Source: Streptomyces asiaticus (GTDB lineage: Bacteria > Actinomycetota > Actinomycetes > Streptomycetales > Streptomycetaceae). From it: a stretch of 64,000 bases of DNA. How positions within the stretch are numbered: the first letter of the stretch is position 1; the number at the start of each line of letters is the position of its first letter. The notes below the pieces were generated by a model. That model had not been told where the DNA came from and made no database searches. It was given only the letters and a program-made list of their open reading frames with translations. Made by a program: the position numbers and the translations under genes. The stretch covers positions 806,001-870,000 of the forward strand of contig NZ_JAGSHX010000001.1 in assembly GCF_018138715.1 (NCBI RefSeq), read 5' to 3'. Positions 1 to 64,000 of this stretch are shown here, one piece after another.

Positions 1-363
1 AGGCCAGTCGAGTCGGAACGCCCGCGCATCCAACCCCGCCCCGAGCAGGACCACTTGGCGCGCCCCTCCCGCCCGCACCGACTGGAGGAGGAAGTCGTCG
101 AGGACCCTGGTCCGCAGGCCGAAGTAGCGGGCGAAGCGCCCCCACAGCGGGTTCGCGTCTCCGTCCGGGACCTGGTGTATGCGCACCGGCCAGTCCGCGG
201 AGGCCGGTGCGGCGTGGACGAAGTGTTCCGCGTAGATGTCTTGTGCCAGGCTGTCGTGGCGGTGGGTCTCGATCGCCCGGGCCGCGGCGACCATGAGAGC
301 GGTCAGGCCGACACCCCCTTCCACGCCATCCACACCGGTGTTGTGATGCGCTGTGTCGGTCAT
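1..363 (-). CDS. SAM-dependent methyltransferase, N-terminal part (runs off left edge)
   Basis: Only the first 121 codons are visible. Seen: the ATG at 361-363 has an AGGGAGG ribosome site five bases upstream and overlaps the stop of the alcohol dehydrogenase gene in an ATGA arrangement, so the two are translationally coupled. The product begins with a helical cap (MVAAARAIET) and the visible part ends in a glycine-rich SAM loop, LLGAGLDARAFRL. Known: a cap followed by LGAGLD-RA-R is typical of the leucine carboxyl methyltransferase-like family (PF04072/TIGR00027), common in actinomycete secondary metabolism. Inferred: an O-methyltransferase acting on a small carboxylate or hydroxyl made by this operon. 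The substrate cannot be read from the sequence, and the catalytic C-terminal half lies outside the window. Confidence 0.8.
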   Translation of the reverse strand, partial: MTDTAHHNTGVDGVEGGVGLTALMVAAARAIETHRHDSLAQDIYAEHFVHAAPASADWPVRIHQVPDGDANPLWGRFARYFGLRTRVLDDFLLQSVRAGGARQVVLLGAGLDARAFRLDWP

Positions 364-1487
364 GTGTCCTCCCTTGGCCCCGCGGGAATCAGGACGGGTT
401 TGACCACGCGGCCCGCGTCGCAGTCGCGTTCGGCTTGGTTGATGTCGGTGAGGGGATAGGTGCGGATCAGCTGGTCGAAGGGAAACCGCCCGGCCTGCCA
501 GAGCCTGGTCAGCCGTGGGATCAGCAGTCCGGGCACCGCGTCCCCTTCGCAGATGTGGGAGATCCTCCGGCCCCGGTCCAAGGTCCCCGGTTCAAGTGGC
601 AGTGGGGTATGGAGGCGTGCCACCAGGCCGAGGTGGCCGGTCGGGCGCAGGGCCCGGAGGGCGTTGTTGATCAGCTGGGGGGAGCCTGTGGTGTCCAGCG
701 CGTAGTGTGTGCCGCCGTCGGTCAGTTGCCGGACGCGGTCGGGAAGGTCGGACAGGTCGGGCAGGCCGCCCGATGCGGCGTGCAGCGGGATCGCCTGGAG
801 CCGCTCGGCGAGGGCCAGCCGCCCGGGGTGCCGGTCGACGGCCACGGTCACTGCCCCGGCGGCGGTGGCCGCCATCACCGCGGCCAGGCCGACCGCTCCG
901 GCGCCGTAGACCGCGATGGTGTCGCCGGGGCCGACACCGAAGGAGTGGAAGACCGCTCCGGCGCCGGTGAGGAAGCCGCAGCCGAGCGGTCCGAGGAGTT
1001 CGATGGGCAGCGTGGGATCGACCCGGACGGCGTTGCGGGCCGGGACCATCGCGTATTCGGCGAAGGAGGACTGGCCGAACCAGCGGGGGGCCAGTGCGCC
1101 TCCGTCCGCGTCGGTGAACCGTGCCGCGTGTTCCCGCCGTCCGCCGAAGAGGTTCAGCGTGGGGAAGGAGTCACAGTAGGCGGGCGCCGCGCCCATGCAG
1201 TTCCGGCAGTGTCCGCAGGAGTCGAAGCTCAGCACGACGTGGTCGCCGGTGCTCAGGCCGGTGCCAGGGCCGCCTGTCTCCACGACGACTCCGGCCCCTT
1301 CGTGGCCGAGCACCGCGGGCAGTGGTGAGCGGCCGGCCGAGTGCCGCACCGCGAGATCGGTCCGGCACATCCCGCAGCCCGCGATCTTCACCAGGACCTC
1401 GCCGTCGCCCGGCCCCGCGTGCAGCATCACCTCCTCGAGGGTGAACCGGCTCTCGTACGAGCGCAGTACCGCCGCGGCGAACCTCAT
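360..1487 (-). CDS. Zinc-dependent alcohol dehydrogenase (MDR superfamily)
   Basis: A 375-residue NAD(P)-dependent alcohol dehydrogenase. Seen: the catalytic-zinc cysteine lies in GCGMCRTD, the GHEGAG motif follows, and the structural-zinc cluster is complete with four cysteines in CGHCRNCMGAAPAYC. The nucleotide fold carries VYGAGAVGLAA. The length fits the class III/aryl-alcohol dehydrogenase branch of the medium-chain family. The start overlaps the stop of the aldehyde dehydrogenase relic (ATGA at 1484-1487) and its own stop overlaps the methyltransferase start, so it sits in the middle of one minus-strand operon. Known: such enzymes interconvert primary alcohols and aldehydes. Inferred: with the furan synthase upstream, it may act on a furfuryl-type alcohol or aldehyde. 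Confidence 0.9.
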   Translation of the reverse strand: MRFAAAVLRSYESRFTLEEVMLHAGPGDGEVLVKIAGCGMCRTDLAVRHSAGRSPLPAVLGHEGAGVVVETGGPGTGLSTGDHVVLSFDSCGHCRNCMGAAPAYCDSFPTLNLFGGRREHAARFTDADGGALAPRWFGQSSFAEYAMVPARNAVRVDPTLPIELLGPLGCGFLTGAGAVFHSFGVGPGDTIAVYGAGAVGLAAVMAATAAGAVTVAVDRHPGRLALAERLQAIPLHAASGGLPDLSDLPDRVRQLTDGGTHYALDTTGSPQLINNALRALRPTGHLGLVARLHTPLPLEPGTLDRGRRISHICEGDAVPGLLIPRLTRLWQAGRFPFDQLIRTYPLTDINQAERDCDAGRVVKPVLIPAGPREDT

Positions 1488-2278
1488 CCGCGCACCTCAA
1501 CCGGACGGTGTACGACGAACGGGCTGAGATTGCCGTACAGCCCCCACGGCCCGCCCGCCACGCCGACACCGCTGTCCTTGATGCCCGCGAAGGGCTGGGC
1601 GAGGGAGGTTTCGGCGTGGTGGTTGATCCACGCGGTTCCGCATTCCAGCCGGCCGGCCACCGCCTCGGCCGGTCCAGGGCGGTGCCCCATACCGAGTCGC
1701 CCAGCCCGAAGCCGGTGTCGTTGGCCGCTTCGATGGCTTCGTCGAGGCTGACGTACGGCAGCACCGGCAGGACCGGACCGAACTGCTCCTGCGTGACCAC
1801 GGGGCTGTCGGGCGGGGCATCGCCCAGGATGATGGGGGCGAAGAAGTAGCCCGGCCGGTCCAGCCGGTGGCCGCCGGCCACGGCACGGTCGGCAGTGGAC
1901 CTCACCGCGTATCGGCCGGTCGTCCTTGATCGGCTGGGTATCGGGGGCCAGCTCGGCGAAATAGCGCAGGCGTGCCGCCGTGCGGGCGACCTCCGCGTGC
2001 GATTCGGCCAGGGGTTTGCCCTGTTCACGGGTGAGCAGCGGGGCGAGGTCGGCCCCGGCCGCCTCCACGGCGTCCGCTGCCGCGAGCAGCGCGGTGGTGC
2101 GGGCGGCGGGGTCGGCGCACCAGCCGCGCCAGGCGGCGCGGGCCCGGCCGACGATGGCGTCCAGCTCATCCGGCCGCTGGTCGGGGGCCTCGTCGAAGGA
2201 CTCGCCGGTGGCCGGATCGAGGACGGCGAAGCACCCGCCACGGGCCGCGGGCGCCCGACGGGGCCGGGATGTGGGCAT
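1484..2278 (-). pseudogene. Aldehyde dehydrogenase, centrally deleted and frameshifted
   Basis: Broken member of the NAD(P)-dependent aldehyde dehydrogenase superfamily. Seen: the N-terminal part is intact for about 120 residues (LLTREQGKPLAES, LRYFAEL), then the frame jumps at about 1905 to a second frame reading GGHRLDRPGYFFAPIIL and EQFGPVLPV, and jumps back near 1660 to LECGTAWINHHAET and GIKDSGVG up to the stop. The whole middle of the protein is missing: no GSTxxG cofactor loop, no catalytic Glu and no catalytic Cys. Known: the family is normally about 470-500 residues. Inferred: one internal deletion of roughly 200 codons plus frameshifts, so no active enzyme. The gene ends in an ATGA overlap with the alcohol dehydrogenase and starts 8 nt after the furan synthase stop. 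Confidence 0.88.
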
Positions 2279-2286
2279 GCCGGGCC

Positions 2287-3063
2287 TCAGCCCGCGGTGG
2301 CGACGGACGCCGCGTGTTCCCGGGCGTGCCGGTCCATCTCCGCCCGGAAGGCGGCCACCAGCCGCGGCTGGATCCTTCCGGTGTCGCGGTCGCCTCCCTC
2401 GCAGACCGCGCCGCGCACCCCCACGATGTCGGTGCCGATGCGGGTGAGCGCGCCGAGGTCCGCGGCTTTGACGCTGCCCGCGAGGGCGGCGCGCAGACCG
2501 GCCTCGTGGGCCTGCCGGACGAACTCCGCGCAGAGGTCGGGCGGAACATGGTCGAACAGCCGTGTGCCGTCCTTGATCGCGGTGTCGAGCATGGCCGCGT
2601 CACAGCCGGAGCGGTCGGCGATGTCGGGCAGCGCGAGCGGGTTGACGCAGCCGATCCGGTGGGCGTCGGCGTAGCCGGAGGCGACGACGAACGCGTCCGG
2701 CTGGTAGTCCTTCACCGCCCGGACGACCCCGCGCATGACATCGATGGCCTGTTCGGGCGTCGTGCATCCGTAGAGGCCGACCTTGATGTAGGTGGCGCCG
2801 GAGACCGCCGCACCCAGCGCCGCCTGGGCCACTGTGCCGGGCTTGTAGGGGACGTCTCCCACGGTGGCGGAGACCGGCTTGTCCGCCGGGACCGTGTCGC
2901 GGATCTGCCGGATGACCCAGGGGAAGTTCGCGCCGAGCGAGCCCTCGTCGGGCTTCTTGACATCGACGATGTCGAGGTGTTCCGCCGCCTTCGCGCAGTC
3001 GAGGGCCTCCTCGACGCCGTCGGGGGAGATGAGAAGCAACAACGTGGCTTCCTTCCACCGCAT
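2287..3063 (-). CDS. mfnB: (5-formylfuran-3-yl)methyl phosphate synthase, MfnB family (PF04476)
   Basis: A 258-residue TIM-barrel enzyme. Known: MfnB condenses two glyceraldehyde-3-phosphates to 4-(hydroxymethyl)-2-furaldehyde phosphate, the first furan step of methanofuran synthesis in methanogens, and is also found in methylotrophic and other bacteria. Seen: the family signatures are well kept, including [17 protein letters not shown] (active-site lysine), [29 protein letters not shown] (second active-site lysine) and [17 protein letters not shown]. Full length; the ATG has AGGTGG just upstream. It is the first gene of a minus-strand operon with dehydrogenases and a methyltransferase. Inferred: no methanofuran pathway is visible, so the product more likely feeds a secondary metabolite. 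The annotation of the reaction is strong; its role here is unknown. Confidence 0.9.
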
Positions 3064-3254
3064 ACCACCTGCCCAGGGGGCAGCTGTGCGGAGTCGTGTG
3101 GATCACGCGCGGTCCGCTCATCATTGCCGCGTCCCGTGGCCCACGGCAGGGCGCGCGGAGTCCGGACGGGGCGTTGTCATGACGTTCCGCGCCCCCGGCG
3201 CGCCGTCCACGCCGGTAGCCGGTGCGGCGATCGAGACGATGTGTTCCGCCGAGA

Positions 3255-4154
3255 CTATGCGCTCCGCGCTGATTGCCGAATGATCAGGTCGGTCAGCAGG
3301 GCCAGCGGGGGCCAGCTGTCGCGACCCCGGCGGGCGACGGCGAAGGCGCGCAGGACAACGTCCGGCGCGGTGAGCGGCACCAGCTGGACACCGGGCAACG
3401 TGGAGGTGCCCATCGGCAGCAGCCCTACGCCCATCCCTGCCGCGATCATGCCCTGTACGAGGTCGAGGCTGTCCGCCTGGTGCGTGAGGTGGGGGGTGAA
3501 ACCGGCCATGGAGGCGAGTGTCCGGATGACGGTCTCGTCACCGGGGTTGCGCGAGTTGCCGATCCAGTCCGCCGTGCGGAACCGGCGGAAGACCTCAGGG
3601 GCGCCCGGTACTGAGGGACGGGCGGCGTGGTCAGGAACGCCCAGACCCCAGGGAGCGGTCCACAGGGGGGTGATCACGACCGCGGGGTCCGGCTCGGCCG
3701 GTGCCAGGTTGTAGTCGTAGGTGAGCGCGAGGTCGGCCTCGTCGTTCGCCAGCAACTGGAGGGCTTCGGTGGGCTCGTGCTCACGGACCAGGATGCTGAG
3801 CTGAGGATGGCTCGTCGACAAGTTGCCGATGATGGGCAGCAGTTGGGCTCGGATGGCCGTGGCGAAGCCTGCCACGCGCACCGTGCCGGTCGGCGGGGCG
3901 TCGGGGCTCAAGTCCCGCTGTGCGGCCTCGACCGCCGCAAGGATCGTCACGGCGTGTTCCGCCAGTCGGCGGCCCGCCGGTGTGAGCCTGACCCTGCGTC
4001 CATGCGGCTCGATCAGTGCCGTGCCCATTTCCTGAGCCAAGGCGGCGACCTGCTGGGAAACGGTCGAGGTGGTCGTGCCGGTGGCCTCGGCCACGGCGCG
4101 CATCGAGCCTCGCCGGGCCAGCTCGGCCAGCATCTGGAGGCGACGTGTTTCCAT
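3255..4154 (-). CDS. LysR-family transcriptional regulator
   Basis: A LysR-type regulator of 299 residues from the chosen start METRRLQML. Seen: N-terminal winged helix-turn-helix (SMRAVAEATGTTTSTVSQQV), then a periplasmic-binding-protein-like effector domain from about residue 85 to the end. Two upstream in-frame starts exist at 4169 and 4187; the outermost falls inside a perfect inverted repeat at 4172-4194, and the family normally starts a few residues before the first helix, so 4154 is preferred. It is transcribed away from an EamA exporter beginning at 4239, the usual LysR arrangement in which the regulator controls the divergent gene. It also precedes the furan operon in the same direction, with a 190-bp gap, so it could control that too. 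Confidence 0.9.
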   Translation of the reverse strand: METRRLQMLAELARRGSMRAVAEATGTTTSTVSQQVAALAQEMGTALIEPHGRRVRLTPAGRRLAEHAVTILAAVEAAQRDLSPDAPPTGTVRVAGFATAIRAQLLPIIGNLSTSHPQLSILVREHEPTEALQLLANDEADLALTYDYNLAPAEPDPAVVITPLWTAPWGLGVPDHAARPSVPGAPEVFRRFRTADWIGNSRNPGDETVIRTLASMAGFTPHLTHQADSLDLVQGMIAAGMGVGLLPMGTSTLPGVQLVPLTAPDVVLRAFAVARRGRDSWPPLALLTDLIIRQSARSA

Positions 4155-4171
4155 CCCTCTATTGTCCATGA

Positions 4172-4194
4172 ATCCCGAACGAATCATTCGGGAT
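4172..4194. promoter_or_regulatory. Inverted repeat between LysR and EamA genes (putative operator)
   Basis: Seen: ATCCCGAA, a 7-bp spacer CGAATCA, then TTCGGGAT, a perfect 8-bp inverted repeat in the 84-bp divergent gap. Known: LysR regulators bind dyads of this size in divergent promoters. Inferred: operator of the adjacent LysR protein. Confidence 0.6.
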
Positions 4195-4238
4195 CGACAC
4201 GTGGACGTGAACGGTGTCGAGGCTCTCTACTGGAGCCC

Positions 4239-5204
4239 ATGAACGCTCCCGAACCGCCCGAGACTCCTCCTTCCCGTCGCTCGCGCCATGCCGGCGCCGG
4301 TGCCCTCATGGCTGCCACCGCGATGTGTACCGTGCAGCTCGGATCGGCTCTGACGGTTCCGTTGTTCGGACAGCTCGGCGCGCTGGGAACCGCGGGGCTG
4401 CGCCTGGGCTGGGCGGGGCTGATTCTGCTGGTCGCCATCCGCCCCCGGCCTCGTGATTTCAGCTCACGGGATCTTCTCGCCTGCATGCTGCTCGGTCTCG
4501 TGACCGCCGGAATGATGGTCTTCTTCATGCAGGCGATCGCCCGTCTCCCGTTGGGAACCGCGAGCGCGCTGGAATTCCTGGGACCGCTCACGGTCTCCCT
4601 CTTCGGGCCGAGGAAGGGACGCCTGATCTGGGCGGCCGCGGCGGCGACGGGCGTCGTGCTGCTGACCGAACCCTGGCACGGCGGCGCCGACCTTCTGGGG
4701 GTGGGGAGCGCGCTGCTCGCCGCGGGATGCTGGGCCGCGTACATTCTGCTGACCCAACGGGTCGGTGATCGCGTCACCGGCCTGAAAGGACTGGCCGTCT
4801 CCATGCCGGTCGCCGCGGTGGTGGGGCTGGCCATCGCCGCCCCGGACCTCGCCGACCGCATCACGTGGTCACCGCTGTGGACCATGCTGGCTCTGGCGGT
4901 GCTCAGCCCCGTCATCCCCTTCGCCCTCGAGTTTCTCGCCCTGCGCCATCTGACCACGTCCGCGTTCGGCACGCTGATGAGCCTCGAGCCCGCCATCGCC
5001 CTCATGGTCGGTCTGCTCGTTCTCGGCCAGCGCCCCGGGACGGCCGCGACACTCGGTCTGGTTCTCGTGGTCGTGGCCAGCGTCGGCGCCACCCGCGCCG
5101 GTGTCCGTCCCCCGGCACCCTCCAAAGAGGCGCCGGCTTCCCGGCATGAGCCCGGCCGGGAGTCCGTACGACGCGATCAGGTGTCATCGAACGTGGCAAG
5201 CTAA
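4239..5204 (+). CDS. EamA/RhtA-type drug/metabolite exporter
   Basis: Inner-membrane exporter of 321 residues with about ten hydrophobic segments, in two EamA halves. Seen: start ATG 4239 with GGAG four bases upstream; the first segment reads MAATAMCTVQLGSALTVPL, and the EamA-like LPLGTASALEFLGPL and LEPAIALMVGLLVLGQ segments close each half. Known: the RhtA branch (threonine/homoserine exporter) begins with a Q-x-G-(A/S)-x-L segment of this sort. Inferred: efflux of amino acids or small metabolites under control of the divergent LysR gene. The substrate is not determinable here. The reading frame stays open upstream, but that region is the antisense of the LysR gene. Confidence 0.85.
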   Translation: MNAPEPPETPPSRRSRHAGAGALMAATAMCTVQLGSALTVPLFGQLGALGTAGLRLGWAGLILLVAIRPRPRDFSSRDLLACMLLGLVTAGMMVFFMQAIARLPLGTASALEFLGPLTVSLFGPRKGRLIWAAAAATGVVLLTEPWHGGADLLGVGSALLAAGCWAAYILLTQRVGDRVTGLKGLAVSMPVAAVVGLAIAAPDLADRITWSPLWTMLALAVLSPVIPFALEFLALRHLTTSAFGTLMSLEPAIALMVGLLVLGQRPGTAATLGLVLVVVASVGATRAGVRPPAPSKEAPASRHEPGRESVRRDQVSSNVAS

Positions 5205-5290
5205 CGTGTCGCAACCGGTCGATTGCGGTCCGGTCCTGTTGTCGCCTGGGGCAGCACGCTGAAGATCTCCCGCTTCGCTTGGAGGAGACC

Positions 5291-5764
5291 ATGTCCACAT
5301 CCATCGGCACGCCCGCCGATCCGACGTTGAGCTATCGAGCCATCGAGAACTTGATCGCACGTTACGCCGAACTCGTGGACGACGGCGATTTCGCGGGACT
5401 CGGCACGCTGCTCGCTGACGCCACCTTCACGGGCAGCGGCGAGCCGGTCAGCGGGCGCGAAGCGATCGAGGAGATGTTCAAGGAGACTCTGATCGTCTAC
5501 GCCGACGGCACGCCGCGAACCCACCACGCCACCACCAATGTCGCCATCGAGGTCGATGAACAAGCGAACACGGCGGTCTCGCGCTCGTACGTCACCGTGT
5601 TCCAGGCACTGCCCGACCTGCCCCTGCAACCCATCGCCGCGGGTCGGTACCACGACCGCTTCGAGCGCCGTGACGGGCAGTGGCGCTTCGCGGAGCGACG
5701 GGTCCGCATCAACCTGATCGGCGATGTGAGTCGCCATGCGCACCAGGCTGCCGCACGGCGGTAG
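5291..5764 (+). CDS. NTF2-like (SnoaL-type) protein
   Basis: A 157-residue protein of the nuclear transport factor 2-like superfamily, SnoaL-like branch. Seen: the ATG at 5291 follows a strong GGAGGAG site, which decides the start over an in-frame ATG 12 nt earlier. The fold signatures are an N-terminal helix YRAIENLIARYAELVDDGDF, the FTGSGEPVSGREAIEEMF segment, HHATTNVAIEVD, and a C-terminal GRYHDRFERRDGQWRFAERRV strand pair. Known: these cone-shaped proteins include polyketide cyclases, dehydratases and proteins of no known activity. Inferred: cytosolic enzyme or binding protein of unknown substrate. It stands alone on the plus strand and faces the VWA gene across a terminator. Confidence 0.8.
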   Translation: MSTSIGTPADPTLSYRAIENLIARYAELVDDGDFAGLGTLLADATFTGSGEPVSGREAIEEMFKETLIVYADGTPRTHHATTNVAIEVDEQANTAVSRSYVTVFQALPDLPLQPIAAGRYHDRFERRDGQWRFAERRVRINLIGDVSRHAHQAAARR

Positions 5765-5778
5765 CGGTTGCCGGGGGA

Positions 5779-5811
5779 GGAGGCCCCGCCCGTCGGACCG
5801 GCGGGGCCTCC
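5779..5811. terminator. Bidirectional hairpin terminator
   Basis: Seen: GGAGGCCCCGCC, 9-nt loop, GGCGGGGCCTCC, a perfect 12-bp GC stem lying between the convergent SnoaL-type and VWA genes. It has no clear U tract, which is common for Streptomyces terminators. Confidence 0.75.
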
Positions 5812-5817
5812 ACGGCC

Positions 5818-6858
5818 TCAGATCATGAGCAGCAGCCGCGTGTGCGGTGTCAGCTTCCGATTCACGCTGGTGCTCTGCACGAATATCGTGAAGTCGTCGT
5901 TGTGATCCGGCTTGACGCGAACTTCCGTGTCCGGCAGGCCCAGCAGGGATCGGGCCTCCGGCCCCGTGTACACCCGGTCCGTCTTCTTCTCCAGCACCGC
6001 TATCTGCTTCCGCGCCTGGATTTTCTCCGACTTGCTCAGCTGATAGAACGCACAACCGGTACGGAAGGTGTGCCCGCATTCGATGACCCATTCCCGGATC
6101 GCCGCTTCGCGGGCCACCGGAATCAGCTGGTATTTCGACGGGTCCACCGGGGTGAGGCCGGCTGCCTTGATGGTGTCCTTGTTGACCGCCTCCGCACCCG
6201 TGGAGAACACCGCCCGCGATCCCCGGATGCCCTGGGCCCGGCCCACCATAAAGTTCTCGGTGGCCTGCTGGATAACCTGCCCCGCCTCCTCCAGGCCCTG
6301 AGTGCTCGTGGCGTCCCAGATGGCGATGTTGTCCTTCGGGAAGCCGCACTGCATGGCCTCGCGCTTGCCCATCTGGTCCGGCACAAGGACGGCCAGCGTC
6401 CAGTTGTCCTCTTGTGTCTCCATCAACTCGGCCACGGCCCGCACCAGTTCACGTGGGCTTTTGGTGAGGGCATCGGGGCAGCGGTGACTCGCGTTCTCCT
6501 GGCCGTCCGTCAGCACGAACGTCAGGAAGCTGTGGTCGCCGTACAGTTGGGCGGTCTGCGCCAGCTCCCGCTGCGACTTCAGTGTGGCCGCCAGCAGAGC
6601 CGTCATTCCGCCGACCCGGTAAAGCTGCTTCAGGGACGGCATCCGCAGCACGTCCTTGTCGTAGATGACGCACTCCACCTTGTCGGCGAAGACGTACACC
6701 GTAACGCGGGTTTCCTGGTCCAGCTCCTTCGATCGGCGGGCCAGATACGCAATCTGCTGGTCGGCGACTTCGACGACCTTTCCGCGCAGGTGTGACATGG
6801 ACGAACTGGCGTCCAGCACAAGAGCAACGTGATTGATGTAGTTCTGGTCTCCGGACAT
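5818..6858 (-). CDS. VWA-domain protein
   Basis: A 346-residue protein with a von Willebrand factor A domain in its N-terminal 200 residues. Seen: the metal-ion-dependent adhesion site is intact, with DASSSM close to the start, a conserved Thr in the VGGMTALLAA loop, and LTDGQENAS as the third motif. The C-terminal 130 residues are charged and not recognised. No signal peptide or membrane segment, so probably cytosolic. The start MSGDQNY (6858) is chosen because GGGGG lies about eight bases upstream; a longer in-frame start exists at 6915. Known: bacterial VWA proteins often scaffold ATPase or tellurite-type stress complexes. No such partner lies nearby, so the function is unknown. Confidence 0.8.
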   Translation of the reverse strand: MSGDQNYINHVALVLDASSSMSHLRGKVVEVADQQIAYLARRSKELDQETRVTVYVFADKVECVIYDKDVLRMPSLKQLYRVGGMTALLAATLKSQRELAQTAQLYGDHSFLTFVLTDGQENASHRCPDALTKSPRELVRAVAELMETQEDNWTLAVLVPDQMGKREAMQCGFPKDNIAIWDATSTQGLEEAGQVIQQATENFMVGRAQGIRGSRAVFSTGAEAVNKDTIKAAGLTPVDPSKYQLIPVAREAAIREWVIECGHTFRTGCAFYQLSKSEKIQARKQIAVLEKKTDRVYTGPEARSLLGLPDTEVRVKPDHNDDFTIFVQSTSVNRKLTPHTRLLLMI

Positions 6859-6972
6859 GCCGCGCCCCCTCTTTTTCCTTCTCGATGCTCCTACCTTCTC
6901 ACCCACCACTGACAATCGATCTTGGACTGCGATGCGTGGGAGCCGGTGCCCGTGCAGGCGAGTGACGCGGCG

Positions 6973-7740
6973 TCAGGAGGAGAAGCGCACATAGTCGAAG
7001 CGTGCGGTCACCGGCTGTTTGACGGTCACCGGTGTGTAGAGCCGGGTCACACCGACGTTGTCCGCCTCGCCGGCGCCGCGGGTCGAGGCGACACCGCCGC
7101 GGCGCCAGCCCTTCGGTACGTCCACCGTCAGCTCGGCCAGCGGCATGTCGAGCATGGCCGAGCTGACCTGTACGTGCGCCGCCCCGTCGCGCATCTCGGC
7201 CGTGAGCGAGTGCCAGGTACGCGGATCGGTGTTCGCGTGCAGGCGAGCGGTCCGCTTCCGCACCACCTTCCGGTCCCGGGTGACCTCGACGGAGAGGGTG
7301 CCGGTGGAATCCAGCCAGGCCACGGCGTGGTCGGACCGGCCCGCGGACGCCAGGACAAGACCGACCCGGCCGTCGTCGTCGCGCAGCCGGACGTCGGCCT
7401 CGATCCTCACATCGCCGTCCGGGGCCCGCCGCGGCAGCAGCAGCTGCGGGACCGTGGCCCGGGACCGGCCGCGGGCGTAGCGTCCCGAGTCGGGATCCGA
7501 CTCCGTGGTCCAGGAGCCGTGTCCGAGGATGTCGAAGTCGGCCGGCCGTCGTCGAAGGTGCTCCCCGAGCCCCAGTCGCCCGCGGGTGCGGTCTGCCGAT
7601 CCTCGCTGGTCCAGGCGCCCGCGCGCACGGTCGGCCAGCCGTCGATCCAGTCGAGCCGGTCCATCATGGTCGGCCGTCCGCCCCAGTTCGGATCGCTCTC
7701 GTGGCGGTCGAATCCAGCCGCTCCCGCTCCGGGTGACGGT
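6973..7740 (-). pseudogene. Glycoside hydrolase family 43 remnant (C-terminal half)
   Basis: Relic of an extracellular arabinofuranosidase/xylosidase-type enzyme. Seen: on the minus strand one frame reads GFDRHESDPNWGGRP and MMDRLDWIDGWPTVRAG, the motif that ends the GH43 five-bladed propeller, followed near 7545 by a frameshift into a second frame reading ADFDILGHGSWTTESDP and then a beta-sandwich domain of about 180 residues down to the stop at 6973. The catalytic propeller blades upstream are absent. Known: full-length members are about 500 residues with a signal peptide. Inferred: 5'-truncated and frameshifted, so inactive. The exact left end of the coding similarity near 7740 is uncertain. 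Confidence 0.72.
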
Positions 7741-7899
7741 CACATGCCGCGCACAGCTCACCAAGCCCCTTCCGCCACGACGGGAGTCCGGCCCGCGGGC
7801 GGACCGGACCCCGAGTTTCGACAGCGCCGATCCATGGCCTAGGGTGCAACGCCGCGCCCTGGCGCGTATCTTTCCGGCCTACCATCACAGGGATCTCTC

Positions 7900-8259
7900 A
7901 TGCGTTTGGCAACCACACTCCTCCTGATCGGCGCCCTGTTCGCAGTGGCGCCCGCCACGGCCCAGGCGGCGTCGGCGCGTGACTCCGTCTCGTACGTCGC
8001 GCTGTCGTCGAAGCGAGGCGGTGGCAGCGGCGGCGGTGGTGGCGTCAGCAAGGGCGGCGGTGGTGTGAGCAAGAGCGGTGGCTACAAGAAGAAGTCGAGG
8101 AGCGGCGGCTACTCCTCGGGCGGCAACGACGGCGGTTCGTCCACCGGTAAGAAGATGCCCCTGTGGCAGGCGATCCTGTTTCTGCTGGTTCTGGGGTGCC
8201 TCGTTGTCTGGGGTGTCGTCAAGCTCGTGCGCAAGTTCCGGAAGCTGGTCAGCGACTGA
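7900..8259 (+). CDS. Small exported Gly/Ser/Lys-rich membrane protein
   Basis: A 119-residue protein that I do not recognise as a characterised family. Seen: an N-terminal signal peptide (LATTLLLIGALFAVAPATAQA), then a low-complexity stretch rich in Gly, Ser and Lys (residues about 40-85, with tandem GGGGV-SK and GGY-K units), then one hydrophobic segment AILFLLVLGCLVVWGVV and a basic tail KLVRKFRKL. This predicts a protein anchored by its C-terminus with the flexible glycine-rich part outside. Known: similar TPM-like C-termini occur in many actinomycetes. It faces the EF-hand gene convergently, with only 9 nt between the stops. Confidence 0.65.
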   Translation: MRLATTLLLIGALFAVAPATAQAASARDSVSYVALSSKRGGGSGGGGGVSKGGGGVSKSGGYKKKSRSGGYSSGGNDGGSSTGKKMPLWQAILFLLVLGCLVVWGVVKLVRKFRKLVSD

Positions 8260-8268
8260 CGGTACTCG

Positions 8269-8802
8269 TCAGATCGCCGGGCCCGGGACCAGGAGGTCGC
8301 CCGGGATGCCCGCCTTGTCCGGGGCGTAGTAGTCCTTGATCCCGGCGACCCAGACGGCCACCTGGATCCGGTCCAGGTCTGAGGGGCCGAAGGCGTCGAA
8401 AAGTGCGTCGATGTTCGCGCGCTTGAAGCCGATCGCCGTCATCAACGCGACGAACGCGGGGCGTTCGATGAGTCCATCGCCGTCCGGGTCGCCGAGCGCG
8501 GCGAGCGCCTCGGCGAACACGCCGATCGTCGAGTCGAAGCGCTCGGGCGAGAGCACGCAGGCTTCGAACTCTTCGTCACTGATCTTGCCGTCGCGGTTGG
8601 CGTCCAGTTCCGTGGCCAGGGTCGTCCAGTACTCGCGGAACGCCGCACGCATCGCGTCCTTCGCCGCCTCGTCCGCGTCGGGCGCGGCCTCGATGACGTT
8701 GTTCGCCATGAGGTCGAAGTCATCGGCTTCCAGGACGCCGTTGCCGTTGGCGTCGAAGAGGGAGAAGACGTGTGCGACCCGGTTGGTGGCCTCCGTGCGC
8801 AT
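8269..8802 (-). CDS. EF-hand calcium-binding protein (calerythrin-like)
   Basis: A 177-residue protein with three canonical EF-hand loops. Seen: DANGNGVLEADDF, DANRDGKISDEEF and DPDGDGLIERPAF each show the Dx(D/N)xDG pattern with a final acidic or related residue; a fourth loop position (FGPSDLDRIQ) is degenerate. Known: this four-hand organisation with one dead hand is that of the calerythrin/sarcoplasmic calcium-binding proteins of actinomycetes, thought to buffer or sense calcium in the cytosol. The ATG at 8802 is preferred because GAAGAAGGG lies about 11 bases upstream; the in-frame GTG at 8814 abuts that site. Confidence 0.9.
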   Translation of the reverse strand: MRTEATNRVAHVFSLFDANGNGVLEADDFDLMANNVIEAAPDADEAAKDAMRAAFREYWTTLATELDANRDGKISDEEFEACVLSPERFDSTIGVFAEALAALGDPDGDGLIERPAFVALMTAIGFKRANIDALFDAFGPSDLDRIQVAVWVAGIKDYYAPDKAGIPGDLLVPGPAI

Positions 8803-9203
8803 GAATGTTGTCACCCTTCTTCGATCCGTGGGCTGCCGTGTTTGGGCCCGACCGGAAGTTCGTGTCCGGTTGTCTTGCTCACTATTTGGCCGACGGCTTG
8901 CTCATGCGGCGGGTATTCCTCTTTATTCACTCGAAAGGCGGACTGGTCGGCGTCGTCCCTTGCCGCTTGAATCGGGTGCGACGTCGCCGCATTGCGGCAG
9001 CCGCTGTGCGTTCCGACGGAGGCTCTTCCACCTCATGGTCGATGTAGCGGTCGTACGGGGCGCTGAAGACCCGGCCGGCGGTGGCCAGGTCGGCGGCGCG
9101 GCCGCGGGCGTAGGAGACGGCGGGTCCCCGCGCCGGGCACCGTGGTAGGGGCGGCTGCTGGCGCAGAGCAGGGAGCCTCGTCGAACGTGCCCCGCACCGT
9201 CTC
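8803..9203. other. 400-bp stretch with no supported gene
   Basis: Holds the EF-hand promoter side (8803-8970, with an AT-richer stretch at about 8875-8940) and, on the minus strand at about 9010-9150, a frame reading AVSYARGRAADLATAGRVF and APYDRYIDHEVEEP that looks protein-like but is not recognised and lacks a start. It could be the tail of a decayed gene. Confidence 0.35.
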
Positions 9204-9812
9204 TCAGTGGCCGTAGGGCGGCTCGAAACAGCCGCTCTCCATGAATGGCCCGTTGGTCTTGACCTCGAAGTTGGTCTTCTGCACGAACGCCGTGACGCAG
9301 GCGTCGTCATGGACGCGAAGGCCTATCAGGGCGCCTTCGGGGGTGAGGTTGTGGTCGATCTCGTAGCGTGGATGCATCTTCCGTACGGTAAGCGTCCCGC
9401 CGAGGCGTTCTCCCTTCGGCCCGGTCCGCTCCTCCTCGTACCCCAGTTCACGTAGTGCCGCGCGCACGCTCTTGGGGTCCCACTTCTTCTGCCCCCATAG
9501 TCGCTTGAGCACGGGCTCGATGCGGTCGGCTTCCTTCTGAGCGTCCTTGGCACTGGCGGCGGACATCTCGCCGGAGCGACGGTAGGCATTGTTGTCGCCG
9601 TGGTGCGGGGCACCGTCGACGATCCCGGGCTCCACGTAAGGAGAAGCGACAGGGGAACTGGAGCTGGAACTCGGGGATGTGGTCGAGGAACTGGCCGCCA
9701 CGTCCGTGCCGCGCTGCTCACCGCAGGCGGTCAGAGACACGACAGTACCCAGGAAGAGGGCGGTCGCAATGAAGTGTCTGCACGCCCCTGGCGTTAAGGT
9801 CTGCGTGCGCAT
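9204..9812 (-). CDS. Putative lipoprotein
   Basis: A 202-residue exported protein of unknown function. Seen: start MRTQTLTPG at 9812, a hydrophobic signal segment FIATALFLGTVVSLTAC ending in a lipobox with the cysteine followed by GEQ, then a 30-residue Ser/Thr/Pro linker, then a mixed domain with a predicted alpha helix DAQKEADRIEPVLKRLW and a C-terminal region LTVRKMHPRYEIDHN. Two cysteines near the end (DDACVTAF, ESGCFEPP) could form a disulfide outside the cell. Not recognised as a named family. The gene stands alone; nothing near it suggests a role. Confidence 0.75.
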   Translation of the reverse strand: MRTQTLTPGACRHFIATALFLGTVVSLTACGEQRGTDVAASSSTTSPSSSSSSPVASPYVEPGIVDGAPHHGDNNAYRRSGEMSAASAKDAQKEADRIEPVLKRLWGQKKWDPKSVRAALRELGYEEERTGPKGERLGGTLTVRKMHPRYEIDHNLTPEGALIGLRVHDDACVTAFVQKTNFEVKTNGPFMESGCFEPPYGH

Positions 9813-10323
9813 GACTCTGCCATGGCGTGGACGGCTGCGCTGGGATCCGGCGCTGCTTCGCGGGCGCGCACGCCCTTCGGTCGAATGCCTGCCGACGAAG
9901 GGCCACAGCTGTCCTGGCCTGCCCGACTGCCTCAAGGCCGCGCGGCCGCTACCGCCGCCCGTGTCACCGCCGCCGTGGCGTCGAGGGATGCGCCTCCAGG
10001 CGAGCTCGCCCTCCTCAACGACCACGCGAAGGCCGACTGGCGCCGGACGATCGCAAGCACCGAGGTTCCTGTCCCGTTCACCGCGGGTGCCGGGAGCGAA
10101 CTCTGGCCGCCACGCATGCGGCCGCGGCGGCCGCCCTCGCGCCGCTCGGCTCATCCGCTGTTCTCGCCAGGGACGGCCACGCGGCCACCATCGAACAAGG
10201 ACACCAGCAGGGAATGACTGCGGACGGCGCCGCGGCCGCATCAACACGAGAAGGGGGGATCGACAATCCGTGGATGCCGAGATCTGTGGACGGTAGAAAT
10301 GATGCCTCGAAGGAGGCACGCAG
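9813..10323. other. 510-bp stretch with no supported gene
   Basis: Promoter side of both the lipoprotein gene (left) and the XRE regulator (right). All six frames give short, arginine-rich or alanine-rich readings without domain features; one plus-strand frame near 9990-10090 (GELALLNDHAKADWRRTIAS) is protein-like but unsupported. The GGAGG at 10313-10317 serves the next gene. Confidence 0.4.
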
Positions 10324-11181
10324 GTGAAAGAGGTGCGCATAGTGATCGACCGGACGGGTCTGGCGGAGTTCCTCCGGCGCCGCCGGGAGTCGCTGCAACC
10401 CGAAGACGTCGGCCTCCCGCGTGGACGACGCCGCCGCACCCATGGGCTACGGCGGGAGGAAGTGGCGTTCCTCTGCCACATGTCGACCGACTACTACGCG
10501 CGGCTGGAACGGGAGCGCGGTCCCCAGCCGTCCGAGCAGATGATCGCCTCCATCGCGCAGGGACTCCATCTCTCCCTCGATGAGCGCGATCACCTGTTCC
10601 GGCTCGCCGGACACACTCCACCCACACGGGGCGCGGACAGCGAGCACATCAGCCCCGGCCTGCTGCGCATCCTCGACCGTCTGCACGACACTCCCGCGGA
10701 GATCGTCACCGAGCTCGGCGAGACTCTGCGGCAGACCCCGCCGGCCGTCGCGCTCACCGGCGATCTGACGGTCTTCAGCGGCCCGGCCCGCAGCCTCGGC
10801 TACCGATGGTTCACCAACCCCGCCACGCGACAGCTTTACGCCCCCGACGACCATGCGTTCCTCACCCGTATGTTCGTCTCGGGCCTGCGCGGGGTGGCCA
10901 CGCTGCGGGGCCCTGGTTCCCGCGCGGCCCACTACGTCGAGCTGCTACTCGCTCAAAGCGAAGAGTTCCGACAGGTGTGGAACGACCACGAGGTCGGTAT
11001 CCGCCCCGACGAGGTGAAGCACTTCGTCCACCCCGAGGTCGGCGCATTGGAGCTGAACTGCCAGACGCTCCTCGACCCCGACCAGTCGCATATTCTCATC
11101 GTCTACACCGCCATTCCCGGCAGCGAGAGCTACGAAAGGCTCCAGTTGCTGTCCGTCATAGGACCGCAGGCGCTTCGCTGA
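10324..11181 (+). CDS. XRE-family regulator with MmyB-type ligand-binding domain
   Basis: A 285-residue DNA-binding regulator. Seen: GTG start with GGAGG seven bases upstream; helix-turn-helix at residues about 10-85 with the diagnostic RTHGLRREEVA and STDYYARLERERGP motifs; then a PAS-like MmyB/MLTR ligand-binding domain (PF17765) ending in the typical HPEVGALELNCQTLL segment. Known: this large actinobacterial family is often encoded beside short-chain dehydrogenases. The next gene on the opposite strand is exactly such an SDR, 20 bp away and convergent. Inferred: ligand-responsive regulator; since the SDR is not divergent, direct control of it is not shown by the layout. Confidence 0.9.
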   Translation: MKEVRIVIDRTGLAEFLRRRRESLQPEDVGLPRGRRRRTHGLRREEVAFLCHMSTDYYARLERERGPQPSEQMIASIAQGLHLSLDERDHLFRLAGHTPPTRGADSEHISPGLLRILDRLHDTPAEIVTELGETLRQTPPAVALTGDLTVFSGPARSLGYRWFTNPATRQLYAPDDHAFLTRMFVSGLRGVATLRGPGSRAAHYVELLLAQSEEFRQVWNDHEVGIRPDEVKHFVHPEVGALELNCQTLLDPDQSHILIVYTAIPGSESYERLQLLSVIGPQALR

Positions 11182-11201
11182 GAGATCCGTTCTCTGGGAG
11201 G

Positions 11202-12140
11202 TCAGGCGGGGAATCGCACGCCGACCAGCCGCTCGGAAGCCTCCCAGAGCCTGCGGGCGTCGTCCATGTCGCGCAGCGGAGCCCACAGCTCCTGCTGTGC
11301 GGGAGCGTCGCCGAGGTTGCCGCGTCCCTTGGGGCCGTAGAACTGGCTGCCCCGCGAGTCCGGGCCGGTCGCGGCCGGCAGCGCGGGGAGGGCGGCGGTG
11401 TCGGCGGTGCCTACGAGGACGCCCATGCGGGACAACGCGCGGATCAGGCGGACTGAGCCGGTGTCCTTCTGCCGTCCCATGCCCGGCTGTGCGGACAGCA
11501 GGTTTGTGGGGGATATGCCGGGGTGGGAGAGGTTGCTGGTGATGCCCCACCCCGCCGCGGCGCTGCGCGCGTCGAGCTCGCGGGCGAACAGACCGACGGC
11601 GATCTTCGACTGGCTGTAGGCCTTTCGCACGTCGTAGCGGCGCTCCCAGTTCAGGTCGGCCCAGTTGATCGCGCCGCGTCGGGCGGCAATGCTCGTCTGG
11701 TGTGTGACCCGGGCCTCGCCCTCGCGCAGCAGTGGCAGCAGCCCCAGGGTGAGGGCGAAGTGGCCGAGGTGGTTGGTGCCGAACTGTAGCTCGAATCCGT
11801 CCCTGGTGACCTGCCGGCTGGGAGGGGTCATCACGCCGGCGTTGTTGATGAGGATGTCGATCGGGCGGCCCTCGCTCATAAGCTGGTCCGAGAGGGCGGC
11901 CACCGAGTCGAGTGAGGCCAGGTCGAGAGCCCGGGTGGAGATCTTCGCACCCGGGACGAGGCCGCGGATGAGGTCGGTGGCCTTCTCGCCCTTGGCCGGG
12001 TTGCGGACCGGCATGATCACCTCCGCACCCGCTTCGACGAGGCGTGGGACGATGGCGAACCCGATCCCGTCGCTCGCACCGGTGATGACGGCGAGCTTTC
12101 CGGACAGGTCGGGGATGGCGATGTCGATGTTCCGAGGCAT
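11202..12140 (-). CDS. Short-chain dehydrogenase/reductase (SDR)
   Basis: A 312-residue NAD(P)-dependent oxidoreductase. Seen: cofactor motif TGASDGIG near residue 20, [10 protein letters not shown], a catalytic Ser in [10 protein letters not shown], and the YxxxK pair as AYSQSK. The catalytic motifs are complete. The length and the [21 protein letters not shown]-terminal substrate loop place it with the WWOX/retinol-dehydrogenase-like extended SDRs common in actinomycetes. Cytosolic. It converges with the MmyB-type regulator; the 5' side is 140 bp from the end of the sugar-binding protein gene. Substrate unknown. Confidence 0.9.
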
Positions 12141-12279
12141 GGGTGGTCCATCTCGTTCTGCGGCGAATCGGCCGCGGGCCGGCGTGTGAGTCCATGCTCG
12201 AACCCCGCCGTCTGCGGATTCAGGGCCCGGCCATCCGCTGATCGCCGATCCGCCCCTCGGCAGCGTCGGTGTGCGCCGG

Positions 12280-13638
12280 TCAGTGGGTGCGGTACTTCGC
12301 GGCCGCCGCTTGCGCGAGCTTCTGGGAGCGTTTCAGGGCCGCGTCCACCGATTGCTTTCCGGCGATGGCCGAGCTGATGTACTGGGAGACCTCGGTGCCG
12401 AGGGTGGCGAATTCGGGGATGCCGACAAACGTGATACCCGTGTAGGGGCGCGGGCTGACGCCCGGGCTCTTCGGATCGTCGGAGTTCTTCACCGCTGCGT
12501 ATTCCTGCCGGTACCAGGCGGCGGCGGCCTTCTGGTAGGCGGGGTTGGCATAGAGTGACTTCCGGGTTCCGGCGGGGGCCAGGGTCCAGCCGAGCGTATC
12601 GCCGACCTGCTTCTGATACTCCTTGGAGGAGGCCCAGGAGATAAACTTCCAGGCGGCCTTCTGCTTCTTGCTGGCTTTATGAATACCCCATGCCCAGGTC
12701 CACAGCCAGCCGGCCTTCTTGGTCCTTTCGTGCGGCGCCGGGACGTAGCCGACCTTTCCCTTGACGGTCGAGCCGTCGGCCTCGACCGTCTGGGCGGTCG
12801 AAGTGGCGTCGTACATCATGGCGCAGTTGCCCTGCACAAATTGGTCGAGGATTTCCAGCACACCGCTGTGCGCGGCGTTGGTCTCACCGTATTTGCGGAC
12901 CAGATTGACGTAGAAGCGAATCGCTCTCTTGAACTCCGGCGCGGTGAGCTGGGCGTTCCACTTCATGTCGTACCAGGTGCCGCCGAAGGTGTTGACGACG
13001 GTGTTGATGGGGGCGAGGTTCTGGCCCCAGCCGGGCAGACCGCGCAGACAGATGCCTTTCGCGCCGTTCGAGCCGTCGACCTTGGCCGCGAGTGAGGCGA
13101 CCTGCGTCCAGGTGGGGTTTCGCGGCATGGTCAGCCCGGCCTTGCGGAACAGGTCCTTGCGGTACATCAGGAAGGACCCCTCGCCGTAGAAGGGCTCGGC
13201 ATAGATCTTCCCGTCCGTGCCGCTCAGGGCGGCGGTCAGATTGGGGAAGATGTCGCTCTGGTCGAATGACGGGTCCGCCTTCGCGTGTTGGTCCAACGGG
13301 GCGAGCCAGTGGTTCTTCGAGTAGATCGGCACTTCGTAGGCGCTGACGCTCGCGACGTCATATCGTCCGGACTGGCTGGAGAATTCCTTGTTCATCTGCG
13401 CCCGCGCCTCATTCTCCGGCAGCAGGGTGTAATTGACCGTTACGCCGGTCTCCGCGGTGAAGTGCTTCCTCGTGAGCTTCTTCAGGTTCTCCATTTGGGG
13501 GACATTGACGGTGAGCACGTTGATGCTCTCGGATCCACCGGAGGATCGCGGCCCCACGCCGTCGCAGCCGGAAAGGACCAGGCTCGCGGCAACCGCGATG
13601 CTCACAGCCACATGGATGACGGGGATGCGCTTCTTCAT
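12280..13638 (-). CDS. ABC-transporter sugar-binding lipoprotein (family 1), orphan
   Basis: A 452-residue extracellular solute-binding protein. Seen: signal peptide with lipobox SLVLSGCDG near residue 25; the fold then follows the carbohydrate-binding family 1 pattern ([70 protein letters not shown]). This resembles the SmoE/mannitol-sorbitol branch of the CUT1 importers. No permease genes of that family lie next to it; the downstream operon is a different ABC class. Inferred: an orphan binding protein whose permeases were lost or are elsewhere and which may use a shared MsiK-type ATPase, as is usual in Streptomyces. Confidence 0.85.
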
Positions 13639-13739
13639 TGGACTCCGATGGGCGCGGCGGGCCCGTCCGTCGGCTCCCTCAGGGGAAATATCCCAATTGC
13701 CTGACTATGGCAACTTGTCGGAAGCATAGCCACATCATG

Positions 13740-13766
13740 CCGGGCATGGCCAATCGTCATGCCCGG
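13740..13766 (-). terminator. Hairpin terminator overlapping the permease stop
   Basis: Seen: CCGGGCATG, 9-nt loop, CATGCCCGG, a perfect 9-bp stem that includes the stop codon of the xylose-type permease gene. Placed at the end of the minus-strand ABC operon. Confidence 0.65.
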
Positions 13767-15055
13767 TCGCGCGTCCCCTGGGAACGCCGGGCGAGCGAGT
13801 CGGTGGCCACGGCGGCGAGCAGCACGGCACCGATGATCATGAATTGAACGGAGTCCTCCACTCCCAGAAATGCCATCCCCGAGGCGAGGGACTGGATGAC
13901 CAGCACCCCCAGCAGCGCTGACCATGGCGAGCCCCGCCCGCCGAACAGGCTGGTGCAGCCGATGACAGCCGCGGCGACGGCGTTGATCAGCAGCATGCCG
14001 GAGCCCGCCGCACGGGACGTCGTAGGGCTCGCCGAGGTGAGCCCTGAGGCCACGAACAGGCCGCCGATGGCGGCCAGTGTCCCCGACACGATGAACATCG
14101 AGATCCGCAGCCGCACGATGTTGACGCCGGCGCGGCGGGCCGCCTCGGCGCCGCTGCCCACCGCGAAGATCTTGCGCCCATAGCAGGTGCGGCGCAGGAC
14201 ATAGTCCGAGCCGACGAGGACGACCAGGAAGATCAGGAGGGCGAGCGGCAGGCCCTGGAACTGATTGACCACATACGCGGCGGTGAACCCGACCCCCGCC
14301 AGGACGCCCGTCCGTACCAAGATCTCGCCCAGCGGCCGGTACGGGATCCCGGCCGCCCTGCGGCGCTTGGCGCTCCGGTAGGAGGCCAGGAAGTACGCGG
14401 CGGAGCCGAGCGCCGCCAGACTGTACGCGGCGCTGGTGGCACTGAAGTAGTAGCTGGTCAGCGCGGCGACCAGGCCGCCCTCGTCGATGTCGATGGTGCC
14501 GCCGGTGCCCAGCAGGTGGAGGGTCAGGCCGTTCCAGGCCAGCAGTCCCGCGAGGGTGACGACGAACGCCGGTATGCCGACTTTGGCGAAGAAGAACCCG
14601 TGGACGGCTCCCACCGCCATGCCCGAGGCCACCGCCACGATGACGGCGAGCCATTCCGGCATGCCGAGGCTGACATTGAGCACGGCGAACGTGGCTCCCG
14701 CGAGCCCGCTGACCGAGCCGACCGACAAGTCGATCTCGCCGATCAGCAGCACGAAGACGATGCCCACGGCGACCAGGCCGGTCCCCACGATGTCCACGCT
14801 GATGTTGGACAGGTTACGGGGGGAGAGGAAGTTTCCGTTGAGGCCGTAGAAGACGAGCCAGAGCGCGACCAGGCCGAGGGTGACCAGGATCGGACCGCGC
14901 TCACCGCTGTGCAGTCTGCTCCAGGCCGCGTCGGCGTATTCCCTGGCGTTCCGCCCTCGCGCCACCAGGCTCCGGCCGCCGGTGGTGGACACGGTCGCGA
15001 TGCCGCTGCCCGCCCGGCCGGGGCGTGCCTGTGGGATTGTCTCCCTCCTGCTCAT
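13757..15055 (-). CDS. Xylose-type (CUT2) ABC transporter permease
   Basis: A 432-residue integral membrane permease of the ribose/xylose class, XylH-like. Seen: about ten to twelve hydrophobic segments, the characteristic IGEIDLSVGSVSGLAG motif near residue 105, a long central insertion with basic loop RSAKRRRAAGIPYRP, and the conserved ARRAGVNIVRLRISMFI coupling region followed by GGRGSPWSALLGVLVIQSL. The start MSRRET at 15055 overlaps the ATPase stop by four bases. A 60-residue N-terminal extension precedes the first membrane segment. Known: pairs with a periplasmic-type binding protein and an ATPase; both are upstream in the same operon. Terminated by the hairpin at its stop codon. Confidence 0.9.
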   Translation of the reverse strand: MSRRETIPQARPGRAGSGIATVSTTGGRSLVARGRNAREYADAAWSRLHSGERGPILVTLGLVALWLVFYGLNGNFLSPRNLSNISVDIVGTGLVAVGIVFVLLIGEIDLSVGSVSGLAGATFAVLNVSLGMPEWLAVIVAVASGMAVGAVHGFFFAKVGIPAFVVTLAGLLAWNGLTLHLLGTGGTIDIDEGGLVAALTSYYFSATSAAYSLAALGSAAYFLASYRSAKRRRAAGIPYRPLGEILVRTGVLAGVGFTAAYVVNQFQGLPLALLIFLVVLVGSDYVLRRTCYGRKIFAVGSGAEAARRAGVNIVRLRISMFIVSGTLAAIGGLFVASGLTSASPTTSRAAGSGMLLINAVAAAVIGCTSLFGGRGSPWSALLGVLVIQSLASGMAFLGVEDSVQFMIIGAVLLAAVATDSLARRSQGTRDRA

Positions 15056-15831
15056 GGCTGTACCTCCTGTGCGCTCGGCATGCGGTGGGCGACGAGGTCG
15101 TCCGCCGCGCCGGTGATGGCGCAAACGATCTGTTCCTGGGATGTGGTGTTCACCTCGAACAGCCCGTTGTTCCGGCCGAGGCGCAGTACGGCGACACGGT
15201 CCGCCACGGCCTTGATGTCTCCCATGTTGTGGCTGATGAGGAGGATCCCGAGGCCGCGGTCGCGCAGCTCCTCGACGAGGTCGAGGAGCCGGCTGGTCTG
15301 CTCCATGCCCAGGGCGGCGGTGGGCTCGTCCAGGAGGAGGACCTTGGGCGCGCCGAGAAGCGAGCGGCTGATCGCCACGGCCTGCCGCTGGCCTGCGGAC
15401 AGGGAGGAGACGGGCAACCGCGCATCGGGAATGCGGACGGTCAGGGTGCGCATGAGCTCGCGGGCACGGCGTTCCATCTCCACCTCGTCGAGGACGCCGA
15501 GCTTGTGGATTTCGCGGCCGAGGAAGAGATTGCCGACGATGTCGAGGCTGTCGCACATGGCGAGGTCCTGGTAAACAGCCGTGATGCCCAGTTCCTGGGC
15601 GTCGTAGGGCCGCTTGATCTCGACGGCCCGGCCCTTCCACTCGATGACGCCGGTGTCGGCGGGGCCGACGCCGGCGATCACTTTGGCGAGGGTGGTCTTG
15701 CCGGCGCCGTTGTCACCCACGAGGGCGACGACCTCACCGGCCCGGATCTCCAGCTCGACATCCGTGAGCGCCTGGACGCCGCCGAATCGCTTGCAGACGC
15801 CGCGCAGCGCCAGCAGGGGCGCGACCGGCAT
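15052..15831 (-). CDS. Xylose-type ABC transporter ATP-binding protein (single domain)
   Basis: A 259-residue ATPase. Seen: Walker A GDNGAGKTT, Q-loop TAVYQDLAM, signature LSAGQRQ, Walker B VLLLDEPTAAL and a switch His in LLISHNM. All key residues are present. Start ATG 15831 is chosen because AGGAGG lies eight bases upstream; a GTG nine bases earlier overlaps that site. Known: CUT2 ATPases such as RbsA and XylG usually carry two fused nucleotide-binding domains of about 500 residues; this protein has one, a form frequent in actinomycetes, so two copies must assemble per transporter. It lies between the binding protein (48 bp upstream) and the permease (ATGA overlap). Confidence 0.9.
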   Translation of the reverse strand: MPVAPLLALRGVCKRFGGVQALTDVELEIRAGEVVALVGDNGAGKTTLAKVIAGVGPADTGVIEWKGRAVEIKRPYDAQELGITAVYQDLAMCDSLDIVGNLFLGREIHKLGVLDEVEMERRARELMRTLTVRIPDARLPVSSLSAGQRQAVAISRSLLGAPKVLLLDEPTAALGMEQTSRLLDLVEELRDRGLGILLISHNMGDIKAVADRVAVLRLGRNNGLFEVNTTSQEQIVCAITGAADDLVAHRMPSAQEVQP

Positions 15832-15879
15832 GGGGGCCACCTCCTTTCCAAGAGTCCCGTCCGAGCGGAAGACGGAGCC

Positions 15880-16962
15880 TCAGCGGGTGAGTCCGGCCTT
15901 GCCACAGGCGTGCCGGAGCTCAGGGGTACAGATCTTGTCGATGGTGTAGACACCGTCCTTGACGAGCGTCTGCTTGATGTTGTCGGCCGTGACGGCGACC
16001 GGAGCCAGAAGGGCGGCCGGGATGTCTTTGGTGGTAGGGCTGTCGACCGTCGTCCTGGCGATGCCTTCGAGCTTCTGGCCGCCCCTCAGCGCGACTGCCA
16101 TCGCCGCGGCGGCGTCCGCCTCGGCCCTGAAGGGCTTGTAGACGGTCATGTACTGATCGCCCTTGACGACGCGCCGTACGGCGCTGAGGTCGGCATCCTG
16201 ACCGGTGACGGGTGGCAGCGGTGAGATGCGTGCGGCCTTGAGCGCGGAGACGACACCGGCGGCGATGCTGTCGTTGGCCGCCAGGACGCCGTCGATCCGG
16301 CCGGGGCCCAGGGCGGCGATGGCGGAGGCCATGTTCTCGTGGGCCGTGGACTTCCGGTAGTCGGGAACGTCGTATGACCTGGCGATCTTCACCTTTCCTC
16401 TGATGACGGAGAGCGTTCCCCTCGTGAACCAGCCCGCGTTGGGGCTGACCGGATCGCCGTTCATCATGACGATCTGACTGCGGCCCGCCTTGCTGCCCAG
16501 GGCATCGAGGAGCGCCTTGCCCTGGAGCTTGCCGACCGTCGCGCCGTTGAAGGTGGCGTAGCCCGAGACCGGGCCCTCGGCGAGCCGGTCATAGGCGACG
16601 ACCGGGATACCCGCCTCGTGTGCCGCGGCGACCGAGGAGCGGAGCGCCTTGACGTCGACGGCGTCGAGGATCAGGGCCCCGACCCCTTTGGTGATCATGG
16701 AGTCCATCTGGCGCTGCTGGCTCGTCACATCGTCCCCGGCGTTGGCGTACGTCAGATGGCACTCCGCGCACAGCGCCTTCACCCTCTTCTCGATCAAGGG
16801 CCGGTCGAACTGCTCGTAGCGGGGGACTTCGCGGCTCGGCAGCAGCAGGCCGATGGTGTAGCTGTCCCCGCTGGGCTCGCCGTCGTTACCGCAGCCGGTC
16901 AGAGCCACGGCCATGAATCCCGCGGTCACGGCGGCGAAGGTGCTCCACACACGGGCCTTCAC
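15880..16962 (-). CDS. Xylose-type ABC sugar-binding lipoprotein
   Basis: A 360-residue substrate-binding protein of the periplasmic-binding-protein type 1 fold, XylF-like. Seen: GTG start at 16962 (VKARVWS) with GGGGGG about 10 bases upstream; signal with lipobox AVALTGCGN; ligand-fold motifs IGLLLPSREVPRYEQFD, GALILDAVDVKAL, GIPVVAYDRL, GVLAANDSIAAGVV and PPVTGQDADLSAVRRV. The YDRL and GQDAD motifs match D-xylose-binding proteins. Anchored outside the membrane and delivering sugar to the permease downstream. Its start overlaps the stop of the preceding small gene by a GTGA, so expression of the two is coupled. Exact sugar (xylose or related pentose) is inferred from family resemblance. Confidence 0.9.
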   Translation of the reverse strand: MKARVWSTFAAVTAGFMAVALTGCGNDGEPSGDSYTIGLLLPSREVPRYEQFDRPLIEKRVKALCAECHLTYANAGDDVTSQQRQMDSMITKGVGALILDAVDVKALRSSVAAAHEAGIPVVAYDRLAEGPVSGYATFNGATVGKLQGKALLDALGSKAGRSQIVMMNGDPVSPNAGWFTRGTLSVIRGKVKIARSYDVPDYRKSTAHENMASAIAALGPGRIDGVLAANDSIAAGVVSALKAARISPLPPVTGQDADLSAVRRVVKGDQYMTVYKPFRAEADAAAAMAVALRGGQKLEGIARTTVDSPTTKDIPAALLAPVAVTADNIKQTLVKDGVYTIDKICTPELRHACGKAGLTR

Positions 16963-17489
16963 GTCACCGGCCCCCCTTTCCCCGCCAGACCTGGCTCGAG
17001 CATGGAACCCGCAGGCCACAGGCGCGTACGGCCTTCCCGTACCGGGGACCGAAGGGTGGGCAGGGCGCCGATCGGTGTCTCAGGGCTCGCGGACCGCTGT
17101 TCCGGGTGCCACGGCTCCGGCCAGGCGTCGGTGTGCGGCGGTTCGAGCACGGCGGCGAGTGCGGTGGTCAGCCCCTGGACCCAGGAGACCTCCGCATCGG
17201 CGAGGGGAGAGCGACCGGACGCCGGGCAGCGCTTCGGCACCCCGTACCGGGCAGGGGTGTCCGGCCCGGCGGTCTCGATCAGCCGGAGGACGTCGTCCTC
17301 GTCGCCCAGCGCGCAGCGGGCCGCCGGCGCCGCTCCGGCGAACACCAGGAACCGCTCCCTCGAGGCGGGCTCCGGCACATCCCTTGAGGCGGGCTCTGGC
17401 GCGATGGATCCCTGGTCGGTGCTCTTCGGCGCGGCCTGGTGGGCCCACAGCTTCCGGACCTCCACCTGGGTCCCGTCGTCATTGGGCAT
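16959..17489 (-). CDS. Hypothetical protein leading the xylose-type ABC operon
   Basis: A 176-residue protein that I do not recognise. Seen: no signal peptide or membrane segment, rich in Ala, Pro, Arg and Glu, with an imperfect direct repeat EPASRDVP/EPASRERF near residues 32-46 that is also visible in the DNA. Third codon positions are strongly G/C, supporting real coding, and the stop forms a GTGA overlap with the binding-protein start, the strongest evidence that it is translated. The chosen start MPNDDG has a GGGAGGGGAG site 13 bases upstream, which is far; longer starts are possible. Inferred: a cytosolic accessory or regulatory protein of the transporter, or a decayed gene still acting as a leader. 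Confidence 0.5.
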   Translation of the reverse strand: MPNDDGTQVEVRKLWAHQAAPKSTDQGSIAPEPASRDVPEPASRERFLVFAGAAPAARCALGDEDDVLRLIETAGPDTPARYGVPKRCPASGRSPLADAEVSWVQGLTTALAAVLEPPHTDAWPEPWHPEQRSASPETPIGALPTLRSPVREGRTRLWPAGSMLEPGLAGKGGPVT

Positions 17490-17839
17490 GTCCGCTGTCT
17501 GTCTCCCCTCCCTGCCGCGGATACGGGCAAGTGGAGGTCGTCGGGAGGCGGGCGGCGACGGGGAGCGGGAACACAACCCGGCGGTATCGGACCGCGCCGC
17601 CAAGGAGTGGCAGGTCACTTACTCCACAAATGGTACATGTGGTGTGAAATGCGCCACGCATGCCGGACCCTGCGGCGGCTCTGCCTACGAGGTGAGAACG
17701 AGGCCGGGCGAATAGGCCATCTTGCCCAGTGCATGCCAATGATGCGAAACTCCGGACATCGATGCCTGCCCGTGAGCCGTTCGGCGAACCGGGCGCGACC
17801 CACGCTCAGCCGGCTGATCTCGACAGCAAGGGGAGTGGC
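17490..17839. promoter_or_regulatory. Divergent control region between the two ABC operons
   Basis: A 350-bp gap with no supported gene. Seen: an AT-richer core at 17620-17650 holding the inverted repeat CCACA-N9-TGTGG (17623-17641). Inferred: the outward promoters of the minus-strand xylose-type operon and the plus-strand polyamine-type operon lie here, and the dyad is a candidate operator for one of them. Confidence 0.45.
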
Positions 17840-18955
17840 GTGTTAGGCGCACTGAGGTTCAGGCACGTGTCCATGGCGGCGACGGCGGCCGTCCTGGCGC
17901 TCCTTCTCCCCGCATGCGGCGGCGACGGCCAACCGGGCGGAAGCGGCCCCGCCGCCTCCGCGTCGCTCGACCCCGAGGCGGACTTACGCAAGCAGCGGCT
18001 CACCGTCTCGAACTGGGACGGCTATATGCCGAAGGACCTTCCCGCCCGGTTCACGTCGGCCGTCGGCACGCCCATGACCGTCGCCAAGCACAGCACCAAC
18101 GAGGAGATCGTCGCCAAACTGACCGCCTCCGCCGACAGCGGCATCGACGTGGCGTTCGTATCGGGCCAGTACGCGCAGGCGCTCGCGGCGCAGGGGCTGC
18201 TCGAACCCATCCACCACGATCTGGTCCCGCACCTGAAGAACCTGGACCCGCTCGCCGCCCGGCTCGCCCATGACAAGGGCAACGTCTACTCCGTCCCGTA
18301 CACCTGGGGCACCACCGGGCTCTGCTACCGCAAGGACCTCGTCGGCTACACCCCCGACAGCTGGAACGACCTGCTGAAGCCGCGCGCCGCGGTCAAGGGC
18401 AGGGCCACCATGCTGAAGACCGAACGCTGGCTCTTCCTCCCCGCGCAGAAGGCGCTCGGCTACTCGGTGAACACCACCGACGAGCAACAGCTCGCGCAGG
18501 TCAAGGAGTTGCTGCTCACCGCGAAGGACGGGCTCCTCGCGTACGACGACACCACGTTCGGCGACCGGCTGAAGTCCGGGGAGGCCGTGCTGGCGGAGGC
18601 CTGGGACGGGTGGTGCCCGACCGACGACAAGAGGATCGGCTTCGTCGTCCCCAAGGAGGGCAGCGACCTCTGGACCGACACGATGGTCATCCTCAAGTCG
18701 TCGAAGAACAAAGAGGCGGCGCACGCCTTCATCGACTACGTCCTCGACGCGAAGACGCACTCCTGGGTCGCCTCGAACATCTTCTACAAGGTCCCCAACA
18801 CCGCCGCCATGGCCGAACTCGACCCGGCCCTGGTGAAGAGCCACCCCGTGCTCGCCATGACCCCCGAGCAACTGCTCAAGGGTGAGTCCGTCGTCGACCT
18901 CGGGGACGCCGCGACGGCGTACACCCGGATCGTCACGGAAGTCACCGCGGGCTGA
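17840..18955 (+). CDS. Polyamine-type ABC substrate-binding lipoprotein (PotD-like)
   Basis: A 371-residue extracellular binding protein of the spermidine/putrescine class. Seen: GTG start with GGGGAG four bases upstream; lipobox ALLLPACGG; the family motif RLTVSNWDGYMPKDLP right after the linker, then STNEEIVAKL, DVAFVSGQYAQAL, YSVPYTWGTTGLCYRKD and KSGEAVLAEAWDGWC. Known: PotD-like proteins feed a PotABC importer, encoded directly downstream here. The second codon is TTA (17843-17845), the rare leucine codon read only by the bldA tRNA in Streptomyces, which would tie the operon to development. An in-frame ATG at 17873 would bypass it but lacks a comparable ribosome site. The substrate may be another cation rather than a polyamine. 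Confidence 0.88.
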   Translation: MLGALRFRHVSMAATAAVLALLLPACGGDGQPGGSGPAASASLDPEADLRKQRLTVSNWDGYMPKDLPARFTSAVGTPMTVAKHSTNEEIVAKLTASADSGIDVAFVSGQYAQALAAQGLLEPIHHDLVPHLKNLDPLAARLAHDKGNVYSVPYTWGTTGLCYRKDLVGYTPDSWNDLLKPRAAVKGRATMLKTERWLFLPAQKALGYSVNTTDEQQLAQVKELLLTAKDGLLAYDDTTFGDRLKSGEAVLAEAWDGWCPTDDKRIGFVVPKEGSDLWTDTMVILKSSKNKEAAHAFIDYVLDAKTHSWVASNIFYKVPNTAAMAELDPALVKSHPVLAMTPEQLLKGESVVDLGDAATAYTRIVTEVTAG

Positions 18956-19830
18956 TGGCCGGGCGGGGGAGGGCGGCCGGAGGACCACCGTCGCGAGCCC
19001 GTCTCGTCCTGCTCGGCCCGGGCCTGTCCTATCTGGCCGTCCTGCTCCTGCTGCCGCTGGCCCTGCTGATCGGTTACACGGCCTTCCGGCGGGGCCGCTT
19101 CGGCGGGATCGCGTACGAGGACGGAAGCACCGGCGAGAACTTCGCGCGGCTCACCGACCCCCTCTACGCCGGTGTCCTCACCGACTCGCTGCGCATCGCC
19201 GCCGTCACCACCCTGCTCGCGCTTCTCCTCGGCTACCCGACCGCGTACGCGATCAGCCGTCTGCCCGGCAGATGGCGCACGGTCGCCCTGGTCCTGGTCG
19301 TGCTCCCGTTCTGGACCAACTTCCTGATCCGCACCTACGCCTGGATCGTGCTGCTGTCCAGCCGAGGTGTGGTCAACTCGGCCCTCACCGGCATCGGGGT
19401 GATCGACCGGCCGCTGAAACTCCTCTACACGGAACCCGCCGTCGTCCTCGGACTGCTCTACGCCTATCTCCCGCTGATGGTGCTGCCGCTGTACTCGGCG
19501 ATCGAGCGGGTCGACCCCCGGCTGCTCGAAGCCTCGGCCGATCTGGGCGCCCGCCCGGCCCGCACGTTGTGGAGCGTGACCCTCCCGCACACCCTGCCCG
19601 GCGTGCTGACCGGCTGCGTCTTCGTCTTCGTGCCGAGCCTCGGCAACTTCGTCGTCCCCGAACTGCTGGGCGGCGGGCACACGGTCATGGTCGGCAATCT
19701 GATCAGAGACCAGTTCCTCACCGCACGGGACTGGCCGTTCGGCTCGGTGCTCGCCCTCGCCCTCATGGCGTTCCTGGTCCTGCTGCTCATGGCGCAGGCC
19801 TGGGCCGGGCGCCGGCTGGGCGGCCGCTGA
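18955..19830 (+). CDS. Polyamine-type ABC permease (PotB-like)
   Basis: A 291-residue inner-membrane permease. Seen: start overlaps the binding-protein stop by one base (TGATG); about six membrane segments beginning LVLLGPGLSYLAVLLLL; the binding-protein-dependent transport motif EASADLGARPARTLWSVTLP (EAA loop) near residue 190 that docks onto the ATPase; FWTNFLIRTYAW as in PotB proteins. Known: forms the transmembrane heterodimer with the PotC-like protein. Downstream overlap TGATG with the next gene confirms one operon. Confidence 0.92.
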   Translation: MAGRGRAAGGPPSRARLVLLGPGLSYLAVLLLLPLALLIGYTAFRRGRFGGIAYEDGSTGENFARLTDPLYAGVLTDSLRIAAVTTLLALLLGYPTAYAISRLPGRWRTVALVLVVLPFWTNFLIRTYAWIVLLSSRGVVNSALTGIGVIDRPLKLLYTEPAVVLGLLYAYLPLMVLPLYSAIERVDPRLLEASADLGARPARTLWSVTLPHTLPGVLTGCVFVFVPSLGNFVVPELLGGGHTVMVGNLIRDQFLTARDWPFGSVLALALMAFLVLLLMAQAWAGRRLGGR

Positions 19831-20597
19831 TGCGCCGGGCGACGTTCCTCCCGCTGTGGCTGACGTACGCGTTCCTCTACACGCCCGTCGTGGTGCTCGT
19901 GGTGATGTCCTTCAACCGCTCGGACAGCCCTTACGAGTGGTCCGGGTTCAGCACCGCCTGGTACGGCACGCTGGCCGGCGACGACGAGGTCCTGCGGGGC
20001 CTGGTCAACACGCTGATCGTGGCCGCGGGCGCGACCGCCCTGTCCACCGTCCTCGGCACACTGCTCGCCGTGGGGCTCGCCCGCCACGCGAGCCGGTCGC
20101 GGCTGCTGCCCGCCCTGTCGGTGGTGCCCGCCGTCCTGCCGGACATCGTGCTCGCGATCGGCCTGCTCGCCTTCTACTCGCTCGTCTCGGCCACCCTCGG
20201 CCTGCACTCGGTGCTGCTCGCCCACACCGTCTTCGGCCTCGCCTTCGTCACGGCCGTCGTACGCACCCGGATCGCCCATGTCGACCCCTCCCTGGAGGAG
20301 GCATCGCGCGACCTCGGCGCGGGCGAGGTCACCACGTTCCTCCGCATCACCCTGCCGACCCTCGCCCCCGGCATCGTGGCGGGCGCGCTGCTGACGTTCA
20401 CCCTCTCGCTCGACGAGTTCGTCATCGCCTTCTTCACCGCGGGGCCGAAGGACCCCACCCTGCCGATCGTCATCTACTCGATGATCAGGTTCGGCGTGAC
20501 CCCGGAGATCAACGCGCTCGCCACCCTGCTGCTCGCGGTCAGCTTCACCGTGGTGATCGCCGCCCAGCGCGTCAGCCGGCTGACGGAGGCGCTGTGA
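19830..20597 (+). CDS. Polyamine-type ABC permease (PotC-like)
   Basis: A 255-residue inner-membrane permease, second half of the transporter channel. Seen: six hydrophobic segments from FLPLWLTYAFLYTPVVVLVVM, the PotC-typical FNRSDSPYEWSGFSTAWYGTL, an EAA loop EEASRDLGAGEVTTFLRITLP, and SLDEFVIAFFTAGP close to the C-terminus. Start overlaps the previous stop by one base and its own stop overlaps the ATPase start as GTGA. Residue content and length match PotC-type proteins of the polyamine/opine/phosphonate (POPT) family. Confidence 0.92.
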   Translation: MRRATFLPLWLTYAFLYTPVVVLVVMSFNRSDSPYEWSGFSTAWYGTLAGDDEVLRGLVNTLIVAAGATALSTVLGTLLAVGLARHASRSRLLPALSVVPAVLPDIVLAIGLLAFYSLVSATLGLHSVLLAHTVFGLAFVTAVVRTRIAHVDPSLEEASRDLGAGEVTTFLRITLPTLAPGIVAGALLTFTLSLDEFVIAFFTAGPKDPTLPIVIYSMIRFGVTPEINALATLLLAVSFTVVIAAQRVSRLTEAL

Positions 20598-21637
20598 TCC
20601 GTATCCATGCCGTCACCCGGCGGTTCGGCGAGGTCACCGCCCTGGACGGGGTGAGCCTGGAGATCGGGGAGGGCGAGTTCTTCGCCCTGCTCGGACCGAG
20701 CGGCTGCGGGAAGACGACCCTGCTGCGCGTCCTCGCCGGATTCGAGGCCCCGGACAGCGGCACGGTCACCCTGGACGGCCTGGATCTGCTGGGCGTGCCC
20801 GCGCACCGGCGGCCGGTCAACCTCATGTTCCAGTCGTACGCGCTGTTCCCGCACATGAACGTGGAGAAGAACATCGGGTACGGGCTGGCGCGGGAAGGGC
20901 TCGCCCGGGCGGAGATCGGCGAACGGGTCGCGGCCGTACTCGCCACCGTCGGACTGACCGCGCAGGCCCGCAGACGGCCGCACCAGCTCTCCGGCGGGCA
21001 GCGGCAGCGGGTCGCCCTCGCCCGTGCCATCGTCAAGCGGCCCCGTGTGCTGCTGCTCGACGAGCCGCTGTCGGCGCTCGACAAACAGGTCCGCGCCGAG
21101 ATGCAGCTGGAGCTCAAGCGCCTCCAGCACGAGGTGGGCGTCACCTTCCTCGTCGTCACCCACGACCAGGAGGAGGCCATGTCGCTCGCCGACCGGATCG
21201 CCGTCCTGGACGCCGGGCGCGTCCAGCAGGTCGCCACCCCCGTCGAGCTCTACCGGCACCCCCGGGGCCGGTTCGTCGCGGGCTTCGTCGGCGCCAACAA
21301 CCTCTTCTCCGGACGGCTGCTGCCCTCCGGCGGACTCGACGTACCCGGCGTCGGCGTCCTGCCCGCCCCGGCAGGTGACGCGGCGGGGCTGGTCGGCGTA
21401 CGTCCGGAGAACATCCGGCTCGCCGCCCAGGGCGCGGACGCCTACCTGCACGGCGAAGTGCTGGACATCAGTTACCTCGGCGGCTCCTCGAGGATCGCGG
21501 TCACGGTCCCCGGTCTGGACCGGCCGGTCCTGCTGACCGTTCCGGGCCCGGCCACGGTGACCTCCGGGGCCCGCGTCGCGCTGTCGTGGGACCCGGAGAG
21601 CGCGGTACTGATCGAGACGACGGGAGACACCCCTTGA
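20594..21637 (+). CDS. Polyamine-type ABC ATP-binding protein (PotA-like)
   Basis: A 347-residue ATPase energising the importer. Seen: GTG start in a GTGA overlap; Walker A LGPSGCGKTT, Q-loop NLMFQSYALFPHM, signature QLSGGQRQR, Walker B VLLLDEPLSALD, switch His in VVTHDQEEAM; then a C-terminal TOBE-type beta domain from about residue 240 (VGANNLFSGRL, GVRPENIRL). The length and regulatory C-terminal domain are those of PotA. Its stop overlaps a TTG start of the glycosyltransferase gene, so the operon continues beyond the transporter. Confidence 0.93.
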   Translation: MIRIHAVTRRFGEVTALDGVSLEIGEGEFFALLGPSGCGKTTLLRVLAGFEAPDSGTVTLDGLDLLGVPAHRRPVNLMFQSYALFPHMNVEKNIGYGLAREGLARAEIGERVAAVLATVGLTAQARRRPHQLSGGQRQRVALARAIVKRPRVLLLDEPLSALDKQVRAEMQLELKRLQHEVGVTFLVVTHDQEEAMSLADRIAVLDAGRVQQVATPVELYRHPRGRFVAGFVGANNLFSGRLLPSGGLDVPGVGVLPAPAGDAAGLVGVRPENIRLAAQGADAYLHGEVLDISYLGGSSRIAVTVPGLDRPVLLTVPGPATVTSGARVALSWDPESAVLIETTGDTP

Positions 21638-22932
21638 GCGGACCCCTGACCATCCTCTTCGCGCCGGAGAGCGCGTACGGCCCGACCAACAACTGCGTCG
21701 GCATCGGTGACGTACTGCGCCGGCGGGGCCACCGCGTGGTGTTCGCGGCGGAGGCGTCCTGGAAGGGCAGGCTCGCCCCGCTCGGCTTCGAGGAGGACCT
21801 GGTCGACCTGGCCCCGCCGCCCGAAACACCCCAGGAGGCGGGCCAGTTCTGGAAGGACTTCGTACGGGAGACCGCCCCCGAATTCCAAAAGCCCACGATC
21901 GAACAGCTGGGCACGTGGGTCAGACCGGTCTGGGAGGAACTGGTCGCCGGCGCCCGGTACTGCGAACCCCAGCTCAAGAGAATCGTGGACCGGGTCCGGC
22001 CGGATGTGATCGTCGAGGACAACGTCGTCTGCTTCCCCGCGCTGACCACGGCCGACGCGCCCTTCGTGCGGATCGTCTCCTGCAACCCGCTGGAGGTGAA
22101 GGGCGAACACGTTCCCCCGCCCTTCTCCGGGTACCCGGCCGGTGACCGCGCGGGCTGGGCCGCGTTCCGCGCCGAGTACGACCGCACGCACCGCGAGCTC
22201 TGGGACGAGTTCAACGCCTGGGTCGTGGACCAGGGCGCGAGGCCGCTGCCCGACCTGGAGTTCATCCACGACGGCGAGCTGAACCTGTACGTCTGCCCGG
22301 AGATCGCCGACTACGCCGAAGCTCGCCCGCTGGGCCCTGCCTGGCACCGGCTGGACTCCTCGGTGCGCGAGACCGACGAGGAGTTCACCCTGCCGCCGGA
22401 GCTGGCCGAACGGCCCGAGGGCAGCGCGCTGATCTACTTCAGCCTGGGCTCCCTCGGCTCCGCCGACGTCGGCCTCATGCGCCGGATCATCGCCTCCCTG
22501 GCGCGCACCCCGCACCGCTGCATCGTCTCCAAGGGGCCGCTGCACGACCAGATCGAGCTGCCTCCCACCATGTGGGGCGCGGAGTTCCTCCCGCAGACGT
22601 GGATCCTCCCGCTCGTCGACCTCGTCATCACCCATGGCGGCAACAACACGACCACCGAGAGCTTCCACTTCGGCAAGCCCATGATCGTGCTCCCGCTGTT
22701 CTGGGACCAGTACGACAACGCACAGCGGGTCGCCGAACTCGGCTACGGTCTCCGCCTCGACCCGTACCGCTTCACCGACGCCCAACTGCACGGCGCGCTG
22801 GCGGAGTTGCTCGGCGACACCCGCCTGCGGCACCGGCTCGCGGAAGCCTCCACGACCATCCGGGCCCGCGACGGGCTGCGCACCGCCGCCGACCTCATCG
22901 AGCGGCACGGCCACGAAAGGCGGGGAAGATGA
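21634..22932 (+). CDS. Glycosyltransferase, GT1/MGT type
   Basis: A 432-residue UDP-sugar-type transferase of the macrolide glycosyltransferase branch of GT1. Seen: two-domain GT-B layout; N-terminal LTILFAPESAYGPTNNCVGIGD with GHRVVFAAEASW, and C-terminal donor-site motif ITHGGNNTTTESFHFGKPMIVLP with PLFWDQYDNAQRV, the PSPG-like signature. The start is taken as TTG 21634 because it overlaps the ATPase stop by four bases (TTGA), as the other junctions in this operon do. Known: relatives glycosylate macrolides or lipids and often confer self-resistance. Inferred: a cytosolic enzyme that modifies the imported compound, or an endogenous molecule handled by the same system. This pairing with a polyamine-type importer is unusual. 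Confidence 0.88.
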   Translation: MSGPLTILFAPESAYGPTNNCVGIGDVLRRRGHRVVFAAEASWKGRLAPLGFEEDLVDLAPPPETPQEAGQFWKDFVRETAPEFQKPTIEQLGTWVRPVWEELVAGARYCEPQLKRIVDRVRPDVIVEDNVVCFPALTTADAPFVRIVSCNPLEVKGEHVPPPFSGYPAGDRAGWAAFRAEYDRTHRELWDEFNAWVVDQGARPLPDLEFIHDGELNLYVCPEIADYAEARPLGPAWHRLDSSVRETDEEFTLPPELAERPEGSALIYFSLGSLGSADVGLMRRIIASLARTPHRCIVSKGPLHDQIELPPTMWGAEFLPQTWILPLVDLVITHGGNNTTTESFHFGKPMIVLPLFWDQYDNAQRVAELGYGLRLDPYRFTDAQLHGALAELLGDTRLRHRLAEASTTIRARDGLRTAADLIERHGHERRGR

Positions 22933-22970
22933 AGCTGCCCTTACGGCTCGGCCTCACCGGTACCGCCTGA
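22929..22970 (+). pseudogene. 13-codon stub at the end of the operon
   Basis: Seen: an ATG overlapping the glycosyltransferase stop (ATGA) opens a reading frame of only 13 codons, MKLPLRLGLTGTA, before a TGA. Its fifth codon is TTA. Inferred: either a chance start or the 5' stub of a sixth operon gene whose body was deleted. Confidence 0.4.
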
Positions 22971-23082
22971 GAGCGGTCCCGGTCTCCGGCGTTCCCCCGG
23001 TGCGGCAGGGGGATATCACCAGTGAAGAGCCGGGGGACAGTCGGAGCGCGGTACATCGGTGGCACCTCTAGCGTGCCGGACT

Positions 23083-24693
23083 ATGACCACCCCGTACCGA
23101 ATTGACCGGATCAACGCCACGCGCCGGAGCATGCTCGCGCTCGGCACCGCCGCGGCGGCCACGCCCTTGCTTGGCGCGGCCCCCGCCCAGGCCAGCCCTG
23201 GCACCGGAACCCTGGACGAACTGGGCATCACCGAGCTTCGCGAGCGGATGGACGCAGGGCGGCTCGACGCGGAACGGCTGACCCGCTACTACCTGGACCG
23301 GATCGAACGTATCGATCCGCTCCTGCACGCGGTGATCGAGGTCAATCCCGACGCGCTGCGGGAGGCCCGGCGACTGGACGCCGGGCAGCATCCCCGTGGG
23401 CCGCTCCACGGCATGCCCATTCTGCTGAAGGACCTGGTGGAAACCGCGGACCGCATGCACACAACGGCCGGATCACTCGCCCTGGAGGGCCTCCGGCCGG
23501 CAAGGGACGCCACGGTCGCGGCCAGGTTGCGCGCGGCCGGTGCCGTCATCCTCGGCAAGACCAACCTGAGCGAGTGGGCCGGTGGGATGTCGCTCACCCA
23601 CCACGCCGGCTGGAGCGCCCGCGGTGGGCAGACCCGGAACCCCTACAAGCTGGACCGGTCCCCGAACGAGTCCAGCTCCGGTACGGCGGCCGCCGCCGCG
23701 GCCAACCTGTGTGTCGCCGGGATCGGTACCGAGACCAACGGTTCGATCATCGACCCCGCCTCGGCGAACTGCGTCGTCGGGGTGAAGCCGACCGTTGGCC
23801 TGGTCGGGCGCGGCGGAGTGATCCCCGGCGTGCCCAGCCAGGACAGTGTCGGCCCGATCGCGCGCACGGTCCGCGACGCCGCGATCATGCTGGGCGTCCT
23901 CGTCGGCATCGACGACCGTGATCCGGCGACCGAGGCGGGTCGTGGCCACTTCCCTCGTGACTACACCCGTTTCCTGGACGCCGACGGACTGCGTGGTGCG
24001 CGGATCGGCGTACCGCGAACCGTGTACTTCGGCTACAGCGACCACGCCGACGAGATCGCGGAGCGGGCGATCGCCACGCTGCGCGCCGCCGGCGCGACCG
24101 TGGTCGACCCGGCCGACATCCCGACGGCCGAGCAGCTGGAGGACCTCCCCAGCTCGAAGATCGTTCAGGTGTACGAGATCAAGCGGGCGCTGAACGCCTA
24201 TCTGGACGGCGCCCCCGGCGACCACCCGCGCGGTCTGGCGGAGCTGATCGCGTTCAATCGCGCACACGCCGACCGCGAACTCCGCTATGTGCGGCAGGAC
24301 GGTCTGGAGGCCGTGCACCGGCTGGACTTCACCGAGAGCGAGTACCGCGAGGCGCTGGCCACCAACCACCGGCTGTCGCGTGCCGAAGGCATCGACGCGG
24401 TGCTACGGCGCTTCCGCCTCGATGCGCTGGTGATGCCGACCACCGGACCGCCGGCCAAGATCGACCTGGTCCGCGGGGACAGCTACGGCGGCGGCGCGTC
24501 CACGCCCGCCGCACTCGCCGGATACCCCGCGATCAGCGTCCCGGCGGGTTTCGCCTCCGGCCTGCCGGTCGGCCTGACGTTCATGGGCACGGCGTGGAGC
24601 GAGCCGACCCTGCTCCGCCTGGCCTACGCCTACGAGCAGGTCGGCCGGGTCCGCAGAGCGCCGACATACCGCCCCGCCGACGTGGGCTTCTGA
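23083..24693 (+). CDS. Amidase signature family enzyme, Tat-exported
   Basis: A 536-residue amidase. Seen: start ATG 23083; a twin-arginine signal peptide (TRRSMLALGTAAAATPLLG, AQA cleavage site) in the first 40 residues; the catalytic lysine in MPILLKDLVET, the cis-Ser region in NESSSGTAAAAAA and the nucleophile Ser in GTETNGSIIDPAS; so the Ser-cisSer-Lys triad is present. Known: the family hydrolyses carboxamides, as in indoleacetamide or peptide amidases; secreted Tat-dependent members are frequent in Streptomyces. The GTETNGSI sequence replaces the common GTDTGGSI. It stands alone, about 110 bp after the previous operon. Substrate unknown; likely acts outside the membrane. Confidence 0.92.
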   Translation: MTTPYRIDRINATRRSMLALGTAAAATPLLGAAPAQASPGTGTLDELGITELRERMDAGRLDAERLTRYYLDRIERIDPLLHAVIEVNPDALREARRLDAGQHPRGPLHGMPILLKDLVETADRMHTTAGSLALEGLRPARDATVAARLRAAGAVILGKTNLSEWAGGMSLTHHAGWSARGGQTRNPYKLDRSPNESSSGTAAAAAANLCVAGIGTETNGSIIDPASANCVVGVKPTVGLVGRGGVIPGVPSQDSVGPIARTVRDAAIMLGVLVGIDDRDPATEAGRGHFPRDYTRFLDADGLRGARIGVPRTVYFGYSDHADEIAERAIATLRAAGATVVDPADIPTAEQLEDLPSSKIVQVYEIKRALNAYLDGAPGDHPRGLAELIAFNRAHADRELRYVRQDGLEAVHRLDFTESEYREALATNHRLSRAEGIDAVLRRFRLDALVMPTTGPPAKIDLVRGDSYGGGASTPAALAGYPAISVPAGFASGLPVGLTFMGTAWSEPTLLRLAYAYEQVGRVRRAPTYRPADVGF

Positions 24694-24728
24694 CCCGGCC
24701 CGCGAGGTGCGGCGCTTCTGATTGCGTG

Positions 24729-24757
24729 TATCGCGGGCGTATCGAAAACCGCATACG
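24729..24757. promoter_or_regulatory. Candidate response-regulator site upstream of the VanZ-like gene
   Basis: Seen: TATCGCGGGCGTATCG at 24729-24744 and GCATACG at 24751-24757. A near copy (TATCGCCGACGTATGC, 12 of 16 identical) lies in the opposite orientation just upstream of the response-regulator gene. Inferred: shared binding site of the adjacent OmpR-type regulator. Confidence 0.5.
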
Positions 24758-24790
24758 CCACCGCAACGGCCCTCCGTCTCCCATGGGGGC

Positions 24791-25495
24791 ATGAACCAGA
24801 ACGCATCCCTGTCCGCACCGCCCCGCCGCACGCGCACGATCGCGCTCCTCGGCCTGGCGGTCCTCGTCATGGCGAGCGCCGTGTTCGTCGTGCGGCGGCC
24901 GCTCATGATGGCCGCTCCGATGTGCGTGGCCGGGCGGTGGCACGGCTGTTTCGACACCTTCAACGGCGTGGTGCTCATGACGTTGGTCGCGCTGCCGCCG
25001 GCCGCGCTCGTGGTGTGGGCTCTGGCGCGCCGTCGCCGTGCCGCCGGCGTCGCGTCGGCGTGGCGGATGTCGCTGGCCGAGGTGGGTTTGGTCCACGGGA
25101 CGGTGCCGTTCCTGTGGATGACCCTGATGCCGGGTGCCGGGGTCGGCACCGTCCCGCCGCGGGTGAGCCTGGTACCGCTGCGGGACCTGGTCACGATGGG
25201 GCCGTTCGGGATCGCCGGCAACCTGCTGGTCTTTGCGGCGCTGGGGTTCTTCGCCCCGATGCGGTTCGCGGCGCTGGCGTCCGTGCCGCGGATCCTGGCG
25301 CTCGGGGCGGGCTGCTCGGCCCTGGTCGAAACCGCACAGTACGTCCTGCGGCTGGACCGGGTGTCGTCCGTGGACGACGTCCTGGTCAACGCCGCCGGCG
25401 CCGTGCTGGCCGCGCTGGCGTCGCGCCGCTGGTGGCGCACTACGGCCGAAGCGCCGTCGGACCAGCCCCGCCCCGCGCCGGCACCGGCAGGCTGA
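24791..25495 (+). CDS. VanZ-like membrane protein
   Basis: A 234-residue integral membrane protein of the VanZ-like family. Seen: five hydrophobic segments; the family core VPLRDLVTMGPFGIAGNLLVFAALGF, with the conserved N-x-x-x-F-x-P-x-G type turn as NLLVFAALGFFAPMR, and ALVETAQYVLRLDRVSSVDDVLVNAAGA near the C-terminus, which is the second VanZ motif (E-x-x-Q and D-x-x-x-N). Known: VanZ of Enterococcus gives low-level teicoplanin resistance; most homologues have no assigned role. It lies upstream of a two-component pair that shares a putative operator with it. Inferred: a cell-envelope target of that pair. Confidence 0.85.
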   Translation: MNQNASLSAPPRRTRTIALLGLAVLVMASAVFVVRRPLMMAAPMCVAGRWHGCFDTFNGVVLMTLVALPPAALVVWALARRRRAAGVASAWRMSLAEVGLVHGTVPFLWMTLMPGAGVGTVPPRVSLVPLRDLVTMGPFGIAGNLLVFAALGFFAPMRFAALASVPRILALGAGCSALVETAQYVLRLDRVSSVDDVLVNAAGAVLAALASRRWWRTTAEAPSDQPRPAPAPAG

Positions 25496-25523
25496 GTCGC
25501 GTGTCCGGTGGGCGCACGTCTTT

Positions 25524-25540
25524 GCATACGTCGGCGATAT
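25524..25540. promoter_or_regulatory. Candidate autoregulatory site upstream of the response regulator
   Basis: Seen: GCATACGTCGGCGATAT, 24 bp before the start codon. Its reverse complement resembles the site in front of the VanZ-like gene. Inferred: autoregulation by the response regulator. Confidence 0.45.
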
Positions 25541-25563
25541 GTGGTGCTGCTTAGGCTTCGGAC

Positions 25564-26283
25564 ATGCGCGTGCTGATCGTGGAGGACGAGCCCTACCTGG
25601 CCGAAGCCGTCCGGGACGGTCTGCGGCTGGAGGCGATCGCCGCCGACATCGCCGGCGACGGCGACTCCGCCCTGGAACTGCTCAGTATCCACTCCTACGA
25701 CCTCGCGGTCCTCGACCGCGACATCCCCGGCCCTTCCGGGGACGAGATCGCCCGGCGCATCGTCGCTTCCGGCAGTGGCATCCCGATCCTCATGCTCACC
25801 GCCGCCGACCGGATCGACGACAAGGCTTCCGGGTTCGAGCTCGGCGCCGACGACTACCTCACCAAACCGTTCGAGCTGCGGGAGCTCGTCATGCGGCTGC
25901 GGGCGCTCGACCGCAGACGCGCGTACGCCCGGCCCCCGGTCCGCGAGATCGCGGGCCTGCGTCTTGACCCCTTCCGCCGGGAGGTCTTCCGCGACGGACG
26001 CTACGTCGCGCTCACCCGCAAGCAGTTCGCCGTGCTCGAAGTCCTCGTCGCCGCCGAAGGCGGTGTCGTCAGTGCCGAAGAGCTGCTGGAGCGGGCCTGG
26101 GACAACAACGCCGATCCCTTCACCAACGCCGTCCGCATCACCGTCTCCGCACTGCGCAAACGACTCGGCGAACCATGGCTCATCGCCACGGTGCCCGGCG
26201 TCGGCTACCGGATCGACACCGGCATGGACACCGGCATGGACACCGGCATGGACACCACCCACCCCGGCGGCACTCATGAATAG
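25564..26283 (+). CDS. OmpR-family response regulator
   Basis: A 239-residue two-component regulator. Seen: receiver domain with the acidic pair in LIVEDEPYL, phospho-acceptor Asp in LAVLDRDIPG, conserved Thr in LMLTAADR and Lys in YLTKPF; winged-helix DNA-binding domain from about residue 128 (LTRKQFAVLEVLVAAEGG, VSALRKRLGEPWLIATVPGVGYRI). The C-terminus carries a 3.5-copy repeat of Asp-Thr-Gly-Met encoded by 12-bp DNA repeats. Its last codons overlap the kinase start by 8 bp, so the two are coupled. Known: closest architectural relatives are the VanR/CseB-type regulators that answer envelope stress. Confidence 0.94.
   Translation: MRVLIVEDEPYLAEAVRDGLRLEAIAADIAGDGDSALELLSIHSYDLAVLDRDIPGPSGDEIARRIVASGSGIPILMLTAADRIDDKASGFELGADDYLTKPFELRELVMRLRALDRRRAYARPPVREIAGLRLDPFRREVFRDGRYVALTRKQFAVLEVLVAAEGGVVSAEELLERAWDNNADPFTNAVRITVSALRKRLGEPWLIATVPGVGYRIDTGMDTGMDTGMDTTHPGGTHE
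26215..26256 (+). repeat. 12-bp tandem repeat in the response-regulator 3' end
   Basis: Seen: 3.5 exact copies of GACACCGGCATG, encoding DTGM repeats, 20 bp before the kinase start. Perfect copies suggest recent slippage expansion, and copy number could vary among strains. Confidence 0.9.
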
Positions 26284-27415
26284 ACGCCCAGGGCTCAGCG
26301 CCCGAATGAAGCTCACCATCAGCTACGCCGGCTTCCTCCTCCTCGCCGGCGCTCTCCTGCTGGCCGTGATGTGGGTATTCGTGCTGCGCTGGCTACCGGA
26401 CGGCGACCCCGGATCCATCCAGAGGAGGTTCGGCGCCGTGATCATCACCGGCCCCAACCGCGCCGACCTCCTGCGTGGCTTCGCCCCCGCCGTGGCCACG
26501 GCACTGGCCTTCCTCCTCGTGTTCGGCCTCCTGGGAGGATGGATCCTCGCCGGCCGGATGCTCGCACCCCTCACACGGATCGCATACGCGGCACGGACGG
26601 CCGCGAACGGCTCGCTGGCCCACCGGATCCGCATGAAGGGCCGCCGGGACGAATTCCGCGAACTCGCCGACGCGTTCGACACCATGCTCGAACAACTCGA
26701 GTCCCAGGTCGCCGAGCAGCGGAGGTTCGCCGCGAACGCCTCCCACGAACTGCGCACCCCGCTGGCAATCTCCCGTACACTCCTCGACGCCGCCCGCAAC
26801 GACCCCGCGCGGGACCAGGGCGAACTCATCGAACGCCTCCACACGGTCAACACGCGGGCGATCAACCTCACCGAGGCCCTCCTGCTGCTCAGCCGCGCCG
26901 ACCGCGGGAGCTTCACCCGCGAGCCCGTGGACCTCTCCCTCATAGCCGAAGAAGCCGCCGAAACGCTGCTTCCCCTCGCCGAAAAGCGCCAGATCACGCT
27001 CGACGTCACCGGCGAGACGACGCGGACCGTCGGCTCCGCGGCGCTCATCCTGCGGATGGTGACGAACCTCGTCCAGAACGCCATCGTCCACAACCTCCCC
27101 GTGGGCGGCACCGTAACGGTCCACACCGAACGGCGGCACGACGCGAGCGTGCTGCGGGTCGAGAACACGGGCCATCCGCTCCCATCGGAGCTGGTACCGG
27201 CCCTCACCGAACCCTTCCAGCGCGTAACAGAACGCATACGCACCGACGAGCACGCCGGCGTCGGCCTCGGGCTGGCCATCGTGCACAGCGTCGTCCGAGC
27301 ACACGACGGCACCCTCGACCTCACACCCCGTCCCACCGGCGGCCTCCTCGTCACGGTTCGGCTGCCCGGCACGCCGCGGGCACCGTCCCCGAGCGGGGGC
27401 CCGGTGGATCGTTGA
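26276..27415 (+). CDS. Sensor histidine kinase (VanS/CseC-like)
   Basis: A 379-residue membrane kinase. Seen: ATG 26276 overlaps the regulator 3' end; two membrane segments (LLLAGALLLAVMWVFVL and AVATALAFLLVFGLLGGWIL) flank a short 40-residue extracellular loop; HAMP domain LAPLTRIAYAARTAANG; phospho-acceptor His in FAANASHELRTPL; N-box LVQNAIVHN; G-boxes ENTGHPLP and GVGLGLAIVHSVV. All catalytic motifs are complete. The tiny sensor loop suggests that the signal is read within or near the membrane, as in intramembrane-sensing kinases. Known: pairs with the OmpR regulator just upstream. Confidence 0.94.
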   Translation: MNRRPGLSARMKLTISYAGFLLLAGALLLAVMWVFVLRWLPDGDPGSIQRRFGAVIITGPNRADLLRGFAPAVATALAFLLVFGLLGGWILAGRMLAPLTRIAYAARTAANGSLAHRIRMKGRRDEFRELADAFDTMLEQLESQVAEQRRFAANASHELRTPLAISRTLLDAARNDPARDQGELIERLHTVNTRAINLTEALLLLSRADRGSFTREPVDLSLIAEEAAETLLPLAEKRQITLDVTGETTRTVGSAALILRMVTNLVQNAIVHNLPVGGTVTVHTERRHDASVLRVENTGHPLPSELVPALTEPFQRVTERIRTDEHAGVGLGLAIVHSVVRAHDGTLDLTPRPTGGLLVTVRLPGTPRAPSPSGGPVDR

Positions 27416-27484
27416 CCGGACGCGGGCACCACTCGTCCTGCTGCTGTGCTTCTCTTCACACTCTCCTCGCCTCCAGTAATTTAT

Positions 27485-27496
27485 TAGGACGTCCTA
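27485..27496. promoter_or_regulatory. 12-bp palindrome upstream of the mutase operon
   Basis: Seen: TAGGACGTCCTA, a perfect palindrome in an AT-rich stretch 44 bp before the mutase start. Known: TetR-type regulators of acyl-CoA metabolism use short palindromes of this kind. No regulator gene is adjacent. Inferred: operator of a trans-acting repressor. Confidence 0.6.
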
Positions 27497-27539
27497 GTAT
27501 CTTTTCAGTCGGCGCCTCTGACCCGTCTGGAAGGCCCTC

Positions 27540-30500
27540 ATGAGCGATCTGCACCGTCCCGTGCACCCCGTCCGCCTGGTTACCGCTTCGGCGCTGTTCG
27601 ACGGGCACGACGCGTCGATCAACATCATGCGAAGGATCTTCCAGTCCCAGGGCGCGGAGGTGATCCACCTCGGTCACAACCGGTCGGTGCGGGAGGTCGT
27701 GGACGCGGCGCTGGAGGAGGACGCGCACGGTGTCGCGGTCTCGTCCTACCAGGGCGGCCATGTCGAGTACTTCGAGTACCTCGTGGAGTCGCTGCGCGCG
27801 CAAGGCGCGGACCACGTCCGTGTCGTGGGCGGTGGGGGCGGTGTGATCGTGCCCGAGGAGATCAACCGGCTGCGCGACAGCGGAGTGACCATCTTCTCTC
27901 CCGAGGACGGGCAGCGGATGGGCCTGGCCGGGATGGTCAACTCGGTGATGAAGGACTGCGACTTCGGCCTCTGGGATCGTCAACCGGCCGATGTCGCCGA
28001 CGTGCTGGCGGGCGACCGGTTCGCCATCGCCCGCGCCATCACCGGCGCCGAACTCGGCAAGCTGCCACCGGTCTTCCTGGAGCAGTTGCGCGCCGCGGCC
28101 GGGGCGCGGGTCACCCCGGTGCTCGGCATCACCGGCACCGGCGGTTCGGGCAAGTCGTCGCTCACCGACGAGCTGGTGCGCCGCTTCCGGGTGGACCAGC
28201 AGGACAAGCTGCGGATCGCGGTGATCGCCGTCGACCCGACCCGCCGCCGCGGGGGAGGGGCGCTGCTCGGCGACCGCATCCGCATGAACTCCCTCGACGG
28301 CAACCGGGTGTTCTTCCGGAGTCTGGCCACCCGCGGCGGCCGTGAGCTGCCCGAGCACCTGTCCGACGTGATCGATGTGGTGAAGGCGGCCGGATTCGAC
28401 CTGGTGGTCGTGGAGACCCCGGGCATCGGCCAGGGCGACGCGGCGATCGTGCCGTTCGTCGACACCTCGATGTACGTGATGACTCCCGAGTTCGGTGCCG
28501 CCTCGCAGCTGGAGAAGATCGACATGCTCGACTTCGCCGACGTCGTGGCGATCAACAAGTTCGAGCGGCGCGGCGCCAAGGACGCCCTCCGCGACGTGGC
28601 CCGCCAACTGGTCCGCAACCGCGAGGCGTTCACCATGCGGCCCGAGGACATGCCGGTGTACGGCTCCTCGGCGGCCACGTTCAACGACGACGGCGTCACC
28701 GCGCTCCACCAGCACCTGAAGACCGTCCTGGCCGAGAAGGGCCTGCCGCTGTCCGAGGGCAGCCTGGCGCCGGTCGACGTGCGTCACTCCTCCGGCATCC
28801 GGCAGGTGGTTCCCGCGGAGCGGGTGCGCTATCTCGCCGAGATCAGCGAGACGGTCCGCGGGTACCACGCCGAGACCGGTCAACTGGCCGAAGCGGCACG
28901 GCGCGTACAGCGTCTGGAGGCGGTCACGGCCGAGCTCGAGGAGGCGGGCTCCGACGCCGGGAACGTGCGGTCGCTGCTCGAGGACGCCCGCAGGCAGCTC
29001 CCGTACGACATCACGGAGCGGATCGAGAACTGGCCCGCCGTCATCGCCTCCTACTCCGGCGATGAGCAGGTCGTGAAGATCCGGGACAAGGAGATCCGTA
29101 CCAAGCTGACCCGCGAGTCGCTGTCGGGCAACAAGATCCCCCGGGTCGCCCTGCCCCGCTTCACCGACCACGGGGAACTGGTGCGGTTCTGGCGCGGGGA
29201 GAACCTGCCCGGCCACTTCCCCTTCACCGCCGGGGTGTTCCCCTTCAAGCGCGACAGCGAGGACCCGGCGCGGATGTTCGCCGGCGAGGGCGACCCGTTC
29301 CGCACCAACCGGCGCTTCAAGCTGCTCTCCGAGGGCCAGCCGGCCACCCGCCTGTCCACCGCCTTCGACTCCGTCACCCTCTACGGCCGTGACCCCGACG
29401 AACGCCCAGACAACTACGGCAAGGTCGGCACATCCGGCGTCTCGGTGGCCACGCTGGAGGACATGAAGGCGCTCTACGACGGCTTTGACCTGGTCGCGCC
29501 CACAACTTCGGTCTCCATGACGATCAACGGACCCGCGCCGACCATCCTGGCCTTCTTCCTCAACACCGCCGTCGACCAGCAGATCGACCGGTTCCGGGAG
29601 ACCGAGGGCCGCGAACCGTCGCCCGAGGAGACGGCCGAAATCCGTGCGCACGCCCTGGGACACGTGCGCGGCACGGTGCAGGCCGACATCCTCAAGGAGG
29701 ACCAGGGGCAGAACACCTGCCTGTTCTCCACCGAATTCAGCCTGCGGATGATGGCCGACATCCAGGAGTGGTTCATCGCCCACAAGGTCCGCAACTTCTA
29801 CTCGGTGTCCATCTCCGGCTATCACATCGCCGAGGCCGGCGCGAACCCCATCAGCCAGCTGGCCTTCACCCTGGCCAACGGCTTCACCTACGTCGAGGCT
29901 TACCTCGCCCGGGGCATGGACATCGACGACTTCTCCCCGAACCTGTCGTTCTTCTTCTCCAACGGCATGGACCCCGAGTACTCCGTCCTCGGCCGGGTCG
30001 CCCGCCGCATCTGGGCCGTGGCGATGAAGGAGAAGTACGGCGCGAACGAGCGCAGTCAGAAGCTGAAGTACCACGTCCAGACCTCCGGCCGCTCGCTGCA
30101 CGCCCAGGAGATGGACTTCAACGACATCCGCACCACCCTTCAGGCGCTCATCGCGATCTACGACAACTGCAACAGCCTGCACACCAACGCCTACGACGAG
30201 GCGGTCACCACCCCCACCGAGGACTCGGTCCGCCGGGCCCTGGCCATCCAGCTGATCATCAACCGGGAGTGGGGTCTGGCGATGAACGAGAACCCCCTCC
30301 AGGGGTCGTTCATCATCGATGAGCTCACCGACCTGGTGGAGGAGGCCGTACTCGCGGAGTTCGAGCGGATCAGCGAGCGCGGCGGTGTGCTCGGCGCCAT
30401 GGAGACCGGCTACCAGCGTGGCCGTATTCAGGACGAGTCGATGCTGTATGAGCAGCGCAAGCACGACGGCACCCTGCCGATCATCGGCGTCAACACCTTC

Positions 30501-30770
30501 CGCGACCCGCATGCGGACACCGCCGCGCCCGACGCCATCGAGCTGGCGCGCGCCACCGAGGACGAGAAGAAGTCCCAGCTCGCGCGGGTACGGGATTTCC
30601 AGTCCCGCCACCACGAGACGGCCCACGCCGCGCTGGCCGCCCTCAAGGACGCGGCGGTGAGTGACCGCAATGTCTTCGCCGTCCTCATGGACGCCGCCCG
30701 GGTCTGCTCGCTCCAGCAGATCACCGACGCCTTCTTCGAGGTCGGCGGCCAGTACCGCCGCAACGTCTGA
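27540..30770 (+). CDS. icmF: Fused isobutyryl-CoA mutase (IcmF)
   Basis: A 1076-residue adenosylcobalamin enzyme interconverting isobutyryl-CoA and n-butyryl-CoA. Seen: three domains in order. The B12-binding domain is residues about 10-145 with LFDGHDASINIMRRIF and SSYQGGHVEYF; the MeaI-type GTPase chaperone domain is about 150-420 with P-loop GITGTGGSGKSS near 195-206, VVETPGIGQGD and AINKFERRGA; the substrate-binding TIM barrel is about 520-1076 with GTSGVSVATLEDMKALYDGFD and SMTINGPAPTILAFF. Full length. Start ATG 27540 with GGAAGG seven bases upstream. Known: IcmF carries its own G-protein chaperone, unlike the two-subunit IcmA/IcmB of many streptomycetes. It leads an operon with an acyl-CoA dehydrogenase partner set, controlled by a 12-bp palindrome. 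Confidence 0.96.
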   Translation: MSDLHRPVHPVRLVTASALFDGHDASINIMRRIFQSQGAEVIHLGHNRSVREVVDAALEEDAHGVAVSSYQGGHVEYFEYLVESLRAQGADHVRVVGGGGGVIVPEEINRLRDSGVTIFSPEDGQRMGLAGMVNSVMKDCDFGLWDRQPADVADVLAGDRFAIARAITGAELGKLPPVFLEQLRAAAGARVTPVLGITGTGGSGKSSLTDELVRRFRVDQQDKLRIAVIAVDPTRRRGGGALLGDRIRMNSLDGNRVFFRSLATRGGRELPEHLSDVIDVVKAAGFDLVVVETPGIGQGDAAIVPFVDTSMYVMTPEFGAASQLEKIDMLDFADVVAINKFERRGAKDALRDVARQLVRNREAFTMRPEDMPVYGSSAATFNDDGVTALHQHLKTVLAEKGLPLSEGSLAPVDVRHSSGIRQVVPAERVRYLAEISETVRGYHAETGQLAEAARRVQRLEAVTAELEEAGSDAGNVRSLLEDARRQLPYDITERIENWPAVIASYSGDEQVVKIRDKEIRTKLTRESLSGNKIPRVALPRFTDHGELVRFWRGENLPGHFPFTAGVFPFKRDSEDPARMFAGEGDPFRTNRRFKLLSEGQPATRLSTAFDSVTLYGRDPDERPDNYGKVGTSGVSVATLEDMKALYDGFDLVAPTTSVSMTINGPAPTILAFFLNTAVDQQIDRFRETEGREPSPEETAEIRAHALGHVRGTVQADILKEDQGQNTCLFSTEFSLRMMADIQEWFIAHKVRNFYSVSISGYHIAEAGANPISQLAFTLANGFTYVEAYLARGMDIDDFSPNLSFFFSNGMDPEYSVLGRVARRIWAVAMKEKYGANERSQKLKYHVQTSGRSLHAQEMDFNDIRTTLQALIAIYDNCNSLHTNAYDEAVTTPTEDSVRRALAIQLIINREWGLAMNENPLQGSFIIDELTDLVEEAVLAEFERISERGGVLGAMETGYQRGRIQDESMLYEQRKHDGTLPIIGVNTFRDPHADTAAPDAIELARATEDEKKSQLARVRDFQSRHHETAHAALAALKDAAVSDRNVFAVLMDAARVCSLQQITDAFFEVGGQYRRNV

Positions 30771-30811
30771 CCAGCCCAGGCACACCACCTGCTCACCGGA
30801 TAGGACCTCAG

Positions 30812-31672
30812 ATGTATCCCGTTACCCGTCTCGGCGTCGTCGGCTGCGGTCTCATGGGCTCCGGCATCGCCGAAGTCGCCGCCCGCAACGGCATCGATGT
30901 CCGTGTCGCCGAGGCCACCCCGGACGCCGTCGAGGCGGGCCGCCGTCGTCTGACCGCCTCCCTCGACGGGGGCGTACGGCGCGGCAAGTTCAGCGAGGAG
31001 CAGCGAGACCAGGCCCTCGCCCGGCTTTCCTTCGCCCACGACCTGAGTGACCTGGCCGACCGCCAGTTCGTCATCGAGGCCGTCGCCGAGAACCGCGACA
31101 TCAAGACCGACGTCCTGCGCGCCCTGGACAAGGTCGTGGAAGACCCGGCGGCGATCCTGGCCACCAACACCTCCTCGATTCCCATCGTCGACCTCGCCGT
31201 CGCCACAGAACGGCCCGCCCAGCTCATTGGTATGCACTTCTTCAACCCCGTGCCCGTGCAGCAGCTGGTCGAGGTCATCCCCGCTCTCACCACCAGCCAG
31301 GAGACCGTGCAGCGCACCCGCGACCTCGTCCAGCAGCTCGGCAAGCAGGCCATCCAGGCACCCGACCGCTCCGGCTTCGTCGTCAACGCCCTCCTTGTGC
31401 CCTACCTGCTGAGCGCGGTGCGGATGGTGGAATCGGGCTCGGCACGGCCGGACGACATCGACCGGGGCATGGAACTCGGCTGCGCCCACCCCATGGGGCC
31501 GCTCCGCCTGCTCGACCTCATCGGACTCGACACCGCCCAGGCGGTGGCCGAGTCGATGTACGAGGAGTTCAAGGAACCCCTGTACGCACCGCCCGCCCTG
31601 CTGCGCCGCATGGTCGCGGCAGGTCACCTGGGCCGCAAGAGCGGTCGTGGCTTCTACACCTACGATGCCTGA
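30812..31672 (+). CDS. 3-hydroxybutyryl-CoA dehydrogenase family protein
   Basis: A 286-residue NAD(P)-dependent dehydrogenase oxidising 3-hydroxyacyl-CoA or reducing acetoacetyl-CoA. Seen: Rossmann motif LGVVGCGLMGSGIAEVA at the N-terminus, catalytic His-Asn region GMHFFNPVPVQQLVEVI, the RSGFVVNALLVPYL helix and HPMGPLRLLDLIGLD in the dimerisation domain, and the C-terminal KSGRGFYTYD tail. All typical of the HbdH/FadB short form. It begins 41 bp after the mutase stop. Inferred: with the mutase and ETF genes it works on C4 acyl-CoAs, linking butyryl-, crotonyl- and 3-hydroxybutyryl-CoA. Confidence 0.93.
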   Translation: MYPVTRLGVVGCGLMGSGIAEVAARNGIDVRVAEATPDAVEAGRRRLTASLDGGVRRGKFSEEQRDQALARLSFAHDLSDLADRQFVIEAVAENRDIKTDVLRALDKVVEDPAAILATNTSSIPIVDLAVATERPAQLIGMHFFNPVPVQQLVEVIPALTTSQETVQRTRDLVQQLGKQAIQAPDRSGFVVNALLVPYLLSAVRMVESGSARPDDIDRGMELGCAHPMGPLRLLDLIGLDTAQAVAESMYEEFKEPLYAPPALLRRMVAAGHLGRKSGRGFYTYDA

Positions 31673-31725
31673 GCCCTCAGGGCGCTGGTCGCCGGCAAAC
31701 AGGGGGCAGAGGAAGGAAACGCGCT

Positions 31726-32523
31726 GTGAGCTTGAGGATCGTTGTCTGTGTTAAGTACGTGCCCGACGCCACCGGCGACCGGCACTTCGCCGAAGACCTG
31801 ACCGTCGATCGCGACGACGTGGACGGCCTGCTCTCGGAGCTGGACGAGTACGCGGTCGAGCAGGCCCTCCAGATCGCCGAGGAGCGTCAGCGGGCAGGTG
31901 ATGACGCCGAGATCACCGTGCTGACCGTCGGCCCGGAGGACGCCAAGGACGCGCTGCGCAAGGCGCTGTCGATGGGGGCGGACAAGGCCGTGCACGTCGA
32001 GGACGAGGATCTGCACGGGACCGACGCGCTGGGCACCTCGCTGGTGCTGGCCAGGGCCATCGAGAAGACCGGCTACGACCTGGTGGTCTGCGGGATGGCT
32101 TCCACGGACGGCACGATGGGCGTGCTTGCGGCGATGCTGGCGGAGCGCCTGGGTGTGCCGCAGGTGTCGCTGCTGTCGGAGGTGTCGGTCGAGGACGGCA
32201 CGGTGACGGGGCGCCGTGACGGGGACACCGCGACCGAGCAGCTTCAGGCGCGGCTTCCGGCGGTGGTGTCGGTGACCGACCAGTCCGGTGAGGCCCGCTA
32301 CCCGTCGTTCAAGGGCATCATGGCGGCGAAGAAGAAGCCGGTGGCCTCCTGGGATCTGTCCGACCTCGACATCGAGGCCGAGGACGTGGGGCTGGAGGGT
32401 GCCTGGACGGCCGTGGAGGGCGCCACCGAGCGTCCGGCCCGCACCGCGGGCACGATCGTCAAGGACGAGGGCGAGGGCGGTAAGCAGCTCGCCGCCTTTC
32501 TCGCGGAGCGCAAATTCATCTGA
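31726..32523 (+). CDS. etfB: Electron transfer flavoprotein beta subunit
   Basis: A 265-residue FixA/EtfB protein. Seen: GTG start with GAGGAAGG about nine bases upstream; N-terminal RIVVCVKYVPDATGDR, AMP-site region LTVGPEDAKDALRKALSMGADKAVHV, VVCGMASTDGTMGVLAAMLAERLG, and the conserved FKGIMAAKKKP signature. Known: forms a heterodimer with EtfA that takes electrons from acyl-CoA dehydrogenases and passes them to the quinone pool. It is 53 bp after the hydroxyacyl-CoA dehydrogenase and 84 bp before etfA. The last codons (KFI-stop) are echoed by a short duplicate 18 bp further on. Confidence 0.95.
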   Translation: MSLRIVVCVKYVPDATGDRHFAEDLTVDRDDVDGLLSELDEYAVEQALQIAEERQRAGDDAEITVLTVGPEDAKDALRKALSMGADKAVHVEDEDLHGTDALGTSLVLARAIEKTGYDLVVCGMASTDGTMGVLAAMLAERLGVPQVSLLSEVSVEDGTVTGRRDGDTATEQLQARLPAVVSVTDQSGEARYPSFKGIMAAKKKPVASWDLSDLDIEAEDVGLEGAWTAVEGATERPARTAGTIVKDEGEGGKQLAAFLAERKFI

Positions 32524-32607
32524 CGCTGCCTGGCGGGTCAGAAGTTCATCTGAGCCGCGCCGTCCCTACCGTCCAGATCTTTCGCATGTCGCAGGAGAGC
32601 GATTCCC

Positions 32608-33570
32608 ATGGCTGAAGTCCTTGTCTTTGTCGACCACGTGGACGGTGCCGTCCGCAAGCCCACTCTGGAGCTGCTGACCCTGGCCCGCCGCATCGGCGAG
32701 CCGGTCGCGGTCTCCCTCGGCTCCGGTGCCGAGAACACCGCGCCCGCCCTCGCCGAGCATGGCGCGGTGAGGGTCCTGACCGCGGAGGCGCCCGAGTTCG
32801 CCGACTACCTGGTCGTTCCGAAGGTGGATGCGGTCCAGGCCGCGTTTGAGGCCGTCTCGCCGTCCGCCGTGCTGTTCCCGTCCTCCGCGGAGGGCAAGGA
32901 GATCGCGGCCCGGCTCGCGGTCCGTATCGGCTCGGGCATCATCACCGACGCGGTGGACCTGGAGGCCGGTGAGGAGGGTCCGGTGGCCACGCAGTCGGTC
33001 TTCGCCGCCGCCTTCACCACCAGGTCCCGGGTCAGCAGGGGCACTCCGGTGATCACCGTGAAGCCGAACTCGGCGGCGGTGGAGGCGGCCCCGGCCGCGG
33101 GCGCGGTCGAGGCGCTTGAGGTGTCCTTCTCGGAGAAGGCGACCGGTACGAAGGTCGTGGCGCGTACGCCGCGTGAGTCGACCGGGCGTCCGGACCTGAC
33201 CGAGGCAGCGATCGTGGTCTCCGGTGGCCGTGGTGTGGGTGGCGCGGAGAACTTCCCCGTGGTCGAGGCGCTCGCCGACTCCCTGGGTGCGGCCGTGGGC
33301 GCCTCGCGCGCCGCGGTGGACGCGGGCTGGTACCCGCACACCAACCAGGTGGGCCAGACCGGCAAGACCGTTTCGCCGCAGCTGTACATCGCGGCGGGTA
33401 TCTCGGGGGCGATCCAGCACCGGGCCGGTATGCAGACCTCGAAGACCATCGTGGCCGTCAACAAGGATGCCGAGGCCCCGATCTTCGACCTGGTCGACTA
33501 CGGCGTGGTCGGTGACCTCTTCGAGGTCGTCCCGCAGCTGACCGAGGAGGTCAAGACCCGCAAGGGCTGA
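32608..33570 (+). CDS. etfA: Electron transfer flavoprotein alpha subunit
   Basis: A 320-residue FixB/EtfA protein. Seen: N-terminal MAEVLVFVDHVDG; C-terminal FAD domain with RGVGGAENFPVVEALADSLG, GQTGKTVSPQLYIAAGISG and IQHRAGMQTSKTIVAVNKD, then FDLVDYGVVGDLFEVVPQL. The FAD-binding signature is complete. It ends the operon that begins with the mutase. No acyl-CoA dehydrogenase gene is inside this operon, so the ETF must serve a dehydrogenase encoded elsewhere, or this pair is the general cellular copy. Confidence 0.95.
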   Translation: MAEVLVFVDHVDGAVRKPTLELLTLARRIGEPVAVSLGSGAENTAPALAEHGAVRVLTAEAPEFADYLVVPKVDAVQAAFEAVSPSAVLFPSSAEGKEIAARLAVRIGSGIITDAVDLEAGEEGPVATQSVFAAAFTTRSRVSRGTPVITVKPNSAAVEAAPAAGAVEALEVSFSEKATGTKVVARTPRESTGRPDLTEAAIVVSGGRGVGGAENFPVVEALADSLGAAVGASRAAVDAGWYPHTNQVGQTGKTVSPQLYIAAGISGAIQHRAGMQTSKTIVAVNKDAEAPIFDLVDYGVVGDLFEVVPQLTEEVKTRKG

Positions 33571-34107
33571 CCGCTGCTCGCCCGCCGATGGCATGCGGTC
33601 GCCCTCGATATGGCCTGGCTCATCCCCGGTGAGCCGCTCGTAGAAGCGGCGCTGGTCGATGGGCCCTTGCCCCTGAGTACCGACCCTGCTGCCGCGCCGC
33701 CCGGTGGCGATCGAGGGGATGGGCGTCCGCCTGGTGGAGGTCGTCCGCGCTCGGCGTGGCGGTGGCGCGGTGCCCGATCTGCTCGGGCTGGAGCCGTCGT
33801 GCACCGCGGTACTGCGCAAGAACGCGGCCGAACTGCTGCCCGACGACCCGCGCGCGACAGCGGTACGGGCCGCGACGCGCACGGCTGGCCGAAGCCCATG
33901 TGATCGCTGAGGCGGTCGAGACGCCAGAAGCCGCCACGATGGTCGAGTCCTTCGTCAGAGGCGGCCAAGGCGGCGGCGAAGCCATCCCTGCCGGGTGAGG
34001 TCTTCGGGGCGATCTGCCCGGCGGGGCGGCCTCGGGGTCGTGGCCTCAGGAGCGGCGGCTCGGGACGGGGCGCTCGGCGTGCTCGAGTCGGGCCTCGTCG
34101 CGACCCG
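33571..34107. other. 537-bp stretch with no supported gene
   Basis: Lies between etfA and the convergent MFS gene. Two protein-like but unrecognised readings appear: on the minus strand at about 33590-33690 (RRFYERLTGDEPGHIEGDRM) and on the plus strand at about 33700-33990 in two frames (VPDLLGLEPSC, then LAEAHVIAEAVETPEAATMV). The frame break in the second suggests a decayed gene. Neither has a credible start, so I call no gene. Confidence 0.35.
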
Positions 34108-35394
34108 TCATGCGCTGCCGCTCGACCGGCTCGAGTACGGTTCCGGCTGCGGCTCCGGGAGGCGCGCTGCCGCGCGGCGGGGGAGCAGCAGCGGGGTCGC
34201 CAGCAGGAGCACCCCGGCCAGGGCGATGGCCGTACGCGGGCCGAGCAGGCCGCCCAGCACGCCCCAGACGGCCGTCAGGAGCGCGGTCGAGGCCTTGGTC
34301 GTCACCGCCCAGGCGGACAGCGTGCGGGCGACCCGATCGGGCGCGGTGCGCTCGAGGCGGTAGGTGGCGTAGACGGGGTTGAAGACCCCGCAGCAGAAGA
34401 TGAGCCCGAGCTCGACGCCCATCACCAGCAGCAGTCCGCGGGTGCCCGGTTCCACGAAGGCCAGGCCGACGGGCCAGATCGCGCGCAGCGCTCCGACCGC
34501 GATCAGGACCGGGTGCTGCCCGAACCGGGTGACGAGCGGTCGGGCCAGCCACGAACCGAGCAGCCCGCCGATCGAGGGCGCGGCGAAGGCGAGGCCGTAC
34601 TGCCACGGCGCGAACCCGAGTTGGCCCAGCATCAGGACGGCCAGCGGCGGCTGGGCGGCCATCACCAGGCCGTTGAACAAGGCGGTGTTGAAGAACAGCG
34701 GACGCAGCGTCGTGTCGGCGAGGATGTAACGCCAACCGTCGAGCAGGTCCCTGGTCCTCATGCGCGCGGCCGCCCGGCGCTCCGGGCGCGGCTCGTGCCC
34801 GCCCATCGCGCGGATGCCCAGGGCCGAGAGCAGGTAGCTGACCGCGTCGGCCACCACCGTCGCCACCGGGCCGAGGAGCCCGATCGCGGCGCCGCCCAGC
34901 GGTGGTCCGATGATCGTGGTCGTCCAGGCCGTGGACTCGAACCGGGCGTTGGCGACGAGCAGGTCCTCGGCCGGCAGCAGCGCCTTGAGGTACGCGCCGG
35001 AGGCGGCGCGGAAGGTGATGTCGGCCGCCGCGACGACGACCGAGACCAGCAGGAGCTGGAGGAAGGTGAGCGCGCCGAACGCGAACGCGGCGGGGATGGT
35101 CAGCAGTGCCGCGCACCGCACCAGGTCCGTCGCGATCAGCACCGGCCGCTTGCGGCGGAACTCCACCCACGGGCCGAGCGGCACCGCCGCGGCCGCGCCC
35201 ACCGCGGCCCCGACGGAGGAGAGCGCGGCGACCTCGGCCGGTCCGGCGTGCAGCACCCGGATGGCGATCAGCGGGAACGCGCCGAAGGCGAGCCATGTGC
35301 CGAGCGCGCTGGTCCCGTACGCCCCCCAGAGCCACCCGAACCGCCGCCCCAGCCGATGTCCGAGCAGATGTCCCGGCCAGTGCCCGCTCCGCAT
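34108..35394 (-). CDS. MFS exporter (enterobactin-exporter-like, MFS_3)
   Basis: A 428-residue, twelve-segment major facilitator transporter. Seen: first segment WLWGAYGTSALGTWLAFGAFPLIAIRVL; the motif-A loop VEFRRKRPVLIATDLVR after segment 2; RFESTAWTTTIIGPPLGG in the middle; a long basic central loop RPERRAAARMRTRD; and a C-terminal tail rich in Pro and Ser. ATG 35394 is preferred because GAGGGGG lies upstream; in-frame starts at 35418 (ATG) and 35475 (TTG) have no such site. It is transcribed divergently from a LysR regulator, with two palindromes in the gap. Inferred: drug or metabolite efflux controlled by that regulator. Confidence 0.87.
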   Translation of the reverse strand: MRSGHWPGHLLGHRLGRRFGWLWGAYGTSALGTWLAFGAFPLIAIRVLHAGPAEVAALSSVGAAVGAAAAVPLGPWVEFRRKRPVLIATDLVRCAALLTIPAAFAFGALTFLQLLLVSVVVAAADITFRAASGAYLKALLPAEDLLVANARFESTAWTTTIIGPPLGGAAIGLLGPVATVVADAVSYLLSALGIRAMGGHEPRPERRAAARMRTRDLLDGWRYILADTTLRPLFFNTALFNGLVMAAQPPLAVLMLGQLGFAPWQYGLAFAAPSIGGLLGSWLARPLVTRFGQHPVLIAVGALRAIWPVGLAFVEPGTRGLLLVMGVELGLIFCCGVFNPVYATYRLERTAPDRVARTLSAWAVTTKASTALLTAVWGVLGGLLGPRTAIALAGVLLLATPLLLPRRAAARLPEPQPEPYSSRSSGSA

Positions 35395-35495
35395 ACCCGA
35401 CGCCCCCTCGCCACTCATTCGTACAACCGACCCGCGATCGGAAGCATCAAAGCGAGCGCCGGACCCAGGGATCAAACAACCGCGGGGCCGCCTGC

Positions 35496-35523
35496 CACAA
35501 CCGATGGTTGTGACCCTAGGGTC
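35496..35523. promoter_or_regulatory. Two adjacent palindromes between MFS and LysR genes
   Basis: Seen: CACAACC-GAT-GGTTGTG (35496-35512) directly abutting GACCCTAGGGTC (35512-35523), both perfect. The second ends five bases before the LysR start codon. Inferred: LysR operator and autoregulatory site; occupancy would block the LysR ribosome site. Confidence 0.65.
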
Positions 35524-35528
35524 TCGGC

Positions 35529-36464
35529 ATGGACCTCGACACCGTCCGGACCTTCGTCGCCGCCGCCGACGCGGGGCAGTTCCAGGAGGCCGCCGCCGAG
35601 CTCGCGGTCACCCAGCAGGCCGTCTCCAAGCGCATCGCCGCGCTGGAGCGTGCCCTCGGCGTGCGGCTGTTCACCCGCACTCCGCGCGGTGCCGAGCTCA
35701 CCATCGACGGGCAGGCGTTCCTGCCGCACGCGCGCGAGCTGCTGCGCGTCGCCGAGCGCGCGGTCTCGTCCGTGCGCGCCGGCCGCCGTCCGCTGCGCGT
35801 CGACGTGATCGCCTCGCGCACCGCGCAGTCGGCCCTGATGCGCGGGTTCCACCGTGCGCACCCCGAGATCGACCTCGACGTGGTGATGCTGTTCGATGTC
35901 GAGACGGCCGTCGCCGCCATCCGGTCCGGCACGATCGACGCCTCCTTCCGCGCCGTCGCCATGCCCGGCCGACCCCTTCCCGAGGACATCGAGTCCGTCC
36001 GGGTGCTCGACGAGCCGCTCCAGCTGCTCACCGGCCCCGCACACGCGCTGGCGGGCGCCCGGTCGGTGACCGTCGCCCAGCTCGCCGGGCACCGGATCTG
36101 GATGCCCGGCATCGTCCCCGGTACCGAATGGGCCGCCTACTACGACGACCTCGTCGCCGAGTTCGGCCTCACCATCGAGGCGACGGGCCCCAACTTCGGC
36201 TCCGACGCGCTCCTCGACACCATCGCCGACACCCCGGCCCTGGCCACCTTCATGAGCGAGCAGACCCGCCTCGTCTGGCCCGCCGGCCACGGCCTGCGCC
36301 GCATCCCGGTCACCGACCCGACACCCGTCTACCCGCACTCCCTCCTCTGGCACCGCGACAACCCCCACCCGGCGCTGGCCACCCTCCGCGCCCACCTCGC
36401 CACCACGGCGACCGGCCACGACGCCGCCGGGACCTGGGCACCGGGCTGGGTGATTCCGCGCTGA
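35529..36464 (+). CDS. LysR-family transcriptional regulator
   Basis: A 311-residue LysR protein. Seen: N-terminal helix-turn-helix MDLDTVRTFVAAADAGQF with EAAAELAVTQQAVSKRIAAL and ALGVRLFTRTPRGAELT; effector domain from about residue 90 to 300. The ATG at 35529 fits the family start exactly. It is divergent from the MFS exporter, and the palindromes between them overlap its own leader. Known: this arrangement usually means autoregulation plus activation or repression of the transporter in response to its substrate. The 3' end runs into a short tandem-repeat stretch. Confidence 0.93.
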   Translation: MDLDTVRTFVAAADAGQFQEAAAELAVTQQAVSKRIAALERALGVRLFTRTPRGAELTIDGQAFLPHARELLRVAERAVSSVRAGRRPLRVDVIASRTAQSALMRGFHRAHPEIDLDVVMLFDVETAVAAIRSGTIDASFRAVAMPGRPLPEDIESVRVLDEPLQLLTGPAHALAGARSVTVAQLAGHRIWMPGIVPGTEWAAYYDDLVAEFGLTIEATGPNFGSDALLDTIADTPALATFMSEQTRLVWPAGHGLRRIPVTDPTPVYPHSLLWHRDNPHPALATLRAHLATTATGHDAAGTWAPGWVIPR

Positions 36465-36537
36465 ACCCCGCCACGTCCTCGCTGAACGCCGCCACGTCCT
36501 CGACCGCCGTGACCGCCACGTCCTCGACCGCCGTGGT
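36461..36537 (+). repeat. Short tandem repeats after the LysR gene
   Basis: Seen: GCCACGTCCTCG occurs three times (36470-36481, 36491-36502, 36515-36526), embedded in larger units CTGAAC-N3-GCCACGTCCTCG and ACCGCCGTGACCGCC. It lies just past the LysR stop and before the convergent XRE gene; no coding function seen. Confidence 0.75.
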
Positions 36538-36563
36538 CGGGCCGACGGCCGTCCCCAGCGGTC

Positions 36564-37433
36564 TCAGCCGGACACCGCGCGCAGCGCTCCGGACCGGCGG
36601 CCGGTCAGCCGGTCCAGCGCGGCGGCGGAGGCGTCGTCGGCGGGGATGTGCACCACCAGGCGCTGATCGTCGTCGGCGGGCAGCTCCAGCGTCTCGTACG
36701 CCAGGCGGAGTTCCCCCTCCTCGGGGTGAACGAGACGCAGGACGCCGTTCGCCCTCGGCAGACCGGGCAGGGTCGCCACCCGCTCGGCGAAGTCCGGACC
36801 GGCGGTCACGGTCAGCTCGTCGGCGACCGCCGCGATATGGGGGTCCGCGCGGAACGGCCCCTGCTTGAGCGCGGCCACCTGGTCATCGGCGACCCGGTCC
36901 CAGTTCGGGTAGGCGGTGCGTGACCGCGGGTCGGTGAAGACGTAGCGGACGAGGCTGGGCGGACCGCCGTCCGCGCCGTGGGCATCGAGGAGCCCCAGCG
37001 GCCGGGTGAGCCGTTCGTACGCCTCCGTCCAGGCCAGGAGCTCGCCCAGCCCGTTGCGCAGAACGGCCGGGGCGGGCTCGAGACGGTCCAGCAGCGCCCG
37101 CACGGTGGGCCGCACCGTACGGCCGGGCACCGCTCCGCCCCGGCAGGTGAACCCGCCCTCGGCGCCCTTGGAGAGCCGGTGCAGATGGACCCGCTCGCTC
37201 GCGGTCAGCCGTAGCGCGTCGGCGAGCGCGGAGAGCACTGACGCGGACGGTCTGCGGTCGCGCCCCTGCTCCAGCCGGGTCACATACTCCACGCTGACCC
37301 CGGCGAGCGTGGCCAGCTCGGCCCGGCGCAGCCCCGGCGTCCGGCGGCGCGGCCCGGTGGGCAGCCCCACGTCGGCGGGGGCCACGGCCTCGCGGCGGCT
37401 GCGGAGGAAGAGCCCCAGCTCGTTGTCGCTCAC
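36564..37433 (-). CDS. XRE-family regulator with MmyB-type ligand-binding domain
   Basis: A 289-residue regulator of the MmyB/MLTR class. Seen: helix-turn-helix at residues 3-80 with RRTPGLRRAELATLAGVSVEYVTRLEQGRDRRP (read in parts), then the PAS-like domain (PF17765) with LLAWTEAYERL, VRYVFTDPRSR and the closing HPEEGELRLAYETLELP. GTG start with no clear ribosome site, possibly a leaderless or near-leaderless message. It is divergent from an FMN reductase gene 142 bp away. Known: family members control neighbouring oxidoreductases. Inferred: regulator of the divergent reductase. Confidence 0.92.
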   Translation of the reverse strand: MSDNELGLFLRSRREAVAPADVGLPTGPRRRTPGLRRAELATLAGVSVEYVTRLEQGRDRRPSASVLSALADALRLTASERVHLHRLSKGAEGGFTCRGGAVPGRTVRPTVRALLDRLEPAPAVLRNGLGELLAWTEAYERLTRPLGLLDAHGADGGPPSLVRYVFTDPRSRTAYPNWDRVADDQVAALKQGPFRADPHIAAVADELTVTAGPDFAERVATLPGLPRANGVLRLVHPEEGELRLAYETLELPADDDQRLVVHIPADDASAAALDRLTGRRSGALRAVSG

Positions 37434-37575
37434 GCTGTGAACGTAACAGCCGCGCCGGTGCGGATGGTGGCCGTGCCACTACCAGTCTCGGCCCGGCCTT
37501 CCTGGCACCCGGTGGCCCCGGCAGATTCGAAGGCGATCCAACGGACCCCAGCACAAGGAAAGGTGCTGAACAACC

Positions 37576-38190
37576 ATGACCACGGAGCCCCAGAACGGTG
37601 CGTCCCTCGACCTCGCGGTGATCATCGGCAGTGTCCGGGAGGGCCGCTTCGGCCCGGTGGTCGCGAAGTGGTTCGCGGAACGCGCCGAGGAGTACGGCCG
37701 CTTCACGGTGAGCCTCGTCGATCTCGCCGACACCGCCCTGCCACTGGCCCTCCCGGCGGTGCCGCCCGCCCTCGAACCCCGTATGGCCCGCCCTGCCGGG
37801 ATGGCGGACCTCACCCGGCGGCTTGAGCGGGCCGACGCGGTGGTCGTGGTGACGCCCGACTACAACCGCAGCTTCCCCGCCTCCCTGAAGGCCGCGATCG
37901 ACTGGCACTACACGGAGTGGGAGGCCAAGCCGATCGGCTTCGTCGGCTACAGCGGAGCCAGCGGCGGCCTGCTCGCCATCGAGCAGCTCCGCCAGGTCTT
38001 CGCCGAACTCCAGGCCCACACGGTGCGCAATGTCGTGACGTTCCCCCGCTACTACGAGCTTTTCGGCCCGGAGGGCGAGCTACGGGACCCGGAGGGCCCG
38101 AACGGCGCCGCGAAGGCGATGCTCGACGAGCTGCTGTGGTGGGGCGAACTCCTCCACGAGGCACGTCGCACCCGGGCCGAGACCTCCTGA
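37576..38190 (+). CDS. NADPH-dependent FMN reductase family protein
   Basis: A 204-residue flavodoxin-fold oxidoreductase. Seen: N-terminal phosphate-binding loop AVIIGSVREGRFGP, the FMN ring-binding VVVTPDYNRSFPASLKAAIDW, and PIGFVGYSGASGG. These are the three family hallmarks (PF03358). ATG 37576 with AAGGAAAGG about 12 bases upstream. Known: such enzymes supply reduced FMN or reduce quinones and azo compounds in the cytosol. It is divergent from the MmyB-type regulator, which probably controls it. Confidence 0.93.
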   Translation: MTTEPQNGASLDLAVIIGSVREGRFGPVVAKWFAERAEEYGRFTVSLVDLADTALPLALPAVPPALEPRMARPAGMADLTRRLERADAVVVVTPDYNRSFPASLKAAIDWHYTEWEAKPIGFVGYSGASGGLLAIEQLRQVFAELQAHTVRNVVTFPRYYELFGPEGELRDPEGPNGAAKAMLDELLWWGELLHEARRTRAETS

Positions 38191-38209
38191 GCGGCCGCCC
38201 GCGCCGGGC

Positions 38210-38782
38210 TCAACTGTCCAGCAGCCTGACCATGTCATCGATCACGCCTTCGTTCGTGAACCGTGCCAGCCATGTGGCGAACCGCGGGCCGAACGCGCAC
38301 ATGGCCGCCTTGCCGATGGCCGCTTCCTCGTCCTCGTCTGGCGGGGTGAGACCGAAGTTCCGGTCCAGCCAGATCAGGTACTCCTGACGTGCCGGGAAGA
38401 GCTCGTCGAGATCCTCGTCCTCGTAGGCGACGTCGCGTTCGACGGGGAGCAGCCGGAGCAGCTCTCGCAGGTTGCGCGCATGGACCCAGACGTCGCCCTC
38501 GTCGCCGAGGAACACGACGGGAAGGTCCGCGAGGTCGGCCCGGCCGTCGAACCGCCACAGCGCGTAGCCCGAACCGCTGCCGGTGGCCCGTGCGAAGGGG
38601 ATCAGCTGGTCGAAGAACTCGGCGCGGCTGGGGTTCTTCGGATCGTCCAGCCAGCCCTTGAGCTCGTTCTTGTCGTCGTAGTCGAGCAGCTCGAAGCCAT
38701 CCGCGTAGCTGTGCGTCCCGAACTTGTCGTCGAACTCCCGGAGGAGATTGAGCTCCAGGATGGGCGAGTACACGCTGTTCAT
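38210..38782 (-). CDS. SMI1/KNR4-like (SUKH) protein
   Basis: A 190-residue cytosolic protein. Seen: acidic, with LIPFARATGSGSGYALWRFD followed by LPVVFLGDEGDVWVHARNLRELLRLL, the pattern of the second half of SUKH/SMI1-KNR4 domains; the N-terminal part (LELNLLREFDDKFGT) is less typical. Known: SUKH proteins are often immunity partners of polymorphic toxins, but many are solitary. No toxin gene is nearby. An in-frame GTG nine bases upstream is also possible; GGTGG before the ATG is a weak ribosome site. It converges with the FMN reductase gene. Family call moderate, role unknown. Confidence 0.65.
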   Translation of the reverse strand: MNSVYSPILELNLLREFDDKFGTHSYADGFELLDYDDKNELKGWLDDPKNPSRAEFFDQLIPFARATGSGSGYALWRFDGRADLADLPVVFLGDEGDVWVHARNLRELLRLLPVERDVAYEDEDLDELFPARQEYLIWLDRNFGLTPPDEDEEAAIGKAAMCAFGPRFATWLARFTNEGVIDDMVRLLDS

Positions 38783-38899
38783 GATGGCCACCGTGACGGA
38801 GAGGCGGGGTCGTGTGATCGCATCGTATTGCCGCCGGTGTGCGCGCGGGACTCGGATGCGGCAACTACTGCGGCAACAAACCCTGTCACCTGCCGGAGA

Positions 38900-39370
38900 T
38901 CACCCTCGCTTCCCGGCCTCCTTCTCCCGCACCTTCTCCACGACCGTGTCCTCCGGCTCCACCGTCCGTCCGTCCGCCGCCTGAATCCGCAAAGGGCGCA
39001 ACGGGCGGCCGGTCCGGCGGTCCAGTAGGCGGGAGTGGTCCTCGCCGGGGGTGAAGCACTGTTCCTCGCCCCACTGGCGCAGGGCGACGATCACCGGGAA
39101 CAAGGCGCGGCCCTTGTCCGTGAGGAGGTACTCGCGGTGGGACCCGCCGTCCGGCGCGGGCTCGCCGCGCAGCACCCCGGCCTCCTCCAGTGCGCGCAGC
39201 CGTGCCGCCAGGATGTTCTTGGCGATGCCGAGGCTGCGCTGGAACTCGCCGAAGCGGCGGCTGCCGTCGAAGGCGTCCCGCACGATCAGCAGCGACCACC
39301 AGTCGCCGATGGCGTTCACGGTCCGGGCGACGGGACAGGGGTCGGCGTCGAAACGGGTGCGGGCGACCAT
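38900..39370 (-). CDS. HxlR-family transcriptional regulator
   Basis: A 156-residue winged-helix regulator. Seen: the HxlR signature with N-terminal cysteine DPCPVARTVNAIGDWWSLLIVRDA, then GSRRFGEFQRSLGIAKNILAARL and a wing HREYLLTDKGRALFPVI. ATG 39370 has GGAGAGGAG ten bases upstream. Known: the conserved Cys (residue 12) is a redox or electrophile sensor in members such as YodB. It is divergent from an MFS exporter with a long inverted repeat in the gap, so it probably represses that exporter and itself until an electrophilic or drug signal arrives. The tail of about 45 residues after the wing is charged and unusual. Confidence 0.93.
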   Translation of the reverse strand: MVARTRFDADPCPVARTVNAIGDWWSLLIVRDAFDGSRRFGEFQRSLGIAKNILAARLRALEEAGVLRGEPAPDGGSHREYLLTDKGRALFPVIVALRQWGEEQCFTPGEDHSRLLDRRTGRPLRPLRIQAADGRTVEPEDTVVEKVREKEAGKRG

Positions 39371-39413
39371 CCGTGGCTCCTCTCCTCCGGCTCCCCGGAT
39401 CTCCTCCAGAGAT

Positions 39414-39468
39414 GGTTGCAACATGCTACCTCGCACGTCTACTGTCACGTCGGTAGCAAGATGCAACC
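39414..39468. promoter_or_regulatory. HxlR operator: two 17-bp inverted arms
   Basis: Seen: GGTTGCAACATGCTACC (39414-39430) and GGTAGCAAGATGCAACC (39452-39468) are inverted repeats of each other at 14 of 17 positions, 21 bp apart, in the gap between the HxlR and MFS genes. Inferred: paired binding sites for the HxlR dimer, controlling both promoters. Confidence 0.72.
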
Positions 39469-39487
39469 GAATGGAAGGTGTGCCGGC

Positions 39488-40786
39488 ATGGCGATCGAAT
39501 GCTCGGATGCGGGCGGCGGGACCGGGGGGGCCGGGGGGACCGGCGGTCACCAGGCGCCTGCCGCGGCGTCGGCGTCGGACGCATCGCCGCCCGCCGGGCT
39601 CGTGCCCCTGCTCGCCCTCGCCTGCGGCAGCTCCGTCGCCACCGTCTACTTCGCCCAGCCGCTGCTGGTGACCCTCGGCGAGCGGTTCGCGGTCGGCTCA
39701 GGATTGCTCGGCGTGATCGTCACCGTGACTCAACTCGGCTATGCGGTGGGCCTGTTGACGCTGGTGCCGCTCGGCGACCTGCTCGACCGCCGGCGGCTGG
39801 TCACCGGTCAGCTCGGGCTGCTGGCACTGGCACTCCTGGCCGCCGGGCTGGCGCCGGGCGTGGCGGCGCTGCTCGGCGCGCTCGCCGTGGTCGGGCTGCT
39901 CGCCGTCGTCGCCCAGACGATGGTCGCGGCGGCTGCCGCTCTGACCCCGCCCGCCCGGCGCGGCCGTGCCGTCGGGACGGTCACCGGCGGTATCGTCACC
40001 GGAATCCTGCTGGCCCGCGCCGCCGCCGGTGTCCTCGCCGACCTCGCCGGCTGGCGGGCGGTCTATCTGGCGTCCGCGGGCGTCACCGCCGTCCTCGCCT
40101 TGCTGCTGCGTCGTGTTCTGCCCCTGGGCGCACCGTCCGCCGGGGTGCGTGAGGCGTCGTACGGACGACTGGTGGCCTCGACCGTCACCCTGTTCGCCCG
40201 CCATCCGCTGCTGCGGATCCGGGGCGCGCTCGCCCTGCTGGTGTTCGCAGCCTTCAGCACGCTGTGGAGCGGCGTGGCACAGCCCCTGAGCGGTCCGCCG
40301 TGGTCGCTGTCGCACACCGCGATCGGAGCGTTCGGGCTCGCCGGGGCGGCCGGGGCGGTCGCCGCCGGAGTGGCCGGGCGCTGGAACGACCGGGGACTCG
40401 CCCAGCGCACGACCGGTGTCGGCCTCGCACTGCTGGCGCTCTCCTGGCTCCCGATCGCACTGACCCGGCAATCGCTGTGGGCGCTGGCGATCGGCGCCGT
40501 CCTGCTGGACTTCGCCGTACAGGCCGTCCACGTCACCAACCAGACCCTGATCCACGCCGTCCGGCCCGACGCGGGCAGCAGGATCATCGGCGGCTACATG
40601 GTCTTCTACTCGGCGGGCAGCAGCCTCGGCGCCCTCGGCTCCTCCCTCGCCTACGCGACGGCGGGCTGGCCGGCGGTGACGGTTCTCGGCGCGTCCTTCA
40701 GCCTCGCCGCCCTGCTGCTGTGGGCGACGACCCGCCGTAGGGGGCTGCCCGGCGACCACCCGGCAGTCGAGCCGGACGTCAACTGA
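39488..40786 (+). CDS. MFS exporter
   Basis: A 432-residue major facilitator transporter with twelve predicted segments. Seen: Gly/Ala-rich N-terminal tail of 35 residues, then LVPLLALACGSSVATVYFAQPLL, the motif-A loop GDLLDRRRLVTGQ, and a motif-C-like stretch TGGIVTGILLARAAAG in segment 5. Second half: VQAVHVTNQTLIHAVRP and GGYMVFYSAGSSLGALGS. ATG 39488 with GGAAGG about nine bases upstream. Known: resembles the YnfM/drug:proton antiporters with the start PLLALACGSSVATVYFAQPL. Divergent from an HxlR regulator, which points to substrate-induced efflux. The gene ends at a strong bidirectional terminator. Confidence 0.9.
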   Translation: MAIECSDAGGGTGGAGGTGGHQAPAAASASDASPPAGLVPLLALACGSSVATVYFAQPLLVTLGERFAVGSGLLGVIVTVTQLGYAVGLLTLVPLGDLLDRRRLVTGQLGLLALALLAAGLAPGVAALLGALAVVGLLAVVAQTMVAAAAALTPPARRGRAVGTVTGGIVTGILLARAAAGVLADLAGWRAVYLASAGVTAVLALLLRRVLPLGAPSAGVREASYGRLVASTVTLFARHPLLRIRGALALLVFAAFSTLWSGVAQPLSGPPWSLSHTAIGAFGLAGAAGAVAAGVAGRWNDRGLAQRTTGVGLALLALSWLPIALTRQSLWALAIGAVLLDFAVQAVHVTNQTLIHAVRPDAGSRIIGGYMVFYSAGSSLGALGSSLAYATAGWPAVTVLGASFSLAALLLWATTRRRGLPGDHPAVEPDVN

Positions 40787-40854
40787 CCGCCAGGCCATGG
40801 ACCTGGCGGCGGGACCCCCGGGCCGGGCGCCCATATGAGGGCCCGGCCCGGGGG
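40787..40854. terminator. Double-hairpin bidirectional terminator
   Basis: Seen: CCGCCAGG-N7-CCTGGCGG (40787-40809), then a perfect 14-bp stem CCCCCGGGCCGGGC / GCCCGGCCCGGGGG (40815-40854), between the convergent MFS and symporter genes. Confidence 0.85.
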
Positions 40855-40860
40855 AGCGGG

Positions 40861-42363
40861 TCAGCCGGTGCCGGCCGTGGCTTCGGGTTCGGGGCGCAGG
40901 GCGGCGGTGGTTGCGGGGGCGGGGCTCGCGGTGCGGGTGACGGCGGAGATGCCCACCATGGCCACGGTGTTGAGCACGAGGGCGATGACGCCGACGTTGA
41001 GGTCCTTCACCGCCTGGGGGAGTCCCGGCAGGAGGCTGCCCACCGTGGCTCCGGAGAGGGTGACGACGGCGACCGTGGTGACTCCGACGACGATGCCCGC
41101 CGCCGCTCCCTCTTTGGTGACGAACTGCCGTGGCGCGAGGCTCGCCAGCAGTGCGGGGAAGAGCTGGGTGACCAGTGCGTAGCCCATGAGCAGCAGCGAG
41201 ACGATCGAACTGCCGCCGTTGAAGGTGAAGTAGAGGGAGACCAGGGCGAGGGCGGGGACGAGCAGTTGTGCGAGGCGGCCGATGTGCTGCTCGCTGGTGT
41301 GGGGCCGGGCGAGGCGGTAGACGTTCTTCGCCAGGCAGGTCGCGGAGGTCATGAGCAGCAGGGATCCGGGGACCAGTGCGGTGAGCAGCCCGGCGCCACC
41401 GACGATGCCGACGAACCAGGAGGGGAAGGTGGCGGTGGTGATGCGCAGCAGGGACAGGTCCGCGTCGGCGCCCTTGAGGCCGGGCACGACCAGGATGGCG
41501 GTGAAGCCGACGAAGAAGACGAAGAGCAGGATGAGCTGGTAGAGCGGCATGAAGACGGCGTTACGGCGGAAGACGCGTTCGTTCTGGGCGCTGTAGGAGG
41601 CGCTGAAGTTGTGCGGCCACATGTAGAAGCCGACCGCCGAGAGCAGCACGGTGGAGGCGAACCACGAGGCGCTCATGCCGCTGGAGGGCAGGGTGAGGAG
41701 CTGGGGGTGGGCCTTGTCCACCGCGTGGAACATCTCCCCGACACCGCCGAAGTAGTGCATCGGCAGGTAGATGCCGAGGATGAGGACGATCGCGAGGATG
41801 ACGACGTCCTTGAGCACCGAGGTCCAGGCCGAGCCGTGGATGCCCGAGATCGTCACATAGAGGGTCAGTGCCACCGTGCCGAGCACGACGGCCCAGTGGG
41901 AGGAGATCCGGCCGTCGGAGGAGATGGACACGATGATCCCCAGCCCTTTGAGCTGGAGGACGAGATAGGGCACCATCGCGACGACTCCGACGAGGGCCAC
42001 CAGCGCGCCGAGCAGCGGGCTGTTGAACTTGGCGACGAAGAAGTCGGACTGCGAGATCAGCCGGTGCTGTTTGGCGTAGCGCCACACGGCCGGGAGCAGC
42101 CAGTACGACAGGACGTAGGCCAGCGAGGCGTAACAGAGGATGTAGTAGGCGGGCGCGCCCTTGCCGTAGGCCCATCCCGAGGCGCCCAGGAAGGTGAAGG
42201 TCGTGTAGATCTCGCCGGCCAGCAGCAGGAAGACGAAGACCGTCCCGAAGCCGCGGCCGCCCACCGACCACTGTTCGAGATTCATGTCCCTGCCACGGCG
42301 GGCGCGCAGCCCCAGCCCCAGCGCCGCGAGCAGGAAGGCGAAGATGACGGCGAGGGCGATCAT
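40861..42363 (-). CDS. Sodium:solute symporter (SSS family)
   Basis: A 500-residue transporter with 13 predicted segments. Seen: N-terminal MNLEQWSVGGRGFGTVFVFLLLAGEIYTTFTFLGASGWAYGKG in parts (WSVGGRGFG, GEIYTTFTFLG), the sodium-site helix GVVAMVPYLVLQLKGLG, and the SSS signature region in TFPSWFVGIVGGAGLLTALVPGSLLLMTSA. It starts in a 4-bp overlap with a DUF3311 gene, the standard partner of this branch. Known: relatives carry monocarboxylates, pantothenate, or ureides. Inferred: since the divergent side is a relic ureide/glyoxylate locus, the original substrate may be allantoin or glyoxylate-related, but this is not shown by sequence. Confidence 0.9.
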   Translation of the reverse strand: MIALAVIFAFLLAALGLGLRARRGRDMNLEQWSVGGRGFGTVFVFLLLAGEIYTTFTFLGASGWAYGKGAPAYYILCYASLAYVLSYWLLPAVWRYAKQHRLISQSDFFVAKFNSPLLGALVALVGVVAMVPYLVLQLKGLGIIVSISSDGRISSHWAVVLGTVALTLYVTISGIHGSAWTSVLKDVVILAIVLILGIYLPMHYFGGVGEMFHAVDKAHPQLLTLPSSGMSASWFASTVLLSAVGFYMWPHNFSASYSAQNERVFRRNAVFMPLYQLILLFVFFVGFTAILVVPGLKGADADLSLLRITTATFPSWFVGIVGGAGLLTALVPGSLLLMTSATCLAKNVYRLARPHTSEQHIGRLAQLLVPALALVSLYFTFNGGSSIVSLLLMGYALVTQLFPALLASLAPRQFVTKEGAAAGIVVGVTTVAVVTLSGATVGSLLPGLPQAVKDLNVGVIALVLNTVAMVGISAVTRTASPAPATTAALRPEPEATAGTG

Positions 42364-42560
42364 GAGCTCTGCTCCTCACGGTTCGCCGGGTCCAGGCGGT
42401 AGATGACGGCCATGGTCGCCGAGATCAGCACGACCCACATGACCAGCCAGAAGAGGTTGAACGGCATACCGAGGACGTAGGGCGTCACCCGGTTCGCGAA
42501 GAAGATCCCCCCGAGGATCCCGAGGAACGGGATCGCGCCGAGCAGATGGATGGGTTTCAC
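42360..42560 (-). CDS. DUF3311 small membrane protein
   Basis: A 66-residue protein with two hydrophobic segments, IHLLGAIPFLGILGGIFFAN and FNLFWLVMWVVLISATMAVIY. Known: this matches DUF3311 (PF11755), almost always encoded just before an SSS-family symporter. GTG 42560 has AGGAGG eight bases upstream, which decides the start over an ATG 33 bases earlier. The stop overlaps the symporter start. Inferred: accessory subunit of the symporter. Confidence 0.92.
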   Translation of the reverse strand: MKPIHLLGAIPFLGILGGIFFANRVTPYVLGMPFNLFWLVMWVVLISATMAVIYRLDPANREEQSS

Positions 42561-42803
42561 GTCGAGAACCTCCTGGGCCGGGCCGTACTCCACCAGGGCG
42601 GCTGACCAGGGCCGCTGACCGGGTCCGCCGGCAAGACCTCGGCGGCAGATGAGGCGGGGCCGCGGCGCTTTTCGTCATGCGGAATTTATTTTTCGATTGG
42701 CAGATGTATAGGTCCGCCGTGAGGGCCTGTCAAGGCTTTTTGTAGCAGAAAATACTATCCGCATCGCAGAAGGCTCGAGATCCCGACGCTCAAGGGAGAT
42801 CCC

Positions 42804-43196
42804 ATGGCGCGCATGTTCCTCAACGGCCAGGCGATGGAGGGCGGCCCCTTCCATCACCATCTGCGCGGAGCCCCCCTCGTCGCCCGGACCCGCACCGCCC
42901 CCGGCCACCGCTTCTTCTCGATCCGGGACACCTGCCCCGGGCTACTGCCCGACCCCGCTGTCGGCACCGCGGTGGAGGGCGAGGTCTACGACATCCCCGA
43001 CGAGGTGCTGCGCGACCAACTGCTGCCCGCCGAGCCGCCGGAACTGGAGTTCGGGATCATCCGGCTCCAGGACGGTTCCGCGTCCTTCTCGATGGTCCTT
43101 TACCGCAGCGAGCTGGAGAGGGACGTCCACAAGGAGATCACCGACTTCCGTGGCTGGCGTCCGTACCTGAAGAGCCTCGGCGGGGAGCACTGGTGA
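42804..43196 (+). CDS. Allophanate-hydrolase C-terminal-like / gamma-glutamylcyclotransferase-fold protein
   Basis: A 130-residue protein. Seen: MFLNGQAMEGGPFHHHL at the start, ARTRTAPGHRFFSI, EVYDIPDEVL and ELEFGIIRLQDGSASFSMVLY; this is the pattern of the allophanate hydrolase C-terminal domain (PF21986), a gamma-glutamylcyclotransferase-like fold found also as a free protein. Known: free versions lie in actinomycete ureide and glyoxylate gene sets. Its stop overlaps the start of the hydroxypyruvate isomerase fragment (GTGA), so it led that former operon. GGGAG lies seven bases before the ATG. The full catalytic role is not established; intact here. Confidence 0.75.
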   Translation: MARMFLNGQAMEGGPFHHHLRGAPLVARTRTAPGHRFFSIRDTCPGLLPDPAVGTAVEGEVYDIPDEVLRDQLLPAEPPELEFGIIRLQDGSASFSMVLYRSELERDVHKEITDFRGWRPYLKSLGGEHW

Positions 43197-43478
43197 AGAG
43201 CCGTCTTCCCTGCACGGTCAATCTGTCGATCCTGTTCACCGAGCTGCCGCTGCTCGAGCGCCCGGCCGCCGCGAAGGCCGCGGGGTTCGACGCGGTCGAG
43301 TTCTGGTGGCCCTACCCGACGGCCGTGCCGACGGACGCGGAGGCCGATGCCTTCGTGCGGGCGGTGCGCGCCGCCGGTGTCCGCCTGACCGGCCTGAACT
43401 TCTTCGCCGGGGACATGCTCGGGGGCGACCGGGGCCTGGTCTCCTGGCCGGGCCGCGCCGCGGAGTTCCGCGACAACC
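43193..43478 (+). pseudogene. hyi: Hydroxypyruvate isomerase, 5' fragment
   Basis: Seen: the first 95 codons (NLSILFTELPLLERPAAAKAAGFDAVEFWWP, read in parts; then [31 protein letters not shown] in parts) match the N-terminus of hydroxypyruvate isomerase; after FRDN the similarity stops abruptly and the next bases, in another frame, belong to glyoxylate carboligase. Known: Hyi is about 258 residues and interconverts hydroxypyruvate and tartronate semialdehyde. Inferred: a deletion removed the last two thirds of this gene, the tartronate semialdehyde reductase gene that normally follows, and most of gcl. Confidence 0.85.
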
Positions 43479-43922
43479 GCCGATCCGGACGCCACCGTCG
43501 TCGCCCTCTCCGGCGACTACGACTTCCAATTCATGATCGAGGAACTCGCCGTCGGCGCCCAGTTCCAGATCCCCTACCTCCACATCGTCGTCAACAACGC
43601 CTACCTCGGTCTGATCCGCCAGGCGCAGCGCGGCTTCGACATGGACTACTGCGTCCAGCTGTCCTTCGACAACGTCAACGCCCCCGAGGTGGGCGGCTAC
43701 GGCGTCGACCACGTCAAGGTCGCCGAGGGGCTGGGCTGCAAGGCCGTCCGCGTGCTCGAGCCCGACCGCATCGCGCCCGCCCTCGAAGAGGCCAAGAAGC
43801 TGATGGCCGAGTACCGGGTACCGGTGGTTGTCGAGGTCATCCTCGAACGCGTCACCAACGTGTCCATGGGAACCGAACTCGACAACATCGCGGAGTTCGA
43901 GGAATTGGCCACCCCCGGGTGA
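43479..43922 (+). pseudogene. gcl: Glyoxylate carboligase, 3' fragment
   Basis: Seen: from 43479 the frame reads [19 protein letters not shown], then [39 protein letters not shown] and [18 protein letters not shown] up to a TGA at 43920-43922. These are the thiamine-diphosphate-binding GDxxxx-NN motif and C-terminus of glyoxylate carboligase. About 147 of some 590 residues remain. The internal ATG at 43533 could allow translation of an inactive stub. Known: Gcl condenses two glyoxylates to tartronate semialdehyde. The last residues (EFEELATPG) are followed at once by allantoicase coding sequence, a second deletion junction. Confidence 0.9.
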
Positions 43923-44500
43923 TGGGCGACGGATGGGAAACCCGCCGACGCCGCGGTGGCGGCAACGACTGGGTGATCGTCGAACTCGCCGCGCGCGGAC
44001 ATCTCACCCAAGCGGCGCTCGACACCTCGTACTTCATCGGAAACTCCCCGGGGTCGGCACGGCTGTGGGGCATCGACGCCACGGTGGCGGACCCGGACGA
44101 CCCCGGGGCCTGGTTCGACCTGCTGCCGCGCACCCGGCTCCAGCGGGACACCCGGCACCGCTTCCGTATCCACGCCTCCCGCCCCGTCAGCCACGTCAAG
44201 CTCGCCATCTATCCCGACGGTGGCCTGGCGCGGCTCCGGCTGTTCGGCGAGCCCACCCCCGCCGGCCTCGCCACGCTCGTATTGCGCTGGTTCGACCTGC
44301 TGCCCGCCGCCCAGGCGGTTCAGATCCTGATCACCGAGTGCGGCGCGGCACCGGCATGGGCGCGGGACGTCGTCGAAGGGCGCCCGCTGACCGATCCGGA
44401 CGGACTGGCCAAGGCGCTGGAGCGATGCGAGCCGCGCGTGGCCGCCCGCGTACGCGACCTGGTGCGACAGCCCCCTGACCGCGTCGACGGACGACGCCGG
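43922..44500 (+). pseudogene. Allantoicase 3' half with an OHCU-decarboxylase-like tail
   Basis: Seen: from an ATG overlapping the gcl stop, the frame reads MGDGWETRRRRGGGNDWVIV, LDTSYFIGNSPGSARLWG, FDLLPRTRLQRDTRHRF and YPDGGLARLRLFGEPTP, the second repeat of allantoicase. About 50 residues then follow (RWFDLLPAAQAVQILITECG, WARDVVEGRPLTDPDGL) that resemble the N-terminus of OHCU decarboxylase (UraD), after which similarity is lost. The first allantoicase repeat is missing. Known: both enzymes belong to urate-to-glyoxylate degradation. Inferred: a third deletion product; frame open but no complete enzyme. The UraD similarity is less certain than the allantoicase one. Confidence 0.75.
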
Positions 44501-44537
44501 ATGGATCGCCGCCCGGCCCGGAAGGAGAGGGGAACGA

Positions 44538-45328
44538 GTGCGCGTACTGATCGCGGCGGACAAGTTCAAGGGGTCGCCGCTGACCGCGGCTCAGGTGGCC
44601 GAACGGCTCACCGCCGGGCTCCGGCGGGCGGCCCCCCACGCGTCGGTCGTGTCCGTACCGGTCGCCGACGGCGGTGACGGGACGGTGGACGCCGCGGCCA
44701 TGGCCGGGTTCGGCCGGCGCGAGATACGCATGACCGGACCCGTGGGCAAGCCGGTGACCGCCGCCTACGCCCTGCGGAACGCCTCCGCGGTCGTCGAAGT
44801 GGCCGAGGCGTCCGGGCTGCGACACCTCCCGGCGGGCGGCTTCGCGCCGCTCACCGCCACGTCGTACGGCACCGGCGAAGTGCTGCGCGCCGCGCTGGAC
44901 GCCGGTGCCCGTTCGATCGCCCTGGGCGCGTCGGCGGCAGTGCGACGACGGCCGGCGGCACGAGGATGCTGGCGGCGCTCGGCGCGCGGTTCCTGGACGC
45001 CTCCGGCGCCTCGGTCGGCCCCGGCGGGGCCGCGCTGGCCCGGCTCGCGAAGGCCGACCTGTCCGATCTTGACCCCCGGCTCGCGGAGGTGGACCTCGTA
45101 CTGGCGAGCGACGTCGACAACCCGCTGCTCCGACCGAAGGGCGCGGCCGCGGTCTACGGGCCCCAAAAGGGCGCACCTCCAAAGGAGGTGGACATCCTCG
45201 AGGACGCCCTGCGCCACTACGCGCGAACGTGCGGAGCGCTCGGCACGGCCGGGGAACCCGGGGCCGGCGCGGCCGACGGCCCCGGCTTCGGCGCCCGCAC
45301 CGCACTGCGGGCACGGTTTCGCCCCGGA
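44538..45328 (+). pseudogene. Glycerate kinase, frameshifted and 3'-truncated
   Basis: Seen: GTG start and an intact N-terminus (VLIAADKFKGSPLTAAQVAE, PVADGGDGTVDA, ATSYGTGEVLRAALDAGAR), then a frameshift near 44930 at the expected LGxGGSATT loop into a frame reading GGSATTAGGTRMLAALGARF, LASDVDNPLLRPKGAA and YGPQKGAP. Coding similarity ends near GAGAADGPGFGARTALRARF at about 45325, about 120 residues short. Known: the family (GlxK/GarK) is about 370-380 residues and makes phosphoglycerate from glycerate, the last step of the glyoxylate route whose other genes are broken upstream. The truncated end abuts an IS200/IS605 relic. Not functional. Confidence 0.87.
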
Positions 45329-45537
45329 AAGGTGAAGTGGTCCCGTCCCGCACGTTGCCGTCGACGCCGTCCGCGGTGACGGTGGTCAAGGACTCGGCGG
45401 GCCGGTACGTCGCGTCCTTCGTCGTGGAGACCGGCCCGGAAGACCGCGCAGCGAAGCAGGAACCCACTCGACACCGCAGCGTTCAACGACGCGGTAGGCG
45501 GGAATCTCCCCCTTCAGGGGGGAGAGGATGTCAACCC
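45329..45537 (+). mobile_element. IS200/IS605-family (TnpB-type) right-end relic
   Basis: Seen: KVKWSRP then, in another frame, LPSTPSAVTVVKDSAGRYVASFVVET, the strand region just before the RuvC core of TnpB; then a jump to the element's 3' end, where one frame reads NPLDTAAFNDAVGGNLPLQGGEDV, and the hairpin CTCCCCC-TTCA-GGGGGGAG followed by AGGATGTCAA. Known: this C-terminus and subterminal hairpin are typical of Streptomyces IS605/IS1341-type elements. Inferred: an internally deleted copy; its left boundary is the truncation point of the glycerate kinase gene. Confidence 0.78.
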
Positions 45538-47366
45538 AGGTCGAAGGTGTTGGGCAGCCCCAGCCGATAGCGCACCTCGTCGACCCGCTTCAGGGGCTCC
45601 ATCTCCGGCGGCCGGAACAACTCCCAGATGTGACACCGTTCGGCGCCCGAATTGTCCGCGTCCAGGAGTGCGTTGACGGCGCGTCGTGCGGACTCGTTGG
45701 CGCCCTCCATGGTCGCCAGATCCACATCCGTACGGACGTAGTCGCCCGCGAGGAAGAAGTTCGGCACCGCCGTCCTCGCCGACGGGCGGTGGTGGAGGGT
45801 GCCGGTGGGGTGGATGAGGAGCTGTTCGCGGTTCTGCGGATCGGGGCCGCCGAGGCCCGTCACCGCCGGGTCCATGAACCAGCCGAGCCGGTCCTCGTCC
45901 CTGAGCGTCGTCTTGCCGGAGTCGTTCAGCCCGTCCTTCAGCTGGGCCCACAGTTCGGCGACGATCTCGTCCTTGGTGCACTCGCGGGCCGTCTTGCCGT
46001 ACAGGATGCCGGGCTTGTCCCACTCGGAGATGATCGTGGACAGGCACTCGTGGGCCCGCCCGTCTCCGTAGTCGCGCGAAAAGTCCCGTACGTCCCAGAA
46101 CTGCGTCTGGCCGATTCCGGTGACCGCCCATGGGGAGTCGAGGCAGTTGATGTGGCCGTGCACGACGGGGGTGGGCGTGCGCAGGTAGAACATCACACCG
46201 GTCATCCAGTCCGTCTTCAGCGCGTCGCACCGCCCGAGCTGCGGGTCGGCGGCGCGCAGGGCCGGGCCCCAGGTCACGCGCGCGTGCTCGACCGGGAGGG
46301 CGGAGACGTAGTGGTCGGCGGTGATGGTGCGCTGCCGGCCGCCGTCGCGCGCCGCCACCCGTACGCCGGTCACCCGGCCGCCGCCGTACACCACCTCCCG
46401 GACCTCGGTGCCGAGCACGAACTCGACGCCCAGGGAGCGCAGATGACTCTCCCAGGGGTCGATCCACGCCTCGCTGGTCGGGGCGTTCAGCACCCGGTCG
46501 ATGTCCGCGTCGCCGTCCATGCCCCGGCCGAGCAGGCCCCACAGGATGAGGGCCTCGATGATGACGCGGCCGACGGTGCGGGTGGAGGCCGTTTCGGCGC
46601 GGGTGGCGACGAGGTTACGGGTCTGGCCGATGCCGAGGAGCACCTGGTACTCGCGGCTCATCTCGCCGGCCCGGATGAAGTCCCACCATGGGACCTTCTC
46701 CCACTGGCCCTCGCGGCGGGCGTCGCAACTGGTGAGGTGGACCAGGAGGCGGTCGGCGAAGTAGGCGGCCTCGTCGGCGGGCAGGTGGGTGGCGAGATCC
46801 AGCACCGACAGGATCTGGTCGCGGATCCAGGACGGGGTGAGGTCGCCGGGAGCGGGTGGGGTGGTGACCCGGCGGAGCGGGAAGTGCAGGTCCGGGCGGC
46901 CCGAGCCGCGCGCGAACAACTCCTCCGTACCGCCGCGGAGGTTGCCGTGGACGCCGTTCGCGTTGCCGGGGAAGGGGATGCGGCGCATGGTGTCCGGCAG
47001 ATTCCGGTAGAAGCCGGGGAAGAAACGGAAGCCGTGCTCGCCGGGAAGCGGCTTGCGGCCGCCCGTCCCGGTCCCGGGGACGTCCATGGAGCGGGCCTTG
47101 CCGCCGAGGGCGTCGTAGTACTCGTAGACCGTGACCTCGTAGCCGCGTTCGGCGAGTTCGTGGGCGGCGCTGAGGCCGGAGACTCCGCCGCCGAGGACGG
47201 CGACGCGCTTGCCGGAGGAGGCCGCGGCCGCGCTGCCGGCAGTCCCCAAGGCGCCGACCGTTCCCCCGCCGACGACTCCGGCGACGGCTGCCCCGGTCGC
47301 CGTCAGGAAGCGTCTGCGGCCGTGTCCGTTGTACCCCTGGGACTGCTGCGCGTTGTCCTTCGTCAT
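45531..47366 (-). CDS. FAD-dependent amine-oxidase-like enzyme, Tat-exported
   Basis: A 611-residue flavoprotein of the phytoene-desaturase/squalene-desaturase-like branch. Seen: a twin-arginine signal peptide with GRRRFLTATGAAVAG; the dinucleotide-binding motif RVAVLGGGVSGLSAAHELAERG with VTVYEYYDALGGKARS; the isomerase-like GEHGFRFFPGFYRNL; and the C-terminal FAD motif NFFLAGDYVRTDVDLATMEGANESARRAV. Full length. Known: relatives act on isoprenoids or amines; the family annotation hydroxysqualene dehydroxylase is sometimes used. Inferred: an oxidase acting outside the membrane; no isoprenoid genes are nearby. It ends just inside the IS relic (6-7 bp overlap) and stands alone. Confidence 0.88.
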   Translation of the reverse strand: MTKDNAQQSQGYNGHGRRRFLTATGAAVAGVVGGGTVGALGTAGSAAAASSGKRVAVLGGGVSGLSAAHELAERGYEVTVYEYYDALGGKARSMDVPGTGTGGRKPLPGEHGFRFFPGFYRNLPDTMRRIPFPGNANGVHGNLRGGTEELFARGSGRPDLHFPLRRVTTPPAPGDLTPSWIRDQILSVLDLATHLPADEAAYFADRLLVHLTSCDARREGQWEKVPWWDFIRAGEMSREYQVLLGIGQTRNLVATRAETASTRTVGRVIIEALILWGLLGRGMDGDADIDRVLNAPTSEAWIDPWESHLRSLGVEFVLGTEVREVVYGGGRVTGVRVAARDGGRQRTITADHYVSALPVEHARVTWGPALRAADPQLGRCDALKTDWMTGVMFYLRTPTPVVHGHINCLDSPWAVTGIGQTQFWDVRDFSRDYGDGRAHECLSTIISEWDKPGILYGKTARECTKDEIVAELWAQLKDGLNDSGKTTLRDEDRLGWFMDPAVTGLGGPDPQNREQLLIHPTGTLHHRPSARTAVPNFFLAGDYVRTDVDLATMEGANESARRAVNALLDADNSGAERCHIWELFRPPEMEPLKRVDEVRYRLGLPNTFDLG

Positions 47367-47523
47367 GAAAACTGAAGGGTATGGAGGGGCTCCGGAAGCC
47401 GGAAGCCCTATGTCCCGTCACCCACAGCATCCTCACAAACGCAGCCGGTTGTGCCATCCCTCCCACTGGCCCCAGGCGGCCGGGCCGACGCAGGCGAGGT
47501 GGTCCGGGCGGCTCCCAGACCGG

Positions 47524-48018
47524 TCATGGCCGCGGCTCGCGGCGAGGCCGCGTCCAGGACGGAACGAGAATGAGTCCCTCAGGGCAGTCGAGGTCGATGT
47601 CGACGGTCGACTCGACGGTGATGGTGTCGCCTTCGCACGCCGCGGAGTGGTGCAGGCGCGGCAGGACCGCGCGCAGCCCCTCCCGGTTGACCTGGATGGC
47701 CCGGTCCAGCATCTCGGCACGTAGCGCCTGCCGCATGCACGGCCACTCCGGTTCCACAGCTGCCTTCCAGAGGCGGCGCACCGCATCGGTGGCCTCGGAC
47801 CTGGCTCGGTCGGGGTCATCGAGCAGTCGGCGGCCCATTTCTGCCCCACGCCCCGTCGTGGCGTCGACCAGCTCGGCGTGCACCTGGTCCGTCGGCGTGG
47901 CGAGCCCGAAAGACGGTGGCGGCGACGTCGAAGCCACTGGTGGAACATCGGGTGATGCCGCGGCTCGGTCAAGAGCCGGGCAGACCATCAGCGTGCTCCC
48001 GCTCATCGCGTAGACCAC
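47524..48018 (-). pseudogene. ArsR-like regulator relic (DUF5937 part)
   Basis: Seen: residues resembling the middle of actinomycete ArsR-type regulators with a DUF5937 domain: TPTDQVHAELV, MGRRLLDDPDRARSEATDAV, RRLWKAAVEPEWPCMRQAL, EMLDRAIQVNREGLRAVL and LDCPEGLILVPSW. The expected start of the domain is degenerate, and the C-terminal winged helix that should follow the ILVPS segment is missing; the frame ends in RPRREPRP and a stop. Inferred: truncated at both ends. Family assignment is by pattern recognition only. Confidence 0.55.
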
Positions 48019-48046
48019 GTGGTCCGGGCCCGCCGCCGCACGGCAG

Positions 48047-48098
48047 GAAGGGGCCCGGCGTACTCGGAGCCGTCGGCTCCGGCTGCTCGGGCCCCTTC
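48047..48098. terminator. Nested hairpin downstream of the lectin-like gene
   Basis: Seen: an 11-bp outer stem GAAGGGGCCCG / CGGGCCCCTTC enclosing a second perfect stem CGGAGCC-GTC-GGCTCCG (48065-48081). It lies 65 bp past the stop of the minus-strand lectin-like gene. Inferred: strong terminator or barrier element. Confidence 0.7.
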
Positions 48099-48162
48099 GG
48101 CCGATGACCCGCCCACGAAGAGGACCCTCTCGAGAACGGCGGCCCCGCCAGAAGGCGGCTGG

Positions 48163-48420
48163 TCAGTCGCTCAGGGTTCCCCGGTAGCCGACGGGCCCTT
48201 CGTCCGGGAACTGGGCGGTGCCCTCGAAGCGGCTGCCGTCGTCGAAGAAGGTGACGCTGCCCGACCCGGCGTTGGAGCCGCTCCATGTGACGGTGGTCCC
48301 TGTCGCGGGGCCACCGTCCTGCGGGACGACATCTCCGCGGTTACTGATGCTGATACTGAGGGGTTCGTCCTGCTGCCAGCCCCCTCCGCCGGTGAAGATC
48401 TCCGTGTTGAACGTGGCCAT
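48163..48420 (-). CDS. Small beta-rich protein, OAA-family lectin-like
   Basis: An 85-residue protein. Seen: ATG 48420 with GGGAGAAGGG six bases upstream; no signal peptide, no cysteines; Gly, Thr and Ser rich with alternating polar strands. The end, FEGTAQFPDEGPVGYRGTL, closely follows the repeat ending of the Oscillatoria agglutinin and Myxococcus hemagglutinin family (GTMTYxGEGPIGFRGTL), and GGGGWQQDEPLSISISNRGDVV fits the repeat start. Known: those lectins bind high-mannose glycans with 66-residue repeats. Inferred: a single-repeat relative. Carbohydrate binding is not proven, and strand register in the middle does not match perfectly. Confidence 0.5.
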   Translation of the reverse strand: MATFNTEIFTGGGGWQQDEPLSISISNRGDVVPQDGGPATGTTVTWSGSNAGSGSVTFFDDGSRFEGTAQFPDEGPVGYRGTLSD

Positions 48421-48663
48421 ACCCTTCTCCCTTCCGATCACCGACCGCCCCGCGGGCGCGGTCCGATGAGTGCGAACCTCACTCCTGGATAGGGGCCCGG
48501 ACTCGTGGCACACCTGTCACCCGGTCGACCGACGGCCGAGGACACCTGCGCTCACCGTGCCGGAGCAGGCCCCGGCGATCGGCCCCGGGCACCGCAGGGC
48601 CAGCGGCACCCGAACCGACCGGCCGCGACCCTCTCACGCGGTTGAGCCTGGCCCGTTCGCACC

Positions 48664-48690
48664 CGCCACCGCCACCGCCACCGCCACCGC
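48664..48690 (+). repeat. CCGCCA hexamer repeat
   Basis: Seen: about four and a half consecutive copies of CCGCCA in the gap before the nucleotidyltransferase fragment. Simple-sequence repeat; no spacer structure. Confidence 0.8.
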
Positions 48691-48714
48691 TCACCGCGGA
48701 CTACGGTGTGCGTC

Positions 48715-48990
48715 ATGGCGAGGGAGACCGACCGTGCCGCCTTGGCCGCCGAGGTGTGCTCCGCGCTGAGGCGGTGTTGCCCGGGCTCGAGCGCGGAGCT
48801 GGCCGGCTCGCTGGCATCAGGGGCGGCGGACGGCTTCAGCGACATCGAGATCGCGTGGGTGGTGCCGGACGCGCGGTTCCCGGAATGCCTGGCTCGTGGG
48901 GTGGAGGCGCTGGGCGAGGTCCAGCCGGTCGACAGCGTTCGCGGCGGCGCGGACTTCCACCGCTCCGACCGCCGCCGCCTGCTGTTCGAT
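48715..48990 (+). pseudogene. Nucleotidyltransferase N-terminal fragment
   Basis: Seen: about 90 codons reading RAALAAEVCSALRRCCPGSSA, then LAGSLASGAADGFSDIEIAWVVPD, the GS-x10-DxE catalytic loop of polymerase-beta-type nucleotidyltransferases (aminoglycoside adenylyltransferase-like), then VDSVRGGADFHRSDRRRLLF. Similarity stops at about 48985, where the 3' end of the convergent GntR gene begins. Known: complete enzymes are about 250 residues. Inferred: a truncated gene whose 3' part was replaced by the GntR block. The remaining fragment lacks the helical C-terminal domain. Confidence 0.68.
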
Positions 48991-49697
48991 CATGCTCGGC
49001 GATCGCGAGCGGGGGAGGCGCTGTCGGGCCGGGCCCAGTCGGAGCGGATGTGCAGCAGGTGCTGGCGGATCAGATCTTCCAGGCCGTTCATGTCATTGCG
49101 GGCGATCGCCTCGAGCATGTGGTGGTGCTCATGGGCGGAGCTGTCGAGAACCCCCCGTTCCGCAAGTGCCTCGAGGCCGTACAGCCGGGTCTGGTCCCGC
49201 ATCGCGGCGACAGTGGTCACCAGGCGCCGGTTGCCACAGAGTTGGAGCAGGCCGAGGTGGAAGCGCCGGTCCGCTTCGAGGAAGCCGACGACATCGCCTT
49301 CCCGAGCCGTTTTCTCGATCTCGTCTGCGATGACCGCCAGGCGCGTGAGGTCCTCAGGCTGGGCATTCGCGGCCGCTTGCAGCGTGCCGGGGACCTCCAA
49401 GAGCAACCGCATGGTGTAGACCTCGTCGAGGTCGTGCTCGCTCATGGGGATCACTCGGTAGCCGCGGTTGCGGACCGGCTCCATGAGGCCCTCGTTCACC
49501 AGTGTCAGCATGGCTTCCCGGACCGGGCTGCTGGAGACGCCCAGCCTGGTCGCCAGGGCCGCGGCCGAATAGATGTCTCCCGGTCGGATCTCCCCGGACA
49601 CCAGGGCCTGCCGGACCAGGGCGAGGACCTGTTCGCGCAGGTTCGTGCGCTGAAGCGGACCGGCCAGCGCGTCGGGTGCCATCGGTTCTCGGCTCAT
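48990..49697 (-). CDS. GntR-family regulator (FCD/FadR subfamily)
   Basis: A 235-residue regulator. Seen: start MSREPM at 49697 with GAAGAG close upstream; winged helix-turn-helix LREQVLALVRQALVSGEIRPGD, AALATRLGVSSSPVREAMLTL and NRGYRVIPM; then an all-helical FCD ligand domain with the metal-ligand pattern EADRRFHLGLL and HEHHHMLEAIARND. Known: FCD regulators sense carboxylates, sugar acids or amino acids and usually repress adjacent catabolic genes. It is divergent from the molybdoenzyme operon, with overlapping palindromes in the 93-bp gap. Inferred: local repressor of that operon. Confidence 0.94.
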   Translation of the reverse strand: MSREPMAPDALAGPLQRTNLREQVLALVRQALVSGEIRPGDIYSAAALATRLGVSSSPVREAMLTLVNEGLMEPVRNRGYRVIPMSEHDLDEVYTMRLLLEVPGTLQAAANAQPEDLTRLAVIADEIEKTAREGDVVGFLEADRRFHLGLLQLCGNRRLVTTVAAMRDQTRLYGLEALAERGVLDSSAHEHHHMLEAIARNDMNGLEDLIRQHLLHIRSDWARPDSASPARDRRA

Positions 49698-49746
49698 CTC
49701 TTCATCTCTTCTTGACGCGGCTCCCACCTGGATGCATCTTAGCGTC

Positions 49747-49778
49747 TTACCGGCGACCGGTGGCCGGTAACCGGTTAC
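49747..49778. promoter_or_regulatory. Overlapping palindromes, GntR operator
   Basis: Seen: TTACCGGC-N8-GCCGGTAA (49747-49770), and overlapping it the perfect palindrome GTAACCGGTTAC (49767-49778), ending 12 bp before the molybdoenzyme start codon. Inferred: operator of the divergent GntR regulator. Confidence 0.75.
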
Positions 49779-49790
49779 TCAGGAGTAATA

Positions 49791-52700
49791 ATGACTGAGA
49801 AGCAGGGGTACTGCACTCTGTGCCGCTCTCGATGTGGTGCCGTCTACACCATCGAGGCAGGCGCTCTGCGGGGAGTGCGGCCTGACCCCGAGCATCCGAC
49901 GGGCGCGGCGATGTGCCCGAAGGGACGGGCGGCACCAGAAATCGTGGACAGCCCCGACCGCCTGACCCAGCCGCTTCGGCGGACCACTCCCAAGTCCGAT
50001 CCGGACCCCAAGTGGGAGCCCATCGGCTGGGAGGAAGCGCTGAGCGAGACCGCCGAGAAACTGGGACGGATCAAGGCTCAGGACGGCGCGGAAGCTGTGG
50101 CCTTCGCCGTGACTTCGCCCAGTGCCACCGCACTGTCGGACTCCATCGACTGGATCGAGTGTTTCATCCGCCTCTTCGGCAGCCCCAACACCTGCTACTC
50201 CACTGAGGTCTGCAACTGGCACAAGGACTGGGCCCACGCCTTCACGTTCGGGAGTTCACTGCCGACCGCGGACTTCGCCGCAACGGACCTCGCCGTGCTC
50301 TGGGGTCACAACCCCGCCAAGACATGGCTGGCGCAGTCGGCGGCCCTCGCGCAAGCCCGAGCCGAGGGAGCCCGCCTGGCGGTCATCGACCCCCGCCGCT
50401 CGACCAGTGCGCTGGAAGCGGACCACTGGCTGCGTGTCCGCCCTGGTACGGACGCGGCCCTCGCCCTGGGCGTCGCCCGGCTCGTGCTGGAACGTCACGG
50501 CTACGACGACGAATTCGTTCGGGCCTGGACAAACGCTCCCCTGCTCGTTCGCCGTGACACAGGACGTTTTCTGCGTGCCCAGGAGGTTGATCCGGGCCTC
50601 GGCGGTTACGTCGTCTGGGACACCGTGGACGACACCTGGCGGCCGTACGACACGCTCCGCGCCGCGCGCAACCCCGACCGCTTCGCCCTGCACGGCACCC
50701 ATCGAGTGCGCCTACGTACCGGCACGGTCGACTGCGAGCCCGCCTTCGAGCGGTACCGGGACGCCTGCCGGCCATGGACCGTGGAGAAGACCGCCCGCAC
50801 CACCGGCATCGCCCCAGCGGAGCTGACCGCCTTCGCCGACGCACTCATCCGGGCACGGTCTGTCTCCTACCACGCGTGGACCGGCGTCGGGCAACACGCC
50901 AATGCCACCCAGACGGAGCGGGCCATCGCCACGCTGTACGCGCTGACCGGCAGCTACGACGCCCCCGGAGGCAACGTCATATGGCCGCGGCACGCCCTGA
51001 ATCCGGTCACCGACCTGACCCGGCTCCCGCACGGCCAGCGGGCCAAGGCCCTCGGCATGGCGGAACACCCACTTGGCCCTCCTGCCCAGGGCTGGATCAG
51101 CGGCCGGGATCTGTGCCGCGCGATCCTGTCCCAGGATCCCTATCCGGTACGGGCCCTGGTCGGATTCGGCAGCAACCTGGTGCTCTCACAGCCGGATCCA
51201 CGACGCACGGCCGCCGCTCTCCGCAACCTCGACTTCTACGTACACCTCGACCTCTTCCCCAACCCCACCTCCCAGTTCGCCGACATCGTGCTTCCGGTCA
51301 ACAGCCCCTGGGAACACGAGGCGATCAAGGCGGGATTCGAGATCAGCCGACGGGCTCAGGAACACGTCCAGCTCCGGCCGCGCATGGTGGAGCCGGTGGG
51401 GCAGTCCCGCTCCGACACCGAAGTCGTCTTCGACCTCGCCCAGCGTCTGGGCATGGGCGCCGACTTCTTCGACGGCGACGTCACGGACGGCTGGAATCAT
51501 CAGCTGAGGCCCCTGGGGCTGACCGTCGATGAGCTCCGCCGCCATCCCGGGGGCCTCCGGGTCCCCCTCGAAACGGTCTATCGCAAGTACGCCCAGAGCG
51601 CGGAAGACGGCCAGGTCACCGGGTTCGCCACCCCGACCCGACGGGTCGAGTTGTACTCGGAACGGCTCGCGCTGCACGGCTACTCCGCCGTCCCCGTCCA
51701 TTCCGCGCCCGGTACCGGACCCGACTCCCGCTACCCGTTGTCGCTGACATGCGCGAAGAACGGCCACTTCTGCCACAGCCAGCACCACGGGTTGTCCTCT
51801 CTCCGCAAGCGCAGCCCGGAGCCCACTGTCGACATCAGCCGGGCACTGGCACAGCGGCGCAACATCGGCGATGGCCAGTGGGTGGCGCTGTCCACGCGCA
51901 ATGGCTCGATCCGCATGCGCGCACGTATCGACCACGATCTGCACGATGACGTCGTGTGCGCCGAATACGGCTGGTGGCAGCAGGCTCCGGACCTGGCACT
52001 ACCGAGCTTCGATCCCTATGCCGAGACCGGCAGCAACTACAACCTCCTCATCGGCGACGACGTACGCGACCCGATCAGTGGGTCGGTGCCGATGAGGTCC
52101 GGCAGTTGCGACATCCAGCCCATCGCGACCTCTCATTGGGAGGGAACCAAGGAGTTCGTCATCGCCTCCGCCGTACCGGAAGGAGCCGACGTCCTGGCCC
52201 TGAGCCTGGAACCTGCCGACGGTTCGCAGCTGCCCGACTTCAGGCCGGGCCAGCACATCACCCTCGGCTTCCCCACCACCGACCCCGCGGGCGCGGAACG
52301 ATCAGCGGCACGTTGCTACTCCCTGACCGGCCCCGCGCAGGACAAGGGCCGCATGTCGTACAGCATCGCCGTACGCCGCGTGCCCGGCGGACAGGTCTCC
52401 GGCCGGATACACGCCACCGCGCGTGAGGGGAAGCGCGTACAACTGACGGCGCCGGCGGGACTCTTCGCCATCCCGCCCGACATCAGCCGGCCAGTCGTGC
52501 TCCTCGCCTCCGGAATCGGGATCACGCCGTTCATCGGCTACCTCGAGACACTGGCCCGCAGCGGCGGCAGCGTCCCCGAGGTCGTACTGCACCACGGCAG
52601 CCGGAATTCCACCTCACACGCCTTCCGGAACCGCACGAGCGAACTACGGGACCTCATCCGACAGCTACGCGTCCACACCCACTACAGCCGACCGGAACCC

Positions 52701-53177
52701 CACGACGTCCTCGGCCGCGATCACCACCACTTCGGACGCATCAGCGCCGCCGACGTCGATGCCCGACTCATCGAACGCCGCGCCCGGTTCTACCTCTGCG
52801 GGCCGGAGGACATGCTCTCCGACATCACCATCGGCCTGGTCGACCGAGGCGTGCCGCGCTTCGACATCTTCGCCGAAAAGTTCCACGTCGCCCCACAGCG
52901 CGTCGACGTCCCCGACAGCGCACAGGCCACCGTGCGCTTCACCCGCGCCAACCGCCAGGTCACCTGGCGCAAAGAGGACGGCACTCTGCTGCAACTGGCA
53001 GAGCGGGAAGGGATCCGTCTGCCCAGCGGCTGCCGCTTGGGCCAGTGCGAGAGCTGCGCCATCACCGTTCTGGACGGGCAGGTCGCGCATCTGGTCACCT
53101 GCCCGGAGGACCTGGCCGACGACCAGTGCCTGACCTGCCAGGCCATGCCCATGACCGACGTCACGCTCGACGCCTGA
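49791..53177 (+). CDS. Single-chain molybdopterin oxidoreductase fused to flavin reductase and [2Fe-2S] ferredoxin
   Basis: An 1128-residue cytosolic enzyme with three modules. Seen: residues 1-780 form a DMSO-reductase-family molybdoprotein with an N-terminal [4Fe-4S] site (Cys 8, 11, 15 and 42), a likely molybdenum ligand Cys 141 in TEVCNWHKD, and a C-terminal dinucleotide-binding barrel near LTCAKNGHFCHSQHHGLSSLRK. Residues about 785-1010 are a ferredoxin-reductase module with FAD motif RCYSLTGP and NAD(P) motif LLASGIGITPFIGYLE. Residues about 1040-1128 are a plant-type ferredoxin with Cys 1081, 1086, 1089 and 1116. Known: separate proteins normally supply these parts. Inferred: a self-sufficient NAD(P)H-linked reductase, or the reverse. 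No Tat signal. Substrate unknown; followed by an ornithine-cyclodeaminase-family gene. Confidence 0.93.
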   Translation: MTEKQGYCTLCRSRCGAVYTIEAGALRGVRPDPEHPTGAAMCPKGRAAPEIVDSPDRLTQPLRRTTPKSDPDPKWEPIGWEEALSETAEKLGRIKAQDGAEAVAFAVTSPSATALSDSIDWIECFIRLFGSPNTCYSTEVCNWHKDWAHAFTFGSSLPTADFAATDLAVLWGHNPAKTWLAQSAALAQARAEGARLAVIDPRRSTSALEADHWLRVRPGTDAALALGVARLVLERHGYDDEFVRAWTNAPLLVRRDTGRFLRAQEVDPGLGGYVVWDTVDDTWRPYDTLRAARNPDRFALHGTHRVRLRTGTVDCEPAFERYRDACRPWTVEKTARTTGIAPAELTAFADALIRARSVSYHAWTGVGQHANATQTERAIATLYALTGSYDAPGGNVIWPRHALNPVTDLTRLPHGQRAKALGMAEHPLGPPAQGWISGRDLCRAILSQDPYPVRALVGFGSNLVLSQPDPRRTAAALRNLDFYVHLDLFPNPTSQFADIVLPVNSPWEHEAIKAGFEISRRAQEHVQLRPRMVEPVGQSRSDTEVVFDLAQRLGMGADFFDGDVTDGWNHQLRPLGLTVDELRRHPGGLRVPLETVYRKYAQSAEDGQVTGFATPTRRVELYSERLALHGYSAVPVHSAPGTGPDSRYPLSLTCAKNGHFCHSQHHGLSSLRKRSPEPTVDISRALAQRRNIGDGQWVALSTRNGSIRMRARIDHDLHDDVVCAEYGWWQQAPDLALPSFDPYAETGSNYNLLIGDDVRDPISGSVPMRSGSCDIQPIATSHWEGTKEFVIASAVPEGADVLALSLEPADGSQLPDFRPGQHITLGFPTTDPAGAERSAARCYSLTGPAQDKGRMSYSIAVRRVPGGQVSGRIHATAREGKRVQLTAPAGLFAIPPDISRPVVLLASGIGITPFIGYLETLARSGGSVPEVVLHHGSRNSTSHAFRNRTSELRDLIRQLRVHTHYSRPEPHDVLGRDHHHFGRISAADVDARLIERRARFYLCGPEDMLSDITIGLVDRGVPRFDIFAEKFHVAPQRVDVPDSAQATVRFTRANRQVTWRKEDGTLLQLAEREGIRLPSGCRLGQCESCAITVLDGQVAHLVTCPEDLADDQCLTCQAMPMTDVTLDA

Positions 53178-53206
53178 CCGCCTGACCGCCTGATCGAAAG
53201 ACGACG

Positions 53207-54163
53207 ATGCTGAATATCGACGCCCAACAGACCATCAACGCACTGCCGTTCCACGACCTCATCCCCGCGCTCCGGCAAGGTTTCGTTCACGGCGCCAGCA
53301 CTCCTGCCCGCCACCACCACACCGTCGACGCCGATACCGACGCCACCATCCTGCTCATGCCCGCCTGGTCCCATCGCGAGTTCCTGGGTGTCAAGCTCGT
53401 CAACGTCTTTCCCGCCAATGCCCGCCACGGCAGGCCGGCCCTGTCCTCCGCGTTCGTTCTGGCCAGCGCCGCCACCGGGGAGCACCTGGCCATCATCGAC
53501 GGCAATGAACTGACCCGGCGCCGCACCGTGGCGACCTCCGCTCTGGCCGCCACCTACCTCGCACGACCCGGGAGCACCACCCACCTGGTGGTCGGAGCGG
53601 GGCATGTGGGCAGTCTCGTCGCCGAGGCCTACCGCAGCGTCCTCGACATCCGGACAGTGCTCGTCTACGACCGGACCGTCAGCCACGCCCATCGCCTGGC
53701 CGACACCCTGAGGCAACAGGGGCTCGATGCCCGTCCTGTCGCCGACCTGGCCCCCGCGGCCGGCGAAGCCGACATCATCAGCTGTGCCACCCTTGCCACC
53801 GAGCCCGTCATCAAGGGCGACTGGCTGCAACCCGGCACCCACCTCGACCTCATCGGCAGCTTCCGCCCCACCATGCGAGAGGCTGACGACCAGTGCGTAC
53901 GCCGCGGCACCATCTTCATCGACACACCACAGGCCCTGCGCGAATCCGGTGATCTGACTCAGCCCATGGATGCCGGCCTCCTCACCCCGGACGACATCGC
54001 CGGCACCCTGCCCGACCTGTGCGCCGGCACCATCCCCGGCCGCCGTACCCAGGAAGAGATCACCGTCTTCAAATCGGTCGGCAGCGCACTCGCCGACCTC
54101 ACCGCCGCCTCGGTGGTCTACCGCTCACACGGTGGCGCCCGCGCCGGTTCCTCGCGGCGGTGA
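53207..54163 (+). CDS. Ornithine cyclodeaminase/mu-crystallin family protein
   Basis: A 318-residue NAD(P)-dependent enzyme. Seen: N-terminal MLNIDAQQTINALPFHDLIPAL, the substrate loop GVKLVNVFPANARHGRPALSS, IIDGNELTRRRTVATSALAA, Rossmann motif LVVGAGHVGSLVAEAY, and IGSFRPTMREADDQCV. All hallmarks of the OCD/mu-crystallin family (PF02423). Known: members include ornithine cyclodeaminase, ketimine and pyrroline-2-carboxylate reductases, and alanine dehydrogenases. It lies 29 bp after the molybdoenzyme and is surely co-transcribed. Inferred: acts on a cyclic imine or amino acid that is the substrate or product of the molybdoenzyme. The GxGxxG-type sequence suggests NAD preference but is not decisive. 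Confidence 0.92.
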   Translation: MLNIDAQQTINALPFHDLIPALRQGFVHGASTPARHHHTVDADTDATILLMPAWSHREFLGVKLVNVFPANARHGRPALSSAFVLASAATGEHLAIIDGNELTRRRTVATSALAATYLARPGSTTHLVVGAGHVGSLVAEAYRSVLDIRTVLVYDRTVSHAHRLADTLRQQGLDARPVADLAPAAGEADIISCATLATEPVIKGDWLQPGTHLDLIGSFRPTMREADDQCVRRGTIFIDTPQALRESGDLTQPMDAGLLTPDDIAGTLPDLCAGTIPGRRTQEEITVFKSVGSALADLTAASVVYRSHGGARAGSSRR

Positions 54164-54193
54164 CCAAGGCGGTTCCGGCCACGGCCGGCGTGT

Positions 54194-54340
54194 CAGTTCC
54201 CCTTCTACGCCGGCATCGCCGCCATCATGACCAAAGCCACCAACGGCTCAGGCGACAGCCTGTCCCACTACCTGGCCTCAGCCTTCACCGGCGTCGGATC
54301 CCCGGCCCTCTTCCCGCTGATGATGGGCGGGCGCGCAGGT
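54194..54340 (+). pseudogene. Short-chain fatty acid transporter fragment
   Basis: Seen: 49 codons reading QFPFYAGIAAIMTKATNGSG and HYLASAFTGVGSPALFPLMM, with no start and no natural end. Known: QFPFYAGI-MG in this context is typical of AtoE-like short-chain fatty acid transporters (TIGR00366). Inferred: the middle of a third operon gene, deleted on both sides, which would have imported a carboxylate substrate for the upstream operon. Short, so the family call is tentative. Confidence 0.5.
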
Positions 54341-54357
54341 GCTGAGCGTTGTGCGGT

Positions 54358-55047
54358 TCAGATGACTTTGAGCAGGCGTTCCGCCAGGGGGGATGCCGAC
54401 GCGGGGTTCTGTCCGGTGTACAGGTTGCGGTCGACCACCGTGTAGGGCTTCCATTTCTCTCCCTTGGTGAAGTCGACGCCGAGTGCGATGAGCTCGGTCT
54501 CCAGTGTCCAGCGGGCCCTCTTGGCAAGGCCGACCTCCTCCTCTTCCTCGTTGGTGAAGCCGGTGACCCGGTAGCCGATGAAGGGCGATTTCCCGTGGAT
54601 CCTGGTCGCCAGCATCGCTGCCGGGGCGTGGCAGACGATGGCGAGGGGTTTACCGGAGGGCAGGGCCTCCGTCAGCAGGCGGCCGACGTCGGCGTCGACG
54701 CTCAGGTCTTCCATGGGACCGTGGCCGCCGGGGAGGTAGACGGCGTCGTAGTCGTCCAGCCGGGCGTTCGCGAGGTGGATCGGGCGCCGCATCACTTCCG
54801 CGGAGCGGATGATCGCCTCCAGATCGAGTGCGATCTGCGCGCTGCCCGCCATAGCGGGTCGCAGGCTCATCATGTCCACCGTCGGAACGGCCCCGCCGGG
54901 GGTGGCGACGGTGATCTCGTGGCCCGCCTCGGTGAGGGCCTTGTAGGGGGCGGCGAACTCTTCAGCCCAGTAGCCGGTCGCGTACCTGGTGCCGTCCTTG
55001 AGCGTCCAGTAGGGCGTACCGGTCATCACGAAAAGTACCTTGGCCAT
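54358..55047 (-). CDS. DJ-1/PfpI family protein, Hsp31-like
   Basis: A 229-residue class I glutamine amidotransferase-like protein. Seen: N-terminal AKVLFVMTGTPYWTLKDGTR, TGYWAEEFAAPYKALTEAGHEI, the Glu of the triad in the GYWAEE segment, YDAVYLPGGHGPMEDLS, and the nucleophile elbow PLAIVCHAPAAML with Cys-His adjacent. Known: Hsp31-type members act as glyoxalase III or deglycases and chaperones. Full length and complete triad. ATG 55047 stands 212 bp from a divergent gene. Inferred: cytosolic detoxification of reactive carbonyls. Confidence 0.93.
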   Translation of the reverse strand: MAKVLFVMTGTPYWTLKDGTRYATGYWAEEFAAPYKALTEAGHEITVATPGGAVPTVDMMSLRPAMAGSAQIALDLEAIIRSAEVMRRPIHLANARLDDYDAVYLPGGHGPMEDLSVDADVGRLLTEALPSGKPLAIVCHAPAAMLATRIHGKSPFIGYRVTGFTNEEEEEVGLAKRARWTLETELIALGVDFTKGEKWKPYTVVDRNLYTGQNPASASPLAERLLKVI

Positions 55048-55258
55048 CGCGCAACCGCCTTCCTGTCACTATTCGATACGGTCAGCGCATATATCTCCCT
55101 TAAAGCATGGTATAAGCAGGCGGCGGTCCGCCGCACCTGCGGTGGCCATGAGCACGTAAAGCCGGGTTGACCTGCACCTACCTCGACAAATCCGCAGTCC
55201 CGAATCGCGTCCTCGCCTCACGATCACCCAGGTGTCCACGAGCCCGAAGGATCGCACC

Positions 55259-55657
55259 ATGACCGAGCGCTACGACCCCTACCGCGCGCTTCCTTTGGTA
55301 CCGGAGTTCCCGTGCTACGACCCGGACGCACTGACGGTCAGCGGCTTCTGGCACTGGGCAGTCTTCGACATCCCCGCCTCGGTGACCGAGCTGTCCGCCG
55401 GCGCGGGCGACGCCGGTGGCCAACACCTGCCCACCGGCGCCAAGACGCTGGCCAACGACGCAGGCCGGCACGGCTACCTCGGTGCCGCACCCGAGCCGGG
55501 GGAGGCCCCGCACCGCTATGTCTTCGTCGTCCACGCACTGGACGTCCCCACGCTCGACGTCCCCACCGACGCGACCCCCGCCTGGCTCGGCTTCCGGCTC
55601 GTGGCCCACGCCCTGGCGCGGGCCACGCTCACACCGGTCTTCGGCATTCCGGCGTGA
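55259..55657 (+). pseudogene. PEBP-family (YbhB/YbcL) protein with internal deletion
   Basis: A 132-residue phosphatidylethanolamine-binding-like protein. Seen: the start [14 protein letters not shown] is normal, then the sequence jumps straight to [21 protein letters not shown], and continues normally through [32 protein letters not shown] and [14 protein letters not shown]. The segment of roughly 45 residues that should lie between, with the conserved DxSP-x-L-x-W ligand-site strand, is missing, but the frame is kept. Known: the family is about 150-180 residues. Inferred: an in-frame deletion that removes part of the binding pocket; a stable protein may still be made. GAAGGA precedes the ATG. 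Confidence 0.8.
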
Positions 55658-55735
55658 CGGAACGGACAGCGAGGGCCACCGGCGCCATCCCACGGCCCAC
55701 TCGCGCCCGAAGTCCCGTCGTCCGGAGGGCTACGA

Positions 55736-56548
55736 CTACGTGCGGGGGCGTGAGGTGTTGGTGATCGGGAGCGGCCGGTCCGTGCCCGCCACGTAGAGGT
55801 CCCTCGGAGCCGTGCGCAGCTCGAAGGCATTGTCCTCGCGCGAGACGCGCACGGACAGCACGAAGTAGCCGTCGTCCTCCACGGTGGTCTTCACGTGGTA
55901 CTCGCTCTCCCAGTAGGTCTGGAGGAAGACCTCGGTGCCCTCGGGCTCGATCCCTTGGGGGAGGCTGACCTTGCCCTGGACGGTGAGGATGTCGCCCGCC
56001 TTCACCTTCTTCTTGTTGACCTGGTAGCTGACGGAGCTGGGCTTGGCCTTGGCGGCCACGGTGGTGTCCGCGTAGTAGCCGTCCTGCGGGGTGTTGGGGT
56101 CGCCGTCCTCGTCGTAGAGGGCCGTGATCTGCACCCGGTGCTGGACATTGAGCAGGCTGCTGCCGCCCACGTGGTCGATGTCGACGTCGGGGATGGTGAA
56201 CCTTCCGTTGGCGTCGGTGACCGGCGTGCCCAGGTCGCGCGGCTCGTAGTAGTTGGGGTCGATCGGGTCGCCCCACGGGTTCCAGGTGGTGAAGAGGACG
56301 ACCTCCTGGATGGTGACGGGGATGTTGGACGCCGGGGTGCCGTCGGCCTTGGTGACGGTGCCGGTGACGTCGACGCGGCGGTTGCCGTAGTCGGTGCTGG
56401 TCGGGTTGGTGCTCACGTTCAGCACGTAGGCGTCGCCGGGGGAGGCGTTCGTGGGCTTGGCTGAGGCGGCGGGCGCGGACAGGGCGCCTGCGGCGAGCAG
56501 GAGCGCGGCGGTGGCGGCAAGCCGCGTCGGCAGGGACTTCCTGGGCAC
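55736..56548 (-). CDS. Secreted beta-sandwich protein
   Basis: A 270-residue exported protein that I do not recognise by name. Seen: a Sec signal peptide (LAATAALLLAAGALSAPAASA) with an AxA cleavage site; then repeated Ig/carboxypeptidase-regulatory-like beta motifs: VDVTGTVTKADGTPASNIPVTIQE, VTDANGRFTIPDVDI, ILTVQGKVSLPQG and EDDGYFVLSVRV. Two or three domains of about 90 residues. Known: such CarboxypepD_reg-like domains mediate binding in extracellular proteins. No membrane anchor or sortase motif. The next gene on the right lies over 500 bp away. Function unknown. Confidence 0.78.
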   Translation of the reverse strand: MPRKSLPTRLAATAALLLAAGALSAPAASAKPTNASPGDAYVLNVSTNPTSTDYGNRRVDVTGTVTKADGTPASNIPVTIQEVVLFTTWNPWGDPIDPNYYEPRDLGTPVTDANGRFTIPDVDIDHVGGSSLLNVQHRVQITALYDEDGDPNTPQDGYYADTTVAAKAKPSSVSYQVNKKKVKAGDILTVQGKVSLPQGIEPEGTEVFLQTYWESEYHVKTTVEDDGYFVLSVRVSREDNAFELRTAPRDLYVAGTDRPLPITNTSRPRT

Positions 56549-57036
56549 GGGTCAACTCCAAGGTGTGTCGGGATTGCAGGAGTCGCGCCGGGCGGCACCG
56601 GTTCCGCCGCAGCGCAGGTGTGCGACGCACCAGGTTCGACCGGCGGGGTGAGGCGGGAGTTGTCCCCCGTGCGGCCGCTGTTACGCGGCTGTGGCAGGAG
56701 GCCGGGTTTGTCCGGGTTGCGTATTCACCTGGACGTCATTCGCTGGCCGCCCCGCATTGCCCTCGGCGGGCCGCTGGATGGGTTGCTGCTGGTGTCGGCC
56801 TTCTGTACGCAGACCCAACGGGCATGGTCGGCGAAGTACCGGGGCGGGCGCGGTCCTTGCAGGCACGTGCTCGCGGTGGGCATGGTGCGCGGCACGGCGG
56901 CGGCCGCCGAAGCCGGGTCACGGCCGTCGCGGCGGGCTCCGTATCGAGCCAGGTGGTGAAGAACGCGAGACTGCTGCGCGACGTACTGGGCCGAGCGGCC
57001 CAAGCCCTCTTCACGGTCCTCCGCCTTGCCCGGCTT
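56549..57036. other. 490-bp stretch with no supported gene
   Basis: Carries the 5' side of the secreted protein gene and, at its right end, the MerR-type promoter of the HEAT operon. Readings in all frames are Arg/Ala rich without domain features; I see nothing else. Confidence 0.4.
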
Positions 57037-57065
57037 GACCTTGACACAGTGACAAGGTCTTCACT
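57035..57065 (+). promoter_or_regulatory. MerR-type promoter: 19-bp spacer with operator dyad
   Basis: Seen: candidate -35 TTGACC (57035-57040), a 19-bp spacer, candidate -10 TTCACT (57060-57065), with the perfect dyad GACCTTG-N9-CAAGGTC (57037-57059) between them. Known: this stretched spacer with an operator inside is the classic MerR-regulated promoter. The operon ends in a MerR gene. Confidence 0.75.
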
Positions 57066-57085
57066 GCGTCAAGGAGGTGGTCCCG

Positions 57086-57757
57086 ATGACGGCGCCGAGC
57101 GAGGACACGAACACGATACGAATTCTCCGGGGGCTGGAGAACAGCAGCTCATCGGTCCGGCTGCAAGCAGCGCTGGCGGTCGGCACGACCCCGGACCCGG
57201 CGTTCATCGGCAAGCTCATGGAGCGATGCGCGATCGAACCAGAGTTCTGCGTGCGCGAAATGCTGACGTGGGCACTCACCCGCCACGCGGCATCGATGAC
57301 ACTCCCGGTGCTTCTCGACGAAGTCCGCTCGGAGCGTGCGCAGGCACGGAGCCAGGCGTTGCACACGCTGTCCAAGATCGGGGATCGGCAGGCGTGGCCG
57401 GCGATCACACCGGCGCTGCTGTCCGACGCCGATGACGAGGTGGCCCGGAGCGCCTGGCGGGCAGCGGTCGTGCTCGTGCCCGAGGGTGGGGAGCACGAGT
57501 TGGCCGTAGTGTTGGCGACACAGCTCGGGCGCGGCGAACATGAGACGCAGCTGAGCCTCAGCCGGGCGCTGATCGCGCTCGGGGAGGCGATGTTGCCGGC
57601 ACTGGGCGCCGCGACGAGGGATCCCGATCCTCGTGTGCGCACGCACGCACTCGCCACGGAGCGGCTGTGGCGCGACCCGGATGCCGGATTCGAGTTCGCG
57701 ATCGAGGAGGCGAAGCGCGTCGTAGCCCTCGGCGGGAGCGGCCGGGAGGGGCGGTAG
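57086..57757 (+). CDS. HEAT-repeat protein
   Basis: A 223-residue all-helical protein. Seen: ATG 57086 with AAGGAGGTGG seven bases upstream; about five HEAT units of 30-35 residues, for example SSVRLQAALAVGTTPDP, PEFCVREMLTWALTRHAA, SERAQARSQALHTLSKIGDRQ, DDEVARSAWRAAVVL and DPDPRVRTHALATERLW. No enzymatic motif. Known: such scaffolds bind proteins or DNA, and DNA-glycosylase AlkD is built this way, but no catalytic signature is recognisable. It is directly followed (3 bp) by a MerR regulator that itself carries HEAT repeats, so the two share one MerR-type promoter. Inferred: partner or target of that regulator. Confidence 0.82.
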   Translation: MTAPSEDTNTIRILRGLENSSSSVRLQAALAVGTTPDPAFIGKLMERCAIEPEFCVREMLTWALTRHAASMTLPVLLDEVRSERAQARSQALHTLSKIGDRQAWPAITPALLSDADDEVARSAWRAAVVLVPEGGEHELAVVLATQLGRGEHETQLSLSRALIALGEAMLPALGAATRDPDPRVRTHALATERLWRDPDAGFEFAIEEAKRVVALGGSGREGR

Positions 57758-57760
57758 GCA

Positions 57761-58768
57761 GTGTTGATCGGTGATGTCGCGCGACGGTCCGGAGTCAGCG
57801 CCCGCATGCTCAGGCATTACGAATCGCTCGGCCTGGTGCGGCCAACGGGTCGTACCGACTCGGGCTATCGGGAGTACTCCAGCGAGGACATCCGGCGAAT
57901 CTTCCACATCGAGAGCCTGCGGACATTGGGGCTGTCGCTGCGCGACGTCAGGCGCGCGCTCGATGACCCCGGCTTCGCGCCCGCGGAGCTCGTCGACGAC
58001 CTCATCCGCCAGACGCGAGACCGCATCGCGGCGGAGACGAAGCTGCTCACGCGACTCCGTCGGATCGGTGCCGCGCAACCCGCGGGCTGGGAGGAGGTCC
58101 TCCAGATCGTCGCGCTCCTCCAGGCGTTGGGATCGAAGAGCGCGGGAACGCGGCAGCGGGCGGCCCTGTCCGCGGTGGAGGACGTTCCCGTGCCGGTGGA
58201 GGCACTGGCCGAGGCCGTGCTGAGCGAGTCGGACCCGAACGTCGCCGGGGCCCTTCGTTGGGCTCTGGCACGATCGGGAGAGGACGCGCTGGCACTATTG
58301 GCGGAGGGCCTCGGCTCACCTGCGGCCGAGGTGCGGAAACGTGCCGTCCAGTCCATCGCCGAGATTCCGTATGATGAGGCGACCGCACTGCTGCGGGATG
58401 CCCTCACGCAATCCGATATGGCGGTCCGCAGGTACGCGGCTCTGGCGCTCGGGGCACGTGGCGTGGCCGACGCGGTCCCGACACTCATCGACATGATCGT
58501 CGAGGAGCGGAACGACGCCGACGCGGCTGACGCACTGAGCGCGCTGGCGAGTGATCCCGAGTTGGCGGATCAGATCGCCACTGGGCTCCTCGACCGCCTC
58601 TCCCGAGGCACCATGGGAGCGTCCGCACGTCGACGGCTGGCACAGGCGCTCGCGGACATCCCGGGGATCCGGACGTCACGTGCCCTCGCGGATCTGTCAC
58701 ATGATGAGGACCGTGCCGTTGCGCTCACCGCGACATACATTCTCAAGCTGCGCGACGCACGAGAGTGA
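57761..58768 (+). CDS. MerR-family regulator with C-terminal HEAT repeats
   Basis: A 335-residue regulator with an uncommon architecture. Seen: residues 1-75 form the MerR winged helix (LIGDVARRSGVSARMLRHYE, SLGLVRPTGRTDSGYREYSS, IRRIFHIESLRTLGLSLRDV), followed by the coiled coil LIRQTRDRIAAETKLLTRL; from residue 130 to the end come HEAT units such as AGALRWALARSGEDAL, EVRKRAVQSIAEIPYDE, MAVRRYAALALGARGVADAV and SARRRLAQALADIP. Known: MerR proteins usually have short effector domains. Inferred: the HEAT part senses a protein or nucleic acid rather than a small ligand. GTG start, 3 bp after the HEAT gene; autoregulation at the dyad upstream is likely. Confidence 0.9.
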   Translation: MLIGDVARRSGVSARMLRHYESLGLVRPTGRTDSGYREYSSEDIRRIFHIESLRTLGLSLRDVRRALDDPGFAPAELVDDLIRQTRDRIAAETKLLTRLRRIGAAQPAGWEEVLQIVALLQALGSKSAGTRQRAALSAVEDVPVPVEALAEAVLSESDPNVAGALRWALARSGEDALALLAEGLGSPAAEVRKRAVQSIAEIPYDEATALLRDALTQSDMAVRRYAALALGARGVADAVPTLIDMIVEERNDADAADALSALASDPELADQIATGLLDRLSRGTMGASARRRLAQALADIPGIRTSRALADLSHDEDRAVALTATYILKLRDARE

Positions 58769-58873
58769 ATCTCTCCTGGGCCTTGTTCTCGTGTAGCTAC
58801 GGCGAACGGATGTGTAGCGCGGCCTACGGATTCCCAAGCCCGGCAGACCGGCGTCTTCCGCAAGGACGGTTCA

Positions 58874-58891
58874 CCTCCGCTTGCGCGGAGG
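58874..58891. terminator. Hairpin between convergent MerR-HEAT and RidA genes
   Basis: Seen: CCTCCGC-TTGC-GCGGAGG, a perfect 7-bp stem, in the 167-bp convergent gap. Confidence 0.55.
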
Positions 58892-58935
58892 CTCTGAGGA
58901 ACCGGGCCGCCCGGCCGGCGGCTCACCCAGCCGGT

Positions 58936-59361
58936 CTATCGGGATGCGCCGTCGGGGTAGGCGGCGGTCGCGCGGATTTCGACGAGGAGTCCCGGGCTGG
59001 CGAGGCCGCTGACCCCGATGATCGTCCAGGTCGGGTAGGGAGCTTTGACGAGGCGCTGTTTGGCCTCGATGAAGCCGGGCAGGTGCTGGCGGATGTCGAC
59101 GTGGTAGCTGGTGATGTCCACGAGGGCGGACAGGTCGAGGTTCTCCAGTCGAAGGATCTCTTCGATCTTCCGGATGGCGATCTCGGTCTGTTCCTCGATG
59201 GTGTCCGGGATGGTTCCGTCGGCGCGGCGGCCGATTGTTCCGGCGATGAACAGGAGGCCGTGCGCGCGGACCGCGGCGGAGTAGCCGAAGCTTGCGAAGG
59301 CGCTGGTGGTGTGCCCGAAGACGGCGTTGTCCTCGGGGACCTCGATGGTGTGGACGGTCAT
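58936..59361 (-). CDS. RidA-family protein
   Basis: A 141-residue YjgF/YER057c/UK114-type protein. Seen: ATG 59361 with AAGGAAAAGG about nine bases upstream; GYSAAVRAHGLLFIAGTIG, the conserved EEQTEIAIRKIEEILRLENL helix, and the C-terminal FIEAKQRLVKAPYPTWTIIGVSGLASPGLLVEIRATAAYP, whose Arg in EIRATA is the substrate-binding residue. Known: RidA hydrolyses reactive enamine/imine intermediates; other members have distinct roles. It lies 67 bp downstream of an HD-domain gene on the same strand. Inferred: cytosolic trimer. Confidence 0.93.
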   Translation of the reverse strand: MTVHTIEVPEDNAVFGHTTSAFASFGYSAAVRAHGLLFIAGTIGRRADGTIPDTIEEQTEIAIRKIEEILRLENLDLSALVDITSYHVDIRQHLPGFIEAKQRLVKAPYPTWTIIGVSGLASPGLLVEIRATAAYPDGASR

Positions 59362-59428
59362 TGGGGTGGTTCCTTTTCCTTGTTGAGGCGGCCGTTTTCT
59401 TTGTTGAGGGGTCGTGGAGTCCGTGGGG

Positions 59429-60103
59429 TCAGTCGCCCCAGCGGGACGAACGGCAGGCGTGCTCCAGCCGGGTCCGGCCGAAGGTCTCGCGTTCGCGGAG
59501 GAATTCGCCGGGGATGGCATACCGGGGTGCGTTCGTCGGGTTCTTCGCTGCCTGTGCGACGATCGCGTCGGTGAGTGAGCGGACCATGTCCAGCCGTGGA
59601 TAGGCGGTGTGCACGGCGTTGGCCTGCTCATCGGTGATGGCGTCGATGTGGCCGGCGCCCAATGGGCCGCCGAAGTCGAGGGCGACGCCTTCGCGGACGA
59701 GCACGCACAGCGTGCCACGGCGTTCCGCGATACCCGGCGAGGTGTGCAGGGCGATGGCCTGCCAGACCTGGTCGGCCTCGGCCGCGGGCACTCCGCGGTC
59801 GATGAGGAATGCCGCGGCCCGGTCGGCGCCTTCGACCTCGAACCGCTGGCTGTGCGGGCCGTCCGACGCCACGCCGAGGTCGTGCATCGCGCACGCGGCG
59901 AACAACAGGTCGTCGTGGTAGTCGTGGCCGACGGCCAGGCCGAGGCGGCCGGCCGCCAGCCGGGCGAACAGGTAGCTGCGGATGCTGTGGTTGAACACGG
60001 ACGGCGTTTCCACCGGCCGGATGAGATCCATGACGGCGTCGGCAAGCGGTGTGCCGGGCAGCGTGATCAGGTCGGCGGTCGCCTCGCGGGTAGGTCCGGT
60101 CAT
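59429..60103 (-). CDS. HD-domain protein, cyanamide-hydratase-like
   Basis: A 224-residue metal-dependent hydrolase-type protein. Seen: the HD-domain metal pattern with His in VFNHSIRSYLFARL, the HD pair in FAACAMHDLGVAS, and Asp further on, plus RFEVEGADRAAAFLIDRGVP and IALHTSPGIAER. These match the Ddi2/cyanamide hydratase-like HD family. Known: characterised members hydrate cyanamide or nitriles; most are unassigned. It is divergent from an AraC-type GlxA regulator 71 bp away and is followed by a RidA gene, suggesting a small nitrogen- or imine-related detoxification set controlled by that regulator. Confidence 0.88.
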   Translation of the reverse strand: MTGPTREATADLITLPGTPLADAVMDLIRPVETPSVFNHSIRSYLFARLAAGRLGLAVGHDYHDDLLFAACAMHDLGVASDGPHSQRFEVEGADRAAAFLIDRGVPAAEADQVWQAIALHTSPGIAERRGTLCVLVREGVALDFGGPLGAGHIDAITDEQANAVHTAYPRLDMVRSLTDAIVAQAAKNPTNAPRYAIPGEFLRERETFGRTRLEHACRSSRWGD

Positions 60104-60174
60104 GTCTTCAGCCTGGCCGCGACCGCCCTGACCTGGCGAGAGGCAAAATTTCCTCGCTTCGATAGAATCTTGCC

Positions 60175-61107
60175 ATGGCAGTGCATCGAGTCGCGGTCCT
60201 GGCGCTGGACGGGGTCACCCCGCTCGACCTGGCGATCCCGACGCAGATCTTCACCACCCGGCCGGAAACCCCCTACGAGATGACCCTGTGCGCGCTGGAC
60301 GCGAAGGTGGCCACCACGGCGGGCTTCGCCCTGGTCGCCGACGGGGACCTGGAACAGGTGCGCGCCGCCGACACCGTGATCGTGCCGGGGTACGAACCGC
60401 TTCTACGGCCGCCGGAGGCCGTGCTCGGCGTGCTGGCCGAGGCCCGCGACCGAGACCGGCGGGTGGTGTCGATCTGCACGGGCGCCTTCGCACTTGCCGC
60501 GGCGGGTGTGCTGGACGGGCTGCACGCCACGACCCACTGGAAGCACATCGACGAGCTCGAGCGGGACTTCCCGGCCGTCGAGGTCGACCGCGACGTGCTC
60601 TACGTCGACGAGGGCGATGTGCTCACCTCGGCCGGGGTGTGCTGCGGCATCGACCTGTGTCTGCACCTCGTGCGCCGCGACCTGGGGGCGGTGGTGGCCA
60701 ACGAGATCGCCCGCGGTCTGGTGGCCGCCCCACACCGGGACGGTGGGCAGGCCCAGTACGTGCCGGCTCCCGTCGCGGTGGCGGGTGAGGCGTCGCTGTC
60801 CGGTACCCGGGAATGGGCCCTGCACCGGCTCGGCGAGCCGCTCACCCTCCGCGTGCTCGCCCGGCACGCGGGTCTCTCGCAGCGCACCTTCATGCGCCGG
60901 TTCACCGAGGAGACGGGCACGACCCCGTTGCAGTGGTTGCTCAACGCCCGCCTCGGCAAGGCGCGGGAACTGCTGGAAACCACGGACCACTCGGTGGAAC
61001 GGGTGGCGCGGGACTGCGGACTGGGCACGCCGGCCAACCTGCGGCTGCACTTCCGGCGCGCACTGGGCACCACCCCCACCGCCTACCGCCGCACCTTCAC
61101 GCACTGA
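60175..61107 (+). CDS. GlxA-type AraC-family regulator with DJ-1 domain
   Basis: A 310-residue regulator. Seen: N-terminal DJ-1/PfpI domain (HRVAVLALDGVTPLDLAIPTQ, VVSICTGAFALAAAGVLDG, where Cys replaces the catalytic site without its partners) over residues 1-190; C-terminal AraC double helix-turn-helix with LTLRVLARHAGLSQRTFMRRF, TPLQWLLNARLGKARELLE and ANLRLHFRRALGTTPTAYRR. Known: GlxA-like proteins activate or repress neighbouring catabolic genes in response to small molecules. It is divergent from the HD gene, which it likely controls, together with RidA. The 3' end overlaps a relic on the other strand by 25 bp. Confidence 0.94.
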   Translation: MAVHRVAVLALDGVTPLDLAIPTQIFTTRPETPYEMTLCALDAKVATTAGFALVADGDLEQVRAADTVIVPGYEPLLRPPEAVLGVLAEARDRDRRVVSICTGAFALAAAGVLDGLHATTHWKHIDELERDFPAVEVDRDVLYVDEGDVLTSAGVCCGIDLCLHLVRRDLGAVVANEIARGLVAAPHRDGGQAQYVPAPVAVAGEASLSGTREWALHRLGEPLTLRVLARHAGLSQRTFMRRFTEETGTTPLQWLLNARLGKARELLETTDHSVERVARDCGLGTPANLRLHFRRALGTTPTAYRRTFTH

Positions 61108-61893
61108 CCTTTTCGCCGAGGTCGGAAGCCTTCGGAAGCCTTTGGCCGCCGAGCTCGCGGGCGACCGAGCGACCGGGCGGCTGCCTTCGAGTCCGCCGAA
61201 CAGGCGGGGGCGCCGCACCGTTCCGCGGCCCGGGAACGCCAGCGGGCCAGCTGGTCGCGGGCCGTGCGGATGTCACGGTGATCGGGGCCCAGCACCCGAG
61301 CCATGTCGGGCAGCAGCTCGGCGATGCTCTCCGCGGCACCGATCGCGTCCCCCGCCAGGCCGCGCCAATGGGCTTGGGTGAGTCGGCCGGTGAAGGTGAA
61401 GGGGTGATCGGGGCCCAGTACGCGGCGGCATGCTTCCACGACGTCCGTGAGAGTCTGTGCGGCACTTGTCGGGTCGCCCGCCTCGCCGCGCCACCACGCC
61501 ACGTCATGCCAGGTCCGCAGGGTGCTCGGATGGTCGGGCCCGAGCACCCGCATACGCGCGTGCAGCAGGTGGACATACTCGTCCGCGGCGCCGGCCGCGT
61601 CTCCGGCCAGGCATTGCCAGTGGGCATGGCTATGGCGGGTGGCCAGCGTGGCCGGGTGATCGGCGCCCAGCACACGCAATGTGTCCGCCAGGAGTCGCCC
61701 GTACGCCGTAGCGGCTCCGGCGGCATCTCCCGCCGTGCCCTGCCAACTGGCCGCGCTACGGCGGGTCGCAAGGGTCGCCGGGTGATGGGGACCCAGCACC
61801 CTGGTTACCAGCGGCACCAAGGAGGCAAGGGCTTCCGCGGCACCCGTCGCGTCCCCCGCCATCGCCTGCCAGTCCGCAAGGCCACGCCGGCCC
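61083..61893 (-). pseudogene. TPR-repeat protein, C-terminal relic
   Basis: Seen: five to six tetratricopeptide-like units of about 42 residues with a fixed H-P-x-T-x-x-x-R signature, for example DATGAAEALASLVPLVTRVL, GPHHPATLATRRSAASWQG, GADHPATLATRHSHAHWQC, GPDHPSTLRTWHDVAWWRG and GPDHPFTFTGRLTQAHWRG; then a charged tail to the stop. Known: this is the NB-ARC/TPR arrangement of streptomycete regulators. The start is missing: upstream of 61893 the minus strand is antisense to a plus-strand TPR segment. Inferred: 5'-truncated at a rearrangement point. Confidence 0.75.
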
Positions 61894-61898
61894 GCCGT

Positions 61899-62257
61899 TG
61901 AACGTGACACCGCCCTCGCCGCGGCACTGCGTACCAACACAGCCGCTCTCGCCGCCTGTGCCGACGAGGCACTGCACCGGCCGGGCGTCCATCCGGTTCT
62001 GTTCCGATTGGGTACCAGCCTCGGCGAATCGGGCCGAGTCGCCGCCGCCACCGCCTACTTTCGGCGGATGTCCGCCACCACCCGCCGCCGGCTCGGCTCC
62101 GACCACCCCAACACCCTCGCCGCCCGAGGGGCCCTGGCCGAGTGGCGTGGCGAGGCGGGGGACCCCGCCGCTGCCGCGGAGTCGTATGCCGAGTTGCTGG
62201 CGGACAGCGTGCGGATACTGGGCCGTGACCACCCGGAAACATTGGCCGTCCGGTACG
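61899..62257 (+). pseudogene. TPR-repeat protein segment in opposite orientation
   Basis: Seen: the plus-strand frame reads VERDTALAAALRTNTAALAA, PGVHPVLFRLGTSLGESGRV, GSDHPNTLAARGALAEWRGE and GRDHPETLAVRY, then loses similarity at 62257. These are the same TPR units as in the minus-strand relic, with the family's N-terminal linker. Inferred: originally upstream of the neighbouring relic; inverting 61895-62257 would join ETLAVR to RGLADWQAMAGD in one frame. No start or stop of its own. Confidence 0.7.
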
Positions 62258-62530
62258 CGCCCTCCACGGTCTGGGTGAGCGTCCCCCCTTCCGCGTCCCG
62301 CGCGCTCAGCCGCAGGGTCACGTCCTGGCCTTCCGCAGACCGCGGGTTGAACCACCGTGCGGTGTACCGGCCGTCGCCATGCCCGCTCAGCGAGGCCTCG
62401 CGCCAGGTCGTCCCCCCGTCGAAAGAGACCTCGACCCCCGCGGCCCCGGATCGTACGTCCCCGCGCACGCCACCCGTCCCGTCCCGTCCGGCGCGCGTCC
62501 CGCATAGTCGGGGCACCGCGTACGCAGGGA
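62258..62530 (-). pseudogene. Subtilase-type peptidase C-terminal beta-domain fragment
   Basis: Seen: about 90 codons reading VEVSFDGGTTWREASLSGHG, RYTARWFNPRSAEGQDVTLR and LSARDAEGGTLTQTVEGAYR, then an abrupt end where the TPR segment begins. Known: a strand pattern of the type (S)FDGGTTW...YTA...LR(V)SA-DA-G...TV-AY closes many secreted S8 family serine peptidases. Inferred: relic of the exported protease C-terminus; catalytic domain absent. Family assignment by pattern only. Confidence 0.55.
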
Positions 62531-62554
62531 GCACACGGTCTCACTTTTCGTGAC

Positions 62555-62569
62555 GGCCCGTGTCGGGCC
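62555..62569. terminator. Short GC hairpin before the kinase gene
   Basis: Seen: GGCCCG-TGT-CGGGCC, a 6-bp perfect stem in the 156-bp gap between the relic block and the APH gene. Confidence 0.35.
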
Positions 62570-62686
62570 GCGGGGGGCCGGTGGGTGGTGAATCTCAGGT
62601 GGTGCCTGCGGGCGGTGGTGAGGAGCCGGGCAGCGGCGGAGCAGAGGCGGAGTCGTAGGAGCGGCAGACTGGGCAGACTGGCCCGT

Positions 62687-63583
62687 GTGAAACGACTATT
62701 GGTGGATGTGGACAGCGTAACCACGCGGCTCGTTCGTCGATTCGGTCCGCAGGTCGCCGAATGGTGCGCTGAAGCGCCGAACCTGATTGCACGGTTGACG
62801 TCCCGTTGGGACCTTTCCCTCGGTGAATCCCTCCCGGATGGTGCCTCGTCGGTCGCGTTGCGGTGCCAATGGCCCGACGGCACGCCCGCGGTGCTGAAGC
62901 TCAGTCCGGAGCGGGCCCTTTTGGCCGAGCAGGCCGGAATGTTGGGGTGGTTCGCTGCCTCGGGCCGGGTGCCCGCTGTGCTGGCCGTCGACGAGGACGC
63001 GGGCGCAATGGTGATGGAAGAGGTCGTGCCCGGAACGCCGGCGGAGGACATGCCTGCTGCTTCGCTTCCCGGGCAGTGGTCGGATCTGCTCGCCGCGTTG
63101 CACGGGGTCGCTCCGCCTCCGCGGCCGCCGCGTGTGCTGCGCGGCCGGTGCGAGGAGGCCTTCGCTCGTGTCGGCAGGCGGCTGTCCGAGCCTGCGATCA
63201 GTGCACGTATCGATGCCACTGCGTGGAGCAGGGCCATTCAGCGGTGTGAGCGGCTGCTGGACACGCAAGCGACAACCGTGTTGCTCCACGGTGACCTGCA
63301 CCTGGGCAATGTGCTCGACGGTGGCGCGGAGCGCGGTCTGATGGCCATCGATCCGAAGGCATGTGTGGGTGATCCGTGCTTTGACGCGGTGGACTACGTC
63401 GTGGCCGGCGCCGGGCTGGAGGGCGTCGAGACCCGCTGCGCGCGCGTGGCGGCGGCGTGCGAGCTCGATGGCGACCGGCTTCACGCCTGGAGCCGGGTGA
63501 TCGCCCCGTTCGCGGCCATCGCCCACCTCGGTAACGGTGGTGAGGAGCCGGTGATCGATGAACTGCTCGCGTTGGCCCGGTGA
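62687..63583 (+). CDS. Aminoglycoside/hydroxyurea-type phosphotransferase, APH(6)/Hur family
   Basis: A 298-residue kinase. Seen: GTG start 62687; N-lobe LTSRWDLSLGESLPDGASSV and a nucleotide-site lysine in TPAVLKLSPERAL; the hinge MVMEEVVPGTPAED; catalytic loop TVLLHGDLHLGNVLDG; magnesium site LMAIDPKACVGDPCFDAVDYV. All key residues are present. Known: the family (PF04655) includes streptomycin 6-kinase, viomycin and hydroxyurea phosphotransferases, found in producers and resistance plasmids. No antibiotic pathway is visible here, so the natural substrate is unknown. It is isolated on the right of a relic block and is followed by tandem dyads. Confidence 0.92.
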   Translation: MKRLLVDVDSVTTRLVRRFGPQVAEWCAEAPNLIARLTSRWDLSLGESLPDGASSVALRCQWPDGTPAVLKLSPERALLAEQAGMLGWFAASGRVPAVLAVDEDAGAMVMEEVVPGTPAEDMPAASLPGQWSDLLAALHGVAPPPRPPRVLRGRCEEAFARVGRRLSEPAISARIDATAWSRAIQRCERLLDTQATTVLLHGDLHLGNVLDGGAERGLMAIDPKACVGDPCFDAVDYVVAGAGLEGVETRCARVAAACELDGDRLHAWSRVIAPFAAIAHLGNGGEEPVIDELLALAR

Positions 63584-63628
63584 GAACACCTGACAGCAGG
63601 CCGACACGGCCCCGTGATCACGCCTCCC

Positions 63629-63656
63629 ATCATTACGAATGATCGCTCCGTAGCGA
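63629..63656. terminator. Tandem dyads downstream of the phosphotransferase
   Basis: Seen: ATCATT-ACG-AATGAT followed without a gap by TCGCT-CCGT-AGCGA. Placed 45 bp after the kinase stop. The first is AT-rich, unusual in this GC-rich sequence; terminator or protein site. Confidence 0.45.
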
Positions 63657-63780
63657 GTCGACAGCGAGGGTCGTCCGTCAGGAGGCACCAGCAGCGCACC
63701 GTACGGAGGCACAACTTGGCCGCGATCTGGGCCCGCATCGACGCAGGCAAGACCCGCCAGGGCTCGGCAGCGCGACCAGC

Positions 63781-64000
63781 TGGATGATGACCGAGCGCGG
63801 CATGGTCGCCCCGGCCGCCGCTGGCGGCGGCGTCTTCGCGCAGTGGGACGCCATCCTCACCGCGCCGCGCCTGAACTCACCGGCCACGCCCAAGCGGTGA
63901 AGTTCGATGCGGACACCGGCCGCCTGGACGTCGTCCCCGACGCCCCGGCCTGCGGCACCAAGCTGCGCTGGAGCGCACCGAAGCCGACCGCGGCGGCCGA
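63781..64000 (+). pseudogene. DUF721/DciA-like relic (runs off right edge)
   Basis: Seen: the plus strand reads MMTERGMVAPAAAGGGVFAQ and WDAILTA, then after a frameshift near 63872 in a second frame ELTGHAQAVKFDADTGRLDVV and GTKLRWSAP, open to the window edge. Known: these segments match the DUF721 family (DciA-like, linked to DnaB helicase loading), whose core is WxxIVGxxLAxHxxPxxFxxGxLxVxxxS-x-W. The expected N-terminal helix is degenerate. Inferred: frameshifted paralogue, of the kind often found on actinomycete plasmids and integrative elements; not the chromosomal copy beside recF. Confidence 0.62.

Follow-up and report, generated by a model that had tools for sequence, protein, structure and literature searches.

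The soil bacterium Streptomyces asiaticus encodes a one-piece molybdoenzyme that appears to power itself, followed by a proline-type reductase, and the two point to a probably undescribed feeding route on a small nitrogen-containing acid, which is possibly pyrrole-2-carboxylate. The pairing of this molybdoenzyme fusion with a reductase of the ornithine cyclodeaminase (OCD) family is a conserved system that recurs in Actinomycetota and Pseudomonadota. An earlier note, made from the sequence alone, knew of no described pathway with this pair. Consistent with this, we found in open-licence papers neither such a pathway nor a study of the self-sufficient molybdoenzyme family, no biochemical or growth datum for any of its members, and no paper linking homarine, oximes or pyrroline-2-carboxylate with molybdopterin. 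Beyond that note, we conclude that a transporter belongs to the system and that the molybdoenzyme probably works in the reductive direction, with a cyclic ketimine as the probable intermediate.

Organization of the locus

The window, that is the whole stretch analyzed, comprises 64,000 nucleotides (contig NZ_JAGSHX010000001.1, positions 806,001 to 870,000, forward strand). The following features were assigned:

48990..49697, minus strand: FCD-domain regulator of the GntR family, oriented divergently to the operon (ORF list, Pfam)
49712..49740, plus strand: predicted promoter of the operon, TTGACG - 17 nt - CATCTT (sequence inspection)
49765..49780, no strand: candidate GntR operator, palindrome CGGTAACCGGTTACtc (pattern in GntR-divergent upstream regions)
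49791..53177, plus strand: self-sufficient molybdoenzyme, 1128 aa (ORF, Pfam, NCBIfam, conserved residues, orthologues)
49791..52115, plus strand: its Mo catalytic module, about residues 1-775, with Mo-ligand candidate Cys141 (Pfam)
52128..52886, plus strand: its FAD/NAD(P) reductase module, about residues 780-1032 (PF00175; flavohemoprotein/BenC/PaaE-type matches)
52923..53177, plus strand: its plant-type [2Fe-2S] ferredoxin module, about residues 1045-1128 (PF00111, invariant cysteines)
53207..54163, plus strand: OCD-family ketimine reductase, 29 bp after the fusion gene (ORF list, Pfam, NF004793, relatives)
54133..54329, plus strand: remnant of a transporter for short-chain carboxylates (SCFA_trans, PF02667, and similar to TIGR00366; blastn to locus L030; intact in relatives)

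The molybdoenzyme fusion

The chain runs from a bis-pterin molybdoenzyme through an FAD/NAD(P) reductase to a [2Fe-2S] ferredoxin, and the complete motifs that had been claimed for all three modules were confirmed. Five Pfam domains exceed their gathering scores: Molybdop_Fe4S4 (residues 2-53; 27.3 bits, gathering score 22.7), Molybdopterin (57-551; 122.2 bits, 24), Molydop_binding (651-767; 72.4 bits, 26.8), NAD_binding_1 (904-1011) and Fer2 (1061-1120). The FAD-binding domain received no Pfam call in the window's fusion; PF00970 is called in several close relatives. An alignment of 46 sequences, window included, shows no variation at the cysteines of the [4Fe-4S] cluster (C8/C11/C15/C42) and of the [2Fe-2S] cluster (C1081/C1086/C1089/C1116), at C141 as candidate Mo ligand or in the R-x-Y-S-L motif (R841, Y843, S844, L845). 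By its domains and its cluster and ligand residues the fusion can be assigned to the DMSO reductase (MopB) superfamily, with a predicted bis-pterin Mo/W cofactor. No signal peptide was obvious by eye.

The [4Fe-4S] and bis-pterin domains resemble those of acetylene hydratase (2e7z) and of thiosulfate/polysulfide reductase PhsA/PsrA (2vpw), and C141 aligns with the cysteine at the metal-ligand position of both. Unlike these MopB members, the fusion has an FAD/NAD(P) and [2Fe-2S] reductase built into the same chain, whereas acetylene hydratase is a non-redox enzyme without an electron-supply module. The reductase part is similar to NAD(P)H reductases of the phthalate-dioxygenase-reductase/PaaE/GbcB type (flavin, NAD(P), C-terminal [2Fe-2S]), and the NCBIfam GbcB model covers residues 776-1127. 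While such reductases feed an oxygenase, the predicted acceptor here is a molybdenum centre on the same polypeptide. Among the matches listed from a MopB review (PMC10100899), fusions of this kind are not mentioned. In NCBIfam the fusion stays under the curated cut-off in each of the best 25 of 40 rows; assignments as nitrate reductase, formate dehydrogenase or DMSO/TMAO-type reductase were rejected, as these scores fall far below (TIGR01591, formate dehydrogenase alpha, 229.5 bits against 666; NF047855, assimilatory nitrate reductase NasC, 138.5 against 1100).

Orthologues at loci L030-L034 are full-length and 93% identical to the window's fusion, and since dN/dS is 0.21-0.22 against the four close orthologues L030-L033, the gene is not a pseudogene. 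In a relative of the same genus (G012), the Mo part and the reductase part lie 1.57 Mb apart. We rejected this arrangement as a natural two-subunit form: the copy looks broken by rearrangement or misassembled, because the Mo match stops near residue 690, the stretch matching residues 603-689 also occurs inverted beside it, and residues 691-744 are uncovered.

Conservation of the fusion-OCD pair

The earlier note had suggested tabulating the neighbours of such fusions, and had held that fusions without an OCD would speak against the pairing. Among the best 80 of 256 fusion relatives in GTDB species genomes, an OCD gene lies within 3.5 kb in 51, on the same strand in 51/51; the transporter is found beside the fusion in 46 and both partners in 42, and GntR homologues are adjacent in 30. 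However, both partners are missing beside the fusion at 25 of the 80 loci, so that the objection applies in part.

These 25 loci would fit a loose association, in which the fusion serves broadly in detoxification as an S/N-oxide reductase and the OCD gene was merely carried along in a mobile catabolic island; distant fusion homologues in metal-resistance regions of enterobacterial plasmids fit as well. Nevertheless we regard this explanation as improbable, as the linkage persists across phyla while gene order and regulator change. Furthermore, pairwise distances of the Mo and OCD proteins are correlated (n = 51, r = 0.80, against at most 0.14 in 999 permutations). Co-occurrence counts, which include the centre genomes, point in the same direction. 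In 150 Burkholderiaceae genomes, the fusion is present in 13, this OCD family in 13 and both in 11, always at most 1.6 kb apart (OCD in 11/13 genomes with the fusion against 2/137 without; Fisher p = 4e-13), and in Pseudonocardiaceae the OCD occurs in 6/8 genomes with the fusion against 2/122 without (Fisher test). Where the fusion has no OCD neighbour, an OCD of this family is absent from the entire genome in 18 of 18 cases, compared with 19/19 positive genomes where the neighbour is present.

Because 25 loci have neither partner, the fusion represents a wider family, one part of which works with the OCD. To look for specificity positions, we took the 235 columns of the Mo module that are conserved among 54 OCD-linked sequences and compared their majority residue with that of other groups. 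One column differs in five OCD-less Amycolatopsis and one in a mixed set of eight, while 14 differ in Nocardia/Streptomyces, 11 in the S. violens group, 14 in Photorhabdus and 15 in two enterobacterial plasmids. Given 1 against 11-15 changed columns, the OCD-less Amycolatopsis probably kept the reaction, whereas some of the other groups may use other substrates.

Nature of the intermediate

The window's OCD scores 403.7 bits (cut-off 322) against NF004793, a model whose name, pyrroline-2-carboxylate/piperideine-2-carboxylate reductase, is an annotation; the OCDs of eight relatives reach 344-439 bits, so that 9/9 OCDs scored singly pass. From this match the enzyme is predicted to reduce delta1-pyrroline-2-carboxylate (Pyr2C) or delta1-piperideine-2-carboxylate (Pip2C) with NAD(P)H, in line with the earlier proposal that it handles an imine. 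It thereby resembles the Pyr2C/Pip2C reductases of the OCD superfamily, such as the named Pyr2C reductase in PDB 6t3e, with ketimine reductases as relatives. Pyr2C reductases are described from either the OCD or the MLD2 superfamily in PMC4113996, as far as the part consulted goes; the partner in the pathway given there is trans-3-hydroxyproline dehydratase, while here it is a molybdoenzyme.

Two gene swaps suggest what the intermediate is. First, in genome G768 the operon consists of a LysR regulator, the transporter, an Ldh_2 protein and the fusion. The Ldh_2 protein, unrelated to OCD, occupies the OCD's place and is closest in the PDB to the Pip2C reductase DpkA of the MLD2 superfamily (1wtj/2cwf/2cwh; 239 bits, next 128). 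DpkA differs from OCD in its Pfam family, Ldh_2, and the window holds no DpkA-type enzyme. We saw this swap once, in one genome (loci L134/L194); a DpkA-like match was absent from four further loci that have the transporter and lack an OCD (L074, L081, L102, L104). Second, we inspected 17 OCD copies away from a fusion (G840, G849, G494, G567, G682, G541, G623, G554, G635, G919, G920, G957, G385, G424 and the second copies of G875, G476 and G479). A DAO-family (D-amino-acid-dehydrogenase-like) gene adjoins three of them and lies about 1.3 kb from one more, while tblastn with one DAO protein gave no match near the other 13, whose neighbours are varied in the subset scored. Of the three adjoining DAO genes, the two that we ran against NCBIfam stay under every cut-off, and the one searched against the PDB has glycine oxidases as its nearest entries. 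Because of both swaps, the molybdoenzyme probably delivers a cyclic ketimine, which the OCD would reduce to L-proline or L-pipecolate.

The DAO-adjoining copies also allow an oxidative version: the fusion may replace a DAO and oxidise D-proline, or some other amino acid, as an NAD(P)+-linked dehydrogenase, with the OCD restoring the L form as in DAO-OCD pairs. We consider this very improbable. With a potential of about -0.12 V, the proline/pyrroline-carboxylate couple is much more positive than NAD(P)+/NAD(P)H, the same job would be simpler for a flavoenzyme, and the linked carrier belongs to a carboxylate rather than an amino-acid family.

A pipecolate version is likewise quite unlikely. Here picolinate or hydroxypicolinate would take up four electrons to give Pip2C, and the OCD would form L-pipecolate, which agrees with the double name of NF004793 and with the labelling of the DpkA structures as Pip2C reductase. 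However, the pyridine ring would have to be reduced twice in succession, by two electrons each time, no aminoadipate-named product occurs in nine annotated plasmid loci, and the catabolic genes near the Rhodococcus and Amycolatopsis loci are those of proline and glutamate. In Rhodococcus (L021), proline dehydrogenase, pruA and an NAD-glutamate dehydrogenase lie within 10 kb, and proline dehydrogenase and pruA are also present in its near twin L037. A glutamate dehydrogenase follows at six Amycolatopsis loci, immediately at five and behind the transporter at L053; that of L042 is NADP-specific.

Finally, the molybdoenzyme could reduce an N-O bond, turning an N-oxygenated carboxylate (a cyclic nitrone, N-hydroxy or oximino acid) into an imine that the OCD converts to proline, alanine or similar. 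The electron count equals that of the pyrrole proposal below, DMSO-reductase-type enzymes usually perform oxygen-atom chemistry, alanine dehydrogenase and iminosuccinate reductase are among the relatives of the OCD, and in Sphingobium (L026) a distant fusion homologue (46%) is surrounded by nitric-oxide-stress genes. In contrast, the nine scored OCDs that pass the Pyr2C/Pip2C model are far under cut-off in the alanine-dehydrogenase and iminosuccinate-reductase models, the DpkA-like swap points to a cyclic ketimine, and we know of no common natural cyclic nitrone acid. Thus we think N-O reduction unlikely, albeit worth keeping in mind.

Proposed pathway

We tentatively propose, at somewhat less than even confidence, that the enzymes of the operon turn a small N-heterocyclic carboxylate, taken up from outside, into a cyclic amino acid in two reductive steps. 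Electrons of NAD(P)H would travel via FAD and the [2Fe-2S] and [4Fe-4S] clusters to the Cys-ligated bis-pterin Mo, where the substrate would take up two electrons and become a cyclic ketimine, with Pyr2C the most likely one; the OCD with NAD(P)H would then form L-proline, which would enter central metabolism. The proline and glutamate genes near the Rhodococcus and Amycolatopsis loci speak for this link to proline. In many relatives the short-chain-carboxylate carrier would import the substrate, to be sensed by the GntR or LysR regulator.

Because the fusion carries its own NAD(P)H reductase module, the substrate should be more oxidised than the ketimine. By electron counting and transporter type, pyrrole-2-carboxylate, two electrons above Pyr2C and four above proline, fits best. 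That the fusion is an NAD(P)H-driven, ATP-independent Mo reductase dearomatising pyrrole-2-carboxylate to Pyr2C in an aerobic pyrrole-to-proline pathway is slightly less probable. We know of no Mo precedent for pyrrole-ring reduction, which with NAD(P)H would by rough estimate be near the thermodynamic limit, and no pyrrole gene marks the loci. If right, the proposal shares its starting compound with known aerobic catabolism (Arthrobacter flavin oxygenase; decarboxylases), which judging by titles is oxygenase or decarboxylase chemistry without molybdenum; a 2026 paper calls pyrrole-2-carboxylate metabolism known but poorly understood (PMC12899673, consulted in part).

If true, the proposal would assign a function to a self-sufficient molybdoenzyme family spread over Actinomycetota and Pseudomonadota, provide a short, directly testable substrate list and fill a gap in pyrrole-2-carboxylate metabolism. 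An NAD(P)H-run ring-reducing Mo enzyme would also extend the chemistry of the DMSO reductase superfamily as we know it. A one-chain Mo reductase is attractive as a biocatalyst too, since it may be able to work without partner proteins.

Regulation and transport

The divergent regulator matches GntR (48.3 bits, gathering score 27) and FCD (92.7 bits, 24.3) in Pfam; its ATG start lies at 49697 and a longer GTG start at 49727 is possible. Of 31 GntR-divergent upstream regions, that of the window among them, 27 contain the operator pattern CGGTAAYCGRTTACCG with at most two mismatches and all 31 contain it with at most three, compared with means of 0.005 and 0.025 after shuffling; as the pattern was derived from these 31 regions, the score is partly circular. 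As for the predicted promoter, two 8-mers, CTTGACTT and GCATCTTA, are found on either strand at any position in 15/31 and 13/31 of these regions; the window has TTGACG in place of CTTGACTT. The GntR control proposed earlier fits the actinobacterial members, while 24 of the 80 loci, in proteobacteria, have a LysR regulator instead.

The carboxylate transporter relic was correctly recognized before. Instead of a full-length SCFA_trans carrier (PF02667), the window operon retains a 197-bp remnant that aligns with L030 in blastn (92% over 202 columns) across a 975-bp and then a 5-bp deletion, with similarity ending at 54329. The larger deletion sets in while some 30 bp of the L030 OCD gene are still to come and has replaced the last few residues of the window's OCD. 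As the relic is also the only PF02667 match in this genome, under cut-off, the strain lost its carrier, and either import must proceed by another route or the system has partly decayed. An intact homologue is present in Rhodococcus L021 (14376-15830; PF02667 285.6 bits), and some rhizobial members adjoin ABC-carrier genes (L022; by clustering L097 and L103).

Operon structure

The operon belongs to an actinomycete with a large genome (11.9 Mb); among named organisms, violaceusniger-type Streptomyces are its closest relatives. Its features are:

GntR/FCD regulator gene, divergent from the operon
49712-49740, likely promoter (predicted), between the divergent GntR and fusion genes
49765-49780, palindrome, candidate GntR operator, between the same two genes
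49791-53177, + strand, fusion (Mo gene), 1128 residues: [4Fe-4S]/molybdopterin module, NAD(P) reductase module and C-terminal [2Fe-2S] ferredoxin
53207-54163, + strand, ornithine-cyclodeaminase-family (OCD) gene, 29 bp after the fusion; NF004793 403.7 bits (cut-off 322)
54133-54329, transporter relic, 92% match to an internal part of the transporter of the close orthologous locus L030

The three modules claimed by the earlier note are found in a single ORF, and both the gap and the family it gave for the OCD gene were confirmed. When the window's fusion is aligned with 45 others at 48-75% identity to it, the cluster and metal-ligand cysteines are the same in all 46 sequences. The dN/dS of the fusion gene, 0.21-0.22 against L030-L033, shows purifying selection; the shorter and noisier comparison of the OCD gene with L030, L032 and L033 gave 0.25-0.51. 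With up to three mismatches, the palindrome pattern occurs in 31/31 GntR-divergent regions, while shuffling gives a mean of 0.025; the score is partly circular since the pattern was derived from these same regions.

The carboxylate-transporter relic reported behind OCD is real as well: compared with the L030 transporter, it has lost 975 bp where OCD and transporter meet, a further 5 bp, and the remainder of the gene. Relatives possess an intact transporter, for example Rhodococcus L021 (14376-15830, PF02667 SCFA_trans, 285.6 bits), while the window's own genome contains no second PF02667 match besides the relic. Immediately after the relic follows a DJ-1/PfpI-like (type 1 glutamine amidotransferase-like) gene (54358-55047, - strand; identified by eye). 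Some kb upstream of the operon, reading frames resembling a hydroxypyruvate-isomerase-type gene and a glycerate kinase (43193-45379, + strand) each seem, by eye from the translations, to change frame midway, which suggests decayed or mis-sequenced genes.

Distribution of the fusion

A protein search that scored 8000 candidates gave 2948 matches; the best 120 share 57-92% identity with the query and have Molybdopterin, Molydop_binding, Fer2 and NAD_binding_1. A GTDB-wide scan gave 317 pattern stretches, 256 of them encoding relatives; the best 80 were kept, a set biased towards the window, and compared together with nine plasmid loci (89 in total). In surveys drawn evenly within a group the fusion is rare. 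Full-length copies occur in 2/394 Actinomycetes genomes (the window's genome being one; a further match is partial and Mo-only), 2/274 genomes from the class of G475 (one being this centre genome, plus one partial), 13/150 Burkholderiaceae and 8/130 Pseudonocardiaceae (plus three partial Mo-only matches). The other Actinomycetes genome with a full-length copy, G433, has OCD coordinates identical to those of the genome of L073. Five loci (L200-L204; genomes G250, G982, G688, G929 and G1004) form a sister group at 43-47% that matches the Mo module only (residues ~5-779). Genome G012 holds a 65% relative whose two parts lie 1.57 Mb apart (L198, L199); an inverted stretch adjoins the break, and the copy looks rearranged or misassembled.

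Linkage and co-occurrence with OCD

The earlier note had named recurrent OCD and FadR-type GntR genes beside the fusion as a sign of a conserved system; OCD recurs in most loci and GntR in part of them. In the 80 genome loci (the best 80 of 256 relatives, contig ends uncorrected), OCD lies within 3.5 kb of the fusion in 51, always on the Mo strand and with a median gap of 38 bp, one of these (L091) being a divergent 30% homologue. The transporter is near the fusion in 46/80, both partners in 42/80 and neither in 25/80; the adjoining regulator is GntR in 30/80 and LysR in 24/80. Gene order varies, with the transporter last, first or in between and OCD before or after, so that the genes are unlikely to have been simply inherited as one fixed block. 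Mo distances correlate with those of OCD (r = 0.80, n = 51; best of 999 permutations 0.14) and of the transporter (r = 0.64, n = 39; best of 999 permutations 0.15), although related rows do not count as independent. A Mo tree of 90 rows, built by a quick method and showing long branches, has OCD-linked fusions spread from Burkholderiaceae to Streptomyces.

Co-occurrence was also found at genome level, where relatedness within groups makes the p values overstate independence: 150 Burkholderiaceae (centre G475 counted) comprise 13 with the fusion, 13 with OCD over cut-off and 11 with both (Fisher p = 4e-13), and 130 Pseudonocardiaceae (centre G470 counted) comprise 8 with the full fusion, 8 with OCD and 6 with both (p = 1.3e-7). 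By coordinates, the genes adjoin in ten of the 11 Burkholderiaceae and are ~1.5 kb apart in G843; they are adjacent in 5 of the 6 Pseudonocardiaceae and on separate contigs in G957. OCD exceeds the cut-off in 4/394 Actinomycetes, including both with the full fusion. In the class of G475 it does so in 8/252 genomes, 7 of which are not among the three with a fusion match; G674, which has a full-length fusion, is absent from the OCD-bearing genomes and may not have been among the 252 drawn. All 19 genomes with OCD beside the fusion, and none of the 18 tested out of the 25 with neither partner nearby, have OCD over cut-off. Weaker OCD-family matches occur in 18/18 of the latter and in 10/14 controls.

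Probable ketimine intermediate and proposed reaction

On which INTERMEDIATE, four lines are available: the OCD model, the G768 swap, the DAO neighbours and the proline/glutamate genes. First, nine OCDs scored one at a time, the window's and those of eight relatives, all exceed the cut-off of NF004793, a model named for pyrroline-2-carboxylate (Pyr2C) and piperideine-2-carboxylate. Second, the operon of genome G768 reads LysR, transporter, Ldh_2-family gene, fusion, and this genome has no OCD over cut-off. The best matches of its Ldh_2 protein are DpkA structures that bear the label delta1-piperideine-2-carboxylate reductase (239 bits vs 128 for the next); in NCBIfam it stays under every cut-off. 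Since a passage of PMC4113996 describes Pyr2C reductases as members of the OCD or MLD2 superfamilies, this single case looks like one ketimine reductase swapped for an unrelated one. No Ldh_2/DpkA-like gene was found at four other transporter-linked fusions without OCD. Third, OCD copies remote from any fusion in G840, G849 and G875 adjoin a DAO-family gene. Two of these genes were scored in NCBIfam, each with a D-amino acid dehydrogenase as best row but under its cut-off; in the PDB, the one compared was nearest to glycine oxidases. Such pairs suggest that a D-amino acid is turned into the L form by way of a ketimine. Fourth, proline dehydrogenase, pruA, a PucR regulator and NAD-glutamate dehydrogenase all lie <10 kb away in Rhodococcus L021, and a glutamate dehydrogenase is encoded downstream in six Amycolatopsis loci; the one scored is NADP-specific and passes its cut-off.

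The fused reductase module is similar to the NAD(P)H reductases of oxygenase systems, which normally send electrons away from NAD(P)H; because of this resemblance, we infer that the Mo centre would reduce its substrate. If two successive reductions end in proline, that substrate should be more oxidised than proline by four electrons. Pyrrole-2-carboxylate (C5H5NO2, compared with C5H9NO2 for proline) fits without any extra atom, and an acid without amino group would suit a transporter of the short-chain fatty acid family. The strongest of the rivals is that the fusion would deoxygenate an N-oxygenated carboxylate to the imine, which OCD would then reduce to the amino acid. For the route from pyrrole-2-carboxylate, a rough estimate from gas-phase heats of formation places the first reduction close to the NAD(P)H potential, where the favourable OCD step would pull it. 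The parts belong to known families, while the fusion architecture and the pathway appear undescribed: a search of open-licence papers found none on the fusion-OCD pair or on a function of the fusion.

Fusions without OCD

In five OCD-less Amycolatopsis only 1/235 conserved Mo-module positions is changed, and thus these fusions probably catalyse the same reaction. The OCD-less Nocardia/Streptomyces, S. violens, Photorhabdus and enterobacterial plasmid groups show 11-15 changes each at these 235 positions and may act on other compounds. In Nocardia (L052, L054), the OCD-less fusion is near a Xan_ur_permease-family (xanthine/uracil-type) carrier, an IclR regulator and a phenolic-acid-decarboxylase-like gene (scored in L052, assigned by clustering in L054), which hints at a heteroaromatic substrate. 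On large conjugative plasmids of Klebsiella and Enterobacter (L024, L029), 47% fusions are near CueR regulators or metal P-type ATPases, in heavy-metal regions and without OCD or transporter. The Sphingobium plasmid pF1 (L026, 8001-11324) carries a 46% fusion near nitric-oxide reductase, truncated haemoglobin and an Rrf2 regulator. Finally, OCD-less fusions of Photorhabdus (L078, L080, L082, L083) and of two Pseudonocardiaceae genomes (L170, L171, L197) have a peptidase S58-family gene within several kb.
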